Below, in pieces: positions 1 to 64,000 of a DNA stretch of 64,000 nucleotides (position 1 is the stretch's first letter; the number at the start of each line of letters is the position of its first letter). The notes beneath the pieces were generated by a model. It was not told the DNA's origin, ran no database searches, and saw only the letters and a list, made by a program, of their open reading frames with translations. Source of the DNA: Planctomycetota bacterium (GTDB lineage Bacteria; Planctomycetota; Phycisphaerae; UBA1845; UTPLA1); contig JACRIM010000056.1 of the NCBI GenBank assembly GCA_016235815.1, positions 1 through 64,000 of the forward strand, given 5' to 3'. Both the position numbers and the translations under genes were made by a program.

Positions 1-51
1 CCACAAACCCGGAACGTCCACCTTGACTCGCATCGCTTCATAGATGTTCAC
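1..51 (-). CDS. Possible 5' end of a gene running off the left edge
   Basis: On the minus strand a frame open from about position 180 reads protein-like residues (NIYEAMRVKVDVPGLW) down to base 1. A GTG at 51 or an ATG at 33 could start it, but neither has a convincing ribosome binding site. The gene would lie almost entirely outside the window. Bases 52-359 otherwise hold no gene I can support; the T-run at 69-76 has no hairpin before it. Confidence 0.2.
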   Translation of the reverse strand, partial: MNIYEAMRVKVDVPGLW

Positions 52-359
52 TGTTTCACGCGGGCGTCGTTTTTTTGATAAGTCGTTGCGCGGCTGAGGG
101 TTGCCGTCGCGGCGGGTGCGGGTTTTGCAGGGCGAGCCGGTTGCCGTGGTGGAATGATCAAGGATGTCGCGTCGTTATGTGTTTGGGGCGTCACGTCGTT
201 CGGGTGAATGGTGGGATTTGGAAGCGCGTGGGGATCTTTATTCTAACGTTCGGATGAGCCGGGAGGAGTGCGCTTGTCGAGAAAGGACGGGAAAAGTTGA
301 ATGACCCAGTGGACTCCCCTTTTACTCCGGACGAATACGAAAGAACCCACACCTAAAAA

Positions 360-2636
360 CTATGGACAGGTTTGATCAACCAAGCAATGCACGAACGCTT
401 GTACATCTTCGCCATTCAGAAGAGCCTCTCCATCGTTGCCCACATCCTTGTTCATGTTGGAAGCATAAGATTCACAAGTCGAAAGATTCGGGGCAACCAA
501 CAAGGCATCCACAAACAGCGAAAGGTCATCGGTATTGATCGTTTGATCGCAATTCATGTCACCACGCGGACAGGCGGGTCCCCACCGGGCGAGGTAGGCT
601 GATGCGTTGCCACCTGCAAAAGCGAAACGACCTCCGACATACAACTCGTCGTTGAATACACCCAATGCAAATACCATATAATCGGTACCGGTTCCCAAGG
701 AGTTCCAATCGACTCCATCCCAGCGGGCGATGTTGCTTGCCGAGGCGGATCCTGCGAATTGAAAGAATCCACCCGCTACCAACTCACCGTTATACATTCT
801 GAGGCAGTAGACTGTGCCGTTAATTCCGAAACCCGTCGGCTGCCACTCGGAGCCATTCCATCGGGCAATATTGTTTGCCGGCATTCCACCAGCCGTCGAA
901 AAAGAGCCACCGGCCCACAGTTCCCCGTTATGAACGGCCAAGGCACTGACCGAGCCGGCAATCCCTCCACCAATTGAACTCCAACTTGTACCGTTCCAAC
1001 TGGCAATATTGCTAATCGACGTGCCTCCGGCAGTATTGAAAAAGCCTCCTGCGATCAGATCGCCATTGTAGACGGCGAGACAATTCACCTGACCGCCCAC
1101 ACCTCCGGCCATTGACTGCCATGCCGAACCATCCCAACGGGCGATTGAATTAACCACCGTGCCGCCCGCACTATAAATGGAGCCCGCAACAATCAGTTCA
1201 TCTTGGAAAACAATCGTATCAAAAACCGTGCCAGTGGTACCTATTCCAAACGGCTGCCAGGTACTATTCGACCATCGAGCGACATTGTTGAGTGTGACAC
1301 CCCCTGACGAAGTGAACTTGCCAACCGCAACAAGTTCACCTTCAAAGCTGGTTACCGCATTTACCGATGGTCCGACTCCTTCGAGCATTCCACCCATCGC
1401 CTGCCAATGTTCGCCATCGCCACGCGAGATGCATCCCACTTGATCGTTACATGCGGAGCCGAGGCCGCCTCCCACAATCAACTCGCCTCCAATCACACCA
1501 AACGCTTCTACATCGTCGCTGAGTCCGTGCTGGACCGAGTTCCACGTTGAACCATCCCATCCAGCAATAAAATCCGCGCATTTCCCGCCCGCAATGCTGA
1601 AATCCCCGCCGGTGAATAGCGTGCCCTGATACTCGCAAAGTGCATTCGTCCAACTGATCACTCCTGACCCTAGAGCATGCCAACCTGAGGTGGTCCAGGC
1701 CGCGATATTGTTGGCACTTGCGCCGCCCGCCATGCTGAAAAACCCGCCAGCAATCAACTCTCCGCCAAAGACTCCCAGCGACGATACGACTCCGTTCGGT
1801 GCATTGGGAAGCGTTTGCCATGTGGTGCCATTCCATCGCATGACACGTAGAGCAAAGCCGCCACCGGCTATCAACTCACCGTTGTAAACAGTGAGTGCGC
1901 GAACATCATCATTTATTCCGGTTCCGAGCGCCTGCCATTGCCCCCCGTTCCATCGAGCGATGCTTTTCGTGTTAACGCCGCCCGCAGTCTGAAAACGTCC
2001 CGCCGCAATCAGTTCTCCGTTATAGACTGTTAACGATGTGACGCTATATTGGCTGGACCCTAGGCCGATACCTGCCCCCAATGGATACCACGCGTTGCCA
2101 TCCCAACGGGCAATGAAATTCGCCGGCTTTCCACCGGCGGTGGTAAAACTCCCACCGGCGATCAAGTCCCCGTTGTAGACTGTCAACGCCTTTACTATCT
2201 CATTCATTCCGGCGCCGAGCGGTTTCCATTCAGTGCCGTTCCACTCTGCAATTCGGTTTGCCGACAGCCCCCCCGCGCTGGTAAATCTGCCACCGACAAT
2301 TAAATTGTTGTTGTAGGTTGTCAACGCAAGGACATTCGATTGGAGTTCACCGCCAATGCCGGAGCCCATTACCTGCCATTCAGTTCCGTTCCACGCTGCA
2401 ATTCGATTTGCAGGAGTATTCCCGGCAATTCCAAAAGTGCCGCCTGCAACAAGCATGGGAGGTTCTGGTCCTGAACCGTCTCGATCCCATTGCTTAAGCA
2501 CCCACAGAGACGCGTTCATTCCGGGATATCCTTGCCCCGGCCTCCAATCAAACGAGCATTGGGCGTTCAACGAACTTGAAGTGCATAAGAAACAAAGAAA
2601 TGCTATTGATAAAAGCGTAGTTCGCCTATTAAACAT
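360..2636 (-). CDS. Secreted beta-propeller-like repeat protein with dockerin-like tail
   Basis: About 758 residues from the ATG at 2636, chosen because it directly precedes a clear signal peptide (MFNRRTTLLSIAFLCF..., cleavage near LNA|Q); an ATG 33 bases upstream would place charged residues before it. The body is about a dozen repeats of roughly 45 residues, each with a WNG..W..LG element followed by VYNGELIAGG and a F..AGG.....IARW element, resembling Kelch-like or delta-60 repeats that form propellers. The C-terminus has a dockerin-like pair of calcium loops (GDMNCDQTINTDDLSLFVDA, then a second degenerate copy ending HCLVDQTCP). Such tails are frequent on secreted proteins of Phycisphaerae-type planctomycetes. 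Function unknown; a surface or matrix protein is likely. Confidence is high for a gene, low for role. Confidence 0.85.
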   Translation of the reverse strand: MFNRRTTLLSIAFLCFLCTSSSLNAQCSFDWRPGQGYPGMNASLWVLKQWDRDGSGPEPPMLVAGGTFGIAGNTPANRIAAWNGTEWQVMGSGIGGELQSNVLALTTYNNNLIVGGRFTSAGGLSANRIAEWNGTEWKPLGAGMNEIVKALTVYNGDLIAGGSFTTAGGKPANFIARWDGNAWYPLGAGIGLGSSQYSVTSLTVYNGELIAAGRFQTAGGVNTKSIARWNGGQWQALGTGINDDVRALTVYNGELIAGGGFALRVMRWNGTTWQTLPNAPNGVVSSLGVFGGELIAGGFFSMAGGASANNIAAWTTSGWHALGSGVISWTNALCEYQGTLFTGGDFSIAGGKCADFIAGWDGSTWNSVQHGLSDDVEAFGVIGGELIVGGGLGSACNDQVGCISRGDGEHWQAMGGMLEGVGPSVNAVTSFEGELVAVGKFTSSGGVTLNNVARWSNSTWQPFGIGTTGTVFDTIVFQDELIVAGSIYSAGGTVVNSIARWDGSAWQSMAGGVGGQVNCLAVYNGDLIAGGFFNTAGGTSISNIASWNGTSWSSIGGGIAGSVSALAVHNGELWAGGSFSTAGGMPANNIARWNGSEWQPTGFGINGTVYCLRMYNGELVAGGFFQFAGSASASNIARWDGVDWNSLGTGTDYMVFALGVFNDELYVGGRFAFAGGNASAYLARWGPACPRGDMNCDQTINTDDLSLFVDALLVAPNLSTCESYASNMNKDVGNDGEALLNGEDVQAFVHCLVDQTCP

Positions 2637-2832
2637 GACACGCCTCAGGCTTCCGGTGACGGAGTGCATTCAAATCAAGCAGGCTTCACGAGCTAATGCA
2701 GAGTTTACCCGATTTTGCATAACATTGGCAACGAATGGATATTATTTCATTGGCGTGAAGGCCCATTCTATCTCCCGTCTCGGCGGAAATCCCCTCCATC
2801 GACGGGCAACAATGCCGTGGCCGGTAACTTGA

Positions 2833-3012
2833 GAGAGGATTCCCGCGTCCCACTGCGCGAGAAATAAGGCTCGCACGAGAGCGGACTTCACCGACACCAT
2901 CAAACGCGAAATCGCCAACGCCGATTACTCGTATTTTGAAGACCAATACCCGGATGCCCCCCCTTCCGAACCCTCACTTCTCGATTCGCCTCCCCCACTA
3001 ACTAACGGCTAG
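2833..3012 (+). pseudogene. Possible C-terminal coding remnant without a start
   Basis: The frame open from 2833 to the TAG at 3010 reads a protein-like acidic and proline-rich end (RADFTDTIKREIANADYSYF, then EDQYPDAPPSEPSLL). There is no in-frame ATG and no ribosome binding site. The family is not recognised. It could be the tail of a decayed gene or chance. The rest of 2637-3357 shows no gene I can support. Confidence 0.18.
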
Positions 3013-3357
3013 AAACCATCGGCCACCGCGAGAAGACAAACACCACGTGCGACTGATATTGGCCCTCTCAGGATGTCTGCGGCTATTCCGCACCATATTC
3101 GCCAGGCCGCCCCTGTTGATCGTGCGAAACACGACGACAACAAACCAACGGACGTTGTTGCCTGCGTGCGACATCCGGCCAATCAGGAGCCTCCCGCACA
3201 GGGCGGCGGGGTTTCCCAGTCGTTACAGACGTCATCGGTTTTCGGAACCATGGGAAAAAGGGACGACGCGCGAACACCCGGATTCACAAGGGTTTGCGAG
3301 TCAATCGCCGTATGACGCTAGTTATCGCGAAACAGCGTCCCTCGCGAACCCTGCCGT

Positions 3358-3373
3358 TGGCACGGCCGTTGCC
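3358..3373 (+). promoter_or_regulatory. Sigma-54 (-24/-12) promoter
   Basis: TGGCACGGCCGTTGCC matches the sigma-54 consensus TGGCACG-N4-TTGC exactly in its core, with GG and GC elements ten bases apart; only the base after TTGC differs. The expected transcription start is near 3384, about 30 bases before the lipoprotein start codon. The activator (enhancer-binding protein) is not in the window. Confidence 0.7.
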
Positions 3374-3414
3374 CTAGGGAGAGTCGAGAGCGTACGAGGG
3401 GGGGAGGGAGAGAG

Positions 3415-3732
3415 ATGGCACGGTGGAGTCAGCGAATCGTAATGACAGCGATCTGCACTCTTCCGCTGGTTGTCGGTGCTTGTTCAGAAGGTCCGTCGAT
3501 GCGTCCGGGGGGACCGCGATCGACGACTCTTCTGCTCGGCAAGGAAGCGTCGGCGGGGATATCGACGCACATCGGCCGCAGTGAGTGGCCGGCGACCAGC
3601 GGACGAGTGGAGACACCGGAACAGACGATCTACGTCGAGTACTACCGCGACTTCACCGGCAACGCCGCAAACGAACGAAACAACCCGTACCGAAACTTCC
3701 AAAGCTACCGGGTCGGTACGAGTCAGAAATAG
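3415..3732 (+). CDS. Small secreted lipoprotein, unknown function
   Basis: 105 residues. A strong purine-rich Shine-Dalgarno stretch (GGGGGGAGGGAGAGAG) ends directly before the ATG. The N-terminus has a basic patch, a hydrophobic core and a lipobox-like VVGAC, so it is probably lipid-anchored after Cys23. The mature part contains an EQTIYVEYYRDFTG stretch and ends in polar residues with no domain I recognise. The gene is a single unit: a sigma-54 promoter lies 42 bases upstream and a strong terminator 43 bases downstream. It converges with the FG-GAP protein gene. Expression should therefore depend on a sigma-54 activator. Confidence 0.75.
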   Translation: MARWSQRIVMTAICTLPLVVGACSEGPSMRPGGPRSTTLLLGKEASAGISTHIGRSEWPATSGRVETPEQTIYVEYYRDFTGNAANERNNPYRNFQSYRVGTSQK

Positions 3733-3774
3733 AACACACCCAAGGCCACACACCTTGCTCCTACACCGCGAACA

Positions 3775-3813
3775 CGCCCGTCGGTCGAAAGACCGGCGGG
3801 CGTCGTTTTTTTT
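3775..3813 (+). terminator. Intrinsic terminator of the lipoprotein gene
   Basis: CGCCCGTCGGTC pairs with GACCGGCGGGCG around a GAAA tetraloop and is followed by a run of eight T after GTCG. The hairpin also lies directly after the stop codon of the converging minus-strand gene, where it could protect that mRNA's 3' end. Confidence 0.9.
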
Positions 3814-5284
3814 ACGGGGCGGTGAGCAGCGCGACGAAGTTGGAAACGTCCAACCCGTCAATCGCCAGGTCGCCGTTCAGATCGGCCTGTTGAATATCGC
3901 AGCCGGGATGGGCCAGCGCGTACCCCGTTGCGTCGAGTGCGGCGGTCACAAAGGCGTCCACGTCGAGAACGTCCGTCGCACAGTCGCAATTCATGTCGCC
4001 GGGGATCGGTGCATCGGTGCCGGCAATCACATATACGAGGTTCCCATTCGCCGCAGAGCAGAGGAAATCCAACGCGCAGTCGCCATTCACATCGCCAACG
4101 CCCACGGCGTCGAATCCAAGTTGCGAGCCGGCAATGGTATGCGTGAAGGAACGAAGCAGGCTGCCATCGGCCCCCGAGCGCACTTCAATTCGTCCGGCGT
4201 TCGCGCCGCCCAGGGCACTCGTGTAGAGACCGAGGATCACATCCTCGCGGCCATCGCGATTGACATCGCCCGCGCCACGCCCAGGGCCGAGGCCGGAGGC
4301 GAATGGTCCAATGAACGTCCGCACGATCGCGCCGCTGGCCCCCGAATAAATGTAGGCCTTGCCCGATGCGCCACCGTTGGTGGTGTCGCCATAATCGCCG
4401 ACAAAGAGATCGCGTCCGCCATCGCCATCCACATCACCCAGCCCCGCAACAAAGAAGGTGCCGAAGGTGGAGCTGAACGGCGCGTTCGGCGCCAGTGCGG
4501 GCAAGAGCACTGAGCCATCAAGCCCGGAATAAACATAGGCGCGTCCCAAGGGCGCGGGTCCGGCGCCCGGAGCCCCAACAATGAGGTCCGACTTTCCGTC
4601 ACCGTTGATATCCCCGGCATTGGCCAGTCCCGAACCGAAGAGCGCAGTGGACGCGCCCAGGTGCGTGCGAATCACTGCGCCCGTGAGTCCTGAATACACA
4701 TAGACCTTCCCGGCATTCGTTCCCCCTGCGTCATTCAGCGGCGCACCAACCGCGACATCCCCTCGGCCATCGCCGTCGACATCGCCCGCGCCCGACACCG
4801 CCGCCCCGAAGTTGTCGCCAAGCGCCTCGCCGTCGAAATGCCGGAGGATGGCACCGGTGGCGCCGGAATACACCCGCGCGCGTCCCGCGCCATCGATCGG
4901 ACCGCCCGCGATGATGTCGTGGACAGTATCGCCGTCGACATCCCCCGCATCGGCGATCGCATAGCCGATCTGCCAGTCGCGTGCGACGCCGGTGAATGTG
5001 TGTAGCAGTGCCCCGGTGCGACCCGAGCGAACGGTCACTTTGCCGACGCGGCGTGGATTCCCTCCGAATCCCGGCGCCCCGATGATCAAATCTGTAACGC
5101 CGTCCGCATCGATGTCGTGCAATTCGGAAACGGCCCATCCAAACGTTCCAGTGTCGGTCAACGTTTGAAGAATCGTAACCCCCGGCTCGACAAACTGAGC
5201 CACGGCGGGCCGACAAGCGAGCACGAGCAAAATGAACGCAGTGCAAACAGAATGCGTTACGCGAGGACTATTTCGAGACGGCAT
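3812..5284 (-). CDS. Secreted FG-GAP/integrin-alpha-like repeat protein with dockerin-like tail
   Basis: 490 residues from the ATG at 5284, which has a GGGAG ribosome binding site about nine bases upstream; an ATG eight codons earlier lacks one. A signal peptide ends near AVA|Q. The body consists of about seven repeats with the calcium-binding FG-GAP pattern DxDGDGxxDxxxGAP alternating with YSGxxGxxxR.. segments, as in integrin alpha propellers. The C-terminus has two dockerin-like loops (GDMNCDCATDVLDVDAFV and DLNGDLAIDGLDVSNFV). The stop codon abuts the shared terminator hairpin. Probably an exported surface or matrix protein; no catalytic residues seen. Confidence 0.88.
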   Translation of the reverse strand: MPSRNSPRVTHSVCTAFILLVLACRPAVAQFVEPGVTILQTLTDTGTFGWAVSELHDIDADGVTDLIIGAPGFGGNPRRVGKVTVRSGRTGALLHTFTGVARDWQIGYAIADAGDVDGDTVHDIIAGGPIDGAGRARVYSGATGAILRHFDGEALGDNFGAAVSGAGDVDGDGRGDVAVGAPLNDAGGTNAGKVYVYSGLTGAVIRTHLGASTALFGSGLANAGDINGDGKSDLIVGAPGAGPAPLGRAYVYSGLDGSVLLPALAPNAPFSSTFGTFFVAGLGDVDGDGGRDLFVGDYGDTTNGGASGKAYIYSGASGAIVRTFIGPFASGLGPGRGAGDVNRDGREDVILGLYTSALGGANAGRIEVRSGADGSLLRSFTHTIAGSQLGFDAVGVGDVNGDCALDFLCSAANGNLVYVIAGTDAPIPGDMNCDCATDVLDVDAFVTAALDATGYALAHPGCDIQQADLNGDLAIDGLDVSNFVALLTAP

Positions 5285-5380
5285 GATCGATACGCTCCCA
5301 TGGCGCACCCGTCGAGGCAGGATGGCCCCGCACGGTGTTGCGCGTCTCTTATTGATACGAGGGGAATCAGGGAGCCACTA

Positions 5381-6277
5381 TCACGATCTTGCTCGTTTTC
5401 GAAGTGGGGCCGCCAATTGGGTGATCTGCGAAGGCGGGCACTGAAAGCTTCGTGAAAAGGCCGCGGTGAAATGCGAATGGCTTGAATAGCCTAGCCCGAA
5501 CGCAAGCGCCGTCAAATCCTGCCTGTGCCCGGAGAGCGATTCCAACGCGCTTCGCAGCCGCAATTGAGATTGATACTGATGAAGTGTCATGCCCGTTTCC
5601 TGCCGAAAGAGCCGGCACAGGTGAAAGGGCGAGCAATGCACGGCTTGAGCCACGTCGCTCAGTCGAATCGTGTCGCTGACATGCAAGGCAAGATAAGCCT
5701 TGGCCGCCTCCGCCCGGTCGCGATGATCGCTCGCCGTTGCATGGCGTCGGTTACGCGCCATGCGCCGCCCGCGCGTCTCAAATGCCATCGCAATGATCCG
5801 CCGAACAACATTCAGCATCGTCTCTTGAATTAAGAGCGGGGAAGGGTTCTCCGCCGAAAGCGCGTATTCAAAAACTCGCCGCTGCATCAGATAGGTCGTG
5901 GCATCACTCGGCCCGTTGGCAAACTCAAACGGAGCTTCGGGCCGATCTGCCACTGCCGGCCGATATGCTGCGACCATGTCAGCGAGGATGCCCTCATCGA
6001 TTCGAAACCACTCGCAATGGTCGCCCCGTTCGTGAAGCAGCCCGCGCCGATACATGTGCTGCGTGTTGTAATACATCACACAATTGGCGTCGGCTACGAC
6101 TTCATGTCGCCCCGACTGTCGGATCCGAACCGGCACTCGTGGGAAAACAATGAGGGGGTGGTCGCCGATGCAGTTTTCTTCAGTCCATGCGCGATGATCC
6201 GACGGACAGCGAAACCGCCCGATGGTGATCAGGTCCGACTCAAAGACCCGTTCTGATACGCTGGTGCGATTCGGCAT
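5381..6277 (-). CDS. AraC-family transcriptional regulator
   Basis: 298 residues from the ATG at 6277; a TTG two codons earlier is possible. The N-terminal ~180 residues look like a cupin-type sensing domain (FPRVPVRIRQSG..) but I cannot name a ligand. The C-terminal ~100 residues are a canonical AraC pair of helix-turn-helix motifs: IRLSDVAQAVHCSPFHLCRL and then LTALAFGLGYSSHSHFTAAF with FGLGYSS in the recognition-helix region. It should bind DNA and control a nearby or distant target; the only close non-operon neighbours are the FG-GAP gene downstream and the RNA candidate region upstream. Family assignment is certain, target unknown. Confidence 0.9.
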   Translation of the reverse strand: MPNRTSVSERVFESDLITIGRFRCPSDHRAWTEENCIGDHPLIVFPRVPVRIRQSGRHEVVADANCVMYYNTQHMYRRGLLHERGDHCEWFRIDEGILADMVAAYRPAVADRPEAPFEFANGPSDATTYLMQRRVFEYALSAENPSPLLIQETMLNVVRRIIAMAFETRGRRMARNRRHATASDHRDRAEAAKAYLALHVSDTIRLSDVAQAVHCSPFHLCRLFRQETGMTLHQYQSQLRLRSALESLSGHRQDLTALAFGLGYSSHSHFTAAFSRSFQCPPSQITQLAAPLRKRARS

Positions 6278-6522
6278 GAGCAACCCCAGAGGCGCGCGTG
6301 GGTGAAACGACGCCGTTTAGATCAAGTGTAGGCCGCTCGAGTCGGGCCTTCGCCGGATTCCCTATCCAAAGAGGGAGCGTATGACTATGCACACCCCTGT
6401 GCATAAACGTCCAATTCGGCCGTGCCTTTCGGTGCGTCCACACTCAGCGGACCAATTTATCTGGAGTTGTTACATCCGAAATCACCGACATTTACGGTCG
6501 ATCCGGGTTTGTGTGTGTTTTC

Positions 6523-6538
6523 TGGCACAACTCGTGCT
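6523..6538 (+). promoter_or_regulatory. Sigma-54-like promoter before RNA candidate 1
   Basis: TGGCACAACTCGTGCT has the GG and GC elements ten bases apart and an intact TGGCAC; it differs from TGGCACG-N4-TTGCW at one base in each half. The expected start is near 6549. No coding gene lies between it and the terminator ending at 6740. Confidence 0.5.
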
Positions 6539-6548
6539 TATAGGTTGT

Positions 6549-6740
6549 CCAACACCCCTGTTTGGGGCATGAAAGTGAGTGTGGGTGCACGGGAGTTCCC
6601 TATCGAGACGCTGCCGACTCGACGGCGTTTAAGGGCAAGTCAAAACCAATTCTCGGCGCTAGGGTTTGTACTCGAACTTTGACGCCGTCCCGAAGTTGTC
6701 TGATTGGGAGACGCGGCAACTGGGGCGGCGTCTTTTTTTT
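6549..6740 (+). ncRNA. Candidate structured non-coding RNA 1
   Basis: A stretch of about 190 bases bounded by a sigma-54-like promoter and a very strong terminator, containing no credible coding frame (short overlapping frames lack ribosome binding sites and recognisable protein). It holds a CCCC/GGGG hairpin at 6555-6567, a GCCG/CGGC hairpin at 6613-6626 and the terminator stem. It lies in the gap between the AraC gene and the converging SDR gene, so it is not a leader of a downstream gene. No known RNA family is recognised. Start and extent are inferred. Confidence 0.4.
6681..6740 (+). terminator. Large intrinsic terminator of RNA candidate 1
   Basis: GACGCCGTCCC (6681-6691) pairs over 11 positions with GGGGCGGCGTC (6722-6732), with an inner AGTTG/CAACT stem, then eight T. 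This is one of the strongest terminators in the window although no protein gene precedes it on this strand. Confidence 0.88.
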
Positions 6741-6748
6741 GGTTGGAC

Positions 6749-7741
6749 TTATGCAGATTGGCGGGCTGATTCTGTGGCGGCCCCGTCGGTTTGCGGCAAG
6801 TCGGCGAGTGACGCCGTGAAGTCGCGCCGGGTACGCCAACCGAGTTCCACGTCCGCACGACGGCTGGTGTAATACCGGAAGCCCGGTGAATGGCCGGCGA
6901 ATGCCGCCTCCGCAAGAGATCCGTCAATGGTCCGCGCGAGCCGGCCTAGCATGGCTACGGCCCCGCGAGCCAGAGCCGGTAGTTCGACGATCGCCGGACG
7001 CTGACCCACAACACCGGCAATTCGATTGACAATCTCGCGATACGGCAGATTCTCCCCGCCAAGGATGTAGCGCGTGCCCGTTCGGCCGCGTAGCGCCGCA
7101 AGGATGATGCCGTCGACCACGTCGTCAACGTCGATCACGTTGTCGCCGCCCGATGGGAGCAAGAGCACCCGCGACCGACCCACCTGGCGAACCAGCGATC
7201 CAGGATACGACGATGGATCGTGCGATCCATAAACCGTGCCGAGATTGACGGTGACCACGGTTTGACCGGCGCATGCCGCCTCACGCGCGTGCGCTTCGGC
7301 CAGCAGCTTGCTGCGAATGAACGGGTTTCGTCGCACGAACTCATCCGACGCCGTCGCGGATTCATCGAGCGGAAGTTGGCCTGTCGTCGAAACGCCGAGC
7401 GTGGCGGCCGTGCTGACCAGAACGAAGCGGGGGACAAGTGCCTCGCGAGCCGCGGCGAGCAACTTTCGGGTCGCCTCACCATTGATGCAAAGCAAAGTCC
7501 CGAGGTGGGCCGGGTCGTTAGAGTTCATCGCTGCCAGATGAAAGAGAACGTCGTGGCCTCGCATCAGCCGCGCCAGCGTCGACACATCGTTGTCCAGTGT
7601 CCCGCGAACCTTGCCAACGACGGAGCGGAGATGCCGTGCGTCCTTGCGAAACAGCGCCGTCACGTTGTGTTGATCGCTGAGCAAGCGGTCAACAAGTCGG
7701 CGACCGATGAAGCCGGTGGCCCCGGTGATGAAGGCGCGCAT
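6749..7741 (-). CDS. NAD-dependent epimerase/dehydratase (extended SDR)
   Basis: 330 residues. The N-terminus carries the Rossmann nucleotide motif TGATGFIG (residues 7-14), followed by FHLAAMN and LVSTAATLGV typical of extended short-chain dehydrogenases acting on nucleotide sugars or related carbonyls; the closest remembered group is the dihydroflavonol-reductase-like/HpnA type. The usual catalytic YxxxK is replaced: the site reads NPFIRSKLLAE, so Phe stands where Tyr is expected, although Lys and the neighbouring residues are conserved. That could mean altered chemistry or a binding-only role. The gene is single, reads towards the terminator of RNA candidate 1, and is followed upstream by the terminator of the selenoprotein gene. 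Substrate unknown. Confidence 0.85.
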   Translation of the reverse strand: MRAFITGATGFIGRRLVDRLLSDQHNVTALFRKDARHLRSVVGKVRGTLDNDVSTLARLMRGHDVLFHLAAMNSNDPAHLGTLLCINGEATRKLLAAAREALVPRFVLVSTAATLGVSTTGQLPLDESATASDEFVRRNPFIRSKLLAEAHAREAACAGQTVVTVNLGTVYGSHDPSSYPGSLVRQVGRSRVLLLPSGGDNVIDVDDVVDGIILAALRGRTGTRYILGGENLPYREIVNRIAGVVGQRPAIVELPALARGAVAMLGRLARTIDGSLAEAAFAGHSPGFRYYTSRRADVELGWRTRRDFTASLADLPQTDGAATESARQSA

Positions 7742-7828
7742 GGGTGTCCCTGTATCGTGCGAGTTGCGTTATCTGTTGTGTTTATCGACGCGAGACCGGG
7801 CTGGAAGTGAACCGGCCGACAGCGCATG

Positions 7829-7862
7829 AAAACGCGGCCGACAGGGGGCTCCTGCCGGCCGC
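7829..7862 (-). terminator. Intrinsic terminator of the selenoprotein gene
   Basis: On the minus strand GCGGCCGGCAGG pairs with CCTGTCGGCCGC over 12 positions (one G-T) around a five-base loop and is followed by G and four T. It lies 31 bases after the stop codon at 7893. Confidence 0.75.
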
Positions 7863-7892
7863 GGTGAAGTGGTTACGCGTCGATGTCCCGAA

Positions 7893-8765
7893 CTATAGGC
7901 CGGCCAATTCGGCCTGCGCAGTCTGGGCATAGGTCGAATTGGGGAACTGCTCGATCACCTTTTTGTAGTATTTCGCGGCATCTTCGGACTTGCCACTCTT
8001 GGCCAGCATTCGAGCCGTTTGCAGCCAATCCTCGCACTTGGCTTTGGCCTCGCCTTCGGCCACCGATGCCATCATGGCCTTGTCGCCCTTGATTTTGGCG
8101 ACCTGGGCCTTGGCCTTCTTGCCGACGTCGGTGTCTTTGTACACCTTGGCGAGCTTCTCATATTCCTTCAACGCCTTGGCATACTCTTTCTTCTTGAAGA
8201 GGTCGTCGGCCTTGGCCAACGCGGTCTTGGCCGCGCCGGAGCCGAGCGGTTCGATGGCGACAGGCTTTTCGGGTTTCGCCTTCTTGGCCTCATCGATGGC
8301 GTCTTCGGCCTCTTCGGCACTGTGGCCCTTGTAGACAATTTCGCCGGCCCTATCCAGCACGAAGATCGTGGGATAGCCGCGGATGCCGAAGTCCTTGAAG
8401 GTCGACTTGGCGTCCATCCCGACGATGTAGTTGATTTTGTTCTTCTTGGCGAAGGGCTTGACGGTCTCCACCGGCTCATCCGAGAGGGCGACCAGCAGGA
8501 AGTCCTTGTCGTCAGCGTACTTGTTTTGCATCTCGACGAGATGCGGAATGCCTCGACGGCACGGACCTCACCACGTTGCCCAAAACTCGACCATCACCAC
8601 GCGACCCTTCAGGTCGCCCGCGCTCAGTCCCTTCATTCCCGCCGGAAGGTTCATCCATTCGGCGGCTTTGATCGCCGGGGCCTTGTCACCTTCCGCAGGC
8701 GCAGCCGACACCGTCGCCGCCGTTGCAGCGATCAGAGCCAGGGGAAGCCACGTTGCGTTGCGCAT
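7893..8765 (-). CDS. TlpA/thioredoxin-like selenoprotein with TPR-like tail
   Basis: 290 residues if the in-frame TGA at 8568-8570 is read as selenocysteine. The ATG at 8765 has an AGGAG eight bases upstream and starts a signal peptide (cleavage near VSA|AP). Residues 57-65 are VVMVEFWATW-like, the TGA falls exactly on the first Cys of WCGPC, giving W-U-G-P-C, and the frame continues RRGIPHLVEMQNKY, which is the normal thioredoxin-fold continuation. A cis-Pro motif (GYPTIFVLD) follows. Beyond it are Ala/Lys-rich helical hairpins of TPR type ending in YYKKVIEQFPNSTYAQ. It should act outside the cytoplasm in thiol redox exchange. A hairpin of bacterial SECIS type lies 23 bases after the TGA. 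The alternative is a nonsense mutation in a pseudogene, but both halves are intact and in one frame. Confidence 0.82.
8528..8544 (-). promoter_or_regulatory. Bacterial SECIS-like hairpin
   Basis: On the minus strand GCATCTC and GAGATGC form a perfect seven-pair stem around the loop GTC. It begins 23 bases after the TGA, placing the loop about 30 bases downstream with a G at its first position. Remembered bacterial SECIS rules ask for a loop some 16-37 bases after the UGA with a G among the first two loop bases; this fits. Confidence 0.65.
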
Positions 8766-9424
8766 ATCCCGTTCTCCTTTCTGTCTGTTGACGTTTCCTT
8801 GCGTTCACCGAGCAGTCGACTCGGCATCGAATCCTGAAAGACACCAATCGTCTGGCTCTGCTGCCTCGCCGATTGAGGTCGTATGGCTATTGTAACGCCC
8901 GATTTTGCCAGACCGTTCAGGGATTTCAAGGATTTTCAGGATACCGATCTGTTTTTGGGGGATGCGAGGCAGGCTATTGGGGTCGGGACGAATGTCGTGG
9001 AACGGGTCGCCGGAATGCCCACAGGCCGATGACGATAGCGGCAATAAGGAGTGAGATCTCCATGCCGGCCTCAACGGTCAACCAGGTTTCGTCGGAAACA
9101 TAGCCCGCCAGGCGGGTAAGTTGGTCCCATGGGACTGCCGGCATTGCCATGGCCGGTACATCGGGTCACAAAGAACCCGGTTTTACGTACGAATGACTGA
9201 CCGCTGCGACTCCAACCCGGTGTAATGGACTGGCGATGCCAGGTTGGGAAATTGCGCCCAAGAATCTGTGACGCAATTGGGCAATATCCCCCAAACGGGA
9301 CGTTTGACGGTGTGTGCTCGGTCATGGCAAAGAATTCTAATTGCCTCGCAATCGCACGTAACGCCATAATTGTCAATGAGTTATGGCCAGCCACCGCTCA
9401 AGAGACAAACCACCTTGCTCGATC

Positions 9425-9440
9425 TGGCACGGTGATTGCT
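9425..9440 (+). promoter_or_regulatory. Perfect sigma-54 promoter before RNA candidate 2
   Basis: TGGCACGGTGATTGCT matches TGGCACG-N4-TTGCW at every defined position. The expected start is near 9450. A weaker sigma-70-like pair (TTGCCT at 9341, CATAAT at 9365, 18 bases apart) lies further upstream. The remaining part of the 8766-9424 gap holds no gene I can support. Confidence 0.75.
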
Positions 9441-9449
9441 CCCTATGAG

Positions 9450-9605
9450 TTTCGACCGGGTAAGTTGCCTTCGGGCGGCCAGACGGTCGGAAACGAAAAG
9501 CTAAACGGGCGGGTTATACCGCTCGGCTTCAAACGTACCAGGCCCAGAAATGGGTCGGTTGTGTGTGGGGCGGATCCGAGTGCGAGGCGGGTCCGCCCTT
9601 TTTTT
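9450..9605 (+). ncRNA. Candidate structured non-coding RNA 2 (four hairpins)
   Basis: About 155 bases between the sigma-54 promoter and a terminator. Hairpin 1: CGACCG (9453) with CGGTCG (9484), capped by GTTGCC/GGCGGC on a cUUCGg tetraloop. Hairpin 2: AAGC..CGGGCGG with CCGCTCGGCTT (9498-9529). Hairpin 3: GGCCCA/TGGGTC on a GAAA tetraloop (9541-9556). Hairpin 4: the terminator. No coding frame with a ribosome binding site fits inside, and the only downstream gene converges from the other strand, so it is a free-standing transcript rather than a riboswitch. It does not match tmRNA, RNase P RNA, SRP RNA or 6S RNA as I remember them. Confidence 0.55.
9568..9605 (+). terminator. Intrinsic terminator of RNA candidate 2
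   Basis: GGGCGGATCC pairs with GGGTCCGCCC over ten positions around an 11-base loop, followed by seven T. Confidence 0.9.
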
Positions 9606-9647
9606 ATGCGCGAACGCATTGCGGGCTGGCGGATCGGCGTGTCGAGC

Positions 9648-12600
9648 CTATTTCGCGATGGTCTGTGGCGGCGCGACGGTCGGCGACTCCGTGCGATCTG
9701 AAGCCGGAACATCCGGGCGAACCGGCGCCGGCGGCAGTGTCTCCGTTTCATTCAGCACATCCTTGAGCCACGCATTCAGTTTCTGATTTCGTTGAACGAT
9801 TTCTCCGAGTGAGCCTTTGGCGAACGGGATCGGTTCGACCTCGGGCTTCCGGGGAATCACCTTTTGCACCGGAGTCGTCGTGCGCCGCTTCGCCGTCGGC
9901 ATCGACGCCGCGCCGTCCGTGCCCGTGGCCGCAAGTCGCGGTGTGGCCAGCGCATCCCGTAGTGCATCAATCTCCTTCGGCACGACTCGGCAAAGCTCGT
10001 CAGCACTGGTGAGCCGTTGGCGAATGCGATCCACCTTCGTGTCAATGGCGGAGTACAACTGTCGAATCACCGCGACCAATTGCGCGACGCGCTGCGTATG
10101 CTGCCGCAGCAACTCGGACGTTTGCGTCGCCGTCGCGTTGGCCGCCTCGATGGTGCGCGTTTCACGAACGGCACGGGCCTCGGCGGCGGTAAGGTGCTTG
10201 ACGATGCGCGATGTCTTTTGACACAGATCGGAGAGCGACGCGGCGTTTTCCGCAGCGCGCTCGATGATCGTGGTCGGCAGATTCAATGCGGCCTCTGCCT
10301 TTTGTCTGGCTGCTTCGGCGGTGGAAAGGATCTTTTCCGCCCGATCCTCGGCGCGGCCGTTTGCGTCCGTCGCGGCGTTTAACGCCGCCAAGGCCTTTGC
10401 CGAGTGTGCCTCGATTTCGAGTCGGTGCGCGGATACTTCACTCAGGATTGTGCGGGCGTCCGCCAACACCGTGCGAGCCTGCGCCTCCACCCGACCGGCA
10501 GCCTCGGGCGCCTGCGCGAGGATCGAATTGGCATGTTCGAGAAGTGCCGTCGCCCCGGCCTGCACCTGTGCGAGCAGGCGTTCGGCGGTGGCCTGAGTCA
10601 TCGCGGCAGATTTTTCCGCCTGGGCAGCCACGATCGCCAGCCGTTGGTGTGCCTCAACCGCTTCCTTCCGGGATTGTTCGAGAATCCCAAGGACATCGGT
10701 GCGAGTTTCGTCGCCGGTCACGCGGATCTTCGCAATGTTCGCCTCCGTCGCACGATGCACTTCCTCGGCAAGGTTCGCGAGATCGACTCGGGCGTCTCCG
10801 GCTCGCGTTGTCATCTGCGCGAAAATATCGCCAAGCTGACGGACCGCGCCATCTCGTTCCTCGCGGATCGACTGAATGGATGCATCCGTCTGCGCCAGCA
10901 CGTTTCGCGCCTCGCGGGCAATGGTGCCGAGGCGATCGATCATGCCGACGGTGAACGCTTCCGCGGCGTCACGCGTGTTTCGCGCCTGCGCATCGGCGGC
11001 CGCCAGCGCATCGCCAAGTTCAGTGCGAATGGTCTTCGAGGTGTTCGCCGCATCAGTGGAAACCGTCGCGAGCTGCGACGTCGCATCGCCAAGCACCGTC
11101 GTCACCTGACGTGTGATGGCATCAACGTCGGCCCGCAGTCGCGTCGTTTCTTTTTCGTATTGCGTGTGGCACTCAATGAACTGCTGCTGCCAGACGCCCA
11201 GACGGTCCTCGAGTTTTCGCGACAGTGTTTCGGCCCGCGCTGCGGCGTTGTTGGACGCCTCAACAAGCCGCTGTGCAAAGGTGTCGGCCTCCGTCTTGAA
11301 CACATCCAGCTTGCGGCGTTGGGCGACTTCAACTTCGTTCGCCTTCTGATCGAGCGTTTCCCGGCTTCGACGAGCCAGTTCATCAAATTCCGCCCGTGCC
11401 TTCGTGATTCGTTTCTCGACGTCGTCCTGAAGCTTTCCGGCATCGCCCGTCACGGCCGACATCTTGCTCTGGAGCGAATCGATCGCCGGCGTGAGCGAGG
11501 CGATGGTGGCTTCAATGTTCGCTTTCATCTCCTCGACTCGCGCCCGGACGGCGCCGATCGCGGACTCCCCGTCGGCCGTCGCCTTTTTCCATGCGGCTGA
11601 AAGCTCGTCCATCCCCCGTGCGGCCTTGCCCTTCACGGCGGCGAGGATCGACTCGGCCTCCTCGCTGAAGCCCGCTCGCGCCGCCCGATACTCGCGAACC
11701 TCAAGTTCCACGGCCGATCGCGCGAGCTGCATCTGCTCCAGCGCCGTGGTGACTTCCTCTTTCCACTGTCGGCGCTGCTCAGTCAGTGGCGTGGCCTGCT
11801 GCATGATGAACTCATCGACCGTGGTCAATCGCTTATCGAGAGCGATGATCCGCTGCCGAAGCTGCTCGCCAAGCCCCTGCACCTGAAGCCGACTCTGCTC
11901 GAACTCGGCGCGCTGTCGCTCCACGAGGTCGGCGTTCCGGGCCGCGTAGGCCTCGCTCTGTGTTCGCACCTGTTCGAAAAGCTCTCCGAATTGTTCGAGA
12001 AGCGAGGACTTCTCGCGCTGGAATTCGGCACGCCCCGCATCGGTGTGCGAGCGAATCTGCTCCACCATGTCGCGCGTCTCGCGCGACGTCGCCTCAGCCT
12101 GTTTGAGCATCTCCGCCGATTGGGCCCGCACTTGTCGCGCGGTCTGCAACCCCGCCTGCTCATCGGCGGCCAATTCGGCAATGCGCGCTTCCTTGCGTTC
12201 GATGTAATCGCGCACCTCGGTCATGAGCCGGGCCGCTTCATCGCGCATGGCGGCGAGCGCGGCCTGTGTCTCATTAACCGAACGATTCGTTCGCTCGTCG
12301 ACGCGCGAAGTCTGCGAACGCAATTGCTCCAAGTGTTCCTGAATCTGCCGCCGTGACAACTCGCGGTCGGCTCGCAGGTCATCAAGGACCGAGGCCGCCT
12401 CGGCCCGGAACTGATTTACTTCCCTGGAACTTCGACGCGCGCCGGTCCCTTCATCCGTTTTTTCTCGTAACTCCGCCTTAAGCATGGCAATTGACTGCAA
12501 CGCGAGGTCCAGGCGCGCGGAAAGTTCCGCATACGGCCGATCAGGTTCGGCGCCACGCGGCGACACATCGTGATGACCGCCCACGTCGGTGGTTGCTCCA

Positions 12601-13463
12601 ATGCCCAGTAGCGTGCGCACGTTGGGCGATTGCTCCGCTGCCGAAGCGGCCTTGAGCGATAACATCTGATCCACGGTCTCATTCACCATGGTCGCCGTGA
12701 TCGAGGTGATCGATTCCCCATAAGCCGCCAGGAGTGTGTTATCGCAAATCTGATTGATTAGGCGCGGTACTCCCTGCGAATGCTGATAGACCGCGTCAAT
12801 CGCCGCCGGCTCAAAGATGCGAGAAGGATCGGTCACTCCCCCGACGGCCAGTCGATGCGCGATGTAGGCTGCCGTCAGTTCCGGCGTCAGCGCTTTCAAA
12901 TGAAACGTGCGAAACACCCGTTGATAGAGCTGTCGCATGTCCGGCCTGCGGAAAACCTGCTGCAACTCCGGCTGCCCCAGAATGAGCACCTGCAACAGTT
13001 TGGCATCATCCGCCTCCAGATTGCCGAGCATCCGTAACTCTTCAAACGCCTCGGCCGGCAGATTCTGAGCCTCATCAAGCACCACCACCGACAGCCGATC
13101 CTTGGCGTATTGTTCGAGCAAGAACTCCTCAACCGCCCGGGCAAGCTGGGCGTGCGTCGCGTTGTCAGCGATCTCAATTTCAAACTCGCGACAGATTGCA
13201 ATCAGCAGTTCGCGACCATCAAGTCGCGTATTCGTGACGACCGCCGTCTTCGCGCCGGCCGGCAATCGGCTCAGCAATATCCGACTCAACAGCGTCTTGC
13301 CGGAACCGACCTCACCGGTGACCAGCACGAATCCCTTTCGCTCCTGGGCGGCATAAATCAGCGACGCCAATGCCTCTTCATGATCGGGCGTGTTGAAAAA
13401 GAAGCGCGGGTCAGGGGTGTTGTTAAAGGGCAGCGTCTTGAGGCCGAAGGTTTCGCAATACAT
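9648..13463 (-). CDS. ExeA-like AAA ATPase fused to a very long coiled coil
   Basis: 1271 residues from the ATG at 13463 (GGAG seven bases upstream; reads MYCETFGLKTLPFNNTPDPR, the family's usual start). Residues 1-~300 are an ExeA/general-secretion-A type AAA+ ATPase with Walker A GEVGSGKT, Walker B VVVLDEAQNL and the sensor-like QPELQQVF. Such ATPases accompany exosortase (PEP-CTERM/XrtA) exopolysaccharide loci. Residues ~330-1200 are an almost unbroken Ala/Glu/Arg/Gln-rich coiled coil, rare for this family whose members I recall as about 270-400 residues. The C-terminus is basic then proline-rich. It is divergent from the exopolysaccharide operon, so it probably belongs to it, perhaps as a cytoplasmic or envelope scaffold powered by the ATPase. 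No transmembrane segment is evident. Confidence 0.88.
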   Translation of the reverse strand: MYCETFGLKTLPFNNTPDPRFFFNTPDHEEALASLIYAAQERKGFVLVTGEVGSGKTLLSRILLSRLPAGAKTAVVTNTRLDGRELLIAICREFEIEIADNATHAQLARAVEEFLLEQYAKDRLSVVVLDEAQNLPAEAFEELRMLGNLEADDAKLLQVLILGQPELQQVFRRPDMRQLYQRVFRTFHLKALTPELTAAYIAHRLAVGGVTDPSRIFEPAAIDAVYQHSQGVPRLINQICDNTLLAAYGESITSITATMVNETVDQMLSLKAASAAEQSPNVRTLLGIGATTDVGGHHDVSPRGAEPDRPYAELSARLDLALQSIAMLKAELREKTDEGTGARRSSREVNQFRAEAASVLDDLRADRELSRRQIQEHLEQLRSQTSRVDERTNRSVNETQAALAAMRDEAARLMTEVRDYIERKEARIAELAADEQAGLQTARQVRAQSAEMLKQAEATSRETRDMVEQIRSHTDAGRAEFQREKSSLLEQFGELFEQVRTQSEAYAARNADLVERQRAEFEQSRLQVQGLGEQLRQRIIALDKRLTTVDEFIMQQATPLTEQRRQWKEEVTTALEQMQLARSAVELEVREYRAARAGFSEEAESILAAVKGKAARGMDELSAAWKKATADGESAIGAVRARVEEMKANIEATIASLTPAIDSLQSKMSAVTGDAGKLQDDVEKRITKARAEFDELARRSRETLDQKANEVEVAQRRKLDVFKTEADTFAQRLVEASNNAAARAETLSRKLEDRLGVWQQQFIECHTQYEKETTRLRADVDAITRQVTTVLGDATSQLATVSTDAANTSKTIRTELGDALAAADAQARNTRDAAEAFTVGMIDRLGTIAREARNVLAQTDASIQSIREERDGAVRQLGDIFAQMTTRAGDARVDLANLAEEVHRATEANIAKIRVTGDETRTDVLGILEQSRKEAVEAHQRLAIVAAQAEKSAAMTQATAERLLAQVQAGATALLEHANSILAQAPEAAGRVEAQARTVLADARTILSEVSAHRLEIEAHSAKALAALNAATDANGRAEDRAEKILSTAEAARQKAEAALNLPTTIIERAAENAASLSDLCQKTSRIVKHLTAAEARAVRETRTIEAANATATQTSELLRQHTQRVAQLVAVIRQLYSAIDTKVDRIRQRLTSADELCRVVPKEIDALRDALATPRLAATGTDGAASMPTAKRRTTTPVQKVIPRKPEVEPIPFAKGSLGEIVQRNQKLNAWLKDVLNETETLPPAPVRPDVPASDRTESPTVAPPQTIAK

Positions 13464-13785
13464 GTCGCGCTCCGAGAGGATGAGTTCGTGACCGCGCCGC
13501 CGACTCGGGCGAAGCAATGGCGCAGCGCGGGCGCACGAACATGCGTTCTCAATGGTTGGTTATCGGAATAGGCGGAAAGCCCGCTTTATGGGGCGTGCGA
13601 TTTCCGCGGATCAGGCGTAAGTGGCCGAAAATGAATGGCGCCCAACCTCGAAAACCAATGAGGTCACCCGGCGCATCGTACAATCGGCAAGAATTGCCGG
13701 TCGCCCATTTCGGTCGCAAGCACCCTCACCTAACGACTCAGAATAACCCGCGAGAACTCGTAAGTTCAGCCCGGGTGGGTCCATC

Positions 13786-13830
13786 CCGATAAAGCCGACG
13801 AGCAACGCCGCTGAACACGTCGGCTATCGG
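13786..13830 (+). promoter_or_regulatory. Leader hairpin of the exopolysaccharide operon
   Basis: CCGAT and AGCCGACG (two-base bulge between) pair with CGTCGGCT and ATCGG, a 13-pair stem with a 17-base loop ending 38 bases before the start codon at 13869. Two smaller hairpins precede it: CGGCAA-GAA-TTGCCG at 13685-13699 and GAACT-CGTA-AGTTC at 13754-13767. No T-run follows. I could not match it to the c-di-GMP riboswitch consensus. The 13464-13868 gap is the divergent control region for the ATPase and the operon and shows no gene. Confidence 0.4.
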
Positions 13831-13868
13831 CCGGAGTCTGGCGGCGATCAGTTTCAGGACGCAAGACC

Positions 13869-14648
13869 ATGAACGTGATCGGACGAACAAAACTCACGAG
13901 CAAAACCAGGCGAGTCGTGACGGCGGCCTTGCTCGTCGGAACGATTCTCGCGAGTGGCTGCGGCCCGTCGGATCACGAGATCAACTCCTTCATTCACTCA
14001 AAGGATGCGTCGGTGTCGGCGGTTGAATACGTCGTGCAGCCCCCCGATGTGTTGGACATCAGTTCCTCTCAGGCGGTGGAAATCGACGGTGAATCGCAGA
14101 CGATTCGACAGGATGGCAAGATCACCCTGCGGCTGCTCGGTGAAGTCAAAGTCGCCGGTCTGACGCCGACCGAGATCGCTCAGAAGCTCGAAGGCCTGCT
14201 CGCCCGCTACTATCAGAATCCGAAAGTCAACGTTCGCGTGACCGGCACCAACTCGAAACAGTATTATGTGTTCGGAGACAACACCGTCATGCGCGAGGGC
14301 GTGTACTCCTATACGGGTCGCGACACCCTGCTCAACGCGCTCGCCCTGGCCCAGCCAAACAGGTTTGCCTGGAAGGGCAAGATCAAGTTGATTCGCCCCG
14401 CCAAGGACTCGGCGGAACGCCATGTGATGACGATCGACGCCGATCGCCTCATTCAGGGCGGCAAGACGGATCAGAACGTACTCTTGCAGGAAGGCGACAT
14501 CATTTACGTCCCGGCGACGCCGTGGTCGTGGCTTGGAATGCGAATCTCGGAGTTCCTGTACCCGGTACAGGCGACGGGCCAGACCGTGGCGCAACCGGTC
14601 GTCATTCGGGATTCAGCGGAGCAATACGACTCATCGGGTCGGCGATAA
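13869..14648 (+). CDS. Polysaccharide export lipoprotein (Wza-like)
   Basis: 259 residues with a lipoprotein signal (LLVGTILASGC, Cys at about 36). Residues ~55-130 form the polysaccharide-export domain (EYVVQPPDVLDI, then GKITLRLLGEVKVAGLTPTE and LARYYQNPKVNVRV), and ~135-225 an SLBB-like domain (YYVFGDNTVMREGVYSYTGR, LLQEGDIIYVP). It should form the outer-membrane or periplasmic export channel for the locus polysaccharide. First gene of a co-directional run; the chain-length gene follows 26 bases later. Shorter than E. coli Wza, as usual for exosortase-type loci. Confidence 0.92.
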   Translation: MNVIGRTKLTSKTRRVVTAALLVGTILASGCGPSDHEINSFIHSKDASVSAVEYVVQPPDVLDISSSQAVEIDGESQTIRQDGKITLRLLGEVKVAGLTPTEIAQKLEGLLARYYQNPKVNVRVTGTNSKQYYVFGDNTVMREGVYSYTGRDTLLNALALAQPNRFAWKGKIKLIRPAKDSAERHVMTIDADRLIQGGKTDQNVLLQEGDIIYVPATPWSWLGMRISEFLYPVQATGQTVAQPVVIRDSAEQYDSSGRR

Positions 14649-14674
14649 GCGAATGCGCGGTCGGAGAACGAGAC

Positions 14675-16372
14675 ATGCATCATCATCACTTTGACGAATT
14701 CTCCGTAACGGATATTCGCCACACGCTTGGGGAAGTGTGGCGCGTCGTGCGCGACCGCCGGTGGTATTTTCTCCTCCCGTTCCTCGGAATGTCCACGGCC
14801 GCGATGATCGCTTCACTGTGGATTCCGCGGCAATGGACTGTCAGCACCATCATTCGACGCGAACACGACCCCATTCTCGCCAGCATGATGGGCCGAAGCT
14901 GGACCGAACCCTACACCGAGATTCGCCAGCGAATGCAGGGCGACCTCGCCGACCCCGAAATGATCGAGAAAACGCTCGCCCAGTGCGGCTTGCCGAACAA
15001 GGTGGAGCAATTTGCAAATGGCGAATTGACCCCCGGCGGACAGGCGGCGCGCCAGCAATTGGCAAACGAAGTAGCAAAAGGCCTCGTGGTGAAGCCGATT
15101 GAGACATCACCCAATCGGGACGTCGTGTCAATTCGCCTGACATTGAGCGACGCGGCGGCGGCGACCGAAACCCTCCGCACCCTGCGCGACAGCTACATTC
15201 GCAAAACGCAGAAACGCACAACCGACATTTTGCGAAGCGTCGAGTCCTTCTTCCAGAAGGAATCGAGCCGCTGCCGCGAACAGGCCGACGCCTTTCAGAA
15301 GCAACTTCTCGAAATGGAAGTCGCTTACCCCGGCATCAACCCCGACGCCACCGACCCGTCAAAGGCCGAAGCCGCCTCGCTGTCCGTTGAAAACGCCCAG
15401 TTCGCCCGTCAGTTGGACGAGTTGCGACAGGAACAATCGCAACTCGCCGACGCCCGCGCCGCCGCGCTTGCGGAGCCAGGCTCCATGGAACCCGACGGTG
15501 TGGAAGAGCCGAACCCCGAATACGCCGCGCTGGTTAGCGAGATCGAATCATTGCAGAAGGACATCGTCGAAGCCCGCATGAAAAAGGGCATGACCGATCT
15601 GCACCCCGACGTGTTGCGAATGACCTCCGCGCTCACCGAAAAGCAGGAGCTGATCCAGCGCACGCCTCAGCACCTTCGACGGGCTGTATCGTCCACCGCC
15701 TCGCTCGCCCCGTCGTCGGCGATACAGAAAATCGAAAAACGCTCCGCCGAAATCGAAGCCAAGATCGCGACCCTACAACATCGCATCACGCAGAATCAGG
15801 AACGACTCGCCAGGATCGAACGCACTCACGCCGCCATGATCGAGCAGCGCGGGAATTACGCGAAGCTGAAGGACCGCCTGGCCCGAACGAATGAGGAGCT
15901 TTCAACCTGGCAGGCCAACCTCGGCCCCATCAAGCACATCCTGACGCTCGAAGACTCCAATCGCGGCATCCACTTCGCGACCGTCCGCGATGTCGAGCCG
16001 GCCGTCCGACCGAGCGCCCCCGATCCGCGGCTCGTGATGGGAATCTGTCTCGCCATCGGCGCGGCGGTTGGCGTGGTCGTCGTATTGCTCACCGAACTGC
16101 TCGACCGGTCATTCCGGACCGCCCAAAGCGTGGCGACCACACTCGGCATCCCGCTGATCGAAAGCATTGACGAAATCATGACCGCCGCCACGCGAAAGCG
16201 GCAAATGGTTCGAAGCATGGTGGTCATGCCCGCCGTGGCTTTCACGCTCTCGCTGGGCCTGATGGTCGCCGGAGCCATGGCATACTTGAGCATTGATAAT
16301 CCCGGCGATTACGACGTTTTCAAGAAGTCGCCGCATCGCGTCTTCAGTTTGTTGCTCGGATCGAGTCGATAA
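14675..16372 (+). CDS. Chain-length determinant/GumC-like protein
   Basis: 565 residues. The ATG at 14675 is preferred to an in-frame start at 14522 because GGAG lies eight bases before it and the longer form would overlap the export gene. An unusual run of four His follows Met. One transmembrane helix lies at ~28-50, then a Wzz-type domain, a long coiled coil (~190-440) and a second helix at ~455-480 (GICLAIGAAVGVVVVLL), the normal polysaccharide co-polymerase topology. A third hydrophobic helix near ~530-552 is extra. It should set polymer length together with the CpsD-like ATPase just downstream; family resembles the PEP-CTERM-locus chain-length proteins. Confidence 0.9.
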   Translation: MHHHHFDEFSVTDIRHTLGEVWRVVRDRRWYFLLPFLGMSTAAMIASLWIPRQWTVSTIIRREHDPILASMMGRSWTEPYTEIRQRMQGDLADPEMIEKTLAQCGLPNKVEQFANGELTPGGQAARQQLANEVAKGLVVKPIETSPNRDVVSIRLTLSDAAAATETLRTLRDSYIRKTQKRTTDILRSVESFFQKESSRCREQADAFQKQLLEMEVAYPGINPDATDPSKAEAASLSVENAQFARQLDELRQEQSQLADARAAALAEPGSMEPDGVEEPNPEYAALVSEIESLQKDIVEARMKKGMTDLHPDVLRMTSALTEKQELIQRTPQHLRRAVSSTASLAPSSAIQKIEKRSAEIEAKIATLQHRITQNQERLARIERTHAAMIEQRGNYAKLKDRLARTNEELSTWQANLGPIKHILTLEDSNRGIHFATVRDVEPAVRPSAPDPRLVMGICLAIGAAVGVVVVLLTELLDRSFRTAQSVATTLGIPLIESIDEIMTAATRKRQMVRSMVVMPAVAFTLSLGLMVAGAMAYLSIDNPGDYDVFKKSPHRVFSLLLGSSR

Positions 16373-16384
16373 CGGATAAGGGAC

Positions 16385-17275
16385 ATGGGACGAATCGCAG
16401 ACGCAATTAAGAAGGCCGACGCCGAACGGAGAGAAAAACTCCGCGTCGGAGTGATCGGCGATGCCGGAACGGCGCGGTCAACGGCCGATCTGCGCGGTGC
16501 CTCCGCCCCGGCGCTGCTTGTTGCGCCTCCGCCGACAATCGAATCCCCGCGCAGTCGAAGCGCCATCACAGCCGAACCGTCGTCTCCGCTGAACTGGGAC
16601 GTGCACTCCTCCGTCGTCGCCATTCGCGATCGCACCGGCGCCATCACCGAACAATACCGCGCCGTGCGAACCTGGCTGCTCTCCCGGCTCACGCCCGGCG
16701 AGCGAAGCTGCATCGCGTTCACCAGCAGCGTCCCACGCGAAGGTAAGAGTGTCACGACCGCCAACCTCGCCGCCGTCCTCGCCGAGGTGCGCCACATGAG
16801 CGTCCTCGCAGTTGATTGCGACTTTAAGCAATCGTCGCTCGCGAAACTCTTCCAGCTTTCCCCCGGCCCCGGCCTCGCCGAGGTCCTTACCGGCAAGGCC
16901 CATCTGAACGAGGCCATTCGCTCAACGCCACTCGGCAACCTCAGCATCCTCCCGGCCGGCGACATCGGCGGCCAGAATACCAACGAACTCCTGCACTCGC
17001 GGATCACCAGCCGCGTCTTTGACGAAATCCGCGAGAGATACCACTTCGCCCTGGTCGATACACCTCCGGTGCAGCGATCGTCGGATGTCGGCGTGATCGG
17101 CACGCTCTGCACCGGCGTGATCATGGTCGTTCGGATGCACGAAACGGCAACCCACGTCGTGCGGCAGTCCGTGCGATGGCTGCAAACGAACAACCTCTCC
17201 GTCATGGGGTGCGTGGCAGCCGGCTGCCGTGGAAACGTGGATCGATACGCCTACGAGGCCGACGAGCGGGATTAG
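16385..17275 (+). CDS. CpsD/CapB-type tyrosine-kinase-like ATPase
   Basis: 296 residues, 12 bases after the chain-length gene. Walker A (SSVPREGKSVTTANLA; Arg replaces the usual Gly before EGKS), Walker A' (VLAVDCDFKQSSL) and Walker B (FALVDTPPV) mark a BY-kinase. The C-terminus (DRYAYEADERD) has two Tyr rather than the usual cluster, so autophosphorylation capacity is uncertain. N-terminal ~80 residues are a linker likely to dock on the chain-length protein. It matches the tyrosine-kinase homologue found in exosortase-type polysaccharide loci. Confidence 0.9.
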   Translation: MGRIADAIKKADAERREKLRVGVIGDAGTARSTADLRGASAPALLVAPPPTIESPRSRSAITAEPSSPLNWDVHSSVVAIRDRTGAITEQYRAVRTWLLSRLTPGERSCIAFTSSVPREGKSVTTANLAAVLAEVRHMSVLAVDCDFKQSSLAKLFQLSPGPGLAEVLTGKAHLNEAIRSTPLGNLSILPAGDIGGQNTNELLHSRITSRVFDEIRERYHFALVDTPPVQRSSDVGVIGTLCTGVIMVVRMHETATHVVRQSVRWLQTNNLSVMGCVAAGCRGNVDRYAYEADERD

Positions 17276-17319
17276 GAATCTCCTTCAGCCCGCGGTCCCA
17301 GGGCGGGCAAAGCGTCAAC

Positions 17320-18369
17320 ATGTCGAACCGGGACATTCAGATCACCAGCCTCGAGTCGATCGGCGACGACGCATGGAATGCGTACGCTTCATCGCGCCCC
17401 GATGCCACGCTCTTTCACGGACTCGCGTGGAAAGCCGCGGTTCAGGAATCCTTCGGCCATCGCCCGTGGTACTTGGTTGCGTTGCGCGACGGTGCAGTGG
17501 TTGGTGTGCTCCCGCTCTTTGAGATACAGAGTCTGTTCGCGGGCCGCTTTCTCTTAAGCGTTCCGTATGCGACGTACGGCGGCCCACTTTCGGATGACCC
17601 CGCTGTCTCGTCGGCATTGATCGAGCACACCAGGACGATTGCCATTCGCGTGCGCGCCTCGTGCGTCGAATTGCGATCGATGGAGCCGTCAATCGAAAAT
17701 CTTCCCCTTCGCGAGTCTCACGCCGCGTTCATTCGCACGCTTCCCTCGAATGCCGACGACGTACTCGCCATGATCCCGCGGAAAGCCCGCGCTGCGGCCC
17801 GTCGCTGCGAAGAACGCAACACCGTGTCGTTTGAAACCGGGCACGAGTTGGTCGCCGACGTCTGGGACTTGTACTCCCGCTCCATGCGGCGCCTCGGTTC
17901 GCCGAACTACCCGTTGCGTTTCTTCACATCGCTGCTCGAAAGACTTGGTGACAACGCCGCGGCACAGGTCGTCCGCCACGAAGGCCGCCCGGTCGCCGGC
18001 CTGCTCAGCTTCGTCCACCGAAAAACGGCCATGCCTTATTTCGTCGGCGTCGACGAACGCGCCGACCTCTACGGCCTGACCAACTACCTCTACTGGCAAA
18101 ACATGCGCTTCGCCGTCCAGCGCGGCTGCGACACCTACGACTTCGGCCGGACGCGCATCGACAACACCGGCCCCTTCGAGTTCAAACGCTCCTTCGGCTT
18201 CGAACCGCGATTGCTGGGCTATCAAACGCTGGTCATGCCCGGCCATCGCGCCCCGGACTTGGCGCCAGGCTCCCCAAAATGGGCGGCCGCGCGCCGCGCC
18301 TGGACGCACTTACCCCTTCCCGTCACGCGCCCACTCGGAGCCTGGCTGTCGAAATCAATCCCCGGCTGA
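17320..18369 (+). CDS. FemAB-like acyl/aminoacyltransferase, exosortase-locus type
   Basis: 349 residues from the ATG at 17320; a longer frame from 17176 overlaps the kinase gene and is unlikely. The GNAT-like FemAB fold is suggested by WKAAVQESFGHRPWYLVALR near the start, PYATYGGPLSDD, and the C-terminal half with GRPVAGLLSFVHR, PYFVGVDERADLYGLTNYLYW and YDFGRTRIDNTGPFEFKRSF. These are hallmarks of the PEP-CTERM/XrtA-associated FemAB subgroup as I recall it. It probably modifies a polysaccharide or lipid intermediate; the substrate is unknown. Same operon as the kinase, 44 bases apart. Confidence 0.88.
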   Translation: MSNRDIQITSLESIGDDAWNAYASSRPDATLFHGLAWKAAVQESFGHRPWYLVALRDGAVVGVLPLFEIQSLFAGRFLLSVPYATYGGPLSDDPAVSSALIEHTRTIAIRVRASCVELRSMEPSIENLPLRESHAAFIRTLPSNADDVLAMIPRKARAAARRCEERNTVSFETGHELVADVWDLYSRSMRRLGSPNYPLRFFTSLLERLGDNAAAQVVRHEGRPVAGLLSFVHRKTAMPYFVGVDERADLYGLTNYLYWQNMRFAVQRGCDTYDFGRTRIDNTGPFEFKRSFGFEPRLLGYQTLVMPGHRAPDLAPGSPKWAAARRAWTHLPLPVTRPLGAWLSKSIPG

Positions 18370-18409
18370 CGAAAAGCTTGATAGCCAAAGGATGCCGAAT
18401 GGCAAAGTG

Positions 18410-18432
18410 GGGCGGGCCTCCGTGCCCGCCTG
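18410..18432. repeat. Palindromic intergenic element
   Basis: GGCGGGC-CTCCGT-GCCCGCC forms a seven-pair hairpin without a T-run between the FemAB and glycosyltransferase genes. It resembles dispersed palindromes common in planctomycete intergenic DNA; only one copy is in the window. Confidence 0.4.
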
Positions 18433-18473
18433 AGATGTAATCTGATCAAAAACCAGACCCCTTGTCACAAAAC

Positions 18474-19793
18474 ATGGACCCCCAACAAACCATCCTCTAT
18501 CTCGCCCATCGGCTTCCATATCCGCCGAACAAGGGCGACCGCATTCGCACCTACCACCAACTCGACTATCTTGCGAAACGGCACCGAGTCTGGTGCGCCT
18601 GCTTCTCCGATGACGCCGACGATGCCAAACACATCGCGTATTTGAAAGAAGCATGCGACGAGGTCGCGATCATTCCATGGTCGCGAGGAAAAGCAGCAGG
18701 GCGCGCGCTGCGGGCATGGTCCACCGGAACCTGCGCGACACTGGCGGCATACCGAGACCGCCGAATGTTCGACCTCATGGAGTCTTGGTCGCGGCGCGTT
18801 CAGTTCGACGCGGTCGCCGCGTTCTCCGCATGCATGGCGCCATACGCACTCGCCGCCCGCGCATCCCGTCGCCTGCTCGATCTCTGCGACGTGGACAGCC
18901 AGAAATGGACCGAATACGCAGAGTCCCGTCGTGGGCCGGCGGCGTGGTTTTGGCGCGCCGAAGCCAAGCGCCTGCGGGCCTATGAAGAGCAATCCCTTGG
19001 CCTGTTTGATGCCATCACCGTAATAACGAATCGCGAGCGAAGTCTCCTCGACCATCACGAATTGTCATATCGCCTGCACGTCGTCGGCAATGGTGTGACC
19101 ATGCCCGCGGCCCCGGCGCGACCCGCGTCCTCGCTCGGTCCACGCCTTGGTTTCGTCGGCGCGATGGACTATCCGCCCAACGTCGAAGCAGTCCAGTGGT
19201 TTGTCGCAAACGCCTGGCCGCGCATTCGCAAGGCGATTCCTCTCGCACAGTTCGTCATCATCGGTCGCAATCCCACACGCTCGGTCAGGCGGCTCGCCAA
19301 GACTCCCGGCGTGGAATTGACAGGGACGGTGAACGACGTCGCCGCATTCATTCAGGATTGCCGCGTGATCGTCGCGCCATTGCGCGTCGCCCGCGGTTTG
19401 CAGAACAAGATCCTCGAAGCCATGTCCCTTGCGCGGCCCGTCATCGCCACAACAGCGTCGGCTTATGCACTCCACGCCGAAGCCGGGCGCGACATCGTCG
19501 TTGCGGACCGCGCCGATGACTTTGCCGCCAAATCGATTCAACTACTCCGCGAAAACGCGCTGTGCGACCTCTTCGCAAATGCCGGTCGTGCCTGCATCGA
19601 GCGCCACCATTCGTGGGAGCAGATTCTGCGCGACTACGAGCGACTCTTGCTCGGTTCGCCCGCGCCGCGATGCCATCTCATCAGTGGGGCAGTGGGAACC
19701 GCACGGCCCGGTCGTCGAATGCCCCTCGCACCGCTTGTAAGTGGGTTTGCTTGCGGCGAATCAACGCGCAAAGTCGGCCGTTTTGTCTCATAA
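18474..19793 (+). CDS. Glycosyltransferase, TIGR03087/Stp1-like, exosortase-locus type
   Basis: 439 residues from the ATG at 18474; a TTG four codons earlier is possible. The start ILYLAHRLPYPPNKGDRIRT and LLDLCDVDSQKW are signatures I associate with the sugar transferases (Stp1) of PEP-CTERM polysaccharide loci. The C-terminal half is GT-B/GT4-like (LGFVGAMDYPPNVEAVQWF, PLRVARGLQNKILEAMSLAR). It should add a sugar from a nucleotide donor to the lipid-linked repeat. The last ~50 residues (after ERLLLG) look low in conservation. Confidence 0.88.
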   Translation: MDPQQTILYLAHRLPYPPNKGDRIRTYHQLDYLAKRHRVWCACFSDDADDAKHIAYLKEACDEVAIIPWSRGKAAGRALRAWSTGTCATLAAYRDRRMFDLMESWSRRVQFDAVAAFSACMAPYALAARASRRLLDLCDVDSQKWTEYAESRRGPAAWFWRAEAKRLRAYEEQSLGLFDAITVITNRERSLLDHHELSYRLHVVGNGVTMPAAPARPASSLGPRLGFVGAMDYPPNVEAVQWFVANAWPRIRKAIPLAQFVIIGRNPTRSVRRLAKTPGVELTGTVNDVAAFIQDCRVIVAPLRVARGLQNKILEAMSLARPVIATTASAYALHAEAGRDIVVADRADDFAAKSIQLLRENALCDLFANAGRACIERHHSWEQILRDYERLLLGSPAPRCHLISGAVGTARPGRRMPLAPLVSGFACGESTRKVGRFVS

Positions 19794-19902
19794 TCTCCGC
19801 GCCTAACTCACCCTGATCTCATTTCAGTTGCGATAAACCCCGTTCGATACATGACATGGCGATGGGATATGGGACGGATCCCGGCGCATCGCCTGCGCGC
19901 GG

Positions 19903-21429
19903 ATGGAGCCGGCAGTGTTTCAAGGAACCGAGAGTCACGCTTCCAGCGGGCCTGCCGTGGCCGTGGCTCCGTGCAGCGCCGTTGCGGCGTCACGTCGCAG
20001 CCCGGTGCCCTCGTCGTCCATCAACGACGACTTCGTCGACCGCGTAAGCTTGGACGAGCGCCGCGTCCTCATTATCGCAAGCCGATTTCCACCCGTCGCC
20101 TCGGTCGGCGCCATTCGCGTCCGAAAGTTCGCCAAATACCTCAGCCGCCACGGCTGGAAGCCCTTCGTCATCACCGGCGCAATGCGGCACACCTCCGGCT
20201 CTTCGCAGGATGTCCGCCGCGCCGCCGATCTCCAAAGCCTCTCCGACATCCCGGTGGACACCGTCGTCCAACGACTTAATCCCTTGATGGATTACTGGCC
20301 CGGCCCGGTCGCCCGGACGCTGTCGAAGCAACTGTCACGCGCTACGTCGTGGTTCGGGTGGGATGCACATCACTGGCAGGCCGCGCTCACCTGGCGCTTC
20401 AAGCACGTGTACGAAGCGCTTTCATTCCCCGATCGTGGAATCTGGCGATTGCCGGAGGCGGTACGCACGGCGGTGCAGCTCCATCGAAAATATCGCTTCG
20501 ATGCCGTATTCACCTCCGGCATGCCGTTCTCGGATCACCTGGTCGGCCTCGCCGTGCATTCAATCTTCCGCCTTCCCTGGCTCGTGGATTTCCGCGACCC
20601 CTGGGCCGAATATATTCACTGGCGACAATGGGATTCATCGCTCGGTCACCGGCTCACCCAAACGGCCGAAGCCGCGGTAATTCACCGCGCCACCCACGTC
20701 ATCAGCGTCAACGACACAATGACCGCGCGATTTGTGGATCGTTACGGCGATCCGACCGGCCGCAAGTTTGTCACCATTGCCAACGGCTTCGATCCAACCG
20801 ACTTTGCCTCCGTCCCCCGACCCGCGCCATCCTCTGAGTTCAAATTGCTTTATGCCGGTTCGCTTTACGGAAAGCGAAGCCCGCTCGTTGCCATCGAAGG
20901 TTTTCGGCGCTTCGTCAGTGAAACACCGGGTGCGGATAAACGCGCCCGTTTCGATTTTGCCGGCCGTCCCGGCCCGTTCGTCTCGGAGCTAAGCAACCCG
21001 ATCGATGAAGGCCGCGTGCGCTATCTTGGCATGTTGCCGCACGCCGAGACGCTCGCTCGCATGGCCGCTGCAGACGTAAACGTCGTCCTTCTTCCCAACA
21101 TGCCCGGCGGCATGTCAGACACGACGGCAAAGGTCTACGAATGTCTTGGCAGTGGTCGCGCAATCCTGGCGGCCGTGCCTTCGGATGGCGCCGCTGCGAG
21201 AGAGTTGCGCGGTTTCGAAGGCGTCTGGGGTTGCGATCCCGATGACCCCGCCGCCATCGCCCGCGCCTTGAGCGACATGTACCGTCGCTGGCTCACCGGC
21301 GATCTGCACGCCCAGCGCAGTGCCGTCCAACTCTATCCAAAGACGCGCCCCTATCAGGCGCGACAACTTGCGGAACTACTAAACGCCGCGACGCGCCATC
21401 GCCGCGCGGCCAAAGCGAGGAACAAATGA
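19903..21429 (+). CDS. GT4-type glycosyltransferase
   Basis: 508 residues. The first ~45 residues are low-complexity and the true start may be later, just before RRVLIIASRFPPVASVGAIR, which is the usual GT4 start with a glycine-poor loop. WLVDFRDPWAEYIHWRQ, ANGFDPTDF, LLYAGSLYGKRSP and KVYECLGSGRAILA are donor-domain hallmarks of GT-B family 4 enzymes. Likely a cytoplasmic, membrane-associated step of the polysaccharide repeat unit. Its stop overlaps the deacetylase start (ATGA), showing translational coupling. Confidence 0.85.
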   Translation: MEPAVFQGTESHASSGPAVAVAPCSAVAASRRSPVPSSSINDDFVDRVSLDERRVLIIASRFPPVASVGAIRVRKFAKYLSRHGWKPFVITGAMRHTSGSSQDVRRAADLQSLSDIPVDTVVQRLNPLMDYWPGPVARTLSKQLSRATSWFGWDAHHWQAALTWRFKHVYEALSFPDRGIWRLPEAVRTAVQLHRKYRFDAVFTSGMPFSDHLVGLAVHSIFRLPWLVDFRDPWAEYIHWRQWDSSLGHRLTQTAEAAVIHRATHVISVNDTMTARFVDRYGDPTGRKFVTIANGFDPTDFASVPRPAPSSEFKLLYAGSLYGKRSPLVAIEGFRRFVSETPGADKRARFDFAGRPGPFVSELSNPIDEGRVRYLGMLPHAETLARMAAADVNVVLLPNMPGGMSDTTAKVYECLGSGRAILAAVPSDGAAARELRGFEGVWGCDPDDPAAIARALSDMYRRWLTGDLHAQRSAVQLYPKTRPYQARQLAELLNAATRHRRAAKARNK

Positions 21430-22436
21430 GTTTGATGTTGAAGAAATTGCCTTTCGAGGCATGGCCTGGCCAGTTGGTTCGTCGCTTGCGGCGGCGCTAC
21501 AACGACCATTGCGTGAACATCGTCACCTATCACCGCGTCGGCGCGCACGGCGGCGTCCTCGATGCCGGCAGCGCGGCGCGACACACCCCCGTCGAGTTCG
21601 AACGGCAGATCGACTACCTCGCTGCGAATTACGATGTGATGAGCCTCCGCTCGCTGATTGAGCGACTCGAACGCGAAGAAATCCCCGAACGGGCTGCTGT
21701 CATCACGTTTGACGATGGCTATGCTGACCTGATGCGCACCGTCGCCCCGATGCTTTTTCGCAGGCGGCTGCCGATGACCGCGTTCCTTGTGACGTCAGTA
21801 ATCGGTAATCGCGATCTCCTCTGGCAACACAAGCTCGCATGGCTGTTGGCGCACGATCAGGAGTCGCGCGTGCAGGCCGCCTTGGCCTCGACCGGCATCT
21901 CCGGCCGCAGCCCGGGCGAGTCGCTGGGAAACTTCGTGCGACGCTGTTACCGCGCTGATGTTCCCGCGATTCTCGAAAGCGTGCTGAACGAGTTGGGCAA
22001 AACCGGCTCAAGTCTCGCCGCTGAACTGAGGCCCTATGTTGAATCCGAGCAGATCGCCGAGGCCGACCCCGAGTTCATCGAGTTCGGCAACCACACACAC
22101 ACGCACCCGGTCCTTTCGGCACTGAGTTACGACGACCAGACACGCGAAATCTCAACGGCGCGCGACGAGATCGCCCGGCTGACGGGCCGCACGCCGCTCG
22201 CCGTGGCGTATCCGTTCGGTCTGAAGCGCCATTACACCGCCGAGACCAAGCGCATCGTGCAGGAAACCTGGCATCGCGCTGCGCTGGACATGCGGCGCCG
22301 CACCAACGAAGGCGCCGTCGATCCCTTCGACCTCAGCCGCAAGCCCGCCGTCTGCGGATCGCAGCACCTCTTCGAGCAAATGATGGAAGACTGGCCCGCC
22401 ACGCGCGACATCGCTCTTGCCGGGAGTGTCGAGTGA
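21426..22436 (+). CDS. Polysaccharide deacetylase (NodB homology)
   Basis: 336 residues. VTYHRVG near residue 30, the metal-binding TFDDGYADLM near residue 95 and NHTHTHPVLS near residue 215 are the NodB-family motifs (Asp plus two His binding the metal); VAYPFGL follows. It removes acetyl groups from N-acetylated sugars. No signal peptide is visible, so it may act on the cytoplasmic lipid-linked intermediate, as in other exosortase-type loci. Four-base overlap with genes on both sides (ATGA and GTGA). Confidence 0.9.
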   Translation: MSLMLKKLPFEAWPGQLVRRLRRRYNDHCVNIVTYHRVGAHGGVLDAGSAARHTPVEFERQIDYLAANYDVMSLRSLIERLEREEIPERAAVITFDDGYADLMRTVAPMLFRRRLPMTAFLVTSVIGNRDLLWQHKLAWLLAHDQESRVQAALASTGISGRSPGESLGNFVRRCYRADVPAILESVLNELGKTGSSLAAELRPYVESEQIAEADPEFIEFGNHTHTHPVLSALSYDDQTREISTARDEIARLTGRTPLAVAYPFGLKRHYTAETKRIVQETWHRAALDMRRRTNEGAVDPFDLSRKPAVCGSQHLFEQMMEDWPATRDIALAGSVE

Positions 22437-23416
22437 AGGAGCCGCGTCGAACATTAGTCCTCGCACCCTATGTCGGAGAGTTCGGCTGGGAGCTGATGAA
22501 CTGGCAGGCCCGCGTGCGATGGCTGGTCGCCCAGGGCGGCCACTCGCGCGTCGTCGTCGTCGCGACGGCCGATCGCAAACCGCTCTACGACTTTTCGTTC
22601 GCCGCCAATCAATCCCAGTTCATCGCATGTGAGAATCCGGACATGCCCGGCCACGCCAATGACGACCACCGCATCGACGACAGCGGCAAACCATTTCCTG
22701 CCGAACAACTGACGTCCCGGTTACATTCGTTCCTCAAGCAGGCGTGCCGCGCCGCCATTGACGACTGGGACTCCACCGACATCCTGACGCCGCCGTTCGA
22801 CTCCACCATTTGGCCGACGACCTCACGACATCAGCACTTCGCCGATCTTCGCGAACCGGCACCCATCGAGTCCGACATCGTTCTCATCCCCCGCAGCCGC
22901 TCGATCGCCGACCAGCGCAATCAACCAGCGCAATGGTGGGGCGATCTCGCCGCCCGACTCCGAAGCCACGGCCTTCGCGTTGAGACCTACGCCCACGGCG
23001 TAGCCGACGCCATCCGCCAACTCTCGCGCACGCGCCTCGCTATCGGCGCATCCACCGGCGGTCTGCATCTCGCCAGCCTGTGTCGATGCCCCCACTACGT
23101 CTGGGGCTGCGGCTCCGAAGCCCGATGGACAAGGCTCGGTATGACCAATCGGCAACGCTACGAAACCGTGTGGAATCCGCTCGGCACACCCTGCATCTAC
23201 GACGAATGCGGTTGGCAGCCGACGGTCGACCACGTCGCCAATCGCGCCTTCGACGCACTCGCCGCCATCGGCCTCCGCGCCGACCGTCATCAATCGAAAC
23301 CGCGCCAGGGCGCTGCGTGGCGTCTTCGCCGCGGCCTCTCGCGATTCATGCAACCCGACTTTGCACCGGCAATGCCCTGGCGACTGCGACGCCTGATCGT
23401 CGACCGCCTTGTTTAA
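22433..23416 (+). CDS. Unassigned GT-B-like protein of the polysaccharide operon
   Basis: 327 residues starting at GTG (22433), overlapping the deacetylase stop. The start VLAPYVGEFGWELMNWQARV and the later segment IGASTGGLHLASLCRCPHYV resemble the donor-site motif of family 9-type glycosyltransferases (GxxTGxxHLAA), and IVLIPRSRS fits a GT-B second domain. I do not recognise a named family. Context suggests sugar transfer or modification. The C-terminal 40 residues are basic. Confidence 0.7.
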   Translation: MKEPRRTLVLAPYVGEFGWELMNWQARVRWLVAQGGHSRVVVVATADRKPLYDFSFAANQSQFIACENPDMPGHANDDHRIDDSGKPFPAEQLTSRLHSFLKQACRAAIDDWDSTDILTPPFDSTIWPTTSRHQHFADLREPAPIESDIVLIPRSRSIADQRNQPAQWWGDLAARLRSHGLRVETYAHGVADAIRQLSRTRLAIGASTGGLHLASLCRCPHYVWGCGSEARWTRLGMTNRQRYETVWNPLGTPCIYDECGWQPTVDHVANRAFDALAAIGLRADRHQSKPRQGAAWRLRRGLSRFMQPDFAPAMPWRLRRLIVDRLV

Positions 23417-23432
23417 CAACGAGACTCGTTCC

Positions 23433-24785
23433 ATGGCCCTGCGTAATGTCTTGATCGCCGCCTACCACTTCCCGCCGATGGGCGGCAGCGGCGTCCAGCG
23501 CGTCGCCAAGTGGGGGCGCTATCTCCCAACGCACGGCCTCCGCCCGCACATCCTCTGCGCCGGCCACGGCCACTACAGCCTCTCCGATTCAACGCTCGTC
23601 AGCGACCTACACCCGTCCACACGCATCCACCGCGTCATCGGCTGCGAACCCGCCGGCATCGCCGCGCGTGTCGGTGCGCTCACCGGCTCGCCGCGATTCG
23701 AATCCGCCATCGCATGGCGACTCAACAGCGTCGCGGACACGTTTCCCGCCTTCGAACGCGAATCGCTCTGGGTGCCCTCAGCCATTCGCGCCGCGCGACA
23801 AATCTGCCGCGAATCACCGATGCACGCCGTCATTACCAGCGGCCCGCCACACGCCACGCACCTCATCGGCCTGCACCTGCGCCGCCGCCTTGGCCTGCCT
23901 TGGATCGCCGACCTGCGCGATGCCTTGCTTGATAACTGGGACCGTGGCGACTCCCGTATCGAATCGACGTTCCTCGCCTTGCTCGAGCGCCGCATCGTCC
24001 GCTTCGCCGATCGCATCGTCGTCACCTGCCCCGAGGTCGCCGAGTCCATGGCCGCCCGCCACGCCATCTCGCCCGATCGTTTCGAATACTTCCCCAACGG
24101 CTACGACCCCGCCGACGCGCCGCCGCACGCTCCGCGCAACACCTACGACCGTCTTATCGTCGCCCATGTCGGTGCGCTCTACGGCGATCAAACCATCGCC
24201 CCCGTGCTCGAAGCGCTGGCAACGCTCATCGCCGTCGATCCATCCCTTCGCGACCGAATCGAACTCCGCATCGTCGGGACTCTCTCCGCCTCCCAGCGCG
24301 CCTCCCTCTGCCCCGAATGGCGACTGCTCCTCACCGAGACCGGCTACCTTCCGCACGCCGATGCGATCCGCGCCATGCGTGATGCCGATGCACTGTTGCT
24401 CATGACACCTTCAAACGGTCGCGGTCGATTCTGCATTCCCGCAAAGACATTCGAATACCTCGCCTTCGGCGGCCACATCCTCGCCATCGTCCACGCAGGC
24501 ACCGAATTGCAGCGCCTGCTACACCGCGCCGGCAACGCAACCGTCGTCCCAAGTCATTCACCCGTGGACATCGCCGCCGCGTTGCAATCCCAGATCGCGC
24601 GCCATCGGGATGGTTCGCTGTCGGCTCGCCGAGACCGCGCCGCGCTCACCGAATACCACCGCGAGCGACAAGCCCAACGTCTTGCGGAACTCATCGACCG
24701 CGTCGTCGCCCCCGCGCACCCGCGCCTCTGGATCCCTCGCACCGCCGCGTCGACGACTCGCCTGGGTGAGGAGGACGCCGCGTGA
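23433..24785 (+). CDS. GT4-type glycosyltransferase
   Basis: 450 residues from the ATG at 23433; a TTG at 23409 would overlap the previous gene. VLIAAYHFPPMGGSGVQRVA is the typical donor-loop start of GT4 enzymes. WIADLRDALLDNW, VTCPEVAESMA, YFPNGYDPAD and CIPAKTFEYLAFGGHILAI support the fold. It resembles the 19903-21429 enzyme in layout and is probably a paralogue. Stop overlaps the next gene's GTG. Confidence 0.87.
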   Translation: MALRNVLIAAYHFPPMGGSGVQRVAKWGRYLPTHGLRPHILCAGHGHYSLSDSTLVSDLHPSTRIHRVIGCEPAGIAARVGALTGSPRFESAIAWRLNSVADTFPAFERESLWVPSAIRAARQICRESPMHAVITSGPPHATHLIGLHLRRRLGLPWIADLRDALLDNWDRGDSRIESTFLALLERRIVRFADRIVVTCPEVAESMAARHAISPDRFEYFPNGYDPADAPPHAPRNTYDRLIVAHVGALYGDQTIAPVLEALATLIAVDPSLRDRIELRIVGTLSASQRASLCPEWRLLLTETGYLPHADAIRAMRDADALLLMTPSNGRGRFCIPAKTFEYLAFGGHILAIVHAGTELQRLLHRAGNATVVPSHSPVDIAAALQSQIARHRDGSLSARRDRAALTEYHRERQAQRLAELIDRVVAPAHPRLWIPRTAASTTRLGEEDAA

Positions 24786-26044
24786 CAATCCTCTGGCACA
24801 TGCCCACCTTGCAAATCCGCTGCTGCGGCCTTTCGCGCCGCGCGTTGCAACTGGCCCGCGAACTCGCCACCCTCGGCTGGCAAATTGAATTCGCCGTGCA
24901 TGAGGACAAGACCGATTGCCGCGCCGACACCATTGAAGGCTTCCCGCTGCTTCGCCTCACCGTCGCACAGTCGCAGCCCTTGCACTGGTCCCTGCAATCG
25001 CGAACACGCCGCCACAACGCGACGTCCCTCGTTCGTTCGCTCCCGACCGGCCACGACATGTTCCTCTCCTGCCAACCCGAGGCCGTCGCCGCACACAAGC
25101 GACTTCGCACCGTGCCGACCGTTTTCGTCTGCGGCGGATCGGCCATCCTTCACGAAGCCGCCGAACGCGATGAACAATGCCGCCAACCGCTCACCGCGCG
25201 CGTCCACTTTGCCATCGACCGCGCTCTCCGCCGCCGCAATGAGCGCGCCGCCTTCCGCGTTGCCGCTGCTGTCATCTTTGACAGCGACACCACACGTGAT
25301 CGCGTCATGAGCGCCTACAGGCTTGCCGGTGACCGTCTCTTTGCGGCCGTTGGCGGCGTCGATGCCGTGGCGTTCACTCCCGCCTCCGACGCCCAGCGAA
25401 CCGACGCCCGCCGTCGATTCGCACTCAACGCCGATGCTTTCACCCTCGCATGGACCGGCCGTCTTGCGCCCGAGAAGAATGTTGAACTCCTCCTCCGCGC
25501 CGTTGCCGCGACGACACTCCCCACGATCCGTCTCCTTCTCGCCGGCGACGGCCCGCAACGCGCCGCCCTCGAATCGCTTGCGCACACACTCGGCATCGCC
25601 GATCGCGTCCGCTTCCTCGGTGCGCTCGACGACGTACGACCCGTGCTCCACGCCGCCGACGTCTTTGCATTTCCCTCGCGCGGCGAATCATTCGGCGGCG
25701 CACTCGCCGAAGCAATGGCCGCGGGCTTGCCCTGCATCGCCCTGCGAAGCAGCCACACCATACGCACCGCCTCCGAAGAGATCATCACTCACGGGATCAC
25801 CGGCCTGCTCGCCGACGGCTGTCACGAATACGGCATGGCCGACGCGATTCGCACCCTCGCGCAGGATGCGCCGCTTCGCGTACGCCTCGCCACCGCCGCC
25901 CGCCGCCACGCCGAGGCCAATTTCACATGGAAGCGAGCCGGTGCCGCCTTGCACGCAGTCCTTCGTCCACTCCTTCGTAGCGCGACCCGTCGTCCAGCCG
26001 ATATTACAAAACAGGACCTCCCATGCGTTTTGCCATCTACCTGA
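24782..26044 (+). CDS. GT4-type glycosyltransferase
   Basis: 420 residues from a GTG. LQIRCCGLSRRALQLARELA lies where GT4 proteins have GGxxR..; the second domain is typical: LAWTGRLAPEKNVELLLRAV, LLLAGDGPQRAALE, VRFLGALDDVRPVLHAADVF and the donor-binding PSRGESFGGALAEAMAAGLP (the E-x7-E motif). Adds a sugar in the same pathway. Its 3' end overlaps the ligase gene by 22 bases. Confidence 0.9.
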   Translation: MTILWHMPTLQIRCCGLSRRALQLARELATLGWQIEFAVHEDKTDCRADTIEGFPLLRLTVAQSQPLHWSLQSRTRRHNATSLVRSLPTGHDMFLSCQPEAVAAHKRLRTVPTVFVCGGSAILHEAAERDEQCRQPLTARVHFAIDRALRRRNERAAFRVAAAVIFDSDTTRDRVMSAYRLAGDRLFAAVGGVDAVAFTPASDAQRTDARRRFALNADAFTLAWTGRLAPEKNVELLLRAVAATTLPTIRLLLAGDGPQRAALESLAHTLGIADRVRFLGALDDVRPVLHAADVFAFPSRGESFGGALAEAMAAGLPCIALRSSHTIRTASEEIITHGITGLLADGCHEYGMADAIRTLAQDAPLRVRLATAARRHAEANFTWKRAGAALHAVLRPLLRSATRRPADITKQDLPCVLPST

Positions 26045-27447
26045 CCATCCTCTTCTCCATCCTCCCGATCATCCTCATGCGGCCCTTCTTCGGCCTCTGC
26101 GCCTATTACATCGTCTCACTGCTTCAGCCCAAGCTCCTCTGCTGGCAGCCGTCCTTTCCCGATGCCATGCTCGTCGGCGTGCCGCTCGTCATCGGGGCCA
26201 TCGCCATCGGCGTGAAGCGCCGCATCTGGGAGCCGCAGCTCGACCGCCAGGGCCGCATCGTCGACCTCCGCGAGCGCATCATCCGCAGCCCCATCTTTGA
26301 ACCGCACTGGCTGCTTGGCGCATGCGTCGCGCTTCTGCTTTACATCACCATGACGCGCCTCGTCGTGCCGTATCCCATGGATGTCACAACCGACCAATTT
26401 CGCGGCCTGTGGAAAGTCAACTTCGTCGTCGTGCTGCTCACCGGCCTCGCATCCGATCTGCGGCGCTTTCGCGTGCTGTACATCGTCGTTGCCCTCTCCG
26501 TCGCCTTCTGGGCCATCAAGGGCGGACTCAAGGTCATCGTCCTCGGCCCGCACCAGGTCTATGGCAAGACCTACGACAACAACTACTTCGCCCTCACCAG
26601 CGTCATGGTCCTGCCGATGGTCTTTTATTTCGCCATGTCGGTGAAACACACCCGCTGGCGTTCGATCCTGCTGGCGGCGTCGGCCCTCATCTGTCTCGCC
26701 GTCATCGGTTCCCGATCGCGTGCCGGGTTCGTGGCATTCGCCGTCGTCCTCACCTGCATGGCCTGGAGCAGCCGCTATCGCCTGAAGGCCATGGTCGCCG
26801 TCCTGCTCTTCACCGGCGTGGCCCTCGCCTTGTCCGGCAGCGAAGTCCGCGACCGCATCAACTCCATCCTCGCCTTTCAATCCGACCGCTCGGCCTCCTC
26901 GCGCTTTTTCACCTGGGAAGTCGCCATCGATCTCCTCGAGCAGAACCCCGTCCTCGGTGTCGGCTTCGGCAACTTCGAAATCGCCAAGGATGCCTTCGTC
27001 GGCGGTCGCAAGGCCGCCCACAACATCTTTCTGCAGAACCTTGCCGAACTCGGCCTCGTCGGCCATCCGCTCTGGCTCGCCATCGTCCTCGGCTCACTCG
27101 GCAGTTCCTACGTCCTCATGCGCTGGGCCCGCCGCCTGCCCACCGACATGCGCTGGGCCTACCACTGGTCGCGCGGCCTGATGCTGGGGTTGCTGGCGTT
27201 TTGCATCCACGGCTTCTTCCACAACGAGGAATACCTGGAATTGATGTTTGTCATGGTGGGCTTGGTCGTCGCGCTGCAGGTGGTCGTGCGCCGCGAGCTG
27301 TACCGCCGCAAGATGGAAGAAAGCCGCGGCATGGGCGCAGCGACCGAAGTGGAACTGGCAACCGCCGCCGCAGCGGCGCAGCCAAAGAGCGAACCGCCGA
27401 AGCGCCGCCGACGCGTCTGGCATCCGGGGGAATTGGTGAGAGGGTAG
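26023..27447 (+). CDS. O-antigen-ligase-like protein, exosortase-locus type (TIGR03097-like)
   Basis: 474 residues with about ten to twelve transmembrane helices. The Wzy_C/WaaL-type loop contains RSRAGFVAFAVVL and the large periplasmic loop with WEVAIDLLEQNPVLGVGFGN and HNIFLQNLAELGLVG. The start (PIILMRPFFGLCAYYIVSLL) and WAIKGGLKVIV fit the exosortase-A-associated putative O-glycosylation ligase as I remember it. It should polymerise the repeat unit or transfer glycan to an acceptor at the outer face of the inner membrane. The C-terminal ~50 residues are a basic cytoplasmic tail. Last gene of the run. Confidence 0.88.
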   Translation: MRFAIYLTILFSILPIILMRPFFGLCAYYIVSLLQPKLLCWQPSFPDAMLVGVPLVIGAIAIGVKRRIWEPQLDRQGRIVDLRERIIRSPIFEPHWLLGACVALLLYITMTRLVVPYPMDVTTDQFRGLWKVNFVVVLLTGLASDLRRFRVLYIVVALSVAFWAIKGGLKVIVLGPHQVYGKTYDNNYFALTSVMVLPMVFYFAMSVKHTRWRSILLAASALICLAVIGSRSRAGFVAFAVVLTCMAWSSRYRLKAMVAVLLFTGVALALSGSEVRDRINSILAFQSDRSASSRFFTWEVAIDLLEQNPVLGVGFGNFEIAKDAFVGGRKAAHNIFLQNLAELGLVGHPLWLAIVLGSLGSSYVLMRWARRLPTDMRWAYHWSRGLMLGLLAFCIHGFFHNEEYLELMFVMVGLVVALQVVVRRELYRRKMEESRGMGAATEVELATAAAAAQPKSEPPKRRRRVWHPGELVRG

Positions 27448-27467
27448 GGGGCCAACGAGCCGCACGC

Positions 27468-27494
27468 GCGAGCAAGCGGTCTTTGTTTGCTCGC
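27468..27494. repeat. Palindromic element at the end of the polysaccharide operon
   Basis: CGCGAGCAA pairs with TTGCTCGCG over nine positions. No T-run follows on either strand, so it is not a classical terminator; it may be a dispersed palindrome or an RNA 3'-end stabiliser. Confidence 0.4.
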
Positions 27495-27510
27495 GGATTC
27501 TCAAGACTCG

Positions 27511-28383
27511 CTATCCGCCGGTTTTTGGGGGAAGCGAATCGAGATGTGAGGGTTCGGGTGGGGCGGGGATCTCGCCAGAAGGAACGTCCCCGTCGTCTGG
27601 CGCATCCTCTTCGATTTCCTCAGTAACAGTCTGCCCCGTTGCCTGATCGGTGCGAGTCACCTTGCGCTTCCGGCGTCTGCGTTTCTTAAACGTAATTTCG
27701 CCGGCCGCCATGAGCGCCTCTTTAGAAAGGACATCACGAATCGCCTTGAAGACGTCTTCCATTTCAAGACGTGCAGGCGCTACGCGATTGAGTTCGCGCC
27801 GCACTACGGTTAGCACATCATGGTCAAACAAAGCCTTTACAACGGACGCCGGTCCCAGCGCCTTCCGTTGTTCCCAGTATTCTTCAAGCACATCCTTCTT
27901 TAGTAGATCGCGTGAGAGCAATTCAAGCTTGGCCCAAAAACCGTCTAAGTTGGCTTCAAGCTCATCTAACAGGTTTGCTTCAAATGCAAGATCATGGTTG
28001 ATGCCTTCCCCTTCAGCAAATGACAAATGAAAGAGCTTCCACTCAATTCCATTTGTGAGCAAAACCCAACGAAGCCCGGCCCTGGAGGCATAGTTTTCTG
28101 CTTGTTCAATGTGCTTGTCTTGCAGTCCCTTGACGCTTGCCGCCTTGCATTCGATGAGTAGACGAACGGTGCCTTCAATCTTGAGCGCGATATCGCAATA
28201 ACGATCTTTAATCGCCTGCTCTTTTGATATCTCGCCTTTTAGGCTGTCATAACCAAGTACTTCTTCGAAGAACTTGACCAGAAACATCACAGTGTCAGAT
28301 TCGTTTGCCCCTCGATCTCTGGCTTCCCGAAATGCGTCGGCAAACTTTCTGAGCGATGCTGTAGTAGACTTATCGATTGGCAT
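27511..28383 (-). CDS. Orphan HsdR N-terminal-like (PD-(D/E)xK) protein
   Basis: 290 residues from the ATG at 28383; one four codons earlier also exists. Residues ~25-130 resemble the N-terminal nuclease domain of type I restriction R subunits: VMFLVKFFEEVLGYD, YCDIALK (Asp64), LLIECKA (Glu78-x-Lys80) and WVLLTNGIEWKLFHL. The helicase and methylase parts are absent and no hsdM or hsdS is nearby. The C-terminal part carries a very basic KKRRRRKRKV block and an acidic tail. It may be a stand-alone nuclease or DNA-binding protein; a defence role is possible but not shown. Confidence 0.78.
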   Translation of the reverse strand: MPIDKSTTASLRKFADAFREARDRGANESDTVMFLVKFFEEVLGYDSLKGEISKEQAIKDRYCDIALKIEGTVRLLIECKAASVKGLQDKHIEQAENYASRAGLRWVLLTNGIEWKLFHLSFAEGEGINHDLAFEANLLDELEANLDGFWAKLELLSRDLLKKDVLEEYWEQRKALGPASVVKALFDHDVLTVVRRELNRVAPARLEMEDVFKAIRDVLSKEALMAAGEITFKKRRRRKRKVTRTDQATGQTVTEEIEEDAPDDGDVPSGEIPAPPEPSHLDSLPPKTGG

Positions 28384-28650
28384 GATGGCCCTCACCAGTG
28401 TTCTTGGCGATTACGATACAACCGATCATGATATTAGACTCGAAAGTCTCTGTCGATTCCCGGCCGAAACAGCTGCCGTTTGCGGCAAATTCTTGGGTTC
28501 TGCATGAATCATCGCATCCGCGATCCCAACCCCTTCCCCCACAACCACTTCCAATCATTTCACAGCGAATGTGAAACGGTGAGCAAGACTGATAGGTAGG
28601 AACAAAAAAAGCGAAGCGCCCTCGCGCGACCCGCCCTCGCCCGAGCCGCG

Positions 28651-28713
28651 CCCACTCCGCGCGCATCGCGGCCTTCACAGAGCCGCGACCGTGAGGGAGC
28701 GGGTTCAACGTCA
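28651..28713. repeat. Dispersed GC-rich element
   Basis: The stretch around AGCCGCGACCGTGAGGGAGC, read on the other strand, encodes the artefact peptide PLPHGRGSV that I recall from spurious gene calls over a repeat in planctomycete and other genomes. The remaining gap 28384-28933 shows no gene I can support. Confidence 0.4.
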
Positions 28714-28933
28714 TGCGCCGGCGCCGCCTCGAAAGAAGATACCGCCATGAACGTGGCCACTATTTCGACGTTTCGACGTTTCGATTTTTCGACGTTTGAA
28801 CCGCCCATGTTGCAAAGCAACAACGTCCTCCACTCAGACCCTCGGCTCCTCGGACCCGTGAACCCTGTGCTCTCAATTCTCTCCCCGTCCCACTTTATCC
28901 CACTTTGTCCCAGTTCTTTTAGGAGGTCCCACC

Positions 28934-30181
28934 ATGTCCACCGTCCCGAACCACGCCAACGGCCGCAAGTCCACCGTCCCCGCCATCCTCGGTCCCGACC
29001 TCATCGCAGAGATCGAAATCGCGCTCCGGCGCAGATCCGTCAACATCAGTGAGGCCTATTTCCAATTCGGCGTCGAAAACCACGGCGTCAGCCGCTCCGC
29101 CTTCTACCGCTATGCCGGCCGCCTCCGTGAAGAGACCGACTTCGAAGAGATCGTCGAGCGCATCCGGCCCGACCATCCCGATGTGTCGGGCTTTCTCCCG
29201 CAACTCCTCGGCCGCAAACTCCTGGGCATCCTTCTGGATGACCCCGACGCCGACTCCAAGACCCTCCACCGCCTCACCCTCGCCTACCGCGCGGCCTCCA
29301 ACACCTACATCGCCCTCGATGACCGGAAAAAGAAAACCCCGCCCGCCGACCCCGAAACCGAACTACTCCGTCTCAAGACCATCGCCATGATCCACGAACA
29401 CCAGGACAACCTCCAACGCCAAATGGCCGAACGCGAAAAAGCCGCTGGTGCGAGCGCTGCCGCTGGTGCGAGCGCTGCCGCTGGTGCGAGTCGCAGAGTC
29501 GCCTTGGAGACAATCCCTTCTCGCACCCACACAGAGGGGGAATCCCTTCCCATGAACTCGGCACAATCTGCCGCTGGTGCGAGTCGCAGAGTCGCCTTGG
29601 AGACATTCCCTTCTCCCGCTGGTGCGAGAATCCCTTCTCGCACCCACGACGATCGGGTCGCAGAGTCGCCTGGGAGACAATCCCTTCCCGCGAATTGCAC
29701 CCAATCCAGCGCCAATCCGACGGGAACGGATTGTCGCGCAGGCGACTCTAAGACCCGTAACAATCCGTGCGACAATGAACACCGTCACGACGACGGTTTG
29801 CCGTTCGGCGAAAGCACACCGAGAACCTCCGACTCAGGCTTGCCGATTAACAGATCGACCGACGACGAGTGTGGCGCGAAATCCGCCAACCCACTCACCA
29901 CACCAGTCAACGCCCCCTCTGAAATCTCAAATCTCAAATCAAATCCACGCCCCGCGCCCGTCCTCCGGACGGAAGAAGAAAAGAAGAACCCCTCGCCAGT
30001 GACTGAAGTCACTGGCAACCATCGCCCGCCCTCCGGGCGATTCTCGCGCACCGACCCAACCGCGCGCGCCTCGATCCACGACATTCTCTGCAGATGCAAT
30101 CGGCGCCACAAACAAAGGCCAAGCGATCGCATGAAGCATCAAAAAAGCATCCGCGTCGAAGAGCTAAGCCCCGATCCCTGA
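28934..30181 (+). CDS. Phage Mu Gp27-like (DUF3486-type) protein with repeat-derived C-terminus
   Basis: 415 residues; AGGAGG lies seven bases before the ATG. Residues ~15-150 resemble the Mu Gp27/small-terminase-like family: short helices with a predicted helix-turn-helix (ISEAYFQFGVENHGVSRSAF, YRYAGRLREE) and a later helical segment (LLGRKLLGILLDD.. LHRLTLAYRAAS). No other phage genes surround it, so it is a domesticated or orphan gene. From residue ~170 onward the protein is low-complexity and encoded by palindromic repeat insertions that keep the frame open. The C-terminal part is unlikely to be functional as a folded domain. Confidence 0.65.
   Translation: MSTVPNHANGRKSTVPAILGPDLIAEIEIALRRRSVNISEAYFQFGVENHGVSRSAFYRYAGRLREETDFEEIVERIRPDHPDVSGFLPQLLGRKLLGILLDDPDADSKTLHRLTLAYRAASNTYIALDDRKKKTPPADPETELLRLKTIAMIHEHQDNLQRQMAEREKAAGASAAAGASAAAGASRRVALETIPSRTHTEGESLPMNSAQSAAGASRRVALETFPSPAGARIPSRTHDDRVAESPGRQSLPANCTQSSANPTGTDCRAGDSKTRNNPCDNEHRHDDGLPFGESTPRTSDSGLPINRSTDDECGAKSANPLTTPVNAPSEISNLKSNPRPAPVLRTEEEKKNPSPVTEVTGNHRPPSGRFSRTDPTARASIHDILCRCNRRHKQRPSDRMKHQKSIRVEELSPDP
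29441..29490. repeat. 18-bp direct repeat array
   Basis: GCCGCTGGTGCGAGCGCT occurs twice in tandem with a third partial copy, inside the Gp27-like gene; encodes repeated Ala/Gly/Ser. Confidence 0.85.
29483..29527. repeat. REP-like palindromic element, copy 1
   Basis: A 45-bp unit bounded by GGTGCGAG and CTCGCACC inverted ends, with the core TCGCAGAGTCGCCTTGGAGA. The same core recurs at 29584 and, diverged, at 29657, within the coding frame. Confidence 0.75.
29576..29644. repeat. REP-like palindromic element, copy 2 with nested short copy
   Basis: Same inverted ends (GGTGCGAG ... CTCGCACC). A second GGTGCGAG at 29621 pairs with the same right end, giving a 24-bp internal-deletion form nested in the longer copy. 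Confidence 0.7.
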
Positions 30182-30246
30182 TACGCGTCTGATGGTGGAA
30201 CACGGCCCTGAGCGGAAACGTGTGGAGAAGAAATGCTGCCTAAGCG

Positions 30247-30481
30247 CCTCAAGCCTCAGGACTCAGGACTCAGGTCTCAAGACTCAGGCCTCAGGTCTCA
30301 AGACTCAGGACTCAAGACTCAAGACTCAGGTCTCAAGACTCAGGCCTCAGGCCTCAGGTCTCAAGTCTCAAGACTCAAGACTCAAGACTCAAGACTCAGG
30401 TCTCAAGCCTCAGGTCTCAAGACTCAAGACTCAGGACTCAAGTCTCAAGACTCAGGTCTCAAGCCTCAAGCCTCAAGCCTC
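30247..30481. repeat. Heptanucleotide tandem repeat array
   Basis: About 33 head-to-tail copies of a degenerate 7-base unit, NCTCARG (most often ACTCAAG, ACTCAGG, GCCTCAG or TCTCAAG variants). It runs to within two bases of the stop codon of the converging PilP-like gene. Any coding frame through it is an artefact. Copy number is likely to vary between strains. Confidence 0.95.
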
Positions 30482-30482
30482 C

Positions 30483-31172
30483 TCACGGCATCGCCAACAC
30501 ATACGTGTAACTCGACTTCGTCAGCAGCACACGCCGCTCTTCGATCCGAGCTACGTAGAACCCGCTCAGCGTGTCGCCTTCGTGAACGAGGTGGCCGGAG
30601 ATGTAGGCGCTGGGGTTCGCGCCGGTGAGCGTTGACTGCAGCTTGAGTTCGGCGAGGTCCTTGGCCAGTGCCTGTGCCTCCTGGCGGCGGGCGTCGCGGT
30701 ATTCGTCGGCGGCCTTGGCGATGTTGCTCCAGAACTCGCTTCGTGGTGCGCCTTTGGCGGTGCTATCGGCAACACCAAAGGTCGGCGCATAGGCCGACCA
30801 ATTCTGCAGTGTGAAGAGGTCGCGGGCCGGCTTGCGCGGCAGGTCGTCGGCCACTGCGGTCTTCGAGGGCTTGGGCGGCGGCGCTGTAGCGGCCTTGTCG
30901 TGCGCTGGTGTCGAATCGACCGGCACTGGAGTTACATCGGTCGGGGAGATACTGGGAGTCTGCGAGACAGGCTTCTGGGCCTGTGCCACCGGCGCAGGCG
31001 CGGCGGCGGCCGTCGCGGGAGCGGTCGATTCCGAACCGCCTTTGCCGAGGAACTGCTTGCCACAGATGACGAGCAGGATGCAGAACAGGATGCCGAGAAC
31101 GGCGGACTTCTTCGGGTCGGCCGCGGCCTGCGCCTTGAACGTGGCGATTGAGTTTTTGAGAGACGCGTTCAT
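30483..31172 (-). CDS. PilP/GspC-like pilus assembly protein
   Basis: 229 residues: a short cytoplasmic N-terminus, one transmembrane helix (~23-42, AVLGILFCILLVICGK), a long Pro/Ala-rich linker (~50-110) and a small C-terminal beta domain with ISGHLVHEGDTLSGFYVARI and the ending TYVLAMP. This layout matches PilP or the GspC/GspB group, which link the inner-membrane PilMNO platform to the secretin. Last gene of the operon, ten bases after PilO. The heptamer array abuts its stop. Name given with moderate certainty. Confidence 0.7.
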   Translation of the reverse strand: MNASLKNSIATFKAQAAADPKKSAVLGILFCILLVICGKQFLGKGGSESTAPATAAAAPAPVAQAQKPVSQTPSISPTDVTPVPVDSTPAHDKAATAPPPKPSKTAVADDLPRKPARDLFTLQNWSAYAPTFGVADSTAKGAPRSEFWSNIAKAADEYRDARRQEAQALAKDLAELKLQSTLTGANPSAYISGHLVHEGDTLSGFYVARIEERRVLLTKSSYTYVLAMP

Positions 31173-31181
31173 CGCAGGTTC

Positions 31182-31769
31182 CTATTGCACGTTCGACTTC
31201 TCGGTGTCGGGCCGGTAGTAGGTGTGAAGCACAAGCTCGGCATGGATACGGCCGGGGCTTTGCTCGTCGTTGGTGATCTTGAGCGATTCGACGTGCGAGA
31301 GCCGCGGCAGCGCCTGCACGCCGCTGAGAAAGTCGAAGAGCTGCTGGAAGGTGGCGTCGAAACCGACCTCGACGGGCAGGATGCCGGTGCCTTTGATGAG
31401 GGCCAGGTGCGTCGGCAGGGCGGTCGCGTCGACCTGCAGCTCGGCCTTCTGCTGCACGGCGCCTTCCTCGATGCCGTGGCGATTCATGGTGTCGGAGAGC
31501 GCCTGCAGGAATTCGCCGAACTGTCGTTCGACCGGCAGCTTCTTGCGGAAGTCGCGATTGCGGTTGGTGAGTTCGACGAGCGAGGCATAGACATCGGCGA
31601 CATTGCCGATGGCCTGCTGCTCCTGCTGGACGGCGATGAGCTGTTCTTTGACGGCGGTGCGCTGGGCGTTGAGCTTCTTCGTGCCCGGGATAACCAGTGC
31701 GCCGAGGAAGATGGCGGTTGCGCCGATGGCCGAACCTGCGACGGTGAGATTAAGCTTCTTCAGCGTCAT
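31182..31769 (-). CDS. pilO: PilO-like type IV pilus inner-membrane protein
   Basis: 195 residues from the ATG at 31769, which overlaps the PilN stop (ATGA). One transmembrane helix at ~8-28, then a coiled coil (~35-75) and a ferredoxin-like fold with HLALIKGTGILPVEVGFDAT and FQQLFDFLSGVQALPRLSHV, the classical PilO signature. It forms the inner-membrane platform with PilN and PilM. A longer frame to 31838 lies inside pilN and is not used. Confidence 0.88.
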   Translation of the reverse strand: MTLKKLNLTVAGSAIGATAIFLGALVIPGTKKLNAQRTAVKEQLIAVQQEQQAIGNVADVYASLVELTNRNRDFRKKLPVERQFGEFLQALSDTMNRHGIEEGAVQQKAELQVDATALPTHLALIKGTGILPVEVGFDATFQQLFDFLSGVQALPRLSHVESLKITNDEQSPGRIHAELVLHTYYRPDTEKSNVQ

Positions 31770-32425
31770 GGATGCCTCCGTTGCAGCGGCACGAGGTCGC
31801 AGGTGAGTTCGAATTTGTGGGCGCGTCGGCCGTTCCACTCGCCGGGCGATTGGGTGACGATCTGCACGCGGTCGAAGAGGGGCGAGGCCTCGAGCAGGGC
31901 GGAGAGCGTGATCACGTCCTGGGCAGCGCGGGCAATGCCGTGGATGGTGATGGAGGGCGCCTGGTGAAGCGGTGCGATGGTCGGCGCTGCGCCGGCGTCA
32001 CTCCCACGCTTGACCGGGACAATTCGATCATCGTCAGCGCGGCGGGCATATTGCGAGACGCAGGGTGCGTGAACGAGGAGCTTGGTAATGACGAACGGTT
32101 CTCGCACGCGTTTGGTGAGGTCGGCGAGGACGATCGTGAGGTCGGTGGGGCTGGCCAGGTTGCGGAGCAGTTCCTCATTCGCGGTCAGGCGGGCCTGTTG
32201 ATCGAGCATGGCCTGTTTCTTCGCGGCGAGATCGCGCACCTGGGCCTCCTGGCTTTGCGCATCGGTCAACATGGCGGATGCGGTCGCGATGTCGCGCTGG
32301 TGGGCGACGAACCAGACGCCCATCATGGCGACAAGCCCGGTGAGCATGGAGACCCTGCGACGCACGGCGCGGCGCATGGCCCGCTGCTCGTGATGGTGTT
32401 GTGGGATGAAGTCGCAGTCTTTCAC
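31766..32425 (-). CDS. pilN: PilN-like type IV pilus inner-membrane protein
   Basis: 219 residues. A short cytoplasmic part, a transmembrane helix at ~27-44 (MLTGLVAMMGVWFVAHQ), a coiled coil (~50-85), then a ferredoxin-like domain with ITIHGIARAAQDVITLSALL and a closing FELTCDLVP. The usual N-terminal INLLP motif that binds PilM is replaced by DCDFIPQ. Position between PilM and PilO supports the name. Confidence 0.82.
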   Translation of the reverse strand: MKDCDFIPQHHHEQRAMRRAVRRRVSMLTGLVAMMGVWFVAHQRDIATASAMLTDAQSQEAQVRDLAAKKQAMLDQQARLTANEELLRNLASPTDLTIVLADLTKRVREPFVITKLLVHAPCVSQYARRADDDRIVPVKRGSDAGAAPTIAPLHQAPSITIHGIARAAQDVITLSALLEASPLFDRVQIVTQSPGEWNGRRAHKFELTCDLVPLQRRHP

Positions 32426-32446
32426 GTTTGCGATCCGATCCTTTGT

Positions 32447-33595
32447 TCAGGCCGTTGCGACGGCGGGCACATGCGGCCCGGTGGTTGACGTTGATTTCAC
32501 CCACTGCGAACCGCGCAGTGCGAGGCCGCAGGCCACGGCCCAGGAGGGCTGCGCGGCGCGATGTTCGAGTCCGGCGAGCACGCCGAGATTTCCGATGCCG
32601 CGCAGCGGGTGGCCGACCATGCACGGGACGTCGAATTCCTCGGAGACCGTTTTGATGAGAGAAGGCTCCAGCGATTCTCCGCCGACGAAGGTGAGACTGT
32701 CGGGCCGCTGGCCGCGGAAGGTCACGGCGTAATAGCGGAGGCAGAGCTGGATGTCCTTGGTCAGTTGTTCAAGCTTGGGGCGCAGGGCGTCATGCACGGC
32801 GGCGTCCATGTCGGGTGCGATGGCGGGCGTGTCGTTGGCGCGTCGCCCCGAGGCGGCCTTGATGCGCTTCAGTCGAAGGTCGCGGGCCTGCTTGGGTGAG
32901 ACATTGAGCGAACGGGCGACGGCGGCGTTGAAGACGTCGCCGCCGATGTCGACGGTTTTGATGAAGGCGAGTTCCATGCCTTTGGTGATGACGATGGAGG
33001 CGCCGCGCCAGCCGACATCGACGAATGCGTTAACAGCGGTTGCGTCGTCGGCGCGCCGGAGAAATCGAATGAAGCAGCGGGCCAGGGCGCAGGGCGCGAG
33101 GTCGATGGCCATCGGCTCCATCCCGACGGATTCGAGAAGTTTCATGCGTCGTTCGACGATCTCATCCCGCGTGGCGAAGACGAGAACTTCTTCTTTGATT
33201 TCGTTTCCGTGGCGGACTTCCCCTGCGACAAGATGGCGGAACTGCGCGGGTTTGCCGGCGAGATCGAAACGATCCTGTGCCTCGAATTCGACGGCGGCGG
33301 CCAGTTCATCAGGCGGCATCTGCGGCAGGCGCAGGCTCTTCATCTGGAAGTCGCCGATGTTCAGCGAGGCGACAGCGACTTTTCCGGCGAAGGGGGCGGA
33401 CTTGCGGGCGTCGAGCAGGGCCTGTCGAAGGGCGTCGTCGAAGGCGGGCGTGTCGTGGGCGAAGGCCGACAGGTCGTATTGCGCGGCGGCGTGGAGCGCA
33501 GGCTGTCCGTTGACGTCGGCGAACTGCAAGAGCTTGAGGCTCGCAGCGCCGAAGTCAATGGCGATTGGATGCGTATGAATTCGCTTTCGAAACAC
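32447..33595 (-). CDS. pilM: PilM-like actin-fold ATPase of the type IV pilus
   Basis: 382 residues with the FtsA/PilM fold: PIAIDFGAASLKLLQF near the start (phosphate-1 motif), VAVASLNIGDFQMKSLRLP, AFVDVGWRGASIVITKGMEL with FIKTVDIGGDVF (phosphate-2 region), and SLTFVGGESLEPSLIKTVSE (adenosine motif). It sits on the cytoplasmic face and docks PilN. 21 bases before pilN. The C-terminal ~25 residues after ALRGSQW are low-complexity. Confidence 0.9.
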   Translation of the reverse strand: MFRKRIHTHPIAIDFGAASLKLLQFADVNGQPALHAAAQYDLSAFAHDTPAFDDALRQALLDARKSAPFAGKVAVASLNIGDFQMKSLRLPQMPPDELAAAVEFEAQDRFDLAGKPAQFRHLVAGEVRHGNEIKEEVLVFATRDEIVERRMKLLESVGMEPMAIDLAPCALARCFIRFLRRADDATAVNAFVDVGWRGASIVITKGMELAFIKTVDIGGDVFNAAVARSLNVSPKQARDLRLKRIKAASGRRANDTPAIAPDMDAAVHDALRPKLEQLTKDIQLCLRYYAVTFRGQRPDSLTFVGGESLEPSLIKTVSEEFDVPCMVGHPLRGIGNLGVLAGLEHRAAQPSWAVACGLALRGSQWVKSTSTTGPHVPAVATA

Positions 33596-33638
33596 GCCTG
33601 CTGACTACTCCTGGTCGACGTTGCCCAGCGGTCGTGGG

Positions 33639-34223
33639 CTAGTTGATGATCACACTCGGCTCTTCCGTGACGGCGGGATCCTTTACGGATTCCAGTACTT
33701 TTCCACCCTCGACGGTGAGCGTCTTGGTCAACGTCGTGCTCGTGGTGGTTCTCGCGGCGGCGGGCTTTACGATGACCTCGACGCTCGCGCCCTTGGAGGA
33801 CAACTGCAGAACGGCGGACGTGGCTTGATCGATGTTGCCGACACTGTCGAAACCGAGAACGCCGTCGCCGCCGAAGTCGTTGCCCACGATGTCAACATTT
33901 TCCAGCCCTTTTTTCCCGCCCTTTCCGTACTTCGTCTCAAACGGCTTGCCGGTTTGAGGGTGGTTGATGGGAGTGTCGGGGGACGATTTTTTGGCGAGCC
34001 AATACTTTTTGTTGGCGGCGTCGAGCTTGATGACGAGAGGGTCGGTGGGGTCGGCAATCGACTTGCCGCGGGCGTAGTTAACGTCCGACTCGAACATGGC
34101 GGCGGCGGTCGCGGCCTCTTGCTTCGCTTTGGTGTCGGAATCGGGCAGCGAGACGGCAATGATGATTCCGACGACGACGACGACGAAACCAATTTCAATG
34201 AGGGTGTATCCACGTCGACGCAT
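33639..34223 (-). CDS. Prepilin/pseudopilin, GspH-like
   Basis: 194 residues from the ATG at 34223; two earlier in-frame ATGs exist. MRRRGYTLIEIGFVVVVVG is a class III signal: basic leader, G|Y cleavage site for the prepilin peptidase, Glu at position 5 of the mature chain and a hydrophobic helix. The body has no disulfide pair. Likely a minor pilin of this operon. Confidence 0.82.
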   Translation of the reverse strand: MRRRGYTLIEIGFVVVVVGIIIAVSLPDSDTKAKQEAATAAAMFESDVNYARGKSIADPTDPLVIKLDAANKKYWLAKKSSPDTPINHPQTGKPFETKYGKGGKKGLENVDIVGNDFGGDGVLGFDSVGNIDQATSAVLQLSSKGASVEVIVKPAAARTTTSTTLTKTLTVEGGKVLESVKDPAVTEEPSVIIN

Positions 34224-34268
34224 GATTGCATCCATCCTTTCCCACAAGGCTCGGCGCGCGATGAAACC

Positions 34269-34559
34269 TCATGGCGCGGATTTGCCTTTCTTTCCTTCGG
34301 GTTTATCGGCGCTTTCCGACCTGACCTTCATGGTTCCAGTTCGCAATTGGGTCAGAATTTGTTCCAATAATTGGTTGGTTCTGCGCGCTTCTTCAACGAT
34401 ATTCTGCCGCTGGAGGCCGGTATCGGGGATCTGGGCCGAGACCGTGTTTCGATCGGCCTGTCCGATCCAGAGTTCGACCGCGATTACGGCGAGCAGGAGC
34501 GTCAACGTAACGAGAAGAGTTCGAGTGAAGCGATCCACGGATAATGTAATGTTGTTCAT
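34269..34559 (-). CDS. Small single-pass membrane protein in the pilus operon
   Basis: 96 residues; GAAGGA six bases before the ATG. One N-terminal transmembrane helix (~13-31, LLVTLTLLLAVIAVELW), then a polar helical stretch (IVEEARRTNQLLEQILTQL) and a lysine-rich end. No family recognised. Same strand and tight spacing (12 bases) show it belongs to the operon. Confidence 0.7.
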   Translation of the reverse strand: MNNITLSVDRFTRTLLVTLTLLLAVIAVELWIGQADRNTVSAQIPDTGLQRQNIVEEARRTNQLLEQILTQLRTGTMKVRSESADKPEGKKGKSAP

Positions 34560-34571
34560 GACGGTCCTTCG

Positions 34572-35780
34572 TCAGTTTTCCTTCCAGCTCAGCACGGTCA
34601 TGGGCTGAGGGGTGGGTGCGTTTTCGATGTCCCAGAAGAGAGCACGGTTAGCGGAATAGGTGCAGATGAGGCTGTCCGTGGTCTTCGTATTGGCAACGCC
34701 CTGTTGAACGATGGACGGGCCAGTTATGGAAATGGTCACGCGATCCTTGCTGTTCATGTCGATTCTGCCGCCGAGAATGACCGGGCCATTCAGCGTAATG
34801 GTCGAATCGTTGCTGAGGACTTTAAGGTCACTTGATACAACGACGGATGGGAAATACTGGACTGCGTTGATTTGAATCGTTGAAGAATCGTCCAGTTCAA
34901 GCCTGCCATCGACAACCAGTGTTCCATTGAGGTTCACGCCGGCTCGTACTCTTAGATTACCGCTTTGAGCAATTAGGATGCGACCGGGGTTGGTTGCGGA
35001 CATGTCAATGGCATTGAGTGCGGCCGCGTCGGACGCAGTGATGGTGTTCGCCGTGAATCCGGTGTAGCCGGTGTAAGTCTTGCCTTGGATGGTGTAGGAG
35101 GCGTAGAGCGCGGGATTAGCGGCCGGGATTGGCGAGACCGTTGGCGCGAGCGAGGTGATCGACGTCGGCGGGCCGGTTCCGGACCATAAGCATGTGCCAC
35201 TCGCGGAGAGCTTTCCATTGCAATAACCGGGGCCACTCAGATTGGCGTTTGCATGGGCGTCACCGTAGACTTTTTGAATCGCGGCAATGGCCAGATTTCC
35301 GCGGGAGAGGGTTGCATACGGGATGTTCCACTTCCCGGTGGCGGGAACAATGACTTCGGCGGTAATCGACTTTTTGGCTCGTGGCGTTCCGTCTCCGTCC
35401 GTGGCAACGCCGAGCGCCGTGATTCGATAGAGGTTGGGGTCGGTCTTGGGGGGGGTCCAGGCATCGGAGCGCTGAACCGAGACGTCGAAATAATCGGTCG
35501 AGCCGTCGGGGCTGACGCCGGACATGCTGGTGAGGTATTGGCCGTACGGAACGGTGGTGGGCGGATAGATGAGATAGTGCGCGGCGGTGACAACGCCGGA
35601 ACCGGCAACGTAGCCGGCGCGCATCGCGCCCAGGTAGTTGACGGCTTCGGGCATGACGGTGCTGTTGGCATCGAGAAACGCCAGGCCGAGCGAGGTGGCA
35701 ATCGCCGCGAAACCGAGAATGACAACGAGAATGTAGGCTCGTCGGCGTTTGAACTGGTTGTGTCTTGGCATCCACATCAT
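34572..35780 (-). CDS. PilX-like pilus-associated protein
   Basis: 402 residues. The N-terminus is basic followed by one hydrophobic helix (RRAYILVVILGFAAIATSLG) but lacks a clear G|F site and Glu5, as in PilX-type proteins. The middle is polar; the C-terminal half is a run of short beta repeats (LNGTLVVDGRLELDDSSTIQ, VLSNDSTITLNGPVILGG) suggestive of a right-handed beta-helix. Placed between PilW-like and small membrane genes. Function inferred from context: a minor pilus component or surface adhesin. Confidence 0.7.
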   Translation of the reverse strand: MMWMPRHNQFKRRRAYILVVILGFAAIATSLGLAFLDANSTVMPEAVNYLGAMRAGYVAGSGVVTAAHYLIYPPTTVPYGQYLTSMSGVSPDGSTDYFDVSVQRSDAWTPPKTDPNLYRITALGVATDGDGTPRAKKSITAEVIVPATGKWNIPYATLSRGNLAIAAIQKVYGDAHANANLSGPGYCNGKLSASGTCLWSGTGPPTSITSLAPTVSPIPAANPALYASYTIQGKTYTGYTGFTANTITASDAAALNAIDMSATNPGRILIAQSGNLRVRAGVNLNGTLVVDGRLELDDSSTIQINAVQYFPSVVVSSDLKVLSNDSTITLNGPVILGGRIDMNSKDRVTISITGPSIVQQGVANTKTTDSLICTYSANRALFWDIENAPTPQPMTVLSWKEN

Positions 35781-35798
35781 TGGTGTTTCACCCCGGTA

Positions 35799-36530
35799 TT
35801 ACAGAGCAAGCAGGGCGGGCGAAAGAATAGTTCCGGAAAGGTCCGAGAGTCCGCCCCAGGGAGAGATTGCCTTTCGTATTTTTCGCGTCGACTCTGGCAA
35901 CGGGGATGCCTGGGTTTCGGGGTAGAAGAGGTAATCTGCAGGAGCCTTGGGAGCGGCCGCGGCGCGGAACGCAACAGGCGTCCCGGTGTTGTTCACGACA
36001 AAGGTGACTTCGACCATTCGAGTTTGAAGCGTCGATGCCTGACCGGAGAAGGTGAGACTATCAATGTTCTCCGCCCAGACGATGGATTTTTTATCCGCCG
36101 TCGGCATTGCCGCGGAAAGCAGCGCCACGTCGGAAAAGGTGGCGGTCGACGCGGTTGTGGTGGGGGATACGCCGCTCGCGGCTTGAACATAGTCGAGCAC
36201 GACCTGTTTATTCGTGGCGTCGTATCTTAGGACCCCGGTTTCATAGAGATTAAGTTTGTCGTCGGCCGACGTATCCGCGATCCAGAGGGTGAGGGCGTTG
36301 GGCGTAACCTGACCGACGCCGCGGGACTCGCGAATGACCTTGGTCATTTGGAAGGAGGCATAGTGCCCGGCGGTTTTCGTTTCCGTGATGGAGCGCGACG
36401 TAAGGCTGGCATTGCTGACGGCGGAGATGAAGGTGGCGCCGGCCGTTGCAACCATGGCGGTAATCGTCGCTGCGACGAGCAGCTCGATCATGGTGAAGGC
36501 GCGACGTTGGTAAGCAGTATTTTGTGTCAT
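35799..36530 (-). CDS. PilW-like prepilin
   Basis: 243 residues with a class III signal (YQRRAFTMIELLVAATITAM; cleavage A|F instead of G|F, Glu5 present). Its GAGAGGA ribosome binding site lies within the last codons of the preceding gene, suggesting coupling. The body shows the beta-rich minor-pilin pattern. The A|F site is unusual but shared with the neighbouring prepilins. Confidence 0.82.
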   Translation of the reverse strand: MTQNTAYQRRAFTMIELLVAATITAMVATAGATFISAVSNASLTSRSITETKTAGHYASFQMTKVIRESRGVGQVTPNALTLWIADTSADDKLNLYETGVLRYDATNKQVVLDYVQAASGVSPTTTASTATFSDVALLSAAMPTADKKSIVWAENIDSLTFSGQASTLQTRMVEVTFVVNNTGTPVAFRAAAAPKAPADYLFYPETQASPLPESTRKIRKAISPWGGLSDLSGTILSPALLAL

Positions 36531-36534
36531 GGCT

Positions 36535-37059
36535 TTAGTCCTCTCGAGCCGAGATTCGGACCAATTTCACCAGTACGGCATTTCCATCTTTCACCAGGAC
36601 GGTGACTCGGGCGAGGCTGTTGGTGTCGCTCGGGGTCTGGTTGGGAAACGCGATGTACTGAACCGTGACCTCGCGGTACATGTTGGTGAACGCGGAGTCG
36701 GTAATGGGTTGGTTCTTATAGTCCCTCGGCCCGGTGGAAACTTCGGTATAGCCGTGGTAGTCGTCGACGTTGTCGAACAGTGAGCGATTGGTTTCCCCGG
36801 AATCCGGGCCCGGCGAGGCAGTACGGGAACCCGGTTCAAAGAAGGGGTGGGCCAGGATTTCTTCCATGAGGGCCTGGCCGAGTGCCGAGGCGTTTTCAAG
36901 CCGAGCGGCTTCGTTTGCCTGTTGGATGCCCGCGGCGAACGGGAGCGCGGCGGTGGCGGTCACGATGGTGAGAATCGTTGCGGCGATGAGCGCCTCGGCC
37001 AGCGAAAAGGCTCGGCGTGGCGTGCCTTGAAGGCCGGATTGTTTTTTAGGTCGTGTCAT
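36535..37059 (-). CDS. PilV/GspI-like prepilin
   Basis: 174 residues from the ATG at 37059 with GGAAG nine bases upstream. The class III signal reads GTPRRAFSLAEALIAATILT, again with A|F and Glu5. The short body (MEEILAHPFFEPGS, VTVQYIAFPNQTPS) fits a GspI/PilV minor pilin. Its ending overlaps the PilW control signal. Confidence 0.82.
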   Translation of the reverse strand: MTRPKKQSGLQGTPRRAFSLAEALIAATILTIVTATAALPFAAGIQQANEAARLENASALGQALMEEILAHPFFEPGSRTASPGPDSGETNRSLFDNVDDYHGYTEVSTGPRDYKNQPITDSAFTNMYREVTVQYIAFPNQTPSDTNSLARVTVLVKDGNAVLVKLVRISARED

Positions 37060-37157
37060 CGTGACGCTTCCATAGCAATCGGAGCAGCCCGAAATCACTT
37101 AGAAAAAACTTACGATACATTTGACATCTTTCAGGCTCATCGAATGCAAGGAGACTC

Positions 37158-37248
37158 CAATAAGTTCGCGAGACCGGTAAGCCTGACGAGAAACGCTCAG
37201 CGCCGACCGGTCCCGCGAATAGGACGTCCGAGCAATTCGGACGTTTTT
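37158..37248 (+). ncRNA. Candidate small structured RNA 3 (opposite strand, pilin gap)
   Basis: A 12-position stem with one mismatch (CGCGAGACCGGT 37167-37178 with ACCGGTCCCGCG 37206-37217) encloses a CTGACG/CG-C-TCAG hairpin and is followed by ACGTCCGA-GCAAT-TCGGACGT and five T. Upstream, AGGCTCATCGAATGCA (37133-37148) has GG and GC ten bases apart but three mismatches to sigma-54; a TTGACA lies at 37121. The structure could equally be read on the minus strand between two pilin genes. Confidence 0.3.
37224..37248 (+). terminator. Terminator-like hairpin between pilin genes
   Basis: Eight-pair stem ACGTCCGA/TCGGACGT with loop GCAAT and five T on the plus strand; on the minus strand the hairpin follows the pilin stop by 12 bases but has no T-run. 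Confidence 0.5.
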
Positions 37249-37260
37249 CATGCAAAGGTC

Positions 37261-37704
37261 TTAATAGGTGTCGTGGGCGACGCCGCTGGTGGTGCCGGCA
37301 TCGTTGGCCTTGAAGTCACCGGTTGCATCGTCGTAGAACCACGCTTTGTTAGCGGCGGCCGCGCCGTTGGTCACGTCGTTGCCGGAACCGCCGACGGTGA
37401 AGGGGTTGTTGGGGATTCGATTCAGATAAGGACCGTACTTGCCGGTGGCCGCGTTGATGGTTCCATCCGCATCGGTCTTCTTGGTCATTGCGTCGACGAA
37501 ATTGGCAAGCGTGGGAAGGGTACCGTTGTGGTGTTGCTTGTACAGGGAGATTTGCTTGCGAATGGTCTGCAGATTGTCCTGACACGCGGAGACCTTCGAG
37601 TCGGTGCTGGCATCGGAGAACTGTGGAATTACCACGGCCGCAAGAATGCCGAGGATGATCACGACGATCAGGAGTTCGACAAGCGTGAATGCATTTCGCT
37701 TCAT
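37261..37704 (-). CDS. Major pilin/GspG-like prepilin, paralogue 2
   Basis: 147 residues from the ATG at 37704 (AAGGA nine bases upstream). Class III signal KRNAFTLVELLIVVIILGIL with Glu5, then the GspG-type body: LQTIRKQISLYKQHHNGTLP and the conserved NPFTVGGSGNDVTNGAAAAN loop. About three-quarters identical by eye to the neighbour at 37966-38418, with divergence concentrated just after the N-terminal helix. Separated from it by a terminator, so separately transcribed or fed by read-through. Confidence 0.92.
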   Translation of the reverse strand: MKRNAFTLVELLIVVIILGILAAVVIPQFSDASTDSKVSACQDNLQTIRKQISLYKQHHNGTLPTLANFVDAMTKKTDADGTINAATGKYGPYLNRIPNNPFTVGGSGNDVTNGAAAANKAWFYDDATGDFKANDAGTTSGVAHDTY

Positions 37705-37897
37705 GGTGTGCGTTCCTTTTTTCGGGGCGTAACTAGTCATTCGAACTCGTTCGCGTACTTCGCCGCTGCCGCATGATGCGGGAAGCGGTTCGCGAGCGTG
37801 GGTTTCTCGATTGCATATCGGGAAACGGGCGGGGGTGCTTCATTCGGGCGCAAGCGGACCCGCGAGTTAGTGGACGCACGAAAGGCCCCAGCGCAAG

Positions 37898-37933
37898 AAA
37901 AAGAGCCGGCGTGATCGTTATGATCACGCCGAC
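37898..37933 (-). terminator. Terminator after the first pilin gene
   Basis: On the minus strand GTCGGCGTGATC pairs with GATCACGCCGGC over 12 positions (one G-T) on an ATAAC loop, then CTC and five T. It lies 33 bases after the pilin stop and should make the promoter-proximal pilin the most abundant product. Confidence 0.85.
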
Positions 37934-37965
37934 TCCTGGATGGATTTCGACAGTAACCGAGTGGG

Positions 37966-38418
37966 TTACAGCGTATCGTGGGCCACACCGTTGGTGGAGC
38001 CGCCGTTGTTGGCCTTGAATGCGCCAGTGGCGGCATCGTAGAACCATGCCTTATTGGCGGCGGCCGCTCCGTTGGTGACATCATTTCCAGTGCCGCCGAC
38101 GGTAAAGGGGTTATTCGGAATTCGCTGGAGATATGGACCGAACTTGCCGGTGGCGGCATTAATGGTGCCGTCAGCGTCGGTCTTCTTCGTCATCGCATCG
38201 ACGAAGTTCGCCAGGGTAGGGTAGGCGCCGTTGTGCTGGAGTTTGTAGAGGTCGATCTGTCCTCGGATGGTCTGGAGGTTGGTGGTCAACGAGGCCAGTC
38301 GGGCATCGGTGCTGGCGTCTGAGAACTGCGGAATGACCACCGCGGCGAGAATGCCGAGGATGATCACGACGATGAGCAGTTCGACGAGTGTGAAGGCGTT
38401 GTGCCGATTGCGATTCAT
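37966..38418 (-). CDS. Major pilin/GspG-like prepilin, paralogue 1
   Basis: 150 residues from the ATG at 38418, with GGAG eight bases upstream; the longer frame to 38520 adds non-pilin residues. Class III signal RHNAFTLVELLIVVIILGIL with Glu5 and the same NPFTVGGTGNDVTNGAAAAN loop as its neighbour. First gene of the pilus cluster and followed by its own terminator, so probably the main pilin subunit. The A|F cleavage site is common to all prepilins here except the GspH-like one. Confidence 0.92.
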   Translation of the reverse strand: MNRNRHNAFTLVELLIVVIILGILAAVVIPQFSDASTDARLASLTTNLQTIRGQIDLYKLQHNGAYPTLANFVDAMTKKTDADGTINAATGKFGPYLQRIPNNPFTVGGTGNDVTNGAAAANKAWFYDAATGAFKANNGGSTNGVAHDTL

Positions 38419-38434
38419 GGTGTTTGCTCCGGTT

Positions 38435-38458
38435 GGCGACGTTTGTTTGTGCGTCGCC
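38435..38458 (-). promoter_or_regulatory. 5'-leader hairpin of the first pilin gene
   Basis: GGCGACG and CGTCGCC form a seven-pair stem with a ten-base A-rich loop, directly upstream of the ribosome binding site. Such hairpins often stabilise abundant mRNAs. The gap 38419-38683 is otherwise non-coding. Confidence 0.45.
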
Positions 38459-38683
38459 GCAGGTCCATCCAAAGGTTGAAAATCTCGGGTGGCCGATTCG
38501 ATCCGGTTTCCCCCGACCACCGCCCGGAACCACTAACGTGGGTCTCGTCCGTCGAGCAGTAGGTCATCCCCCCTATCGGGATAACGTGCAATTCCCTTTA
38601 GCAAGCGCAGGCCATGCCTGTGCAATTGTGCACGCGGGTTTTCGTGAAGGGTGATAACAAACGGGATCACGTGGACTGGCGAG

Positions 38684-39121
38684 TCAAACGCCGATGTCTT
38701 CGTTCCATAACTCAGGCCGGGTGGCGATGAAATCGTTCATTAATTGGATGCATATCGGGTCGTTAAGAATGGTGAGGGTTACCCCGCGCGAACGGACATA
38801 TTCCTCGGGTCCCTTAAAGGTGGTGTTCTCGCCAATGACGATTCTCGGAATCTTGTAGAGCAGGGCAGTGCCGCTGCACATGTCACACGGGGAAAGTGTG
38901 GAATAGAGGGTGGCGCGGCTGTAATCCTTCGCGCTTAGGCGGCCGGCGTTTTCCAGACAGTCCATTTCAGCATGAAGAATGGCGCTGCCTTTCTGGACGC
39001 GGCGATTGTGGCCGCGGCCGACGATTTTTCCATCAATGACAAGTACGGAGCCAATGGGGATTCCGCCTTCGTTGAGGCCTTGCTTCGCTTCGTCGATTGC
39101 CGCCAGAAGGAACGGATCCAT
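38684..39121 (-). CDS. Yeast-type cytosine deaminase-like enzyme
   Basis: 145 residues, AGAGGA six bases before the ATG. Zinc site of the cytidine-deaminase superfamily: His50-Ala-Glu52 and Cys79-x-x-Cys82 in SPCDMCSGTALL. Flanking residues closely follow fungal FCY1 as I remember it: GHNRRVQKGSAILHAEM, TLYSTLSPCDMC, IPRIVIGENTTFKGPEEYVR and the ending WNEDIGV. It should convert cytosine to uracil (pyrimidine salvage) in the cytoplasm. Bacterial cytosine deaminases are usually the unrelated CodA type, so this is noteworthy. Divergent from the membrane protein gene at 39206. Confidence 0.85.
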   Translation of the reverse strand: MDPFLLAAIDEAKQGLNEGGIPIGSVLVIDGKIVGRGHNRRVQKGSAILHAEMDCLENAGRLSAKDYSRATLYSTLSPCDMCSGTALLYKIPRIVIGENTTFKGPEEYVRSRGVTLTILNDPICIQLMNDFIATRPELWNEDIGV

Positions 39122-39205
39122 GTTCGTCCTCTATTGAAGTCCACTGCGTCCCGTAACGGGGAGTGAAATGGTAGCGGGGCGCGTGGCGCGTCGATAGTAG
39201 CCACG

Positions 39206-40723
39206 ATGGGGGATACTCCGAAAACCTCGACTCGCATGTATCTGGGACTTTTTCTGTCGATCTGGCTTGGCCTGTCGGCGGTCGGTCGGGAGCGGATGCT
39301 GCGCGACCCGGGGACGTTCTGGCATACGGTCGTGGGGGATCGGATTCTTGCTACGGCCGCGGTGCCGACCATTGACGAATACAGCGCGACGTGCGGCGGG
39401 CAGCGGTGGCTGGCGCAGCAGTGGCTTGGCGAAGTGTTGATGGCGCTTGTGCATCGCATCGGCGGACTGGATGGATTACTTGCTGCGACGGCGATTCTCC
39501 TGGCGATGATCTATGGGGGGATTGGTGCGCGGTTGCGAGAAGCCGGATTGAGTCCGCCGGTGTGCATTGTGTTGACGATGCTGGCACTGGCGGCGAGCGC
39601 GTATCACTTTTTCCCACGACCGCACCTTGGGACGTTGGCGGGGATCTCTCTTTGCTACTCGATTCTGTGCGATGTGGATTCGGGCCATGCGCCGTGGACA
39701 CGTTTGCTTGTGTTGCCCCTCGTGATGGTGGTATGGACGAATATCCACGGTGGTGCGCTGGGCGGCGTGTTGACTGTATTGGTGGTTAGTGGTGGGTGGC
39801 TTGCGTTTTCGTGGTTCGATGTGTCTCGCAAGAAACTCACCCCTCGGCAGGTGGTGGTGGTGGGCGCGATGGCCGGTGGCTGTGTCGCAGCGGTGTTGGT
39901 GAATCCCTATGGTGCCGCACTACCGGCACTGTGGATCGGGCTGATGGGGTCTGACGTTCTGCCGCGGTTGATGATTGAACACGCTCCTCTTGACCTCATG
40001 TCGGTGGATGGGGCGATGGTGATGCTGTTGGCGGTCGCGTACGGGGTGATGCTGATCCGTGCGTGGCGGACCGAGCGACGGGTGACGTGGTTGGTGCCGC
40101 TGGTGTGGTTGGGTTTGGCGGTGTCGCGTGTGCGGCATGGGCCGCTGTTTGCCATTACCGCGACGCTGGCTATGGCGGAGATGGCGCCGTTTGCACGACT
40201 CGGGTCCCTCGTGGAGGAGTTGAAGCGTGAAGCGGTGCGCCGTCGATTCGTGATGCATGGATGGGCGTACCCGGTCGTTGCGTTGTTGGTGGCGCTCGCG
40301 TTGCAGGGGGCGGGCCTGGAAGTTCCGGTGATTGGGCGCGGTTGGGCGAGGCCGCCAAGCGAGTATTGGCCGACACGAACGGTTGACGCGCTGGCGTCGC
40401 GGGCGCGGGGTGGGAACACGCATGTGTTCAATGATATGTTGTTCGGCGGCTACTTGATGTATCACGCACCCGAGGTGCCGGTGTATCTGGACGATCGGTG
40501 TGAGTTGTACGGAGACGCAGGGTTGCGGAACTATGCGCGGGCCTGCGCCGATCCGGCGTATTTTGATGCGATGGCGCTTTATGAGGGGATCGACACAGCG
40601 CTGGTGATCGTGAACACAACGCTTGATGGGCACCTGGGGCGAAGTCCAGCGTGGGTGAAGGTGGCGGGTGATGAGGCGTCGGCACTTTATGCACGCGTTG
40701 CGACCGGCAAGCTCGGCGGCTGA
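39206..40723 (+). CDS. Polytopic membrane protein, GT-C-like
   Basis: 505 residues with about nine to ten hydrophobic helices. A motif DPGTFWHTVVGDRILATAAV near residue 35 and AQQWLGEVLMALVHRIGGLD recall planctomycete membrane proteins distantly related to GT-C glycosyltransferases, where the first loop carries an acidic residue. The C-terminal ~130 residues form a soluble domain (FNDMLFGGYLMYHAPEVPVYLDDRCELYGD). No firm family name. The UPF0104 protein gene follows 64 bases later. Confidence 0.7.
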   Translation: MGDTPKTSTRMYLGLFLSIWLGLSAVGRERMLRDPGTFWHTVVGDRILATAAVPTIDEYSATCGGQRWLAQQWLGEVLMALVHRIGGLDGLLAATAILLAMIYGGIGARLREAGLSPPVCIVLTMLALAASAYHFFPRPHLGTLAGISLCYSILCDVDSGHAPWTRLLVLPLVMVVWTNIHGGALGGVLTVLVVSGGWLAFSWFDVSRKKLTPRQVVVVGAMAGGCVAAVLVNPYGAALPALWIGLMGSDVLPRLMIEHAPLDLMSVDGAMVMLLAVAYGVMLIRAWRTERRVTWLVPLVWLGLAVSRVRHGPLFAITATLAMAEMAPFARLGSLVEELKREAVRRRFVMHGWAYPVVALLVALALQGAGLEVPVIGRGWARPPSEYWPTRTVDALASRARGGNTHVFNDMLFGGYLMYHAPEVPVYLDDRCELYGDAGLRNYARACADPAYFDAMALYEGIDTALVIVNTTLDGHLGRSPAWVKVAGDEASALYARVATGKLGG

Positions 40724-40787
40724 ATCGCGCGCGGTTGGTTTTCATCTTCGATGCCGTTAGGCTACCGACCTTTCAAGTGGACGCGTG

Positions 40788-41966
40788 ATGACATCGGCCG
40801 GCAAGCAATGGATCTCCCGATTGGTGAAACTCGCCTTTTGCGGCGGGGCCTTATGGTATTTGTCGGGCAAGGTGACGCTGAACGATACGGCGCGGCTCGC
40901 GGAATCCCCTTCGATTCGCTATGTGGTGGTCACGGAGTCTTCCGAATCGGTGACCCTGCGCGATCCGGCCACGGGCGCGGAGCGGACCGTGGCGCGGGGC
41001 GCGCTGGCCTCTCACGAAAAATCCGGTCGCGACATCGAACTAGGGCTTAAGAGCATCGTTCGCGAATCGGACATGGGCTGGGCGTTGTGGGCGATCCTCA
41101 TGTATGCGCCGGTGACGTTCGGCATTGCATGGCGACTGCAATTGATGCTGGCGACGCAGGATATCCGGCTGGGATACAAGGATTCAGTTCTGCTGACCTT
41201 CGCGGGGAACTTCTTCAACTTCGCCATGCCAGGAACCACCGGCGGTGATATCTACAAGGCGTATCACATTGCGAAGCGGACACACAAGCGCACTGAAGGC
41301 GTCACGATCGTTTTGCTCGACCGGGCGATCGGGCTTGCGAGTTTCCTGATTCTGGGCGCGCTGACGATCGGTATTTCGTGGCAGAAGGACATGATCGGGG
41401 AGTATGGCAAATGGGTGGGATACCTGATGGCGGCGTTTATCGTCGGCGTGTTGCTGTTCTTTTCGAATCGAGTGCGCCGGATTGTCCGCTATGAGCAGAT
41501 TCTGGCGAGGCTGCCGTTCGCTGAAAAGATCAAACGGATCGATGAAACGACGTTTAGTTTCCGTCGTCACAAGGGGCAGGCGACGATGTCGCTGCTGCTG
41601 ACGCTGGCGATGCATGGGTTTTTCGTAGGGTCGATTTATTGTGCGGCGCGGGGGCTTGGAATCCACCCGCGCGACGGACAGACGGAGGGGGAGTTGTTTC
41701 TCGCCGTGCTGCTTGCATCGGTGGTCGGGTATTTGTTCGCGGCGATTCCGATCACGATTCAGGGGTTCGGGTTGTTGGAGGCGGTGTTCATTCGCGTCCT
41801 GGTGAATGGCGGATGGTGCAACGAATCGCAGATGCTGGCGCTCACGCTCTCGGCGCGGCTTATTCAAATGGCGTGGTCAATGCCGGGGGTGATCGTGCCG
41901 TGGCTGGGGTTTTCGCGCCCGCAGGAATCGGAAGTTGCGGCGATGAATGCCGAGAACAAGTCGTAA
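40788..41966 (+). CDS. UPF0104/AglD-type flippase-like membrane protein
   Basis: 392 residues from the ATG at 40788; the GTG one codon before is possible. Seven to eight transmembrane helices with the family signature NFFNFAMPGTTGGDIYKAYH, then TIVLLDRAIGLASFLILGAL and IPITIQGFGLLEAVFIRVL, as in lysylphosphatidylglycerol-synthase transmembrane-region (UPF0104) proteins. Inserted after the first helix are ~60 polar residues (VTESSESVTLRDPATGAERT) unusual for the family. It may move lipids or lipid-linked sugars. Converges with the acyl-CoA dehydrogenase-like gene. Confidence 0.85.
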   Translation: MTSAGKQWISRLVKLAFCGGALWYLSGKVTLNDTARLAESPSIRYVVVTESSESVTLRDPATGAERTVARGALASHEKSGRDIELGLKSIVRESDMGWALWAILMYAPVTFGIAWRLQLMLATQDIRLGYKDSVLLTFAGNFFNFAMPGTTGGDIYKAYHIAKRTHKRTEGVTIVLLDRAIGLASFLILGALTIGISWQKDMIGEYGKWVGYLMAAFIVGVLLFFSNRVRRIVRYEQILARLPFAEKIKRIDETTFSFRRHKGQATMSLLLTLAMHGFFVGSIYCAARGLGIHPRDGQTEGELFLAVLLASVVGYLFAAIPITIQGFGLLEAVFIRVLVNGGWCNESQMLALTLSARLIQMAWSMPGVIVPWLGFSRPQESEVAAMNAENKS

Positions 41967-41982
41967 TCACGAGGCCGCTTGG

Positions 41983-43026
41983 TTAAGAAGCGAATCGCTG
42001 AAGCGTGTTGACGCGCACATCTTCGGGGGCGGCCCATACTTGATAGAACATGGCTTCGCGGAGAAGGCGCTGTGCGTCGTGGTCGCGTTGCAGGCCGGTG
42101 CCCTTGCACGCAGCGAGGACGGCGATGCTCAGTTGGGCGAGAAGCTCGTTGACGTCGACGCGAATGGCGGCCTTGGTCTTGTCGGCGGTAAGCGCCTCGG
42201 GCGACGCGACGAAGTCGTAGATTTTCGTTCGCAGCGCCGTGTGGCGTTGGCGCAGCGTGGCGATGGATTCGGCAAGGCGGGAATGGGCGGCGGCGGATTC
42301 GGCGACGGACAGCATCGTTCCGGCGAGGCCGATGCCAGCGGCGGCGACGAGAGCGGGCTTCACGCCGGAGCGGGTGGCGAGGACTTTTTCGGCCGGCCCG
42401 CGAAGGATAAAGCGCCGTTCGACGAGAACGCCATCGCAGCGGATGTCGGTGGTGTGCGTTCCTTTCATCACGGCAAGATCGAACGGTTTGCCGATGGTCA
42501 TGCCGGGAAGGTTTGTGGGCACAGCGGCGAGCACTTGTTGTCCTTCCGACGTGACCGCGCCGGTGACAATGTACTGGCACTTTTCGGCGGAGGTGACCCA
42601 CGGCATGAATCCGGTAAGGCGGATTTGGTCGCCTTTAATCGTGGCGGTGAGGGCGGGTGGACCGGATTGATGGCTGGTGGTGAGCTGGCTGATGCCGATG
42701 GAGGTCATGATTTCGTGACGGGCCAGCTTGCGGAGCAGTTCGGTCTTGAGGGCGTCGTTCTCGCCCGCGGCGATCAGTTCGCAGGCGCCGTCGCGATTAC
42801 TGAGGATGAGCAACGTGGCGAAGCACCCGGCTGCGATCGCTTCGTAGGCGTGGAGATGGGTGATCGGGTCGAGGCCCTTGCCGCCGAATGCCGTGGGGAT
42901 GACCCATTCCCACGCGCCAGCGGCGGTGAGGGCTGCGATGGAGTCGTCGGGCCAGGCATCGTCGCGGTCGTAGCGAGTCGCGGATTGCCGTAGCGCTCGC
43001 GTTAATTCGGCAAGATTGGTTGGCAC
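41983..43026 (-). CDS. Acyl-CoA dehydrogenase-like flavoprotein
   Basis: 347 residues from a GTG. WEWVIPTAFGGKGLDPITHL, HEIMTSIGISQLTTSH, LTGFMPWVTSAEKCQYIVTG and the C-terminal helical part (KTKAAIRVDVNELLAQLSIA.. LREAMFYQVWAAPEDV) follow the acyl-CoA dehydrogenase fold, which binds FAD. It is short (usual ~380) and a catalytic Glu is not obvious, so it may be one of the divergent monooxygenase-like members. Single gene. Confidence 0.78.
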   Translation of the reverse strand: MPTNLAELTRALRQSATRYDRDDAWPDDSIAALTAAGAWEWVIPTAFGGKGLDPITHLHAYEAIAAGCFATLLILSNRDGACELIAAGENDALKTELLRKLARHEIMTSIGISQLTTSHQSGPPALTATIKGDQIRLTGFMPWVTSAEKCQYIVTGAVTSEGQQVLAAVPTNLPGMTIGKPFDLAVMKGTHTTDIRCDGVLVERRFILRGPAEKVLATRSGVKPALVAAAGIGLAGTMLSVAESAAAHSRLAESIATLRQRHTALRTKIYDFVASPEALTADKTKAAIRVDVNELLAQLSIAVLAACKGTGLQRDHDAQRLLREAMFYQVWAAPEDVRVNTLQRFAS

Positions 43027-43075
43027 GCTTGTATTCTAAGGGCACGCATTGCGACGGAGAACGCAGTATTCCTCT

Positions 43076-45673
43076 CTACGACGGTCGCTGAATGGTGCAT
43101 TCGAGGATAACTTGGCGCTGGCCGGTTTCGTTGGGGAAGAGTGTGTTCGGCGAGCTTTCCATATGCATAAGTCCCTTGATGGGTTTGTAGGTCGCATTGA
43201 TACCGGGCATGTCGATGCCGAGGGTGGGGACAATCAGAGGGTCGCCGGGCGGGCAGCTTGGGAGATAGATGTCGGAGTCGGGGACTTGTTTTCCGTCGGG
43301 ATTTGCGGTGGTGAAGAACTGGACTTTGTGAGGACTGCCAGTCGGACCGGGGTAGCAGGTGAATTGGCCGTCGAGCACGGTCGTCCATGTTCGTTCAGGG
43401 CCGTAGCCATCGCGGCGGGAGGCGTCGCACGGCGGAATGAGTGTGCGGTGAATGTAGTAGAAGGTCTTGGTCGATTTGCAGTCGGCCGTTCCCATTAGCT
43501 TTGGGGTTTGGCCGTCATTTTTGACTTCGAGGGTGAAGTCGGCCGTGACGCGCTTGTCGAGGCCGGTTTCGTTGTAGGCGTAGTTAGGAACGGCGCTGGT
43601 GTTGGTCACGATGTTGTGGATGATCTGGTATTTGCCGGTGATTTTGCGGTAGTCGTCGGCTTTATCGAAGGGGTTGCTCTCGCCGGCGGTCTTGTCGACG
43701 TCGAGGTTGTAATCCTGATCTTCGACGGAATCGGGGAGGCCGCCGCCGTCGGAGTCGATGTCCTTTTCGCCGGCATTGCCGTCGCCGTCGGTATCCGGTC
43801 GCGCCTTTCCATTCGACTCGGGATATGCGTTGCGTTTTTTGGCTGAGAAGTACGTGCCCCAGCCGTGCTCTTTGTCGAGCACGGATCGGCGGATTTCGAC
43901 GAAGTCGCTGATGCAGTCGCCGTCGGTGTCAATGTCGTTTTTGTCAGTGTGAAATCGCGTATCCTCGTCGAAGTCGTAGACGCCGTCGCCGTCTATATCG
44001 TTCCAGATGGAGTCTTCATCCTTTTTGACATTGGCACGGTTGACGCCGGACATTTTCCAGTAATAGAGAATGAGTGTTTGGTCGAGGTTGTGCAGGACGA
44101 CGCGTGTGGTGCCGGGGTCGTGGACGATGAGGGTTCGGGCACCTGCTCGCAAGGTCCAGCCGACGACGAGCAAGGCATGGGAGCCGCCGTGAGGTTGCCG
44201 GATGGTAATGATGGTGGGGTTTTTGTTGGTAATGGCGGCGGTAACGGCCAACCAAAAATCATCGATGAGACCGGTTCGGTCCAGTGCTCCGATGGGTATC
44301 CCCTCTGGCGCATTGATGTTCAGAGCGAAGGAAATACCTTTGCGGAGGCTGGCCCATGGGAAGCCATAACCGTAGTTGAAGTCCCACTCGGGGCCTTTGT
44401 ATGCGCCGAAGACGGCAGGATCTTTGTAGATTTCGTGACTGATGCGGTCCTGACTGAGATTGGGTCGGTTGATGTTGTTGACCCGAGCGTAATAGCCGTT
44501 CGCCATGGAGACGCATGCGAAGCCGCAGTTGTAGAAGTCGGCGAGGTCGGTCTGCTTGAGAGGGCCGAGGGGGTGTGGTTTATTGAAGGCCTGCGGGTCG
44601 TCTGTGTCTTTGTCGGATTCGAGAAGGAGGAGGTGGGTGTCCTTGCGTTGTTTGTAAAGGGGGACTCCGGAGAGGCGCAAGCCCGGGGCGGTCGCAGCGT
44701 TGGCGACGATTGCTTTTGTTGTGTCGTCGGGCTCGCCCGCTTCTGCAATGTCGGCAAGGCCGAGGTCAGCGACGATCTCGAATGTGTTGGAGTCGGTGAA
44801 ATCGGAAAAGGTACCGTCTGCATTCATGGCGCGGAGTCGCCAGTGGTAGATGCCCGGGGCAAGCGTCTGAATGATGGGGCCGACGTCGATGGTGGTGTCC
44901 ACGAGGAGGTTGGTGAAGTCGGGGTCGGTGGCGAGTTGCACGTGATAGGCCTTCGCGCCGCGGACGGGATACCAGTTGAGTTCGACATCGCCCGCTGCGA
45001 GGGTGGAGCCGTTGAAGGGGAGCAGGGCGGTGATGGAGGGATTGGGGTTGGGTTGGCCGGGGGATTGGAAATCGGTGTCCAGCAGCGTCCAGTCGTTGGC
45101 TGTGTCCGGAGCGATGGACTTTGGGTGGCGGGCGAGAACGTAACCGGAATCGACGTCGGGGAGAATTCCCCCGGCATCGAGCGGGGCGGAATCGGGGTCG
45201 GCGGGATCCCAGGTGATTCGGTCGAGTATGTTGCCGTCGGTGTCCACAAGATCGATGCGGCCCTTCGCGGGGTTTAAGAATTGCGTTTGATCGCTGTGCG
45301 CGACGCCTTCCGTGGCATCGGTTTGACCGTCGAAGAGAATCAATACGAGAGAGCCGGGGTTGGAGGCCGTGAGCGCGGCGGGGAGCGGGAACTCCGCGGC
45401 GTCCTGATTGACGAGTTTTAACGTGGAAAGGACGGGACCGGCATTGCCGATCTTGAGTTCCACGAAGGGGGCCGCGCCGTCGGCGGGATGAAAGAGGACT
45501 TCATTTAAGAGCGTCACGTCACCGGGGACTGCGCCGTCGCCGGTGGGAAAGGGAAGCGGCGAACCATTGTTATTGCATGACGGATTGGTGCCGCAGGAGG
45601 CGGCGGAGAGGAGGGCGCAGAGGCATCCCCAGCGGGTGGTGGTGCTTATGAGGTTCAGTGGACGCATCTTCAT
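43076..45673 (-). CDS. Lipoprotein with C39-like cysteine peptidase domain and calcium repeats
   Basis: 865 residues from the ATG at 45673 (others at 45706 and 45667). A lipobox SAASC follows a hydrophobic stretch. N-terminal ~150 residues resemble a lamin-tail/LTD-type domain (VTLLNEVLFHPADGAAPFVE). Next is a fibronectin-like region (KAYHVQLATDPDFTNLLVDT, GIYHWRLRAMNADG). Residues ~380-560 form a papain/C39-like domain: Cys in NCGFACVSMANGYY, His in PHGGSHALLVVGWT and Asp in LIVHDPGTTRVV. Then thrombospondin-type-3-like calcium repeats (DIDGDGVYDFDEDT, DIDTDGDCISDF, DTDGDGNAGEKDIDSDGG). Possibly an extracellular peptidase or a catalytic-dead adhesin. Confidence 0.75.
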   Translation of the reverse strand: MKMRPLNLISTTTRWGCLCALLSAASCGTNPSCNNNGSPLPFPTGDGAVPGDVTLLNEVLFHPADGAAPFVELKIGNAGPVLSTLKLVNQDAAEFPLPAALTASNPGSLVLILFDGQTDATEGVAHSDQTQFLNPAKGRIDLVDTDGNILDRITWDPADPDSAPLDAGGILPDVDSGYVLARHPKSIAPDTANDWTLLDTDFQSPGQPNPNPSITALLPFNGSTLAAGDVELNWYPVRGAKAYHVQLATDPDFTNLLVDTTIDVGPIIQTLAPGIYHWRLRAMNADGTFSDFTDSNTFEIVADLGLADIAEAGEPDDTTKAIVANAATAPGLRLSGVPLYKQRKDTHLLLLESDKDTDDPQAFNKPHPLGPLKQTDLADFYNCGFACVSMANGYYARVNNINRPNLSQDRISHEIYKDPAVFGAYKGPEWDFNYGYGFPWASLRKGISFALNINAPEGIPIGALDRTGLIDDFWLAVTAAITNKNPTIITIRQPHGGSHALLVVGWTLRAGARTLIVHDPGTTRVVLHNLDQTLILYYWKMSGVNRANVKKDEDSIWNDIDGDGVYDFDEDTRFHTDKNDIDTDGDCISDFVEIRRSVLDKEHGWGTYFSAKKRNAYPESNGKARPDTDGDGNAGEKDIDSDGGGLPDSVEDQDYNLDVDKTAGESNPFDKADDYRKITGKYQIIHNIVTNTSAVPNYAYNETGLDKRVTADFTLEVKNDGQTPKLMGTADCKSTKTFYYIHRTLIPPCDASRRDGYGPERTWTTVLDGQFTCYPGPTGSPHKVQFFTTANPDGKQVPDSDIYLPSCPPGDPLIVPTLGIDMPGINATYKPIKGLMHMESSPNTLFPNETGQRQVILECTIQRPS

Positions 45674-45771
45674 ACCACTCAATATGGGGCGAGGGCTGAC
45701 CTCCATTGTACCAAAACGACCATGCGGCGCGCTTGCCGGAATGTGCTAACTGGCCCTAGAGTCGCCGTGTA

Positions 45772-46761
45772 ATGGACGGTGTCAGCCTTGTCATTCCCGG
45801 GAAGAACTGCTCGCGGACGATTCGCGAGTGCCTCGGTGCCGTGGTGCCGTTGCTGTCGGCGGGCGGGACGCGTCTGCGCGAGATTATCTTCGTCGATGAT
45901 GGGTCGACGGATGAGACGCCGCGGATTGTGGCGGAGTATCCGGTTCGATTTATTCAGGGGCCGGCGGGCGGCCCGGGTGCAGCGCGAAATGTCGGATGGC
46001 GGGCGGCGGCGCAGCCGTTGGTGTGGTTCATTGATTCGGATTGCATCGCGCGGCCGGATGCGCTGGAGTTGTTGCTCGCACGAATGGATGGGGACCGAGT
46101 CGGCGCGGTTGGGGGGAGTTACGACAATCAGGTGCCGCATTCACTGCTGGGGCGGATCATTCACGAAGAGATCATGGTGCGGCACTCGGCGATGCGTGCG
46201 GAGGTGAACTTCCTCGGCGGGTTTAACGTGCTCTATCGCCGGCGCGTCTTGGAGGAAGTCGGCGGGTTTGACGAGCGATATTTCAATGGACCGGGGTCGC
46301 CGGGTGCGGAGGATGCGGAGCTGGGGTATCGGGCGCACGCGGCGGGATATGTGCTGCGGTTTGAGTTTCGGTCGAAGGTGGGGCATTACCACCCGACGAA
46401 GTTCTGGCGCTACATGCGCACGCAGCGGCATCACGGGTATTGGCGTGTGAATCTGCATTTTCGTCATCCGCACACGGCGGGCGGCGACGCGTACAGCAGT
46501 GTCGTCGATCATGCGCAGCCGGTGCTGGCGATGGCGGCCGTGGCGTGCGCGGCGGCGGCGTATTGGCCGATCGGGCGGATGGCGCTGGCGGCGGTGTTGG
46601 GGTTGCTGGTGCTCGCGCAGTTGCCGATGACGCTGCGGCTGTTGTCGCGAACGGGGTCGGCGGGGATGGTGTGTTTTGCGCCGATGGGGATTGTGCGGGC
46701 GTTTGCGCGGGGGATTGGGATGACAGTGGGGGTGTTGGCGAATCGGTTCAGGATGGTGTGA
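45772..46761 (+). CDS. GT2 glycosyltransferase with C-terminal membrane helices
   Basis: 329 residues. GT-A fold: VSLVIPGKNCSRTI, IIFVDDGSTDETPRIV and the metal-binding WFIDSDC, then FDERYFNGPGSPGAEDAELG (the ED acceptor motif). Two to three hydrophobic helices follow residue 245, anchoring it in the membrane. Substrate unknown. The last 25 codons (46684-46761) recur, diverged, at 47658-47735. The gap to the minus-strand lipoprotein (45674-45771) is a divergent promoter region. Confidence 0.9.
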   Translation: MDGVSLVIPGKNCSRTIRECLGAVVPLLSAGGTRLREIIFVDDGSTDETPRIVAEYPVRFIQGPAGGPGAARNVGWRAAAQPLVWFIDSDCIARPDALELLLARMDGDRVGAVGGSYDNQVPHSLLGRIIHEEIMVRHSAMRAEVNFLGGFNVLYRRRVLEEVGGFDERYFNGPGSPGAEDAELGYRAHAAGYVLRFEFRSKVGHYHPTKFWRYMRTQRHHGYWRVNLHFRHPHTAGGDAYSSVVDHAQPVLAMAAVACAAAAYWPIGRMALAAVLGLLVLAQLPMTLRLLSRTGSAGMVCFAPMGIVRAFARGIGMTVGVLANRFRMV

Positions 46762-47056
46762 TGCCGCTGCGCGGGGGCGATTGATACTGGTCGCCCGCCG
46801 GCCTTGGATAATATACTAAGTAGAAACGCCGAATCTTTCGTATGGTCCGCGAGCCGAAAAACGCTCGTCTTGACCCCGCCAGGGCCACTTTGGGGATGCG
46901 AGTGTATGATTCATTCTGCGTCTTTACTTAGCTACGATTGCGAAGGCCATCGGTCGTCGCATTCGGCCTCGGCAGGTGGCAGGCCTTGAAAAAGATGACA
47001 CGGCCGAAGAAGAAGGCGAGCAGGAAAAGTGAATGACGGCGTGCAGAGGGAGTTTT

Positions 47057-47084
47057 GTTAGTATCTGTCACTAGATTAACTAAC
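47057..47084. promoter_or_regulatory. Inverted repeat upstream of a lipoprotein gene
   Basis: GTTAGT-ATCT-GTCACT-AGAT-TA-ACTAAC: two nested arms around a six-base centre, 31 bases before the start codon. AT-rich compared with its surroundings. Operator or hairpin. Confidence 0.4.
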
Positions 47085-47114
47085 ATTGATTTACTTCGCT
47101 CGATTCAATTGCCC

Positions 47115-47651
47115 ATGAAGACGATTATCGCACCAGTTACGTTTTGCCTATTCTCCGCTGTATGCGGTTGCGCGAGAACAACGGTGAGTATTACCATACA
47201 AGATGCAAGTGGTGGAGCACAGGACAACCAAGACTTTTCCGTGCGCAAAGGAGCCTGGGCCAGAAGCAACTCAACGATTGTCGGAGTTGCCCAAGCCGTG
47301 CCACATGGTGGTGTAATCTATGAACCATACCCTGTTTGGCATGAATTCGCAATAGCCGCTGTTATTGCCAAGGCCGCGCCAGGCAAGTTCACTGGCACAG
47401 CTGCAATATCATTCGCAGGACGTGCAGAGTTGTTTTCTGTTGATTCACTAACTCTCTCACCACGCGAATCCGAAGGGTTCGTGGTGCAGGCCCATTCCGG
47501 GTGTAAGAAAACCGTATTGCGATTTGTTGGGGCGCCGGAGCCTGGCTTTGAGAGGCTTGAGCAACAAGCTAAACAAATATTGGGCTCAGATGGTAAGGAG
47601 CAGTTGAGTCGGGAAATTGGGAATCCAGGGGAATCCAAGGACAGGCACTAA
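47115..47651 (+). CDS. Hypothetical lipoprotein in an AT-richer segment
   Basis: 178 residues from the ATG at 47115, chosen because it starts a lipoprotein-type signal (TIIAPVTFCLFSAVCGC). The mature part (VSITIQDASGGAQDNQDFSV, VIYEPYPVWHEFAIAAVIAK, KKTVLRFVGAPEPGFERLEQ) has no domain I recognise. Base composition is clearly more AT-rich than neighbouring genes. It lies in the segment flanked by the duplicated GT2 3' end, suggesting acquisition with or by that event. The flanking non-coding part 46762-47056 shows nothing else I can support. Confidence 0.65.
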   Translation: MKTIIAPVTFCLFSAVCGCARTTVSITIQDASGGAQDNQDFSVRKGAWARSNSTIVGVAQAVPHGGVIYEPYPVWHEFAIAAVIAKAAPGKFTGTAAISFAGRAELFSVDSLTLSPRESEGFVVQAHSGCKKTVLRFVGAPEPGFERLEQQAKQILGSDGKEQLSREIGNPGESKDRH

Positions 47652-47657
47652 TAGTAG

Positions 47658-47735
47658 ATGGGGTTCGTTCTGGCGTTTGCGCGGAGGATGGGAATGACGG
47701 TGGGGGTGCTGGCGAATTGGCTCAGGACGGGGTGA
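47658..47735 (+). pseudogene. Diverged copy of the GT2 gene 3' end
   Basis: 26 codons reading MGFVLAFARRMGMTVGVLAN plus five residues and a stop, aligned end to end with the last 26 codons of the GT2 gene (MGIVRAFARGIGMTVGVLAN). The two copies flank the 896-base segment 46762-47657. Confidence 0.75.
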
Positions 47736-47804
47736 TGGGAGCCTGGTGAGACTAGCGCACCGCCCGATAGTCGGTGCCGCACAGGCCCGCTACACTGGCG
47801 GCGC

Positions 47805-49631
47805 ATGATGTCGGCGTCGATTCTTTTCTGGCTGCTGCTACCTCTTCCGGGGTATGCGCTGGCGCGGCGGGTTTCATCGGACGAATTGGAATCGGGGCTG
47901 CTCGGGTCGCTTGGCATTTCCTACTTGTATACGTTTGCATTGTTGTCGCCGCTTTCGATTGCGTGCTATGTCCTGCGGCTGCCGGTGGGAGTTTTGTCGG
48001 CGTACTTCGTCGCGCTGTTTGTCGCCGCCGTAATCGACCTGACGCGACAACGCGGTTGGGGGGCGATAGGCCGGCTGTGGATGGCGGGTCTGGGAGTGGA
48101 ACTGCTCATCGTTATTCTGGATTTGGTCATGGGGGCACGGGTCGGGACGTTTCTTGCGGGGGATGCGTTCGTTCACCTGGCGCGGATACGCAGTTTGCTT
48201 GAGAACGGCATGAACAATGATGACCCGTTCGTGGCCGCGAGGCATTTTTTCCCGGTGTATCACACGAATCTGCTGCACGCGCTGTACGCGATGGCGACGC
48301 AACTGACGCGGTGTGACCTGCTGAACGTCTGGTTCGACAGCCTGCCGATGGGCAAGCTGTTGATTGCATCCGGGACGTATTATTTCGCGTGGCAAGTCTT
48401 TCAGCGTCGGTGGGTGGCGTGGGTCGCGGTGATGTTCGTGGTCGGCGTGCGCGGCCCGTTTCAGTATGTCATCTATCCCAATCAACTTAGCCCCTATTTT
48501 TTGACGCCGATGGTGCTGGGGATCCTGGTGTCGGCGATTCGCGGGCCGTGTACGTGGCGTCACGCGGCGATGCTGGCGGCGGCCTCGCTGATCATCGGGC
48601 AGTTTCACGGGCTGTACGTTTTGTTCTGCCTGATCGGAGCGGGCCCGGTGCTGGGGGCGGTCGCCTTGTACAACCTCGTTCGACGGCCGCGCGCGGCGAT
48701 GCCGATCCTGGCGTGCGCGGCGGCAATGTGGGTCGGGTTTCCGTTTCTGCTTGTGTCGCGTTGGCAGACGCCGGTGATCAATCGGGCGCCGGTGACGGAG
48801 ACGGCTCCGATCGGCGACAGTGGGTACTTCGTGCGGGTGGGAGCGAATGACGTTGTGCGGGACTCGACCGACCTGGTGCGAACGCTGGGCGGCGGTGTCG
48901 GGAACACGATCGCGTGGTTCGTGGGCATCGGCTGTGCGTTGGCGGGCAGACGACGGCGCGAGACGGCGTTCCTGCTGGGGATCGTCGCGGTGAGCCTGTC
49001 GATCTTTTTCGTGCCGGCGATTTGCTCGTTCTTCATGCGCCGGCTTGGCGAAGAGTGGGTGCTGCAACGCTTTGATTATTTGATCGGTGTGTGCCAGATC
49101 GCGCTCGTTCCGGGGGCGATTGCGGCCATGTTGGAACGGCTGCCGCTGGCGGAGGTGGGGCGGGCGATCGTCAGCGTGGTCGTGGTCTTTCTCGCGGCGG
49201 GTTCGGCGGGCCATCAGAAGCCGGACGATTGGACGACGTGGTTGGGAACGGCCCGGTTGCCGCACGAACAGCGGACGGGATATCTCGGGAACATCAACAA
49301 GATTCGCGATTTCGTGACGGCCCATGTGCCGCCGGGCGAGACGGTGCTCGCCGACCCGGTGACGGGGATCGGTTTCGTGGCGATCACGGGTAACAAACTG
49401 GTGATTGCGGATCGGGCGTGCAACGGCGTGTCGGATCAGTATGAGCGGCGGGACGATTTGGCGGTGATGCTGGATCCGCGGGTGTCGTGGGAGCGCAAAC
49501 TGCCGCTGCTTCGGAAGTATCAGACGCGGTATTTTTTCCCGGTGTCATTTCGCAATGAATGGACCGAGGGACACGTCGAGGCGCAGTGGAGCGTCGACCG
49601 GCGGTTGTTGATTAAGTTGAAGATTGACTGA
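47805..49631 (+). CDS. Polytopic membrane protein, GT-C-like, large
   Basis: 608 residues with roughly twelve hydrophobic helices. A first-loop motif AGDAFVHLARIRSLLENGMN with Asp and His/Arg after a long N-terminal membrane domain recalls GT-C enzymes, and the C-terminal ~130 residues are soluble (HVPPGETVLADPVTGIGFVA, RYFFPVSFRNEWTEG), as in mannosyltransferase-like or O-antigen-related proteins. No named family. Single gene; converges with the B12-domain gene. Confidence 0.7.
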   Translation: MMSASILFWLLLPLPGYALARRVSSDELESGLLGSLGISYLYTFALLSPLSIACYVLRLPVGVLSAYFVALFVAAVIDLTRQRGWGAIGRLWMAGLGVELLIVILDLVMGARVGTFLAGDAFVHLARIRSLLENGMNNDDPFVAARHFFPVYHTNLLHALYAMATQLTRCDLLNVWFDSLPMGKLLIASGTYYFAWQVFQRRWVAWVAVMFVVGVRGPFQYVIYPNQLSPYFLTPMVLGILVSAIRGPCTWRHAAMLAAASLIIGQFHGLYVLFCLIGAGPVLGAVALYNLVRRPRAAMPILACAAAMWVGFPFLLVSRWQTPVINRAPVTETAPIGDSGYFVRVGANDVVRDSTDLVRTLGGGVGNTIAWFVGIGCALAGRRRRETAFLLGIVAVSLSIFFVPAICSFFMRRLGEEWVLQRFDYLIGVCQIALVPGAIAAMLERLPLAEVGRAIVSVVVVFLAAGSAGHQKPDDWTTWLGTARLPHEQRTGYLGNINKIRDFVTAHVPPGETVLADPVTGIGFVAITGNKLVIADRACNGVSDQYERRDDLAVMLDPRVSWERKLPLLRKYQTRYFFPVSFRNEWTEGHVEAQWSVDRRLLIKLKID

Positions 49632-49650
49632 GCCTGCGACTCGGCGACAG

Positions 49651-49679
49651 AAAAAAACCGTCGGCATGCGTGCCGACGG
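49651..49679 (-). terminator. Terminator of the B12-binding protein gene
   Basis: On the minus strand CCGTCGGCA pairs with TGCCGACGG on a four-base loop, followed by seven T, 31 bases after the stop codon at 49710. Confidence 0.9.
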
Positions 49680-49709
49680 CTAGAGTAACTATCAGTATTT
49701 CAAGGGAGC

Positions 49710-50609
49710 TTAGCAGTTCGCCTCTTCCATCTGGGCGAGAAGCGGCGGGCGGCGGCGGCGGCGGCGCTTCTTGGTGCCGTTCGTGTCGCGCTCCTCCGGC
49801 TCGCGGGCCTCGGTGGCGTCGGCGAGTTGCAGGGCCTCAAGGGCCGTCTCGGCGTAGAGGTCGGCCTTCACTTCCTTCCAAAGGCCGGCAGCCCGATTGA
49901 AGACACCTCCCGAGACCATGATGTTCATCTGGGGGCAGACGTTGATCTCGCGAATGTAGTCGATCATCTCGCGGACGATCGGCGCATCGCTGGGCTTCGA
50001 ACCGAAGATGAGAAGGTTGTTGGGTCGAAGCTGGCCGACGAGTTCGGCGACTTCGTCACGCGCGATTCCGCCGCCGACGAAGTAAACCTCCCAGCCGTCG
50101 GCCTCGAAGAGATCGGCGACCATCTGGGCGGAGAACTCTTCGGGCTCGTCGTGGGCGCAGGTGATGAGGATTCGCTTGTTGAGCGCGGGCTTGCGATCGA
50201 GGCGCGTCTGGACGTGATCGGCGACGGTGCGATTGATGCGCACGGCCATGTGCTCGCTGACGCGGTTGATGCGATCTTCGCGGTACATCGATTCGACGCG
50301 CTGCATCGCGGGGAAGAGCAGGCCGTCGTAGAGGCTCTTGGCCGTGAATCCGTTTTCGAGGGCCGAGAGGACCAGGTCGCGGCAGGTCGCCCGGTGGCCG
50401 CGGAGGAGGGGATCCATGTACTGGTCGAGGAGTTTCGCAATCGCCATTTTCTCATTCTCCGTTTGCTTCCGGCTGACCGCCGACTTGGCGGTCGTGTAGT
50501 CGCGACCCGAGTCCATCGGGGCAGCGGCCGGGGTGTTGGTCGCGTCTCGGTACAGCCCGGAATCCAATCGGGGCACGTTGAGCAGAAATTGCCGATTCAT
50601 CATTTGCAT
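49710..50609 (-). CDS. Cobalamin-binding-fold (B12-type) protein
   Basis: 299 residues; alternative ATGs lie two and three codons later. Residues ~55-140 form a helical cap (MDPLLRGHRATCRDLVLSAL, SLYDGLLFPAMQRVESMYRE, RVSEHMAVRINRTVADHVQT) like the B12-binding cap of MetH/MtbC1-type and light-sensing CarH-type proteins. Residues ~145-260 form the Rossmann-like B12 domain, but the cobalt-ligand motif DxHxxG is replaced: the site reads CAHDEPEEFSAQMVADLFEA. The usual later motifs are present as GSKPSDAP and VSGGVFNRA. A very basic KKRRRRRRP block lies near the C-terminus. It may bind B12 base-off without His or another ligand; a regulatory role fits. Confidence 0.8.
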   Translation of the reverse strand: MQMMNRQFLLNVPRLDSGLYRDATNTPAAAPMDSGRDYTTAKSAVSRKQTENEKMAIAKLLDQYMDPLLRGHRATCRDLVLSALENGFTAKSLYDGLLFPAMQRVESMYREDRINRVSEHMAVRINRTVADHVQTRLDRKPALNKRILITCAHDEPEEFSAQMVADLFEADGWEVYFVGGGIARDEVAELVGQLRPNNLLIFGSKPSDAPIVREMIDYIREINVCPQMNIMVSGGVFNRAAGLWKEVKADLYAETALEALQLADATEAREPEERDTNGTKKRRRRRRPPLLAQMEEANC

Positions 50610-50645
50610 TAGCTCAGGGTTTTGTTCTGGCGGCTCGCTACTGTT

Positions 50646-50674
50646 AATTTAGGCAACATAGCGAACATAGGCAA
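50646..50674 (-). promoter_or_regulatory. Likely sigma-70 promoter of the B12-domain gene
   Basis: TTGCCT and TAAATT are 17 bases apart, with a start expected near 50639. TATGTTCGC and TATGTTGCC form a direct repeat across the spacer and could be an operator. Confidence 0.35.
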
Positions 50675-50805
50675 TATGATGTCGGCGCGCGGTATTCGAA
50701 AACTTTAGGGCAGGTGCGAAATGTGCGTGTGGACCGGCCGAGAATGCGCGGCCGCGTAGCACTATAACGTGTTTATTGACAGTTGCTTATGGAGACGCTG
50801 TCTTG

Positions 50806-51570
50806 TTACTTGCCGCTTGTCGGCAGTTGTGTGGGCGTCGTGCTGGTGACGGGCTTTCGACCACCCGAGGAGAGGGTTATCCGTGTCACTCTCCATCCAT
50901 TTTCGGTTTTCCGAAGGCGAAGATCGACCGAGGCCGAGATTGGCACGCTGAACCCGGCCTTGATGGCGGCTTGGCGAATCGCTGCCTGGTACTCAGCCGA
51001 CCCTGGACCGGCCGGCGTCCCATCGGCCTTCTTCGGCGGGTTCGCGGCGACGGCCGACTCGATGCGCGTGAGTTGGTTGCGATCGGCGGGCGACTCGAGT
51101 TCGAGGTTGACGGATGCATCGGTCTTCGGCGGGTCGGGAACGATGCGAAGCGTGTCGAGTTTCGCACCGCCTGCATAGTGCGCGATCTGCGAAATCCACG
51201 ATTCGGCCATGACGGTCAAGGCGGCGTCGGGTGACACATCGCGCGGAACCGACGCCGATTTGCCGGCGAGAAGTTGTTGGTGAACCTCGTTTTTCGCGGC
51301 GAGGGCGTAGATGCGGGCGAGTGCCGCATCGTAGGCGGACTTCTGCCCCGGCGCGCCGAGTCCGCGGACGCGAATCAACTGGGCATCCGAGAGGGCCGAA
51401 ATCATGGCCTCGGCGACCTGCTTCGGCGATGCATCCACGGGAAGCGATGTCGCAACGTTTGAGACGGTGACGGCGTCGTTGGGCTGGTGGCGGCGTTTAT
51501 CGTCGCAGGCGAGGGAAACCGTGCAGACGATGAGAAGGGTCGTGAATGCAGAGAGTTTTCGCGGAGGCAT
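50806..51570 (-). CDS. Hypothetical lipoprotein
   Basis: 254 residues with a lipoprotein signal (TTLLIVCTVSLAC, Cys22). Mature part: a helical segment (ASPKQVAEAMISALSDAQLI) and a C-terminal beta strand region (SVDLRLRKTENGWRVTRITL). No family recognised. Stop is at 50806; no terminator is evident. Confidence 0.7.
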   Translation of the reverse strand: MPPRKLSAFTTLLIVCTVSLACDDKRRHQPNDAVTVSNVATSLPVDASPKQVAEAMISALSDAQLIRVRGLGAPGQKSAYDAALARIYALAAKNEVHQQLLAGKSASVPRDVSPDAALTVMAESWISQIAHYAGGAKLDTLRIVPDPPKTDASVNLELESPADRNQLTRIESAVAANPPKKADGTPAGPGSAEYQAAIRQAAIKAGFSVPISASVDLRLRKTENGWRVTRITLSSGGRKPVTSTTPTQLPTSGK

Positions 51571-51646
51571 TCGGAGCGAGTGTAGGGATGGGGCGGTGGT
51601 TTCGCAACGGTTGCGAGTCCGGGGGGCCGGGGATACCTTGAGCGGT

Positions 51647-53038
51647 ATGAATGCAGTGCTTTCGCGACCGTGCGTGAACGAGGCCGAGTTGGAGCGGTCG
51701 ATTCGGGAGATCGGCGAGGAAATTTTCTCGCGGGCGGAGGATGCCGCACCGTCGCTGCTTTCGATGGAGCGTTGGCAGCAGACCGCGATGGAGTGGATGA
51801 CGCAGGACGAGGACCTGAAGCTTCGGTTGTTTCAGTTTATTGAGAGTCTTCCACGTTTGGCGACGTCGGCGGAGGTGGCGAGGCGACTCAAAGTGCTGCT
51901 GGCGCGGCCGGAGAATGGACACGGCCCGCTGCCGGGCATTTTGCAATTCGCGTTGGCGTATGAACGGGACGATTCGCTGTTCGCGAGCATCGTCGCGGAG
52001 ATGGCGCGGTGGGGGTGCGGGCAGTCGGCGCGACAATTTATTTGTGGATCGACGCCGGGCGAGGCGCTGACCTCGGTGATGCGTCTTCGGCGAAACGGGA
52101 TGGCGTTCACGCTGGATTTGCTCGGCGAGACAGTGCATTCTGAAAAAGTGGCGCGGGGGCATCTGGAAACGTATCTTCGATTGATCGCGGAGTTGGGCAC
52201 GGCGGCGCGGACATGGACGGATGATCCAATCCTCGATATCGCGCCATGGGGGCCGATCCCAAAAGTGAACGTATCGATCAAGCTGACGGCGCTCGCCGCG
52301 GGGGTAGAGCAGATGGATCGCGCGTCGGCGGCGAAGGCCATGGCCGAACCGTTGCGAACGGTGCTTCGCGCGGCGGCAAAGTCGGGGGCGTTCATCAACG
52401 TCGACATGGAGCATTATTCGATCAAGGATTTGACGCTCGATGTGTTCAAGTCTGTGCTGATGGAAGCGGAGTTCCGCGACACGCCGGACATCGGCATCGT
52501 GATACAGGCGTATCTGACGGACGCGATGAAGGACATGGGCGAGTTGATCGCATGGGTACAGCAGCGCGGCACTCCCATCGCGGTGCGGCTGGTGAAGGGG
52601 GCTTACTGGGATTCGGAAAAAGCCCGGGCGCGGGCCGAGGGGCGTACGCCGCCGGTGTTTGCGGAGAAGTGGCAGTCGGACGCGTCGTTCGAGGCAGTCG
52701 GGCGGCTGATGGTGGATTCGTGCGAGTGGGTGCGGCCGACGATCGGCAGCCACAACGTGCGCTCCATCGCGGCGATGCTGGCCTATTCGGCGGCGATCGG
52801 CCTGCCGTCGCGCACGGTCGAGGTGCAGATGTTGACGGGCATGGGCGATCCGCTGAAGCGGGCGATCGTGGCGATGAAGCAGCGGCTGCGGGTGTATTCG
52901 CCGGTGGGGGACATGGTGAAGGGCATGGCGTATCTGATTCGGCGGCTGATCGAGAACACGTCGAATGATTCGTTTTTGCGACAGAGTTTCGGCGCGGGGC
53001 GGACGGTGGGGAGTTTGCTGGCGAAGCCGGGGAAGTGA
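51647..53038 (+). CDS. Stand-alone proline dehydrogenase
   Basis: 463 residues from the ATG at 51647; a longer frame from 51404 reads non-homologous sequence. The FAD-binding TIM barrel of PutA is clear: KVNVSIKLTALAAGVEQMDR, FINVDMEHYSIKDLTLDVF, IVIQAYLTDAMKDMGELIAW, VRLVKGAYWDSEKARA and VYSPVGDMVKGMAYLIRRLI with ENTSNDSFLR. It oxidises proline to pyrroline-5-carboxylate. The aldehyde-dehydrogenase half of bifunctional PutA is absent and no such gene follows; a terminator closes the unit. Confidence 0.9.
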   Translation: MNAVLSRPCVNEAELERSIREIGEEIFSRAEDAAPSLLSMERWQQTAMEWMTQDEDLKLRLFQFIESLPRLATSAEVARRLKVLLARPENGHGPLPGILQFALAYERDDSLFASIVAEMARWGCGQSARQFICGSTPGEALTSVMRLRRNGMAFTLDLLGETVHSEKVARGHLETYLRLIAELGTAARTWTDDPILDIAPWGPIPKVNVSIKLTALAAGVEQMDRASAAKAMAEPLRTVLRAAAKSGAFINVDMEHYSIKDLTLDVFKSVLMEAEFRDTPDIGIVIQAYLTDAMKDMGELIAWVQQRGTPIAVRLVKGAYWDSEKARARAEGRTPPVFAEKWQSDASFEAVGRLMVDSCEWVRPTIGSHNVRSIAAMLAYSAAIGLPSRTVEVQMLTGMGDPLKRAIVAMKQRLRVYSPVGDMVKGMAYLIRRLIENTSNDSFLRQSFGAGRTVGSLLAKPGK

Positions 53039-53041
53039 AAT

Positions 53042-53065
53042 CGAATAGCGAATAGCGAATAGCGA
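53042..53065. repeat. Short tandem repeat
   Basis: Three copies of CGAATAG and a partial fourth, four bases after the proline dehydrogenase stop. Confidence 0.85.
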
Positions 53066-53096
53066 AACCGGACTCGGCGCATCATTGGTGGGCATT

Positions 53097-53138
53097 CCCT
53101 CCCCTTATCAAGAGAGAGGGGATAGGGCGCGTTTTTTT
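53097..53138 (+). terminator. Terminator of the proline dehydrogenase gene
   Basis: CCCTCCCC pairs with GGGGATAGGG (bulged) and is followed by GCGCG and seven T. Confidence 0.7.
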
Positions 53139-53139
53139 A

Positions 53140-53328
53140 TTACTGCAATTCCAGCGACATCAGGAAGTCTTCCATTGCTTTTTGTTGCGTTCGTTCCTTT
53201 TCGAGGGAGGCGGCCTCGAAGAAGCCGACGCCGGAGTTGAAGAGGGCGATGCGCGTGGGCTTGAGGTCGCCGGCGCGGGCGGGGAGCGCGATTGCGAGGA
53301 TGAGTGTGAGCGAAAGAGTGCGGGTCAT
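53140..53328 (-). CDS. Short exported protein, possible truncated gene
   Basis: 62 residues from the ATG at 53328: a signal peptide (LTLILAIALPARA|G) and KPTRIALFNSGVGFFE, which strongly resembles the start of much larger planctomycete secreted proteins (DUF4139-type as I recall). After that it ends quickly in FLMSLELQ at a stop next to the converging terminator. It looks like an N-terminal stub fused to a tail resembling a later part of the family, i.e. an internal deletion, but could be a genuine small protein. Confidence 0.5.
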   Translation of the reverse strand: MTRTLSLTLILAIALPARAGDLKPTRIALFNSGVGFFEAASLEKERTQQKAMEDFLMSLELQ

Positions 53329-53484
53329 GCTGGGCCTCTGGGTTGATGTGTATGGGTTTGGGCGATGTTGACTGGTAACTCCGTCATTGGCAGCCACGGA
53401 GGCCTGCCTCACTCCTGGTGAGCAGCCTTACTCCTTTATATGTCGTATCCGGGGGTTGGACGCAACGCGCGAGGGGGGCAGACC

Positions 53485-55710
53485 TTATTGCTTTTCCGCC
53501 GACAGTTCGCTGATATCTACTTCAAGTTCCTGCACTAATTTGGCCGGTATGCCGGTCGCCGCGCGGGCGTCGTCGAGGGCTTTGCGAAGCTGCACCTGCG
53601 CTTCGTCCTTTCGGTTCAGGGATACAAGTGCTTTGGCCAGGCTGCGTCGCGCGGTGATCGTGCTCGCGTGTCCGGGACCCAGTGTTCGTTGAAATGAATC
53701 CACCACTGTTGCCATCAACGGCTCGGCCTCGTTTGCGTTGCCCGCGATGCACAACGTCTGGCCCAGGCGCGAGCCGGCGATCAAGGTCGTGACGTGATCG
53801 GCCCCGAGCGTCTGGCGAAAGGCTTCATAGACTTCGCGATGGATGGCGAGCGCTTCGGTTGTGTTTCCTTTCTTGGCCAATAACGATCCAAGATTGCCCA
53901 GGGTCGTGAGCGTGTTCTTATGAGTTTTACCGTGGACGCGCTGCTGAATCGTGATGGTGCGTCGCATCATGGTTTCGGCCTCGTCCATTTTTCCTGTTTG
54001 CCGAAGGATCTCCGCAAGACTGTTCATCGTAATGAGGGTGTAGGGATCATCTTCGCCCAGCAGGCGCAAACGACCGTCCATTGCCCGGCGAATATGGACT
54101 TCCGCATCCTCGAATCGACGCAGTTGCATAAGGGTTTGGCCAAGATTGTTCACCGCCTTCAGGGTGTCCACGTGATCGCCTCCGAGCGTGGTCTCCCATT
54201 TTATTAGGGCAATCCTGAATTGGTCGGCCGCCTTGTCGAACGCGCCGAGGTTGTAGTAAATTGTGGCCACTTCGTTTCGTACGGCCGCCTCGGCGAGGGG
54301 TTGATCTGCGTACATCACGGCGATTTTCTCGGCTGACTTATCCACCAACTCCGCGACCGGCAGGCGTTTGGTGGCATCACCGGCGTTCGCCGTCGCCAGC
54401 AGCTTCATTAAGAAGTCATTGGTAATAAAGTTGTTAATCGCCCCGGCCTTTTCCGCTTCGTACTTCGACTTCGCCGCTTCCGATCGGGCAGTGCGCGCCT
54501 GAATAACCGACGAAATGATCCCGGCGACGAGGGCGAGCATCGTTGCGACGACGCCGCCAAGCAGGATTCGATTACGCTTCGCGAATTTCCTGAATTGGTA
54601 GATCGCGGTTGCCGGTCGAGCCACAATCGGCTCGTCGTTCAGCAAGCGTCGAATGTCCGATGCCAACTCGGAGGCGGATTGATATCGCCGGTTGGGGTCC
54701 TTTTCGAGAGACCTTGCGAAAATCGTCTCGACATCCCCGCGCAATGCAGGGTCCACCGAGCCGAGCCGCTTGGATTCCGTTTGTTCTATGGCTTGCACAA
54801 CCTCGGCCAGGCTGCTTCCCCGTTGGGCGTGCGGCAAAGTTCCACTCAGCAGTTCATAACCAATGACACCCAAGGCATAGACATCGCTGCGTGCATCGAT
54901 TTCATCAGGACGGCCGCGTAGCTGTTCCGGACTCATGTAGCTCAATGTGCCGACCAGTTCGCCAACGGCGGTGTGCATGCTGGCCTGAATGTCAGAATCG
55001 ATCGCACGGGCCACGCCGAAATCCAGGATCTTTATTTGAACCACCGGAATTCCCTCCGGTGTGCCGATCACAAGGATGTTGGCGGGCTTTAGGTCGCGAT
55101 GAATCACGCCGCGCTGGTGGGCGTGCTGGACCGCATCGCAGATTTGAATGAGCAGCTCGAGCTTGGCACGCAATGTCAATCCGACTTGTTGCGAATAGGC
55201 GCGCAGCGAGGCGCCGTCGATATACTCCATTGCAAACCATGGCTGGGGCCCGCCGCCCAAGTCGGTTGTTCCCGAGGCATAAATGTGTGCGATGCCCGGG
55301 TGCTGAAGCCTGCCCAATACCTGCGATTCGAATTCAAATCGCCTCAACATCTCAATGGAAGCACAGCCAGGCCGCAGTACTTTGACGGCTGCCTTCCGTT
55401 GCGGATGTTCCTGCCGGGCTTCATAAACGACTCCCATACCGCCGGCCCCGATCCTGCGCAGAATGAGATAGTCCGCAACCTGGCGGCCGATCATTGGGTC
55501 GGCCGACGTTGCTGCCTCGTTTCGTGAGGCTTCAATGGGAGAGCATAGGAAGGCTCCTTCCGCGTCGTGCATGCTCAGGAGCTTCAGGACTTCCTCGATC
55601 ACGGCGTCATCGGAACCATGTTCCCTGACGAACGCGGTTCGATCCGCGGGGGGAAGTTCGATGGCCGCGCGGAACAACTCTTTCGATCGAAGCCACTCGT
55701 TTTCTAGCAT
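53485..55710 (-). CDS. Ser/Thr protein kinase with TPR-like C-terminus
   Basis: 741 residues. Hanks-type kinase at ~80-350: IGAGGMGVVYEARQ (glycine loop), AAVKVLR (Lys), HRDLKPANIL (catalytic loop), ILDFGVARAI (metal site), GTLSYMSPEQLRGRP. One transmembrane helix at ~385-408 (ILLGGVVATMLALVAGIISS) follows, then about seven TPR-like repeats of the Kinesin-light-chain type, 42 residues each, with the pattern LG.DH..TL....LG..L...G....A. It pairs with the ECF sigma gene three bases upstream; this kinase + sigma arrangement is common in planctomycetes. The N-terminal ~70 residues resemble a small sensor or docking part. Confidence 0.92.
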   Translation of the reverse strand: MLENEWLRSKELFRAAIELPPADRTAFVREHGSDDAVIEEVLKLLSMHDAEGAFLCSPIEASRNEAATSADPMIGRQVADYLILRRIGAGGMGVVYEARQEHPQRKAAVKVLRPGCASIEMLRRFEFESQVLGRLQHPGIAHIYASGTTDLGGGPQPWFAMEYIDGASLRAYSQQVGLTLRAKLELLIQICDAVQHAHQRGVIHRDLKPANILVIGTPEGIPVVQIKILDFGVARAIDSDIQASMHTAVGELVGTLSYMSPEQLRGRPDEIDARSDVYALGVIGYELLSGTLPHAQRGSSLAEVVQAIEQTESKRLGSVDPALRGDVETIFARSLEKDPNRRYQSASELASDIRRLLNDEPIVARPATAIYQFRKFAKRNRILLGGVVATMLALVAGIISSVIQARTARSEAAKSKYEAEKAGAINNFITNDFLMKLLATANAGDATKRLPVAELVDKSAEKIAVMYADQPLAEAAVRNEVATIYYNLGAFDKAADQFRIALIKWETTLGGDHVDTLKAVNNLGQTLMQLRRFEDAEVHIRRAMDGRLRLLGEDDPYTLITMNSLAEILRQTGKMDEAETMMRRTITIQQRVHGKTHKNTLTTLGNLGSLLAKKGNTTEALAIHREVYEAFRQTLGADHVTTLIAGSRLGQTLCIAGNANEAEPLMATVVDSFQRTLGPGHASTITARRSLAKALVSLNRKDEAQVQLRKALDDARAATGIPAKLVQELEVDISELSAEKQ

Positions 55711-55713
55711 GGT

Positions 55714-56289
55714 TCAGACGCCCGGGAGTTGACCGCGCAGCCACGCCCGAGCGTGTGCCCACTCATATTGCAGGGTACGGGCGGACAGGCCCATGATGTC
55801 TGCGCATTCCTCGACTGACATTCCTCCGAAGAACCGAAGCTCCACCAGCCTCCCCTGCGTCGAATCAAGTTGTGCCAAACGGTTCAGTGCTTCATCCAGT
55901 GCCAAGAGATCGATCGCGCTTTCCTCGAAGGCCGCGAGGGTGCTATCAAATGCAGCCGATGGTTTGCCCTCGCCACGCTTCAGTGTCGCCCTGGCTTTGG
56001 CGTGATTAATCAGAATGTGCCTCATGGCCACGGCGGCGGTCGCCAGAAAGTGGGCGCGGTTTTCATAGGCAGTGGAAGCCTCTTTTCCGACCAGCCGCAG
56101 ATAGGCCTCATGAACCAGGGCAGTCGGTTGCAGGGTGTGGTCCGGTCGCTCCTGCCGCATGAACGCCGCGGCAATTCGATGCAATTCATCATAAACGACC
56201 GGGAATAACCGCTCCGCCGCATCGGAATCACCACTCCGGGCGGCGGAAAGCAGCGTGGTCACGTCTTCGTTGAGCGGTTTGGGGGTCAT
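55714..56289 (-). CDS. ECF-family sigma factor (TIGR02999-like)
   Basis: 191 residues. Region 2: LFPVVYDELHRIAAAFMRQE, PTALVHEAYLRLV and HFLATAAVAMRHILINHAKA; region 4: LVELRFFGGMSVEECADIMG and the helix-turn-helix SARTLQYEWAHARAWLR. These match the ECF group that is linked to Ser/Thr kinases in planctomycetes and acidobacteria. No anti-sigma gene is present; the adjacent kinase probably controls it by phosphorylation. First gene of a two-gene operon. Confidence 0.92.
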   Translation of the reverse strand: MTPKPLNEDVTTLLSAARSGDSDAAERLFPVVYDELHRIAAAFMRQERPDHTLQPTALVHEAYLRLVGKEASTAYENRAHFLATAAVAMRHILINHAKARATLKRGEGKPSAAFDSTLAAFEESAIDLLALDEALNRLAQLDSTQGRLVELRFFGGMSVEECADIMGLSARTLQYEWAHARAWLRGQLPGV

Positions 56290-56302
56290 CGGACACCGCC
56301 GA

Positions 56303-56317
56303 CTGAGAAATTCTCAG
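56303..56317. promoter_or_regulatory. Perfect palindrome before the ECF sigma gene
   Basis: CTGAGAA-A-TTCTCAG, seven-base arms about a single base, 14 bases upstream of the sigma start codon. Candidate operator or autoregulatory site. Confidence 0.4.
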
Positions 56318-56484
56318 AAATTGTTGCAGTCGCTGCGCGCCATTCTTGCCTTCATTGGTGAAGTGTGCAAGTGAAACGACTTTCAGGAACGCAGGATTTT
56401 CGGAGGTTCTCCGTTCAATTCGTCATCGTGAATCGTGGTCAGAGAATTCAGAATGCGGCATTAGCCGTCAAGGGGATGTGCAAC

Positions 56485-57465
56485 ATGAACAGGTTTGTAG
56501 CGATGATAGCGGCGATATTGCCTGTGAATGCCTTCGGTGGATTCACCGTGTCGCCGGGAGGCATGTCCTCCGGCGGTCCGATTGGAAGTGCCACCAACAG
56601 CGTGTTTCTGTACACCTATACCGGCCCGGATGTGGTGATCGGGTCAGGCTCGTTCACCGGCGGGTTAATGGCAATCGATATGGAGACGCTTGCCAGCGAA
56701 GCCCAATGGAACATTCGAAACACCCGGTACCCGGCATCAAACGGCGTCAATTATCAGGTGACATTTGTCGGAGACTTCGTAGGCCCCATTCTGATCGCGG
56801 CTGACACCGGGGCGGGTCTCATCGTGAAGACCGGTGACGTGCTGCGCTTCGAGACGTTCGAGTCGTTTGATGACAGCCCCGGTGTGGAATCCGTTTGGAT
56901 CGACGCCGAGTTTGTTTTCAGCGATGCGGTCGTCACGCCCCTGGGCGACTCTTACACAGGGTTGGACATCACCACGACGGGCGGCCCCGGCCCGTTCGGA
57001 ACCGACACCGAGATCGGCCTTTATAAGAGTGATGGAACGTTGGTCGCCGCGAATGATGACTTTGGCGGCACCTCCGGCAGTGGTTTGACTAATATTATCT
57101 TTTCTGCAGGGACGTATTATCTGGCCGTCTCGCCTTATAACAGCATCTGGGCCAACGCCGTCATGGGATCAGGAATCGCCGGGATCGGGCCTTACGACCT
57201 GCGCTTCGATGGGGCAATCGTGCATTCCGATACGACGGTCACTCGAGCCATGGACTGGTTCAGCATCACTGTGCCGGCATGCAATTGCCCGGGCGATCTC
57301 AACGGCGATGGAGTCCGAGACGCCCTCGATATTCAGAAATTCGTCACGTGCCTCGTCGCCAATCAAACCTGCAATTGTGCGGATGTCGACGGGCTGAGTG
57401 GCTTCACAATCGCCGATACTTCAACCCTGGTCACCAATCTGCTCAATGGCACCGCGTGCCCGTGA
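56485..57465 (+). CDS. Secreted protein with PPC-like and dockerin-like domains
   Basis: 326 residues from the ATG at 56485, with AAGGGGA eight bases upstream. Signal peptide to about VNA|FGG. The N-terminal ~150 residues resemble a choice-of-anchor-type beta domain. Residues ~155-265 look like a bacterial pre-peptidase C-terminal (PPC) domain: GPFGTDTEIGLYKSDGTLV, AANDDFGGTSGSGL and GTYYLAVSPYNS. The tail has two dockerin-like calcium loops (PGDLNGDGVRDALDIQKFV and the degenerate CADVDGLSGFTIADTSTLV). Probably an exported structural protein. Confidence 0.85.
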   Translation: MNRFVAMIAAILPVNAFGGFTVSPGGMSSGGPIGSATNSVFLYTYTGPDVVIGSGSFTGGLMAIDMETLASEAQWNIRNTRYPASNGVNYQVTFVGDFVGPILIAADTGAGLIVKTGDVLRFETFESFDDSPGVESVWIDAEFVFSDAVVTPLGDSYTGLDITTTGGPGPFGTDTEIGLYKSDGTLVAANDDFGGTSGSGLTNIIFSAGTYYLAVSPYNSIWANAVMGSGIAGIGPYDLRFDGAIVHSDTTVTRAMDWFSITVPACNCPGDLNGDGVRDALDIQKFVTCLVANQTCNCADVDGLSGFTIADTSTLVTNLLNGTACP

Positions 57466-57518
57466 ATTTGATTCGGGTGTCAACGACATAAATCACACAT
57501 TGGGCATGCGTCCGTTGT

Positions 57519-58361
57519 CTAAATAATGAGGTCCGCGTCTTTGTCGTCGATTGGGCGATATACAGGGCGGACGGCAGGGGTCTTGCGGTGCGGGAGCAGG
57601 AATATCAGGCCCGCGCCGACGGCAAAGCCGCCGAGATGAGCGAGGTAGGCCACGTTGCTGTCATCGCCCATGAAGGAGCCGCGGAGGGCGCCGAAGATAT
57701 TCTGCGAAAGGTAATAGACTCCGAGGAAGGCCCACGCGGGGAGTTTGATGGTGAACCAATACCAGCCGAGCGGAACAACGGCCAGAACGCGCGCGTGCGG
57801 AAATAGCAGGATGTATCCGCCGAGGACGCCGCTGATTGCGCCGCTGGCGCCGACGAGGGGCACGACGCCGGGGTCGACGTACGCGTGCGCAAGGCTTCCG
57901 GCAATTCCACTGGCGAGATAGAAGAAGAGAAACAGCGCCGGGCCGAGTTTATCCTCAATGTTGTTGCCAAACACCCAGAGGAAAACCATATTGCCGATCA
58001 GGTGCATCCAGCCGCCGTGGAGAAACATGCAGGTGATGAGGTTGATCCACGGTGGGATGGCGATGGTGTCGTTGTAGGGGAGTTCGACGCGGCGGAGGAT
58101 GGGTTGGCCAAATCCGTCCACGAGGAAATGGCCGCGTCCGTCGGTGATGCGTCCGCTGGGGGCCTTTTCGATCATCGACGTACGAAGTTCATCCTTTGAG
58201 TCAAAGAATTCGGCGGGGACGAAGCCGTATTTCCAGAGGAAGGTTTGGAAGTTCTGTCCTTGGCCAAGCTCAACAAAGAAGACGAGGGCATTGATGGCGA
58301 TCAACGCGATCGTGACAAACGATGGATGCCAGGTCGGATTGTCGTCGCGGATGGGGATCAT
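57519..58361 (-). CDS. Rhomboid-family intramembrane serine protease
   Basis: 280 residues with six to seven transmembrane helices. MFLHGGWMHLIGNMVFLWVF (first conserved loop with HxxxN), the catalytic Ser in VGASGAISGVLGGY and the catalytic His in LAHLGGFAVGAGL. It cleaves membrane proteins within the bilayer; targets unknown. The start ATG overlaps the mogA stop (ATGA), suggesting co-translation although functions differ. Confidence 0.92.
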   Translation of the reverse strand: MIPIRDDNPTWHPSFVTIALIAINALVFFVELGQGQNFQTFLWKYGFVPAEFFDSKDELRTSMIEKAPSGRITDGRGHFLVDGFGQPILRRVELPYNDTIAIPPWINLITCMFLHGGWMHLIGNMVFLWVFGNNIEDKLGPALFLFFYLASGIAGSLAHAYVDPGVVPLVGASGAISGVLGGYILLFPHARVLAVVPLGWYWFTIKLPAWAFLGVYYLSQNIFGALRGSFMGDDSNVAYLAHLGGFAVGAGLIFLLPHRKTPAVRPVYRPIDDKDADLII

Positions 58362-58870
58362 GCGATTCCGTTCAAACCTTGCGATGTTTCGGCCTGGCAG
58401 TCAAGTTTGCCGATGGTTAGCACCTTCACCGCGTGCTTGATGGCAGGCCCGAGTAGATCAAGACATTCGCGCACACCCTTGGGGCTGCCCGGGAGCATGA
58501 CAATGAGCGTGTTCCCAGCGACACCCGCGCCACCGCGCGAAAGGATTGACAGTGGCGTCTTGGCGAATGTGCCTGTGCGCATGATCTCGCCGAAGCCGGG
58601 AAGGTCGCGTTCGATGAGCGGTCGAAGCGCCTCGGGGGTGACGTCGCGCGGGCCGATGCCGGTACCGCCGGTCGTGACGATGAGTCGCGCCGTGCCGAGA
58701 AGCGTCTTTACTGTTTTGCCGATGACGGCGGCATCATCGGGGATGATCTGACGATGTGTGATCTGGAAAGCGAGGCTCGAAACGCACTCGGCCGCGACGT
58801 CGCCGCTGACATCGGTGTTTGCGCCGTCCGACCGGGAGTCGGAGATGGTGATGATCGCGGCGGTCGACAT
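58358..58870 (-). CDS. MogA/MoaB-type molybdopterin adenylyltransferase
   Basis: 170 residues from the ATG at 58870; the frame further upstream is not homologous. AAIITISDSRSDGANTDVSG, the nucleotide/substrate loop TTGGTGIGPRDVTPEAL and VMLPGSPKGVRECL are the MogA/MoaB signatures. It adenylates molybdopterin before molybdenum insertion. Other molybdenum-cofactor genes are not in the window. The gap to the kinase gene (58871-58980) holds no feature. Confidence 0.92.
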   Translation of the reverse strand: MSTAAIITISDSRSDGANTDVSGDVAAECVSSLAFQITHRQIIPDDAAVIGKTVKTLLGTARLIVTTGGTGIGPRDVTPEALRPLIERDLPGFGEIMRTGTFAKTPLSILSRGGAGVAGNTLIVMLPGSPKGVRECLDLLGPAIKHAVKVLTIGKLDCQAETSQGLNGIA

Positions 58871-58980
58871 GGGCGGATGGTAGTAGGGTGGTTGGAGGTA
58901 GGCAAAGCACCTTTCGTTTAAGGCGGGACCGGTTGGAAACCTGTCATACCAAGCGGCGGCTGGAAGCCGGTGCCACAGGG

Positions 58981-60774
58981 TTAGCTCGGCTGCACGCCGG
59001 CTGGAATCCAGAATGTGACGGTGGTGCCGTGGCCGACCGTGCTCTCGATGGATACATCGCCGCCCAGGCCGAGGACGGCGTGCTTGACGATGGCGAGGCC
59101 GAGTCCGGTTCCGCCGGTGTTTATGCTGCGTGATTTGTCGACCTGGTAAAAGCGTTCGAAGACGCGGTGCAGGTCTTCGGGCGGGATTCCGCAACCGTCG
59201 TCGGAGACTGTGAAAGACACGCGATCATGCTCGCTGCGAGCGACGATGCAAACATGCCCATGAGGCTCAATGAATTTAAGCGCGTTGTCGATGAGGTTTT
59301 TGATTATCAACTCGAGCCAGCGTGCGTCGGTTGTTATTTCGAGATTGCCGCCATCGAACGAGAGGTTCGCCTCCTTGCCGCGTGTCTGCTCGGTGAAGGA
59401 TTGCCGCAGCGATGTGTAGATGGAATCGAGCCGAAACGTCGTGGGTTTCAATTCGGGTGAAATGGACTCGACGCGGTTGAGGTACATGAGGTCTTCGGTC
59501 AGGCTGGACAGCCGCTCGATGTTGCGGTCGATCATGTCCATGAAACGATTGCGAATGGCGACGTCGAGGTCGTCGGAACGAAGCGTCTCGGCGGCGGCGC
59601 GAATGGCGGCGACCGGTGTTCGCAATTCGTGCGAGGCGTTGGCAACAAAGTCGGCCTTCATGGCGGCGGACCGGGCGAGATCGGAGATGTCGCGGACGCA
59701 GATGAGCCAGGCGATCGGCGTGTCCTGCTCCTGAACGCGGGTGATGACGACATTAAGCGTGCGCGTCGGAATCGGGTCGTCGATGGTGATGACGCGCTGC
59801 AACTCGCTGCGATTGGTGCGAACCGCCTCGCTCCAGAGGCCGGAAAGCGCAGCCTGCTTCAGGCCGACGGTAAGCGGCCAGCCGATGAGCGTGCTGTCAA
59901 TGGCAAGCATTTTTCGCGCGGCGGTGTTGGCCATGAGAACGACGCCTTGATCGTTGACGGCGATGACGCCTTCTTCAAGGTTGCCGAGGGTGACGTCGAG
60001 GTCCTGGCGTTGTTGTTGTACGAGGCGGAGCCGCTCGGCGAGCACGACACGCATGCGTTCGAGGGACTCTGCGACCTGCCCGACTTCATCATCGGCGTCG
60101 ACTTCGACGCGTGTGTCAAGGTCGCCGGTGGCGAGCTGCCTGGCCCAATTCCCAACGCGCTGGACTGGCCGGGCAAGGGTGCGAGAAATAATCCATGCAC
60201 TGAAAAGGGCCATTGGGAGGGCCACGGCGAGTCCGGCGGCGAGCCATTTGCCGAGCTTCAGTTCACGGTCATAGAACTCGGCAGCGGGGGCCGCGACGCG
60301 CACGATGGCCACGATCCTGTCATCCATCATCATCGGTGCGGCGACGTAGACGAACTGTTTCCCGACCGAGGCGCTTCGTCGGCGATTGTGTCCTATTGTT
60401 CCCTTCAGCGCATCGAGAACTTCAGGACGGCTCCCGTGGTTTTCCATTGTGGCAATGTCGCCTTCAGATTCACCAAGGACGCGACCAGATGGATCGATCA
60501 CGGTGACGCGCATGCCGCTGTCGCGTGCAATGAGTCGGCATTGAGTCGAGAGAGAGGCGGTATCCTTGTAGGGCCAGCCTCGGCGCACGGCGATTTCGGC
60601 CATGCGTGCGAGATGCCCCATCTGAACGTCGGTGTAATCGCGCAGCCATTGGTCGGAGATTTCCCATGTGACGACGCCGATGACGGCCATCGCAACAGCG
60701 ATGAGGATTCCGACGCGTGTGAAGAGTCGTCGGAAGAACCGTCCCTGTCCTACGGTGGGAAACTGTGATGGCAC
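58981..60774 (-). CDS. PhoR-like sensor histidine kinase
   Basis: 597 residues. Two transmembrane helices (~17-37 and ~185-207) flank a ~145-residue extracytoplasmic domain, unlike the tiny one of E. coli PhoR. Next come HAMP (~207-260), a PAS domain (~265-370, LEEGVIAVNDQGVVLMANTA) and HisKA with the phospho-acceptor His382 in ASHELRTP. The ATPase domain carries NLIDNALKF, VSDDGCGIPPEDLHRVFERF and GTGLGLAIVKHAV. Co-directional with the response regulator (39-base gap). Phosphate sensing is inferred from the neighbouring DUF47-Pit genes. Confidence 0.92.
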   Translation of the reverse strand: MPSQFPTVGQGRFFRRLFTRVGILIAVAMAVIGVVTWEISDQWLRDYTDVQMGHLARMAEIAVRRGWPYKDTASLSTQCRLIARDSGMRVTVIDPSGRVLGESEGDIATMENHGSRPEVLDALKGTIGHNRRRSASVGKQFVYVAAPMMMDDRIVAIVRVAAPAAEFYDRELKLGKWLAAGLAVALPMALFSAWIISRTLARPVQRVGNWARQLATGDLDTRVEVDADDEVGQVAESLERMRVVLAERLRLVQQQRQDLDVTLGNLEEGVIAVNDQGVVLMANTAARKMLAIDSTLIGWPLTVGLKQAALSGLWSEAVRTNRSELQRVITIDDPIPTRTLNVVITRVQEQDTPIAWLICVRDISDLARSAAMKADFVANASHELRTPVAAIRAAAETLRSDDLDVAIRNRFMDMIDRNIERLSSLTEDLMYLNRVESISPELKPTTFRLDSIYTSLRQSFTEQTRGKEANLSFDGGNLEITTDARWLELIIKNLIDNALKFIEPHGHVCIVARSEHDRVSFTVSDDGCGIPPEDLHRVFERFYQVDKSRSINTGGTGLGLAIVKHAVLGLGGDVSIESTVGHGTTVTFWIPAGVQPS

Positions 60775-60813
60775 AGTGAAATGATAGAGGAATCGGGCTG
60801 AAGTCGCGCGACA

Positions 60814-61524
60814 TCAGCAGGCGACGGCGGCCGCCTGCCAGACATCGGCGAACCGATATCCAACGCCCCGAACGGTCTCCACGAGATCGCGGTGAACGCC
60901 GAGCTTGCGACGAAGGGACGTGATATGTACGTCGATGGTGCGGTCCGTGACGGCGATGTCCGGCCCCATGGCCTTTGACATGAGTTGATCCCGGCTGAGG
61001 ACGCGCGAGCGGGCTGAGATCAGGGCTTCTAATAGGCGGAACTCGGTAAGGGTCGCGCCGACCGGTTGTCCATCGACTTCGATCAGGTGCCTGCCGCGAT
61101 CGATAAAGATCGGTCCGGCGCGGAGTATCAGTTTTTCATCAGGAGTGTCGGAACGGCGCCGAAGGACTGCCGACACTCGAGCGAGGAGGACTTCGACACT
61201 GAACGGCTTCGTGACGTAGTCGTCCGCGCCGATCTGGAGGCCGAGGACCACGTCGTTCTCGGCGGAGAGTGCCGTCAGCATGATGATGGGGATTCCGCTT
61301 GTCGCCGGTTCGCTTCGCAGCGCGAGTGCGACTTCGCGGCCGTTCTTCTTTGGGAGCATGAGGTCGAGAATGATGAGGTCGGGTAGTCGTGCGCGCGCCG
61401 TTTGCAGTGCCGATTCTCCGTCGGCCGCGGTGAGGACGCGATGGCCCTTTCGTTCGAGATTGAACTTGATGAGATCGGTCAAGTCCGTTTGATCATCCAC
61501 GACGAGGATGGTCGAACCGGTCAT
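60814..61524 (-). CDS. PhoB-like OmpR-family response regulator
   Basis: 236 residues. Receiver: DD at 10-11, phospho-acceptor Asp54 in LIILDLMLP, Thr84 and Lys106 (VTKPFS). C-terminal winged helix: GATLTEFRLLEALISARSRV, LSRDQLMSKAMG and DRTIDVHITSLRRKLG with GVGYRF at the end, as in PhoB/OmpR. First gene of the two-component operon. Likely activates phosphate genes. Confidence 0.92.
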   Translation of the reverse strand: MTGSTILVVDDQTDLTDLIKFNLERKGHRVLTAADGESALQTARARLPDLIILDLMLPKKNGREVALALRSEPATSGIPIIMLTALSAENDVVLGLQIGADDYVTKPFSVEVLLARVSAVLRRRSDTPDEKLILRAGPIFIDRGRHLIEVDGQPVGATLTEFRLLEALISARSRVLSRDQLMSKAMGPDIAVTDRTIDVHITSLRRKLGVHRDLVETVRGVGYRFADVWQAAAVAC

Positions 61525-61557
61525 GCGAAAGCCCTTGTAGCGTTCGAGATTGATTCA

Positions 61558-61573
61558 GGCACATCCATGTGCC
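61558..61573. promoter_or_regulatory. Inverted repeat upstream of the response regulator
   Basis: GGCACAT-CC-ATGTGCC, seven-base arms, 34 bases before the regulator start codon in the divergent region 61525-61906. Candidate operator; not a Pho box. Confidence 0.35.
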
Positions 61574-61797
61574 ACGATCCGGGTATGGTACTGGCGCGAT
61601 CGGCGGCGCGGTAGCGATTTATGGGTTCGTGCGCATTTCTGGCAACTTGTCATAGTCGCGCATAACTAATGGCGAGAGCGAGACCTAGAGCGTTGGTGCT
61701 GAGAATACACTGCGTTTAGCGCAATCTTAATTTACTCACAGGACGTCAAGGAGCACATTTTACAGCCGGCGGCAGGTTTTTATCGCGGACGTGGGGA

Positions 61798-61840
61798 CAC
61801 AGGGAAGACGGTCAAATCGGCGTCTTCCCAAGAGGTTGTG
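61798..61840 (+). promoter_or_regulatory. 5'-leader hairpin of the phosphate-transport operon
   Basis: GGGAAGACG pairs perfectly with CGTCTTCCC over nine positions on a ten-base loop, with outer CACA/TGTG. It ends 66 bases before the likely GTG start of the DUF47 gene and lacks a T-run. Confidence 0.4.
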
Positions 61841-61906
61841 CGCGGTTAGAATCGGGCCGGCTTGAGAGTGTGTGGAACGGGACATCAAGGGAAAAAGGGC
61901 GAAATC

Positions 61907-62530
61907 GTGTTCTCAATCATCCCTCGCGAAACCGGGTTCTTCAATTTCTTCGAGGAGGCGGCCGCGACGCTGGTGAAATGCGCCGAAGCCTACTGCGACG
62001 CGCTGAAAGATTATTCCCGGCGCGATGAATACATCGGGAAGATTCGCGAATACGAACACGAGTGTGATTTCATCGTCCATCGCACGCTCAAGAAGCTTGA
62101 CACCACGTTTATCACGCCCTTCGACCGCGAAGATATTCAATCGCTCATGAAGGCGATGGATGACGTCATCGACGAGATCGACGCGGCGTCGAAGCGCCTG
62201 ACGCTGTATCAGATTCGGGAGCCGAGTCCGTGGCTCATCAAGCAGACGGACATCCTGTGTCGGGCGACGAAACTCGTCGCCAAGGCGGTTTCAAGACTTC
62301 GCAATTTGCGAAAGCCAAATGGACTACACGACGACCTGGTCGAGATTCATCGCCTGGAGAACATGGGCGACGACAATAATCACTCCGCCGTCGCCGATCT
62401 CTATGCGAACACGACCGATGCCATTCACGCGATGAAATGGAAAGAAATTTACGACCTGACCGAACGGGCCATCGACTGTTGCGAGGATATCGCCAACGTG
62501 ATTGAGGCCATCGTCCTGAAGAACACCTGA
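61907..62530 (+). CDS. DUF47/PhoU-like regulator of phosphate uptake
   Basis: 207 residues from the GTG at 61907 (MFSIIPRETGFFNFFEEAAA is the usual start; a TTG at 61862 would add unrelated residues). All-helical PhoU-like protein with EYEHECDFIVHRTLKKLDTT, FITPFDREDIQSLMKAMDDV (metal-binding Asp/Glu cluster) and NHSAVADLYAN. In many bacteria this gene precedes pit and modulates the transporter. 49 bases before the Pit gene. Confidence 0.9.
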   Translation: MFSIIPRETGFFNFFEEAAATLVKCAEAYCDALKDYSRRDEYIGKIREYEHECDFIVHRTLKKLDTTFITPFDREDIQSLMKAMDDVIDEIDAASKRLTLYQIREPSPWLIKQTDILCRATKLVAKAVSRLRNLRKPNGLHDDLVEIHRLENMGDDNNHSAVADLYANTTDAIHAMKWKEIYDLTERAIDCCEDIANVIEAIVLKNT

Positions 62531-62579
62531 TCCATCATTGACGACCGCCGAATTAGACGCGAGGCAATAAGCGCCAGAG

Positions 62580-63623
62580 ATGGAACCGACTTTCTACCTC
62601 ATACTCTTCATCGTGTTCGTTGCGTTGGTTTTTGATTTCCTGAACGGATTTCACGACGCGGCGAATTCCATTGCCACCATCGTTAGCACGCGCGTCCTGA
62701 CCCCGACACAGGCCGTGGCGTGGGCGGCGTTCTTCAATTTCGTGGCGGCATTCGCATTTGGCACACCCGTTGCGAAGACCGTCGGCAAAGGGTTGATTGA
62801 TGTGGCCTGCGTCGATCAATACGTCATCCTCGGCGGCCTGACCGGGGCGATCATCTGGAACATCATTACGTGGTATTTTGGACTGCCGACCAGTTCCTCA
62901 CACGCGCTGATCAGCGGGTACGCCGGCGCCGCCATTGCCAAAGGCGGCCTCGGTGTGATGCTCTGGAAGGGGTGGATTCCGGTGATGGCGTTTCTCGTCC
63001 TGTCGCCCACCATCGGCCTCATCATCGGCTATTTCAACATGGTGGCGGTGTCGTGGCTCTTTCGCCGCGCGCATCCTCTCTGGGCGGATAAGCTGTTTCG
63101 ACGACTTCAGCTCATTTCCGCGGGGCTTTACAGCCTCGGACATGGAACAAACGACGCCCAGAAGACCATGGGCATCATCGTCGCGCTGCTGGTGAGCGCG
63201 GGAAAGTCCGACTGGACCGAAGGCGGATTTCACATGTTTGGCAACCAACATGAAATTTCGCTTTGGATCATTCTTTCCTGCCACGTTGCCATCGCCCTTG
63301 GGACCTTTTTCGGCGGATGGCGAATCGTCAAGACCATGGGGCAGAACATCACGCGGTTGCAACCGGTGGGCGGTTTCTGTGCCGAAACAGCCGGCGCGAT
63401 GACCATTATCGGCGCGGCGACCTGGGGGATTCCGGTGTCAACAACTCACGCGATCACCGGCGCGATCCTCGGCGTTGGAAGCGCGCGGAGCTTTCGGTCG
63501 GTGCGGTGGATTTGGGGCGAACGGATCATCATGGCCTGGATTCTGACGATTCCGCTTTCCGCGCTGATCGGCGCGTCGGCCTACAAGTTTGTCCACGTCT
63601 GCATCGAGCCGTGGTTCAAGTAG
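62580..63623 (+). CDS. pit: Low-affinity inorganic phosphate transporter (Pit family)
   Basis: 347 residues with about ten transmembrane helices. The two inverted family motifs are clear: FDFLNGFHDAANSIATIV near residue 20 and YSLGHGTNDAQKTMGII near residue 187; WYFGLPTSSSHALISGYAGA and WGIPVSTTHAITGAILGVG are the paired signature loops. Imports metal-phosphate by proton symport. Translationally close to the DUF47 gene. Confidence 0.93.
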   Translation: MEPTFYLILFIVFVALVFDFLNGFHDAANSIATIVSTRVLTPTQAVAWAAFFNFVAAFAFGTPVAKTVGKGLIDVACVDQYVILGGLTGAIIWNIITWYFGLPTSSSHALISGYAGAAIAKGGLGVMLWKGWIPVMAFLVLSPTIGLIIGYFNMVAVSWLFRRAHPLWADKLFRRLQLISAGLYSLGHGTNDAQKTMGIIVALLVSAGKSDWTEGGFHMFGNQHEISLWIILSCHVAIALGTFFGGWRIVKTMGQNITRLQPVGGFCAETAGAMTIIGAATWGIPVSTTHAITGAILGVGSARSFRSVRWIWGERIIMAWILTIPLSALIGASAYKFVHVCIEPWFK

Positions 63624-63647
63624 CCGCACGCGAACGTAGCCGAGTTG

Positions 63648-64000
63648 TCATTTCAGATTGCCCAGGTTTGGCTTGGTGAGCAGCTTCTGCACGAGCAAGT
63701 AGTTCGCGCCGTGATATTCCGTTAATTCACCACTGACGATGAAAACGACGGATTTGCTGCCGCCGGCCGATGCGACCTCCATGTCTTCGAGCAGTCGATT
63801 CGGAAGCAGGCGAATCGGCAATTCCGGCGCGCCCTGTCCGCGGCTTTCGAATGCAAACGTGTAATAGTCGCCCTCCCGCGTCAGTCGGCCCGGGCGGTCG
63901 ACGAGACGGTAGCCATCGGGGAAGAGGCGCGGTTGCACGGGCGCGATGGCGTTCGGCGGAAGTGCGCCGGCTTCGACCGTCGATCGTTGGGTAACGCCCG
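63648..64000 (-). CDS. 3' part of a gene running off the right edge
   Basis: The frame stays open to base 64000; the visible 117 residues are the C-terminus of a longer protein. Sequence such as PRLFPDGYRLVDRPGRLT, YYTFAFESRGQGAPELPIRL and VVFIVSGELTEYHGANYLLV with a closing LLTKPNLGNL looks beta-rich with an OB-like feel. A GTG at 63938 is internal. Family not recognised. Confidence 0.75.
   Translation of the reverse strand, partial: GVTQRSTVEAGALPPNAIAPVQPRLFPDGYRLVDRPGRLTREGDYYTFAFESRGQGAPELPIRLLPNRLLEDMEVASAGGSKSVVFIVSGELTEYHGANYLLVQKLLTKPNLGNLK

Follow-up and report, generated by a model that had tools for sequence, protein, structure and literature searches.

Reading Frame and Features of the Locus

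The window (the whole stretch of 64,000 nucleotides analyzed, from a Planctomycetota genome) carries on its minus strand a frame of 290 codons, 8765–7893, whose sole interruption is a TGA at 8568–8570 (residue 66). The translation of 7893–8765 begins MRNATWL, runs through MVEFWATW to the TGA, resumes with GPCRRGIPHLVEM, and ends in AELAGL. The TGA falls exactly on the first Cys of a WATWCGPC motif (context FWATW-TGA-GPCRRGIPHL) and is followed by 224 codons before a TAG at 7893–7895. The initial annotation had described one minus-strand frame, uninterrupted except for a TGA on the first redox Cys, and ORF reading confirmed this. Its expectation that standard annotation would split the gene was also borne out, as mechanical ORF calling yields fragments of 65 (8568–8765) and 212 amino acids (7893–8531). 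The features of the locus are as follows.

7893–8765, minus strand: candidate TlpA/ResA-like gene with Sec; 290 codons when the TGA is translated as Sec, ending in TAG at 7893–7895
8568–8570, minus strand: in-frame TGA, putative Sec66, position 1 of the UGPC redox motif
8559–8561, minus strand: TGC for Cys69, the Cys that closes the UxxC motif; unchanged throughout alignment A2
8528–8544, minus strand: candidate bacterial SECIS hairpin; 7-bp stem, GUC loop at 8535–8537, spacing 30 nt, −8.1 kcal/mol
8700–8765, minus strand: signal-peptide-like N terminus, about residues 1–22; read by eye, all compared orthologues begin alike
8280–8693, minus strand: thioredoxin-fold (TlpA/ResA-like) domain, residues 25–162; from Pfam and the predicted fold
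7899–8240, minus strand: C-terminal TPR-like helical tail, residues 176–289; Pfam TPR_14, TPR_2, and TPR_6, six helices in the model
8772–8780, minus strand: Shine-Dalgarno-like AAAGGAGAA upstream of the ATG at 8763–8765; read by eye
7833–7863, minus strand: terminator-like hairpin plus TTTT just past the stop; weak, as the consensus scan found 2 versus 2.0 expected

A DNA pattern that includes the TGA, TGGGCNWSNTGGTGANNNCCNTGY (WA[TS]W-TGA-xPC type), matched once in the window and in none of 100 shuffles. A scan of the open frames in the rest of the window for TGA close to Cys revealed no further recognizable motif.

Pfam assigned the protein to Redoxin (1.5e-19), as well as to AhpC-TSA and Thioredoxin. 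At the C terminus, TPR_14, TPR_2, and TPR_6 scored 33.1, 32.5, and 27 over gathering scores of 23.5, 27, and 26.3, respectively. The AlphaFold2 model (22-row alignment; mean pLDDT 91.3, pTM 0.75) has a ResA/TlpA-like thioredoxin domain that extends to about residue 162, and residues 176–289 contain six helices. The best solved folds, in a search that covered mostly residues 20–166, were DsbE-like 3gl3, ResA, Etrx2, and DipZ (Z about 17–18). Pro132, the cis-Pro, is invariant in alignment A2. The protein therefore has the redoxin/thioredoxin fold, the WxxWCxxC-type motif, and the cis-Pro by which a TlpA/ResA-like protein is recognized. The TPR-like tail proposed in the initial annotation is supported by the three Pfam families and by the predicted fold. 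The accompanying remark that such a tail is uncommon on a Sec thioredoxin did not hold, since a long C-terminal tail proved common among the planctomycete Sec-TlpA genes examined.

The genes flanking seven orthologous loci, out to about 3 kb, include no shared redox gene, and the context therefore gives no substrate. GNAT- and DinB-looking ORFs, recognized by eye, recur near two or three of the seven. Adjoining the gene in the window, positions 9648–20000 resemble, by eye, an exopolysaccharide or secretion cluster, with an ExeA-type ATPase ORF bearing a very long coiled-coil tail (9648–13517), polysaccharide export and chain-length proteins (13869–17275), and glycosyltransferases. ORFs at 360–2669 and 3812–5308 (minus strand) look like secreted repeat proteins with WNG..W and FG-GAP-like repeats, and both end in dockerin-like GDMNCD motifs (also by eye).

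A Candidate SECIS Hairpin Downstream of the TGA

The bSECIS model describes a loop of 3–9 nt on a stem of 4–16 bp with a stability of at most −7.5 kcal/mol, a G within the first two nucleotides of the loop (mostly N1-G-[G/U]-N-N2), and a UGA-to-loop spacing of 16–37 nt (PMC13188914). The hairpin at 8544–8528, GCAUCUC-GUC-GAGAUGC, has a 3-nt loop with G first and then U, a 7-bp stem, a spacing of 30 nt, and a predicted stability of −8.1 kcal/mol, in agreement with all four published criteria. The 48-nt stretch that starts at the TGA folds at −18.1 kcal/mol (z = −2.9 versus dinucleotide shuffles). Rfam at gathering thresholds gave no match in the window. The suggestion that a G-loop hairpin lies at bacterial SECIS distance thus agrees with the published rules, which were applied as a script in simplified form, with no bulges allowed.

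The script passed all eight Sec genes of the same family and no Cys homologue among 43; when the family's Sec genes were recoded synonymously, 4% of the recodings passed. Of 27 Sec genes from other parts of the phylum and order, 17 passed under the same simplified, bulge-free rules. Several clear Sec-TlpA genes (L107, L120, L121, L124, and others) have no hairpin that fits these simple rules; they may carry either bulged stems or another class of SECIS. Measured against synonymous recodings, the stretch that follows the Sec codon has a higher stability in the family's Sec genes (mean z = −1.75) than in Cys genes, where it hardly departs from the recodings (mean z = −0.25; p = 1e-4 for the difference). 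Across eight sequences, 94.6% of the cells of the stem are paired, and compensatory changes occur at two pairs (U-A/C-G/A-U at one, G-C/C-G at the other). The covariation score was reached by only 1 of 500 shuffles, and every slid register scored far lower, a result that comes from eight sequences and from a coding stem whose changes are also constrained by the protein.

Selenocysteine Machinery of the Genome

The genome that contains the window (G000) is a 4.58 Mb draft in 60 contigs and is 95% complete. Profile searches located selB (C29:83776, 309 bits, cut-off 242) with selA adjoining it (C29:85743, 535 bits, over its cut-off), and selD on another contig (C21:11582, 378 bits). A tRNA-Sec with anticodon tca (UCA) lies at C45:146068 (67.6 bits). 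All four genes that the initial annotation proposed to look for, selA, selB, selC, and selD, are consequently present. Few of 14 control genomes rose over the cut-offs (selB in two, selA in one, selD in two), which indicates that the matches to selA, selB, and selD are specific. The selD gene has an in-frame TGA of its own, between NCAG and AGK (L018 1531–1533, G000:C21), at its redox site, which is the usual Sec site of SelD. Both selA and selB were over cut-off in 16 of 17 genomes of the same family. The exception, G004, is a draft 75% complete that carries a Sec-form gene and has neither selA nor selB over cut-off.

Sec and Cys Orthologues in the Family and the Phylum

TGA occupies the same codon in eight further copies from seven other genomes or MAGs, and the reading frame and about 220 codons downstream of it are preserved. 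Seven copies come from genomes of the same family: L021 and L074 (both G007), L022 (G001), L023 (G015), L027 (G008, with UAPC), L029 (G004), and L030 (G003). The eighth, L050, comes from Planctomycetota MAG PLA2 and is a near-copy, identical around the codon to the G015 sequence. Four other orthologues (L024, L025, L026, and L028) have TGC or TGT at codon 66 and no stop. Comparison of homologues, which the initial annotation had proposed, thus finds TGA or Cys at this one redox position. Because 16 of the 17 family genomes exceed the selA and selB cut-offs, the Cys orthologues sit in genomes that have retained the Sec machinery. To explain a tree of 28 rows, at least three Sec/Cys changes are needed, of which well-supported branches force at least two; their direction is not readable from the tree. 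The window's genome also encodes at least one TlpA-like paralogue with Cys (C15:109490), so the Sec form is not its sole TlpA-like protein.

To judge from sequence, relatives of the Sec-TlpA protein are scattered through much of Planctomycetota. The WATWUGPC-type DNA pattern occurred in 64 of 392 evenly drawn Planctomycetota genomes and in 11 of 114 genomes of the order, with no match in the reversed control of either set. Six of the pattern loci (L085, L108, L109, L110, L111, and L116) are not thioredoxins in frame, and 64 of 392 is therefore slightly high. The remaining loci fetched are thioredoxin-like, many with 220–290 codons after Sec (f1, f28, f45, f55, f69, and f73). Of the genomes with the strict WATWUGPC pattern, which number 53 by hand count, 51 have selA, versus 242 of 392 overall (Fisher p = 6e-10, with genomes treated without correction for shared ancestry). 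The two that lack it, G325 and G445, are drafts 77% and 82% complete.

Some genomes, such as G264 and G339, have two or three WATW-TGA-xPC genes, so selenoproteins may be plentiful in several members of the phylum. A looser WxxxUxxC pattern, run over the whole of the window's genome, gave 135 matches versus 42 for its reversed control and lacked the specificity needed to list further selenoproteins. A second Sec-TlpA layout, in which a long N-terminal extension precedes a C-terminal Sec thioredoxin domain (L100, L087, L088, L099, and L104), belongs to other planctomycete families. When plasmids were searched by tblastn, only distant, partial TlpA-like matches were returned.

Interpretation of the In-Frame TGA

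We regard it as very nearly certain, on the sequence data, that the locus encodes a TlpA/ResA-like thiol-disulfide oxidoreductase, predicted to be exported, with the active site Sec66-Gly-Pro-Cys69, the UGA being read as Sec. The TGA orthologues, the Sec machinery, and the bSECIS-type hairpin all favor the thioredoxin-fold selenoprotein proposed initially. A stop in an otherwise Cys-coding gene, whether genuine or an artefact (a nonsense mutation, a pseudogene, or a sequencing error), would need one substitution only, from TGC or TGT to TGA; the window comes from a draft in 60 contigs, and Cys forms exist within the same family. The independent TGA orthologues, which keep the frame and about 220 codons beyond it in seven other genomes or MAGs, refute such a stop in practice. 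Furthermore, the hairpin accompanies the TGA genes and is absent from the Cys genes, and the pattern recurs across the phylum without a match in the reversed control. We consider a stop at this codon very unlikely.

The frame that stays open after the TGA would also be expected if a variant code assigned the codon to another amino acid (e.g., TGA = Trp) or if it were passed by readthrough that needs no signal. However, the redox motif would not survive a Trp in front of GPC, the genome encodes tRNA-Sec, SelA, SelB, and SelD, and the TGA lies at the Cys position in all Sec-form relatives, so that a variant code or signal-less readthrough is extremely improbable. We find it just as hard to credit that the locus makes two separate proteins, a secreted peptide of 65 residues and a 212-residue protein starting from the ATG at 8529–8531. 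Both ORFs exist mechanically, but the split would cut the predicted thioredoxin fold at the active-site helix, a signal peptide is missing from the second ORF, and the Cys orthologues are single proteins.

The simple account is that an exported enzyme of TlpA/ResA type has Sec where the attacking Cys would otherwise be, and the steps of this account as far as the mRNA signal are supported by the sequence evidence above. SelB would bring Sec-tRNA(UCA) to the ribosome through the hairpin at 8528–8544, 30 nt downstream, acting as a bacterial SECIS, and the UGA at 8568–8570 would be translated as selenocysteine. The protein would then be secreted. The Sec66/Cys69 pair may cycle between reduced and selenenylsulfide forms and in doing so reduce, or exchange, disulfides or oxidized partners. 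The TPR-like tail most likely docks a partner.

Since standard annotation would truncate or split such genes, planctomycete proteomes as annotated probably lack a set of exported redox enzymes. A single bacterial family with both Sec and Cys orthologues, nearly all of whose members have Sec machinery, offers a natural comparison for the contribution of Sec to an enzyme of the TlpA type.

Comparison with Known Systems

Earlier evidence of Sec use by planctomycetes concerns two isolates from algal blades and a few others (PMC4807772); selA in 242 of 392 sampled genomes points to wider use of selenium in Planctomycetota than the literature searched states. Descriptions of a TPR-tailed Sec-TlpA family were not found in that literature, with most subscription literature outside the search. 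The odds seem to us evenly balanced that these proteins form a distinct, phylum-wide Planctomycetota family so far without a description in the literature searched, in which an exported Sec-TlpA carries a C-terminal TPR-like tail, Sec and Cys have exchanged more than once, and the Sec machinery is kept.

The solved structures of ResA, CcmG-DsbE, and TlpA (e.g., PDB 3gl3 and 1st9) share the fold and the position of the CxxC motif (Z about 17–18). They differ in using Cys, and the matched chains consist of the thioredoxin domain only, without the TPR-like tail. Another related model, the ResA-like WAxxUGC protein (NCBIfam NF041054, WAxxUGC_long), is ResA-like and, by its name, contains Sec. The match spans residues 6–281 but scores 45.3 bits versus a curated cut-off of 300, and the gene here has UGPC instead of UGC, which places it outside that family.

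Among UxxC thioredoxin-like selenoproteins, the Trx-like 1 group of the GOS marine set (COG0526, UxxC) comprises 321 sequences (PMC2398784). These are marine reads; the sections drawn on here describe no TPR tail, and the text does not mention Planctomycetes. Table 1 of the prokaryotic selenoproteome lists thiol-disulfide isomerase-like (cd02966, UxxC) and redoxin (PF08534, UxxC) entries (PMC13188914). Compared by table entries, the protein shares with the TlpA-like members the thioredoxin-fold domain and Sec as the first residue of UxxC; the table names no TPR-tailed form, and Planctomycetes go unmentioned in the paper. TlpA-like UxxC Sec proteins are thus already known as a kind, and the protein described here joins them.
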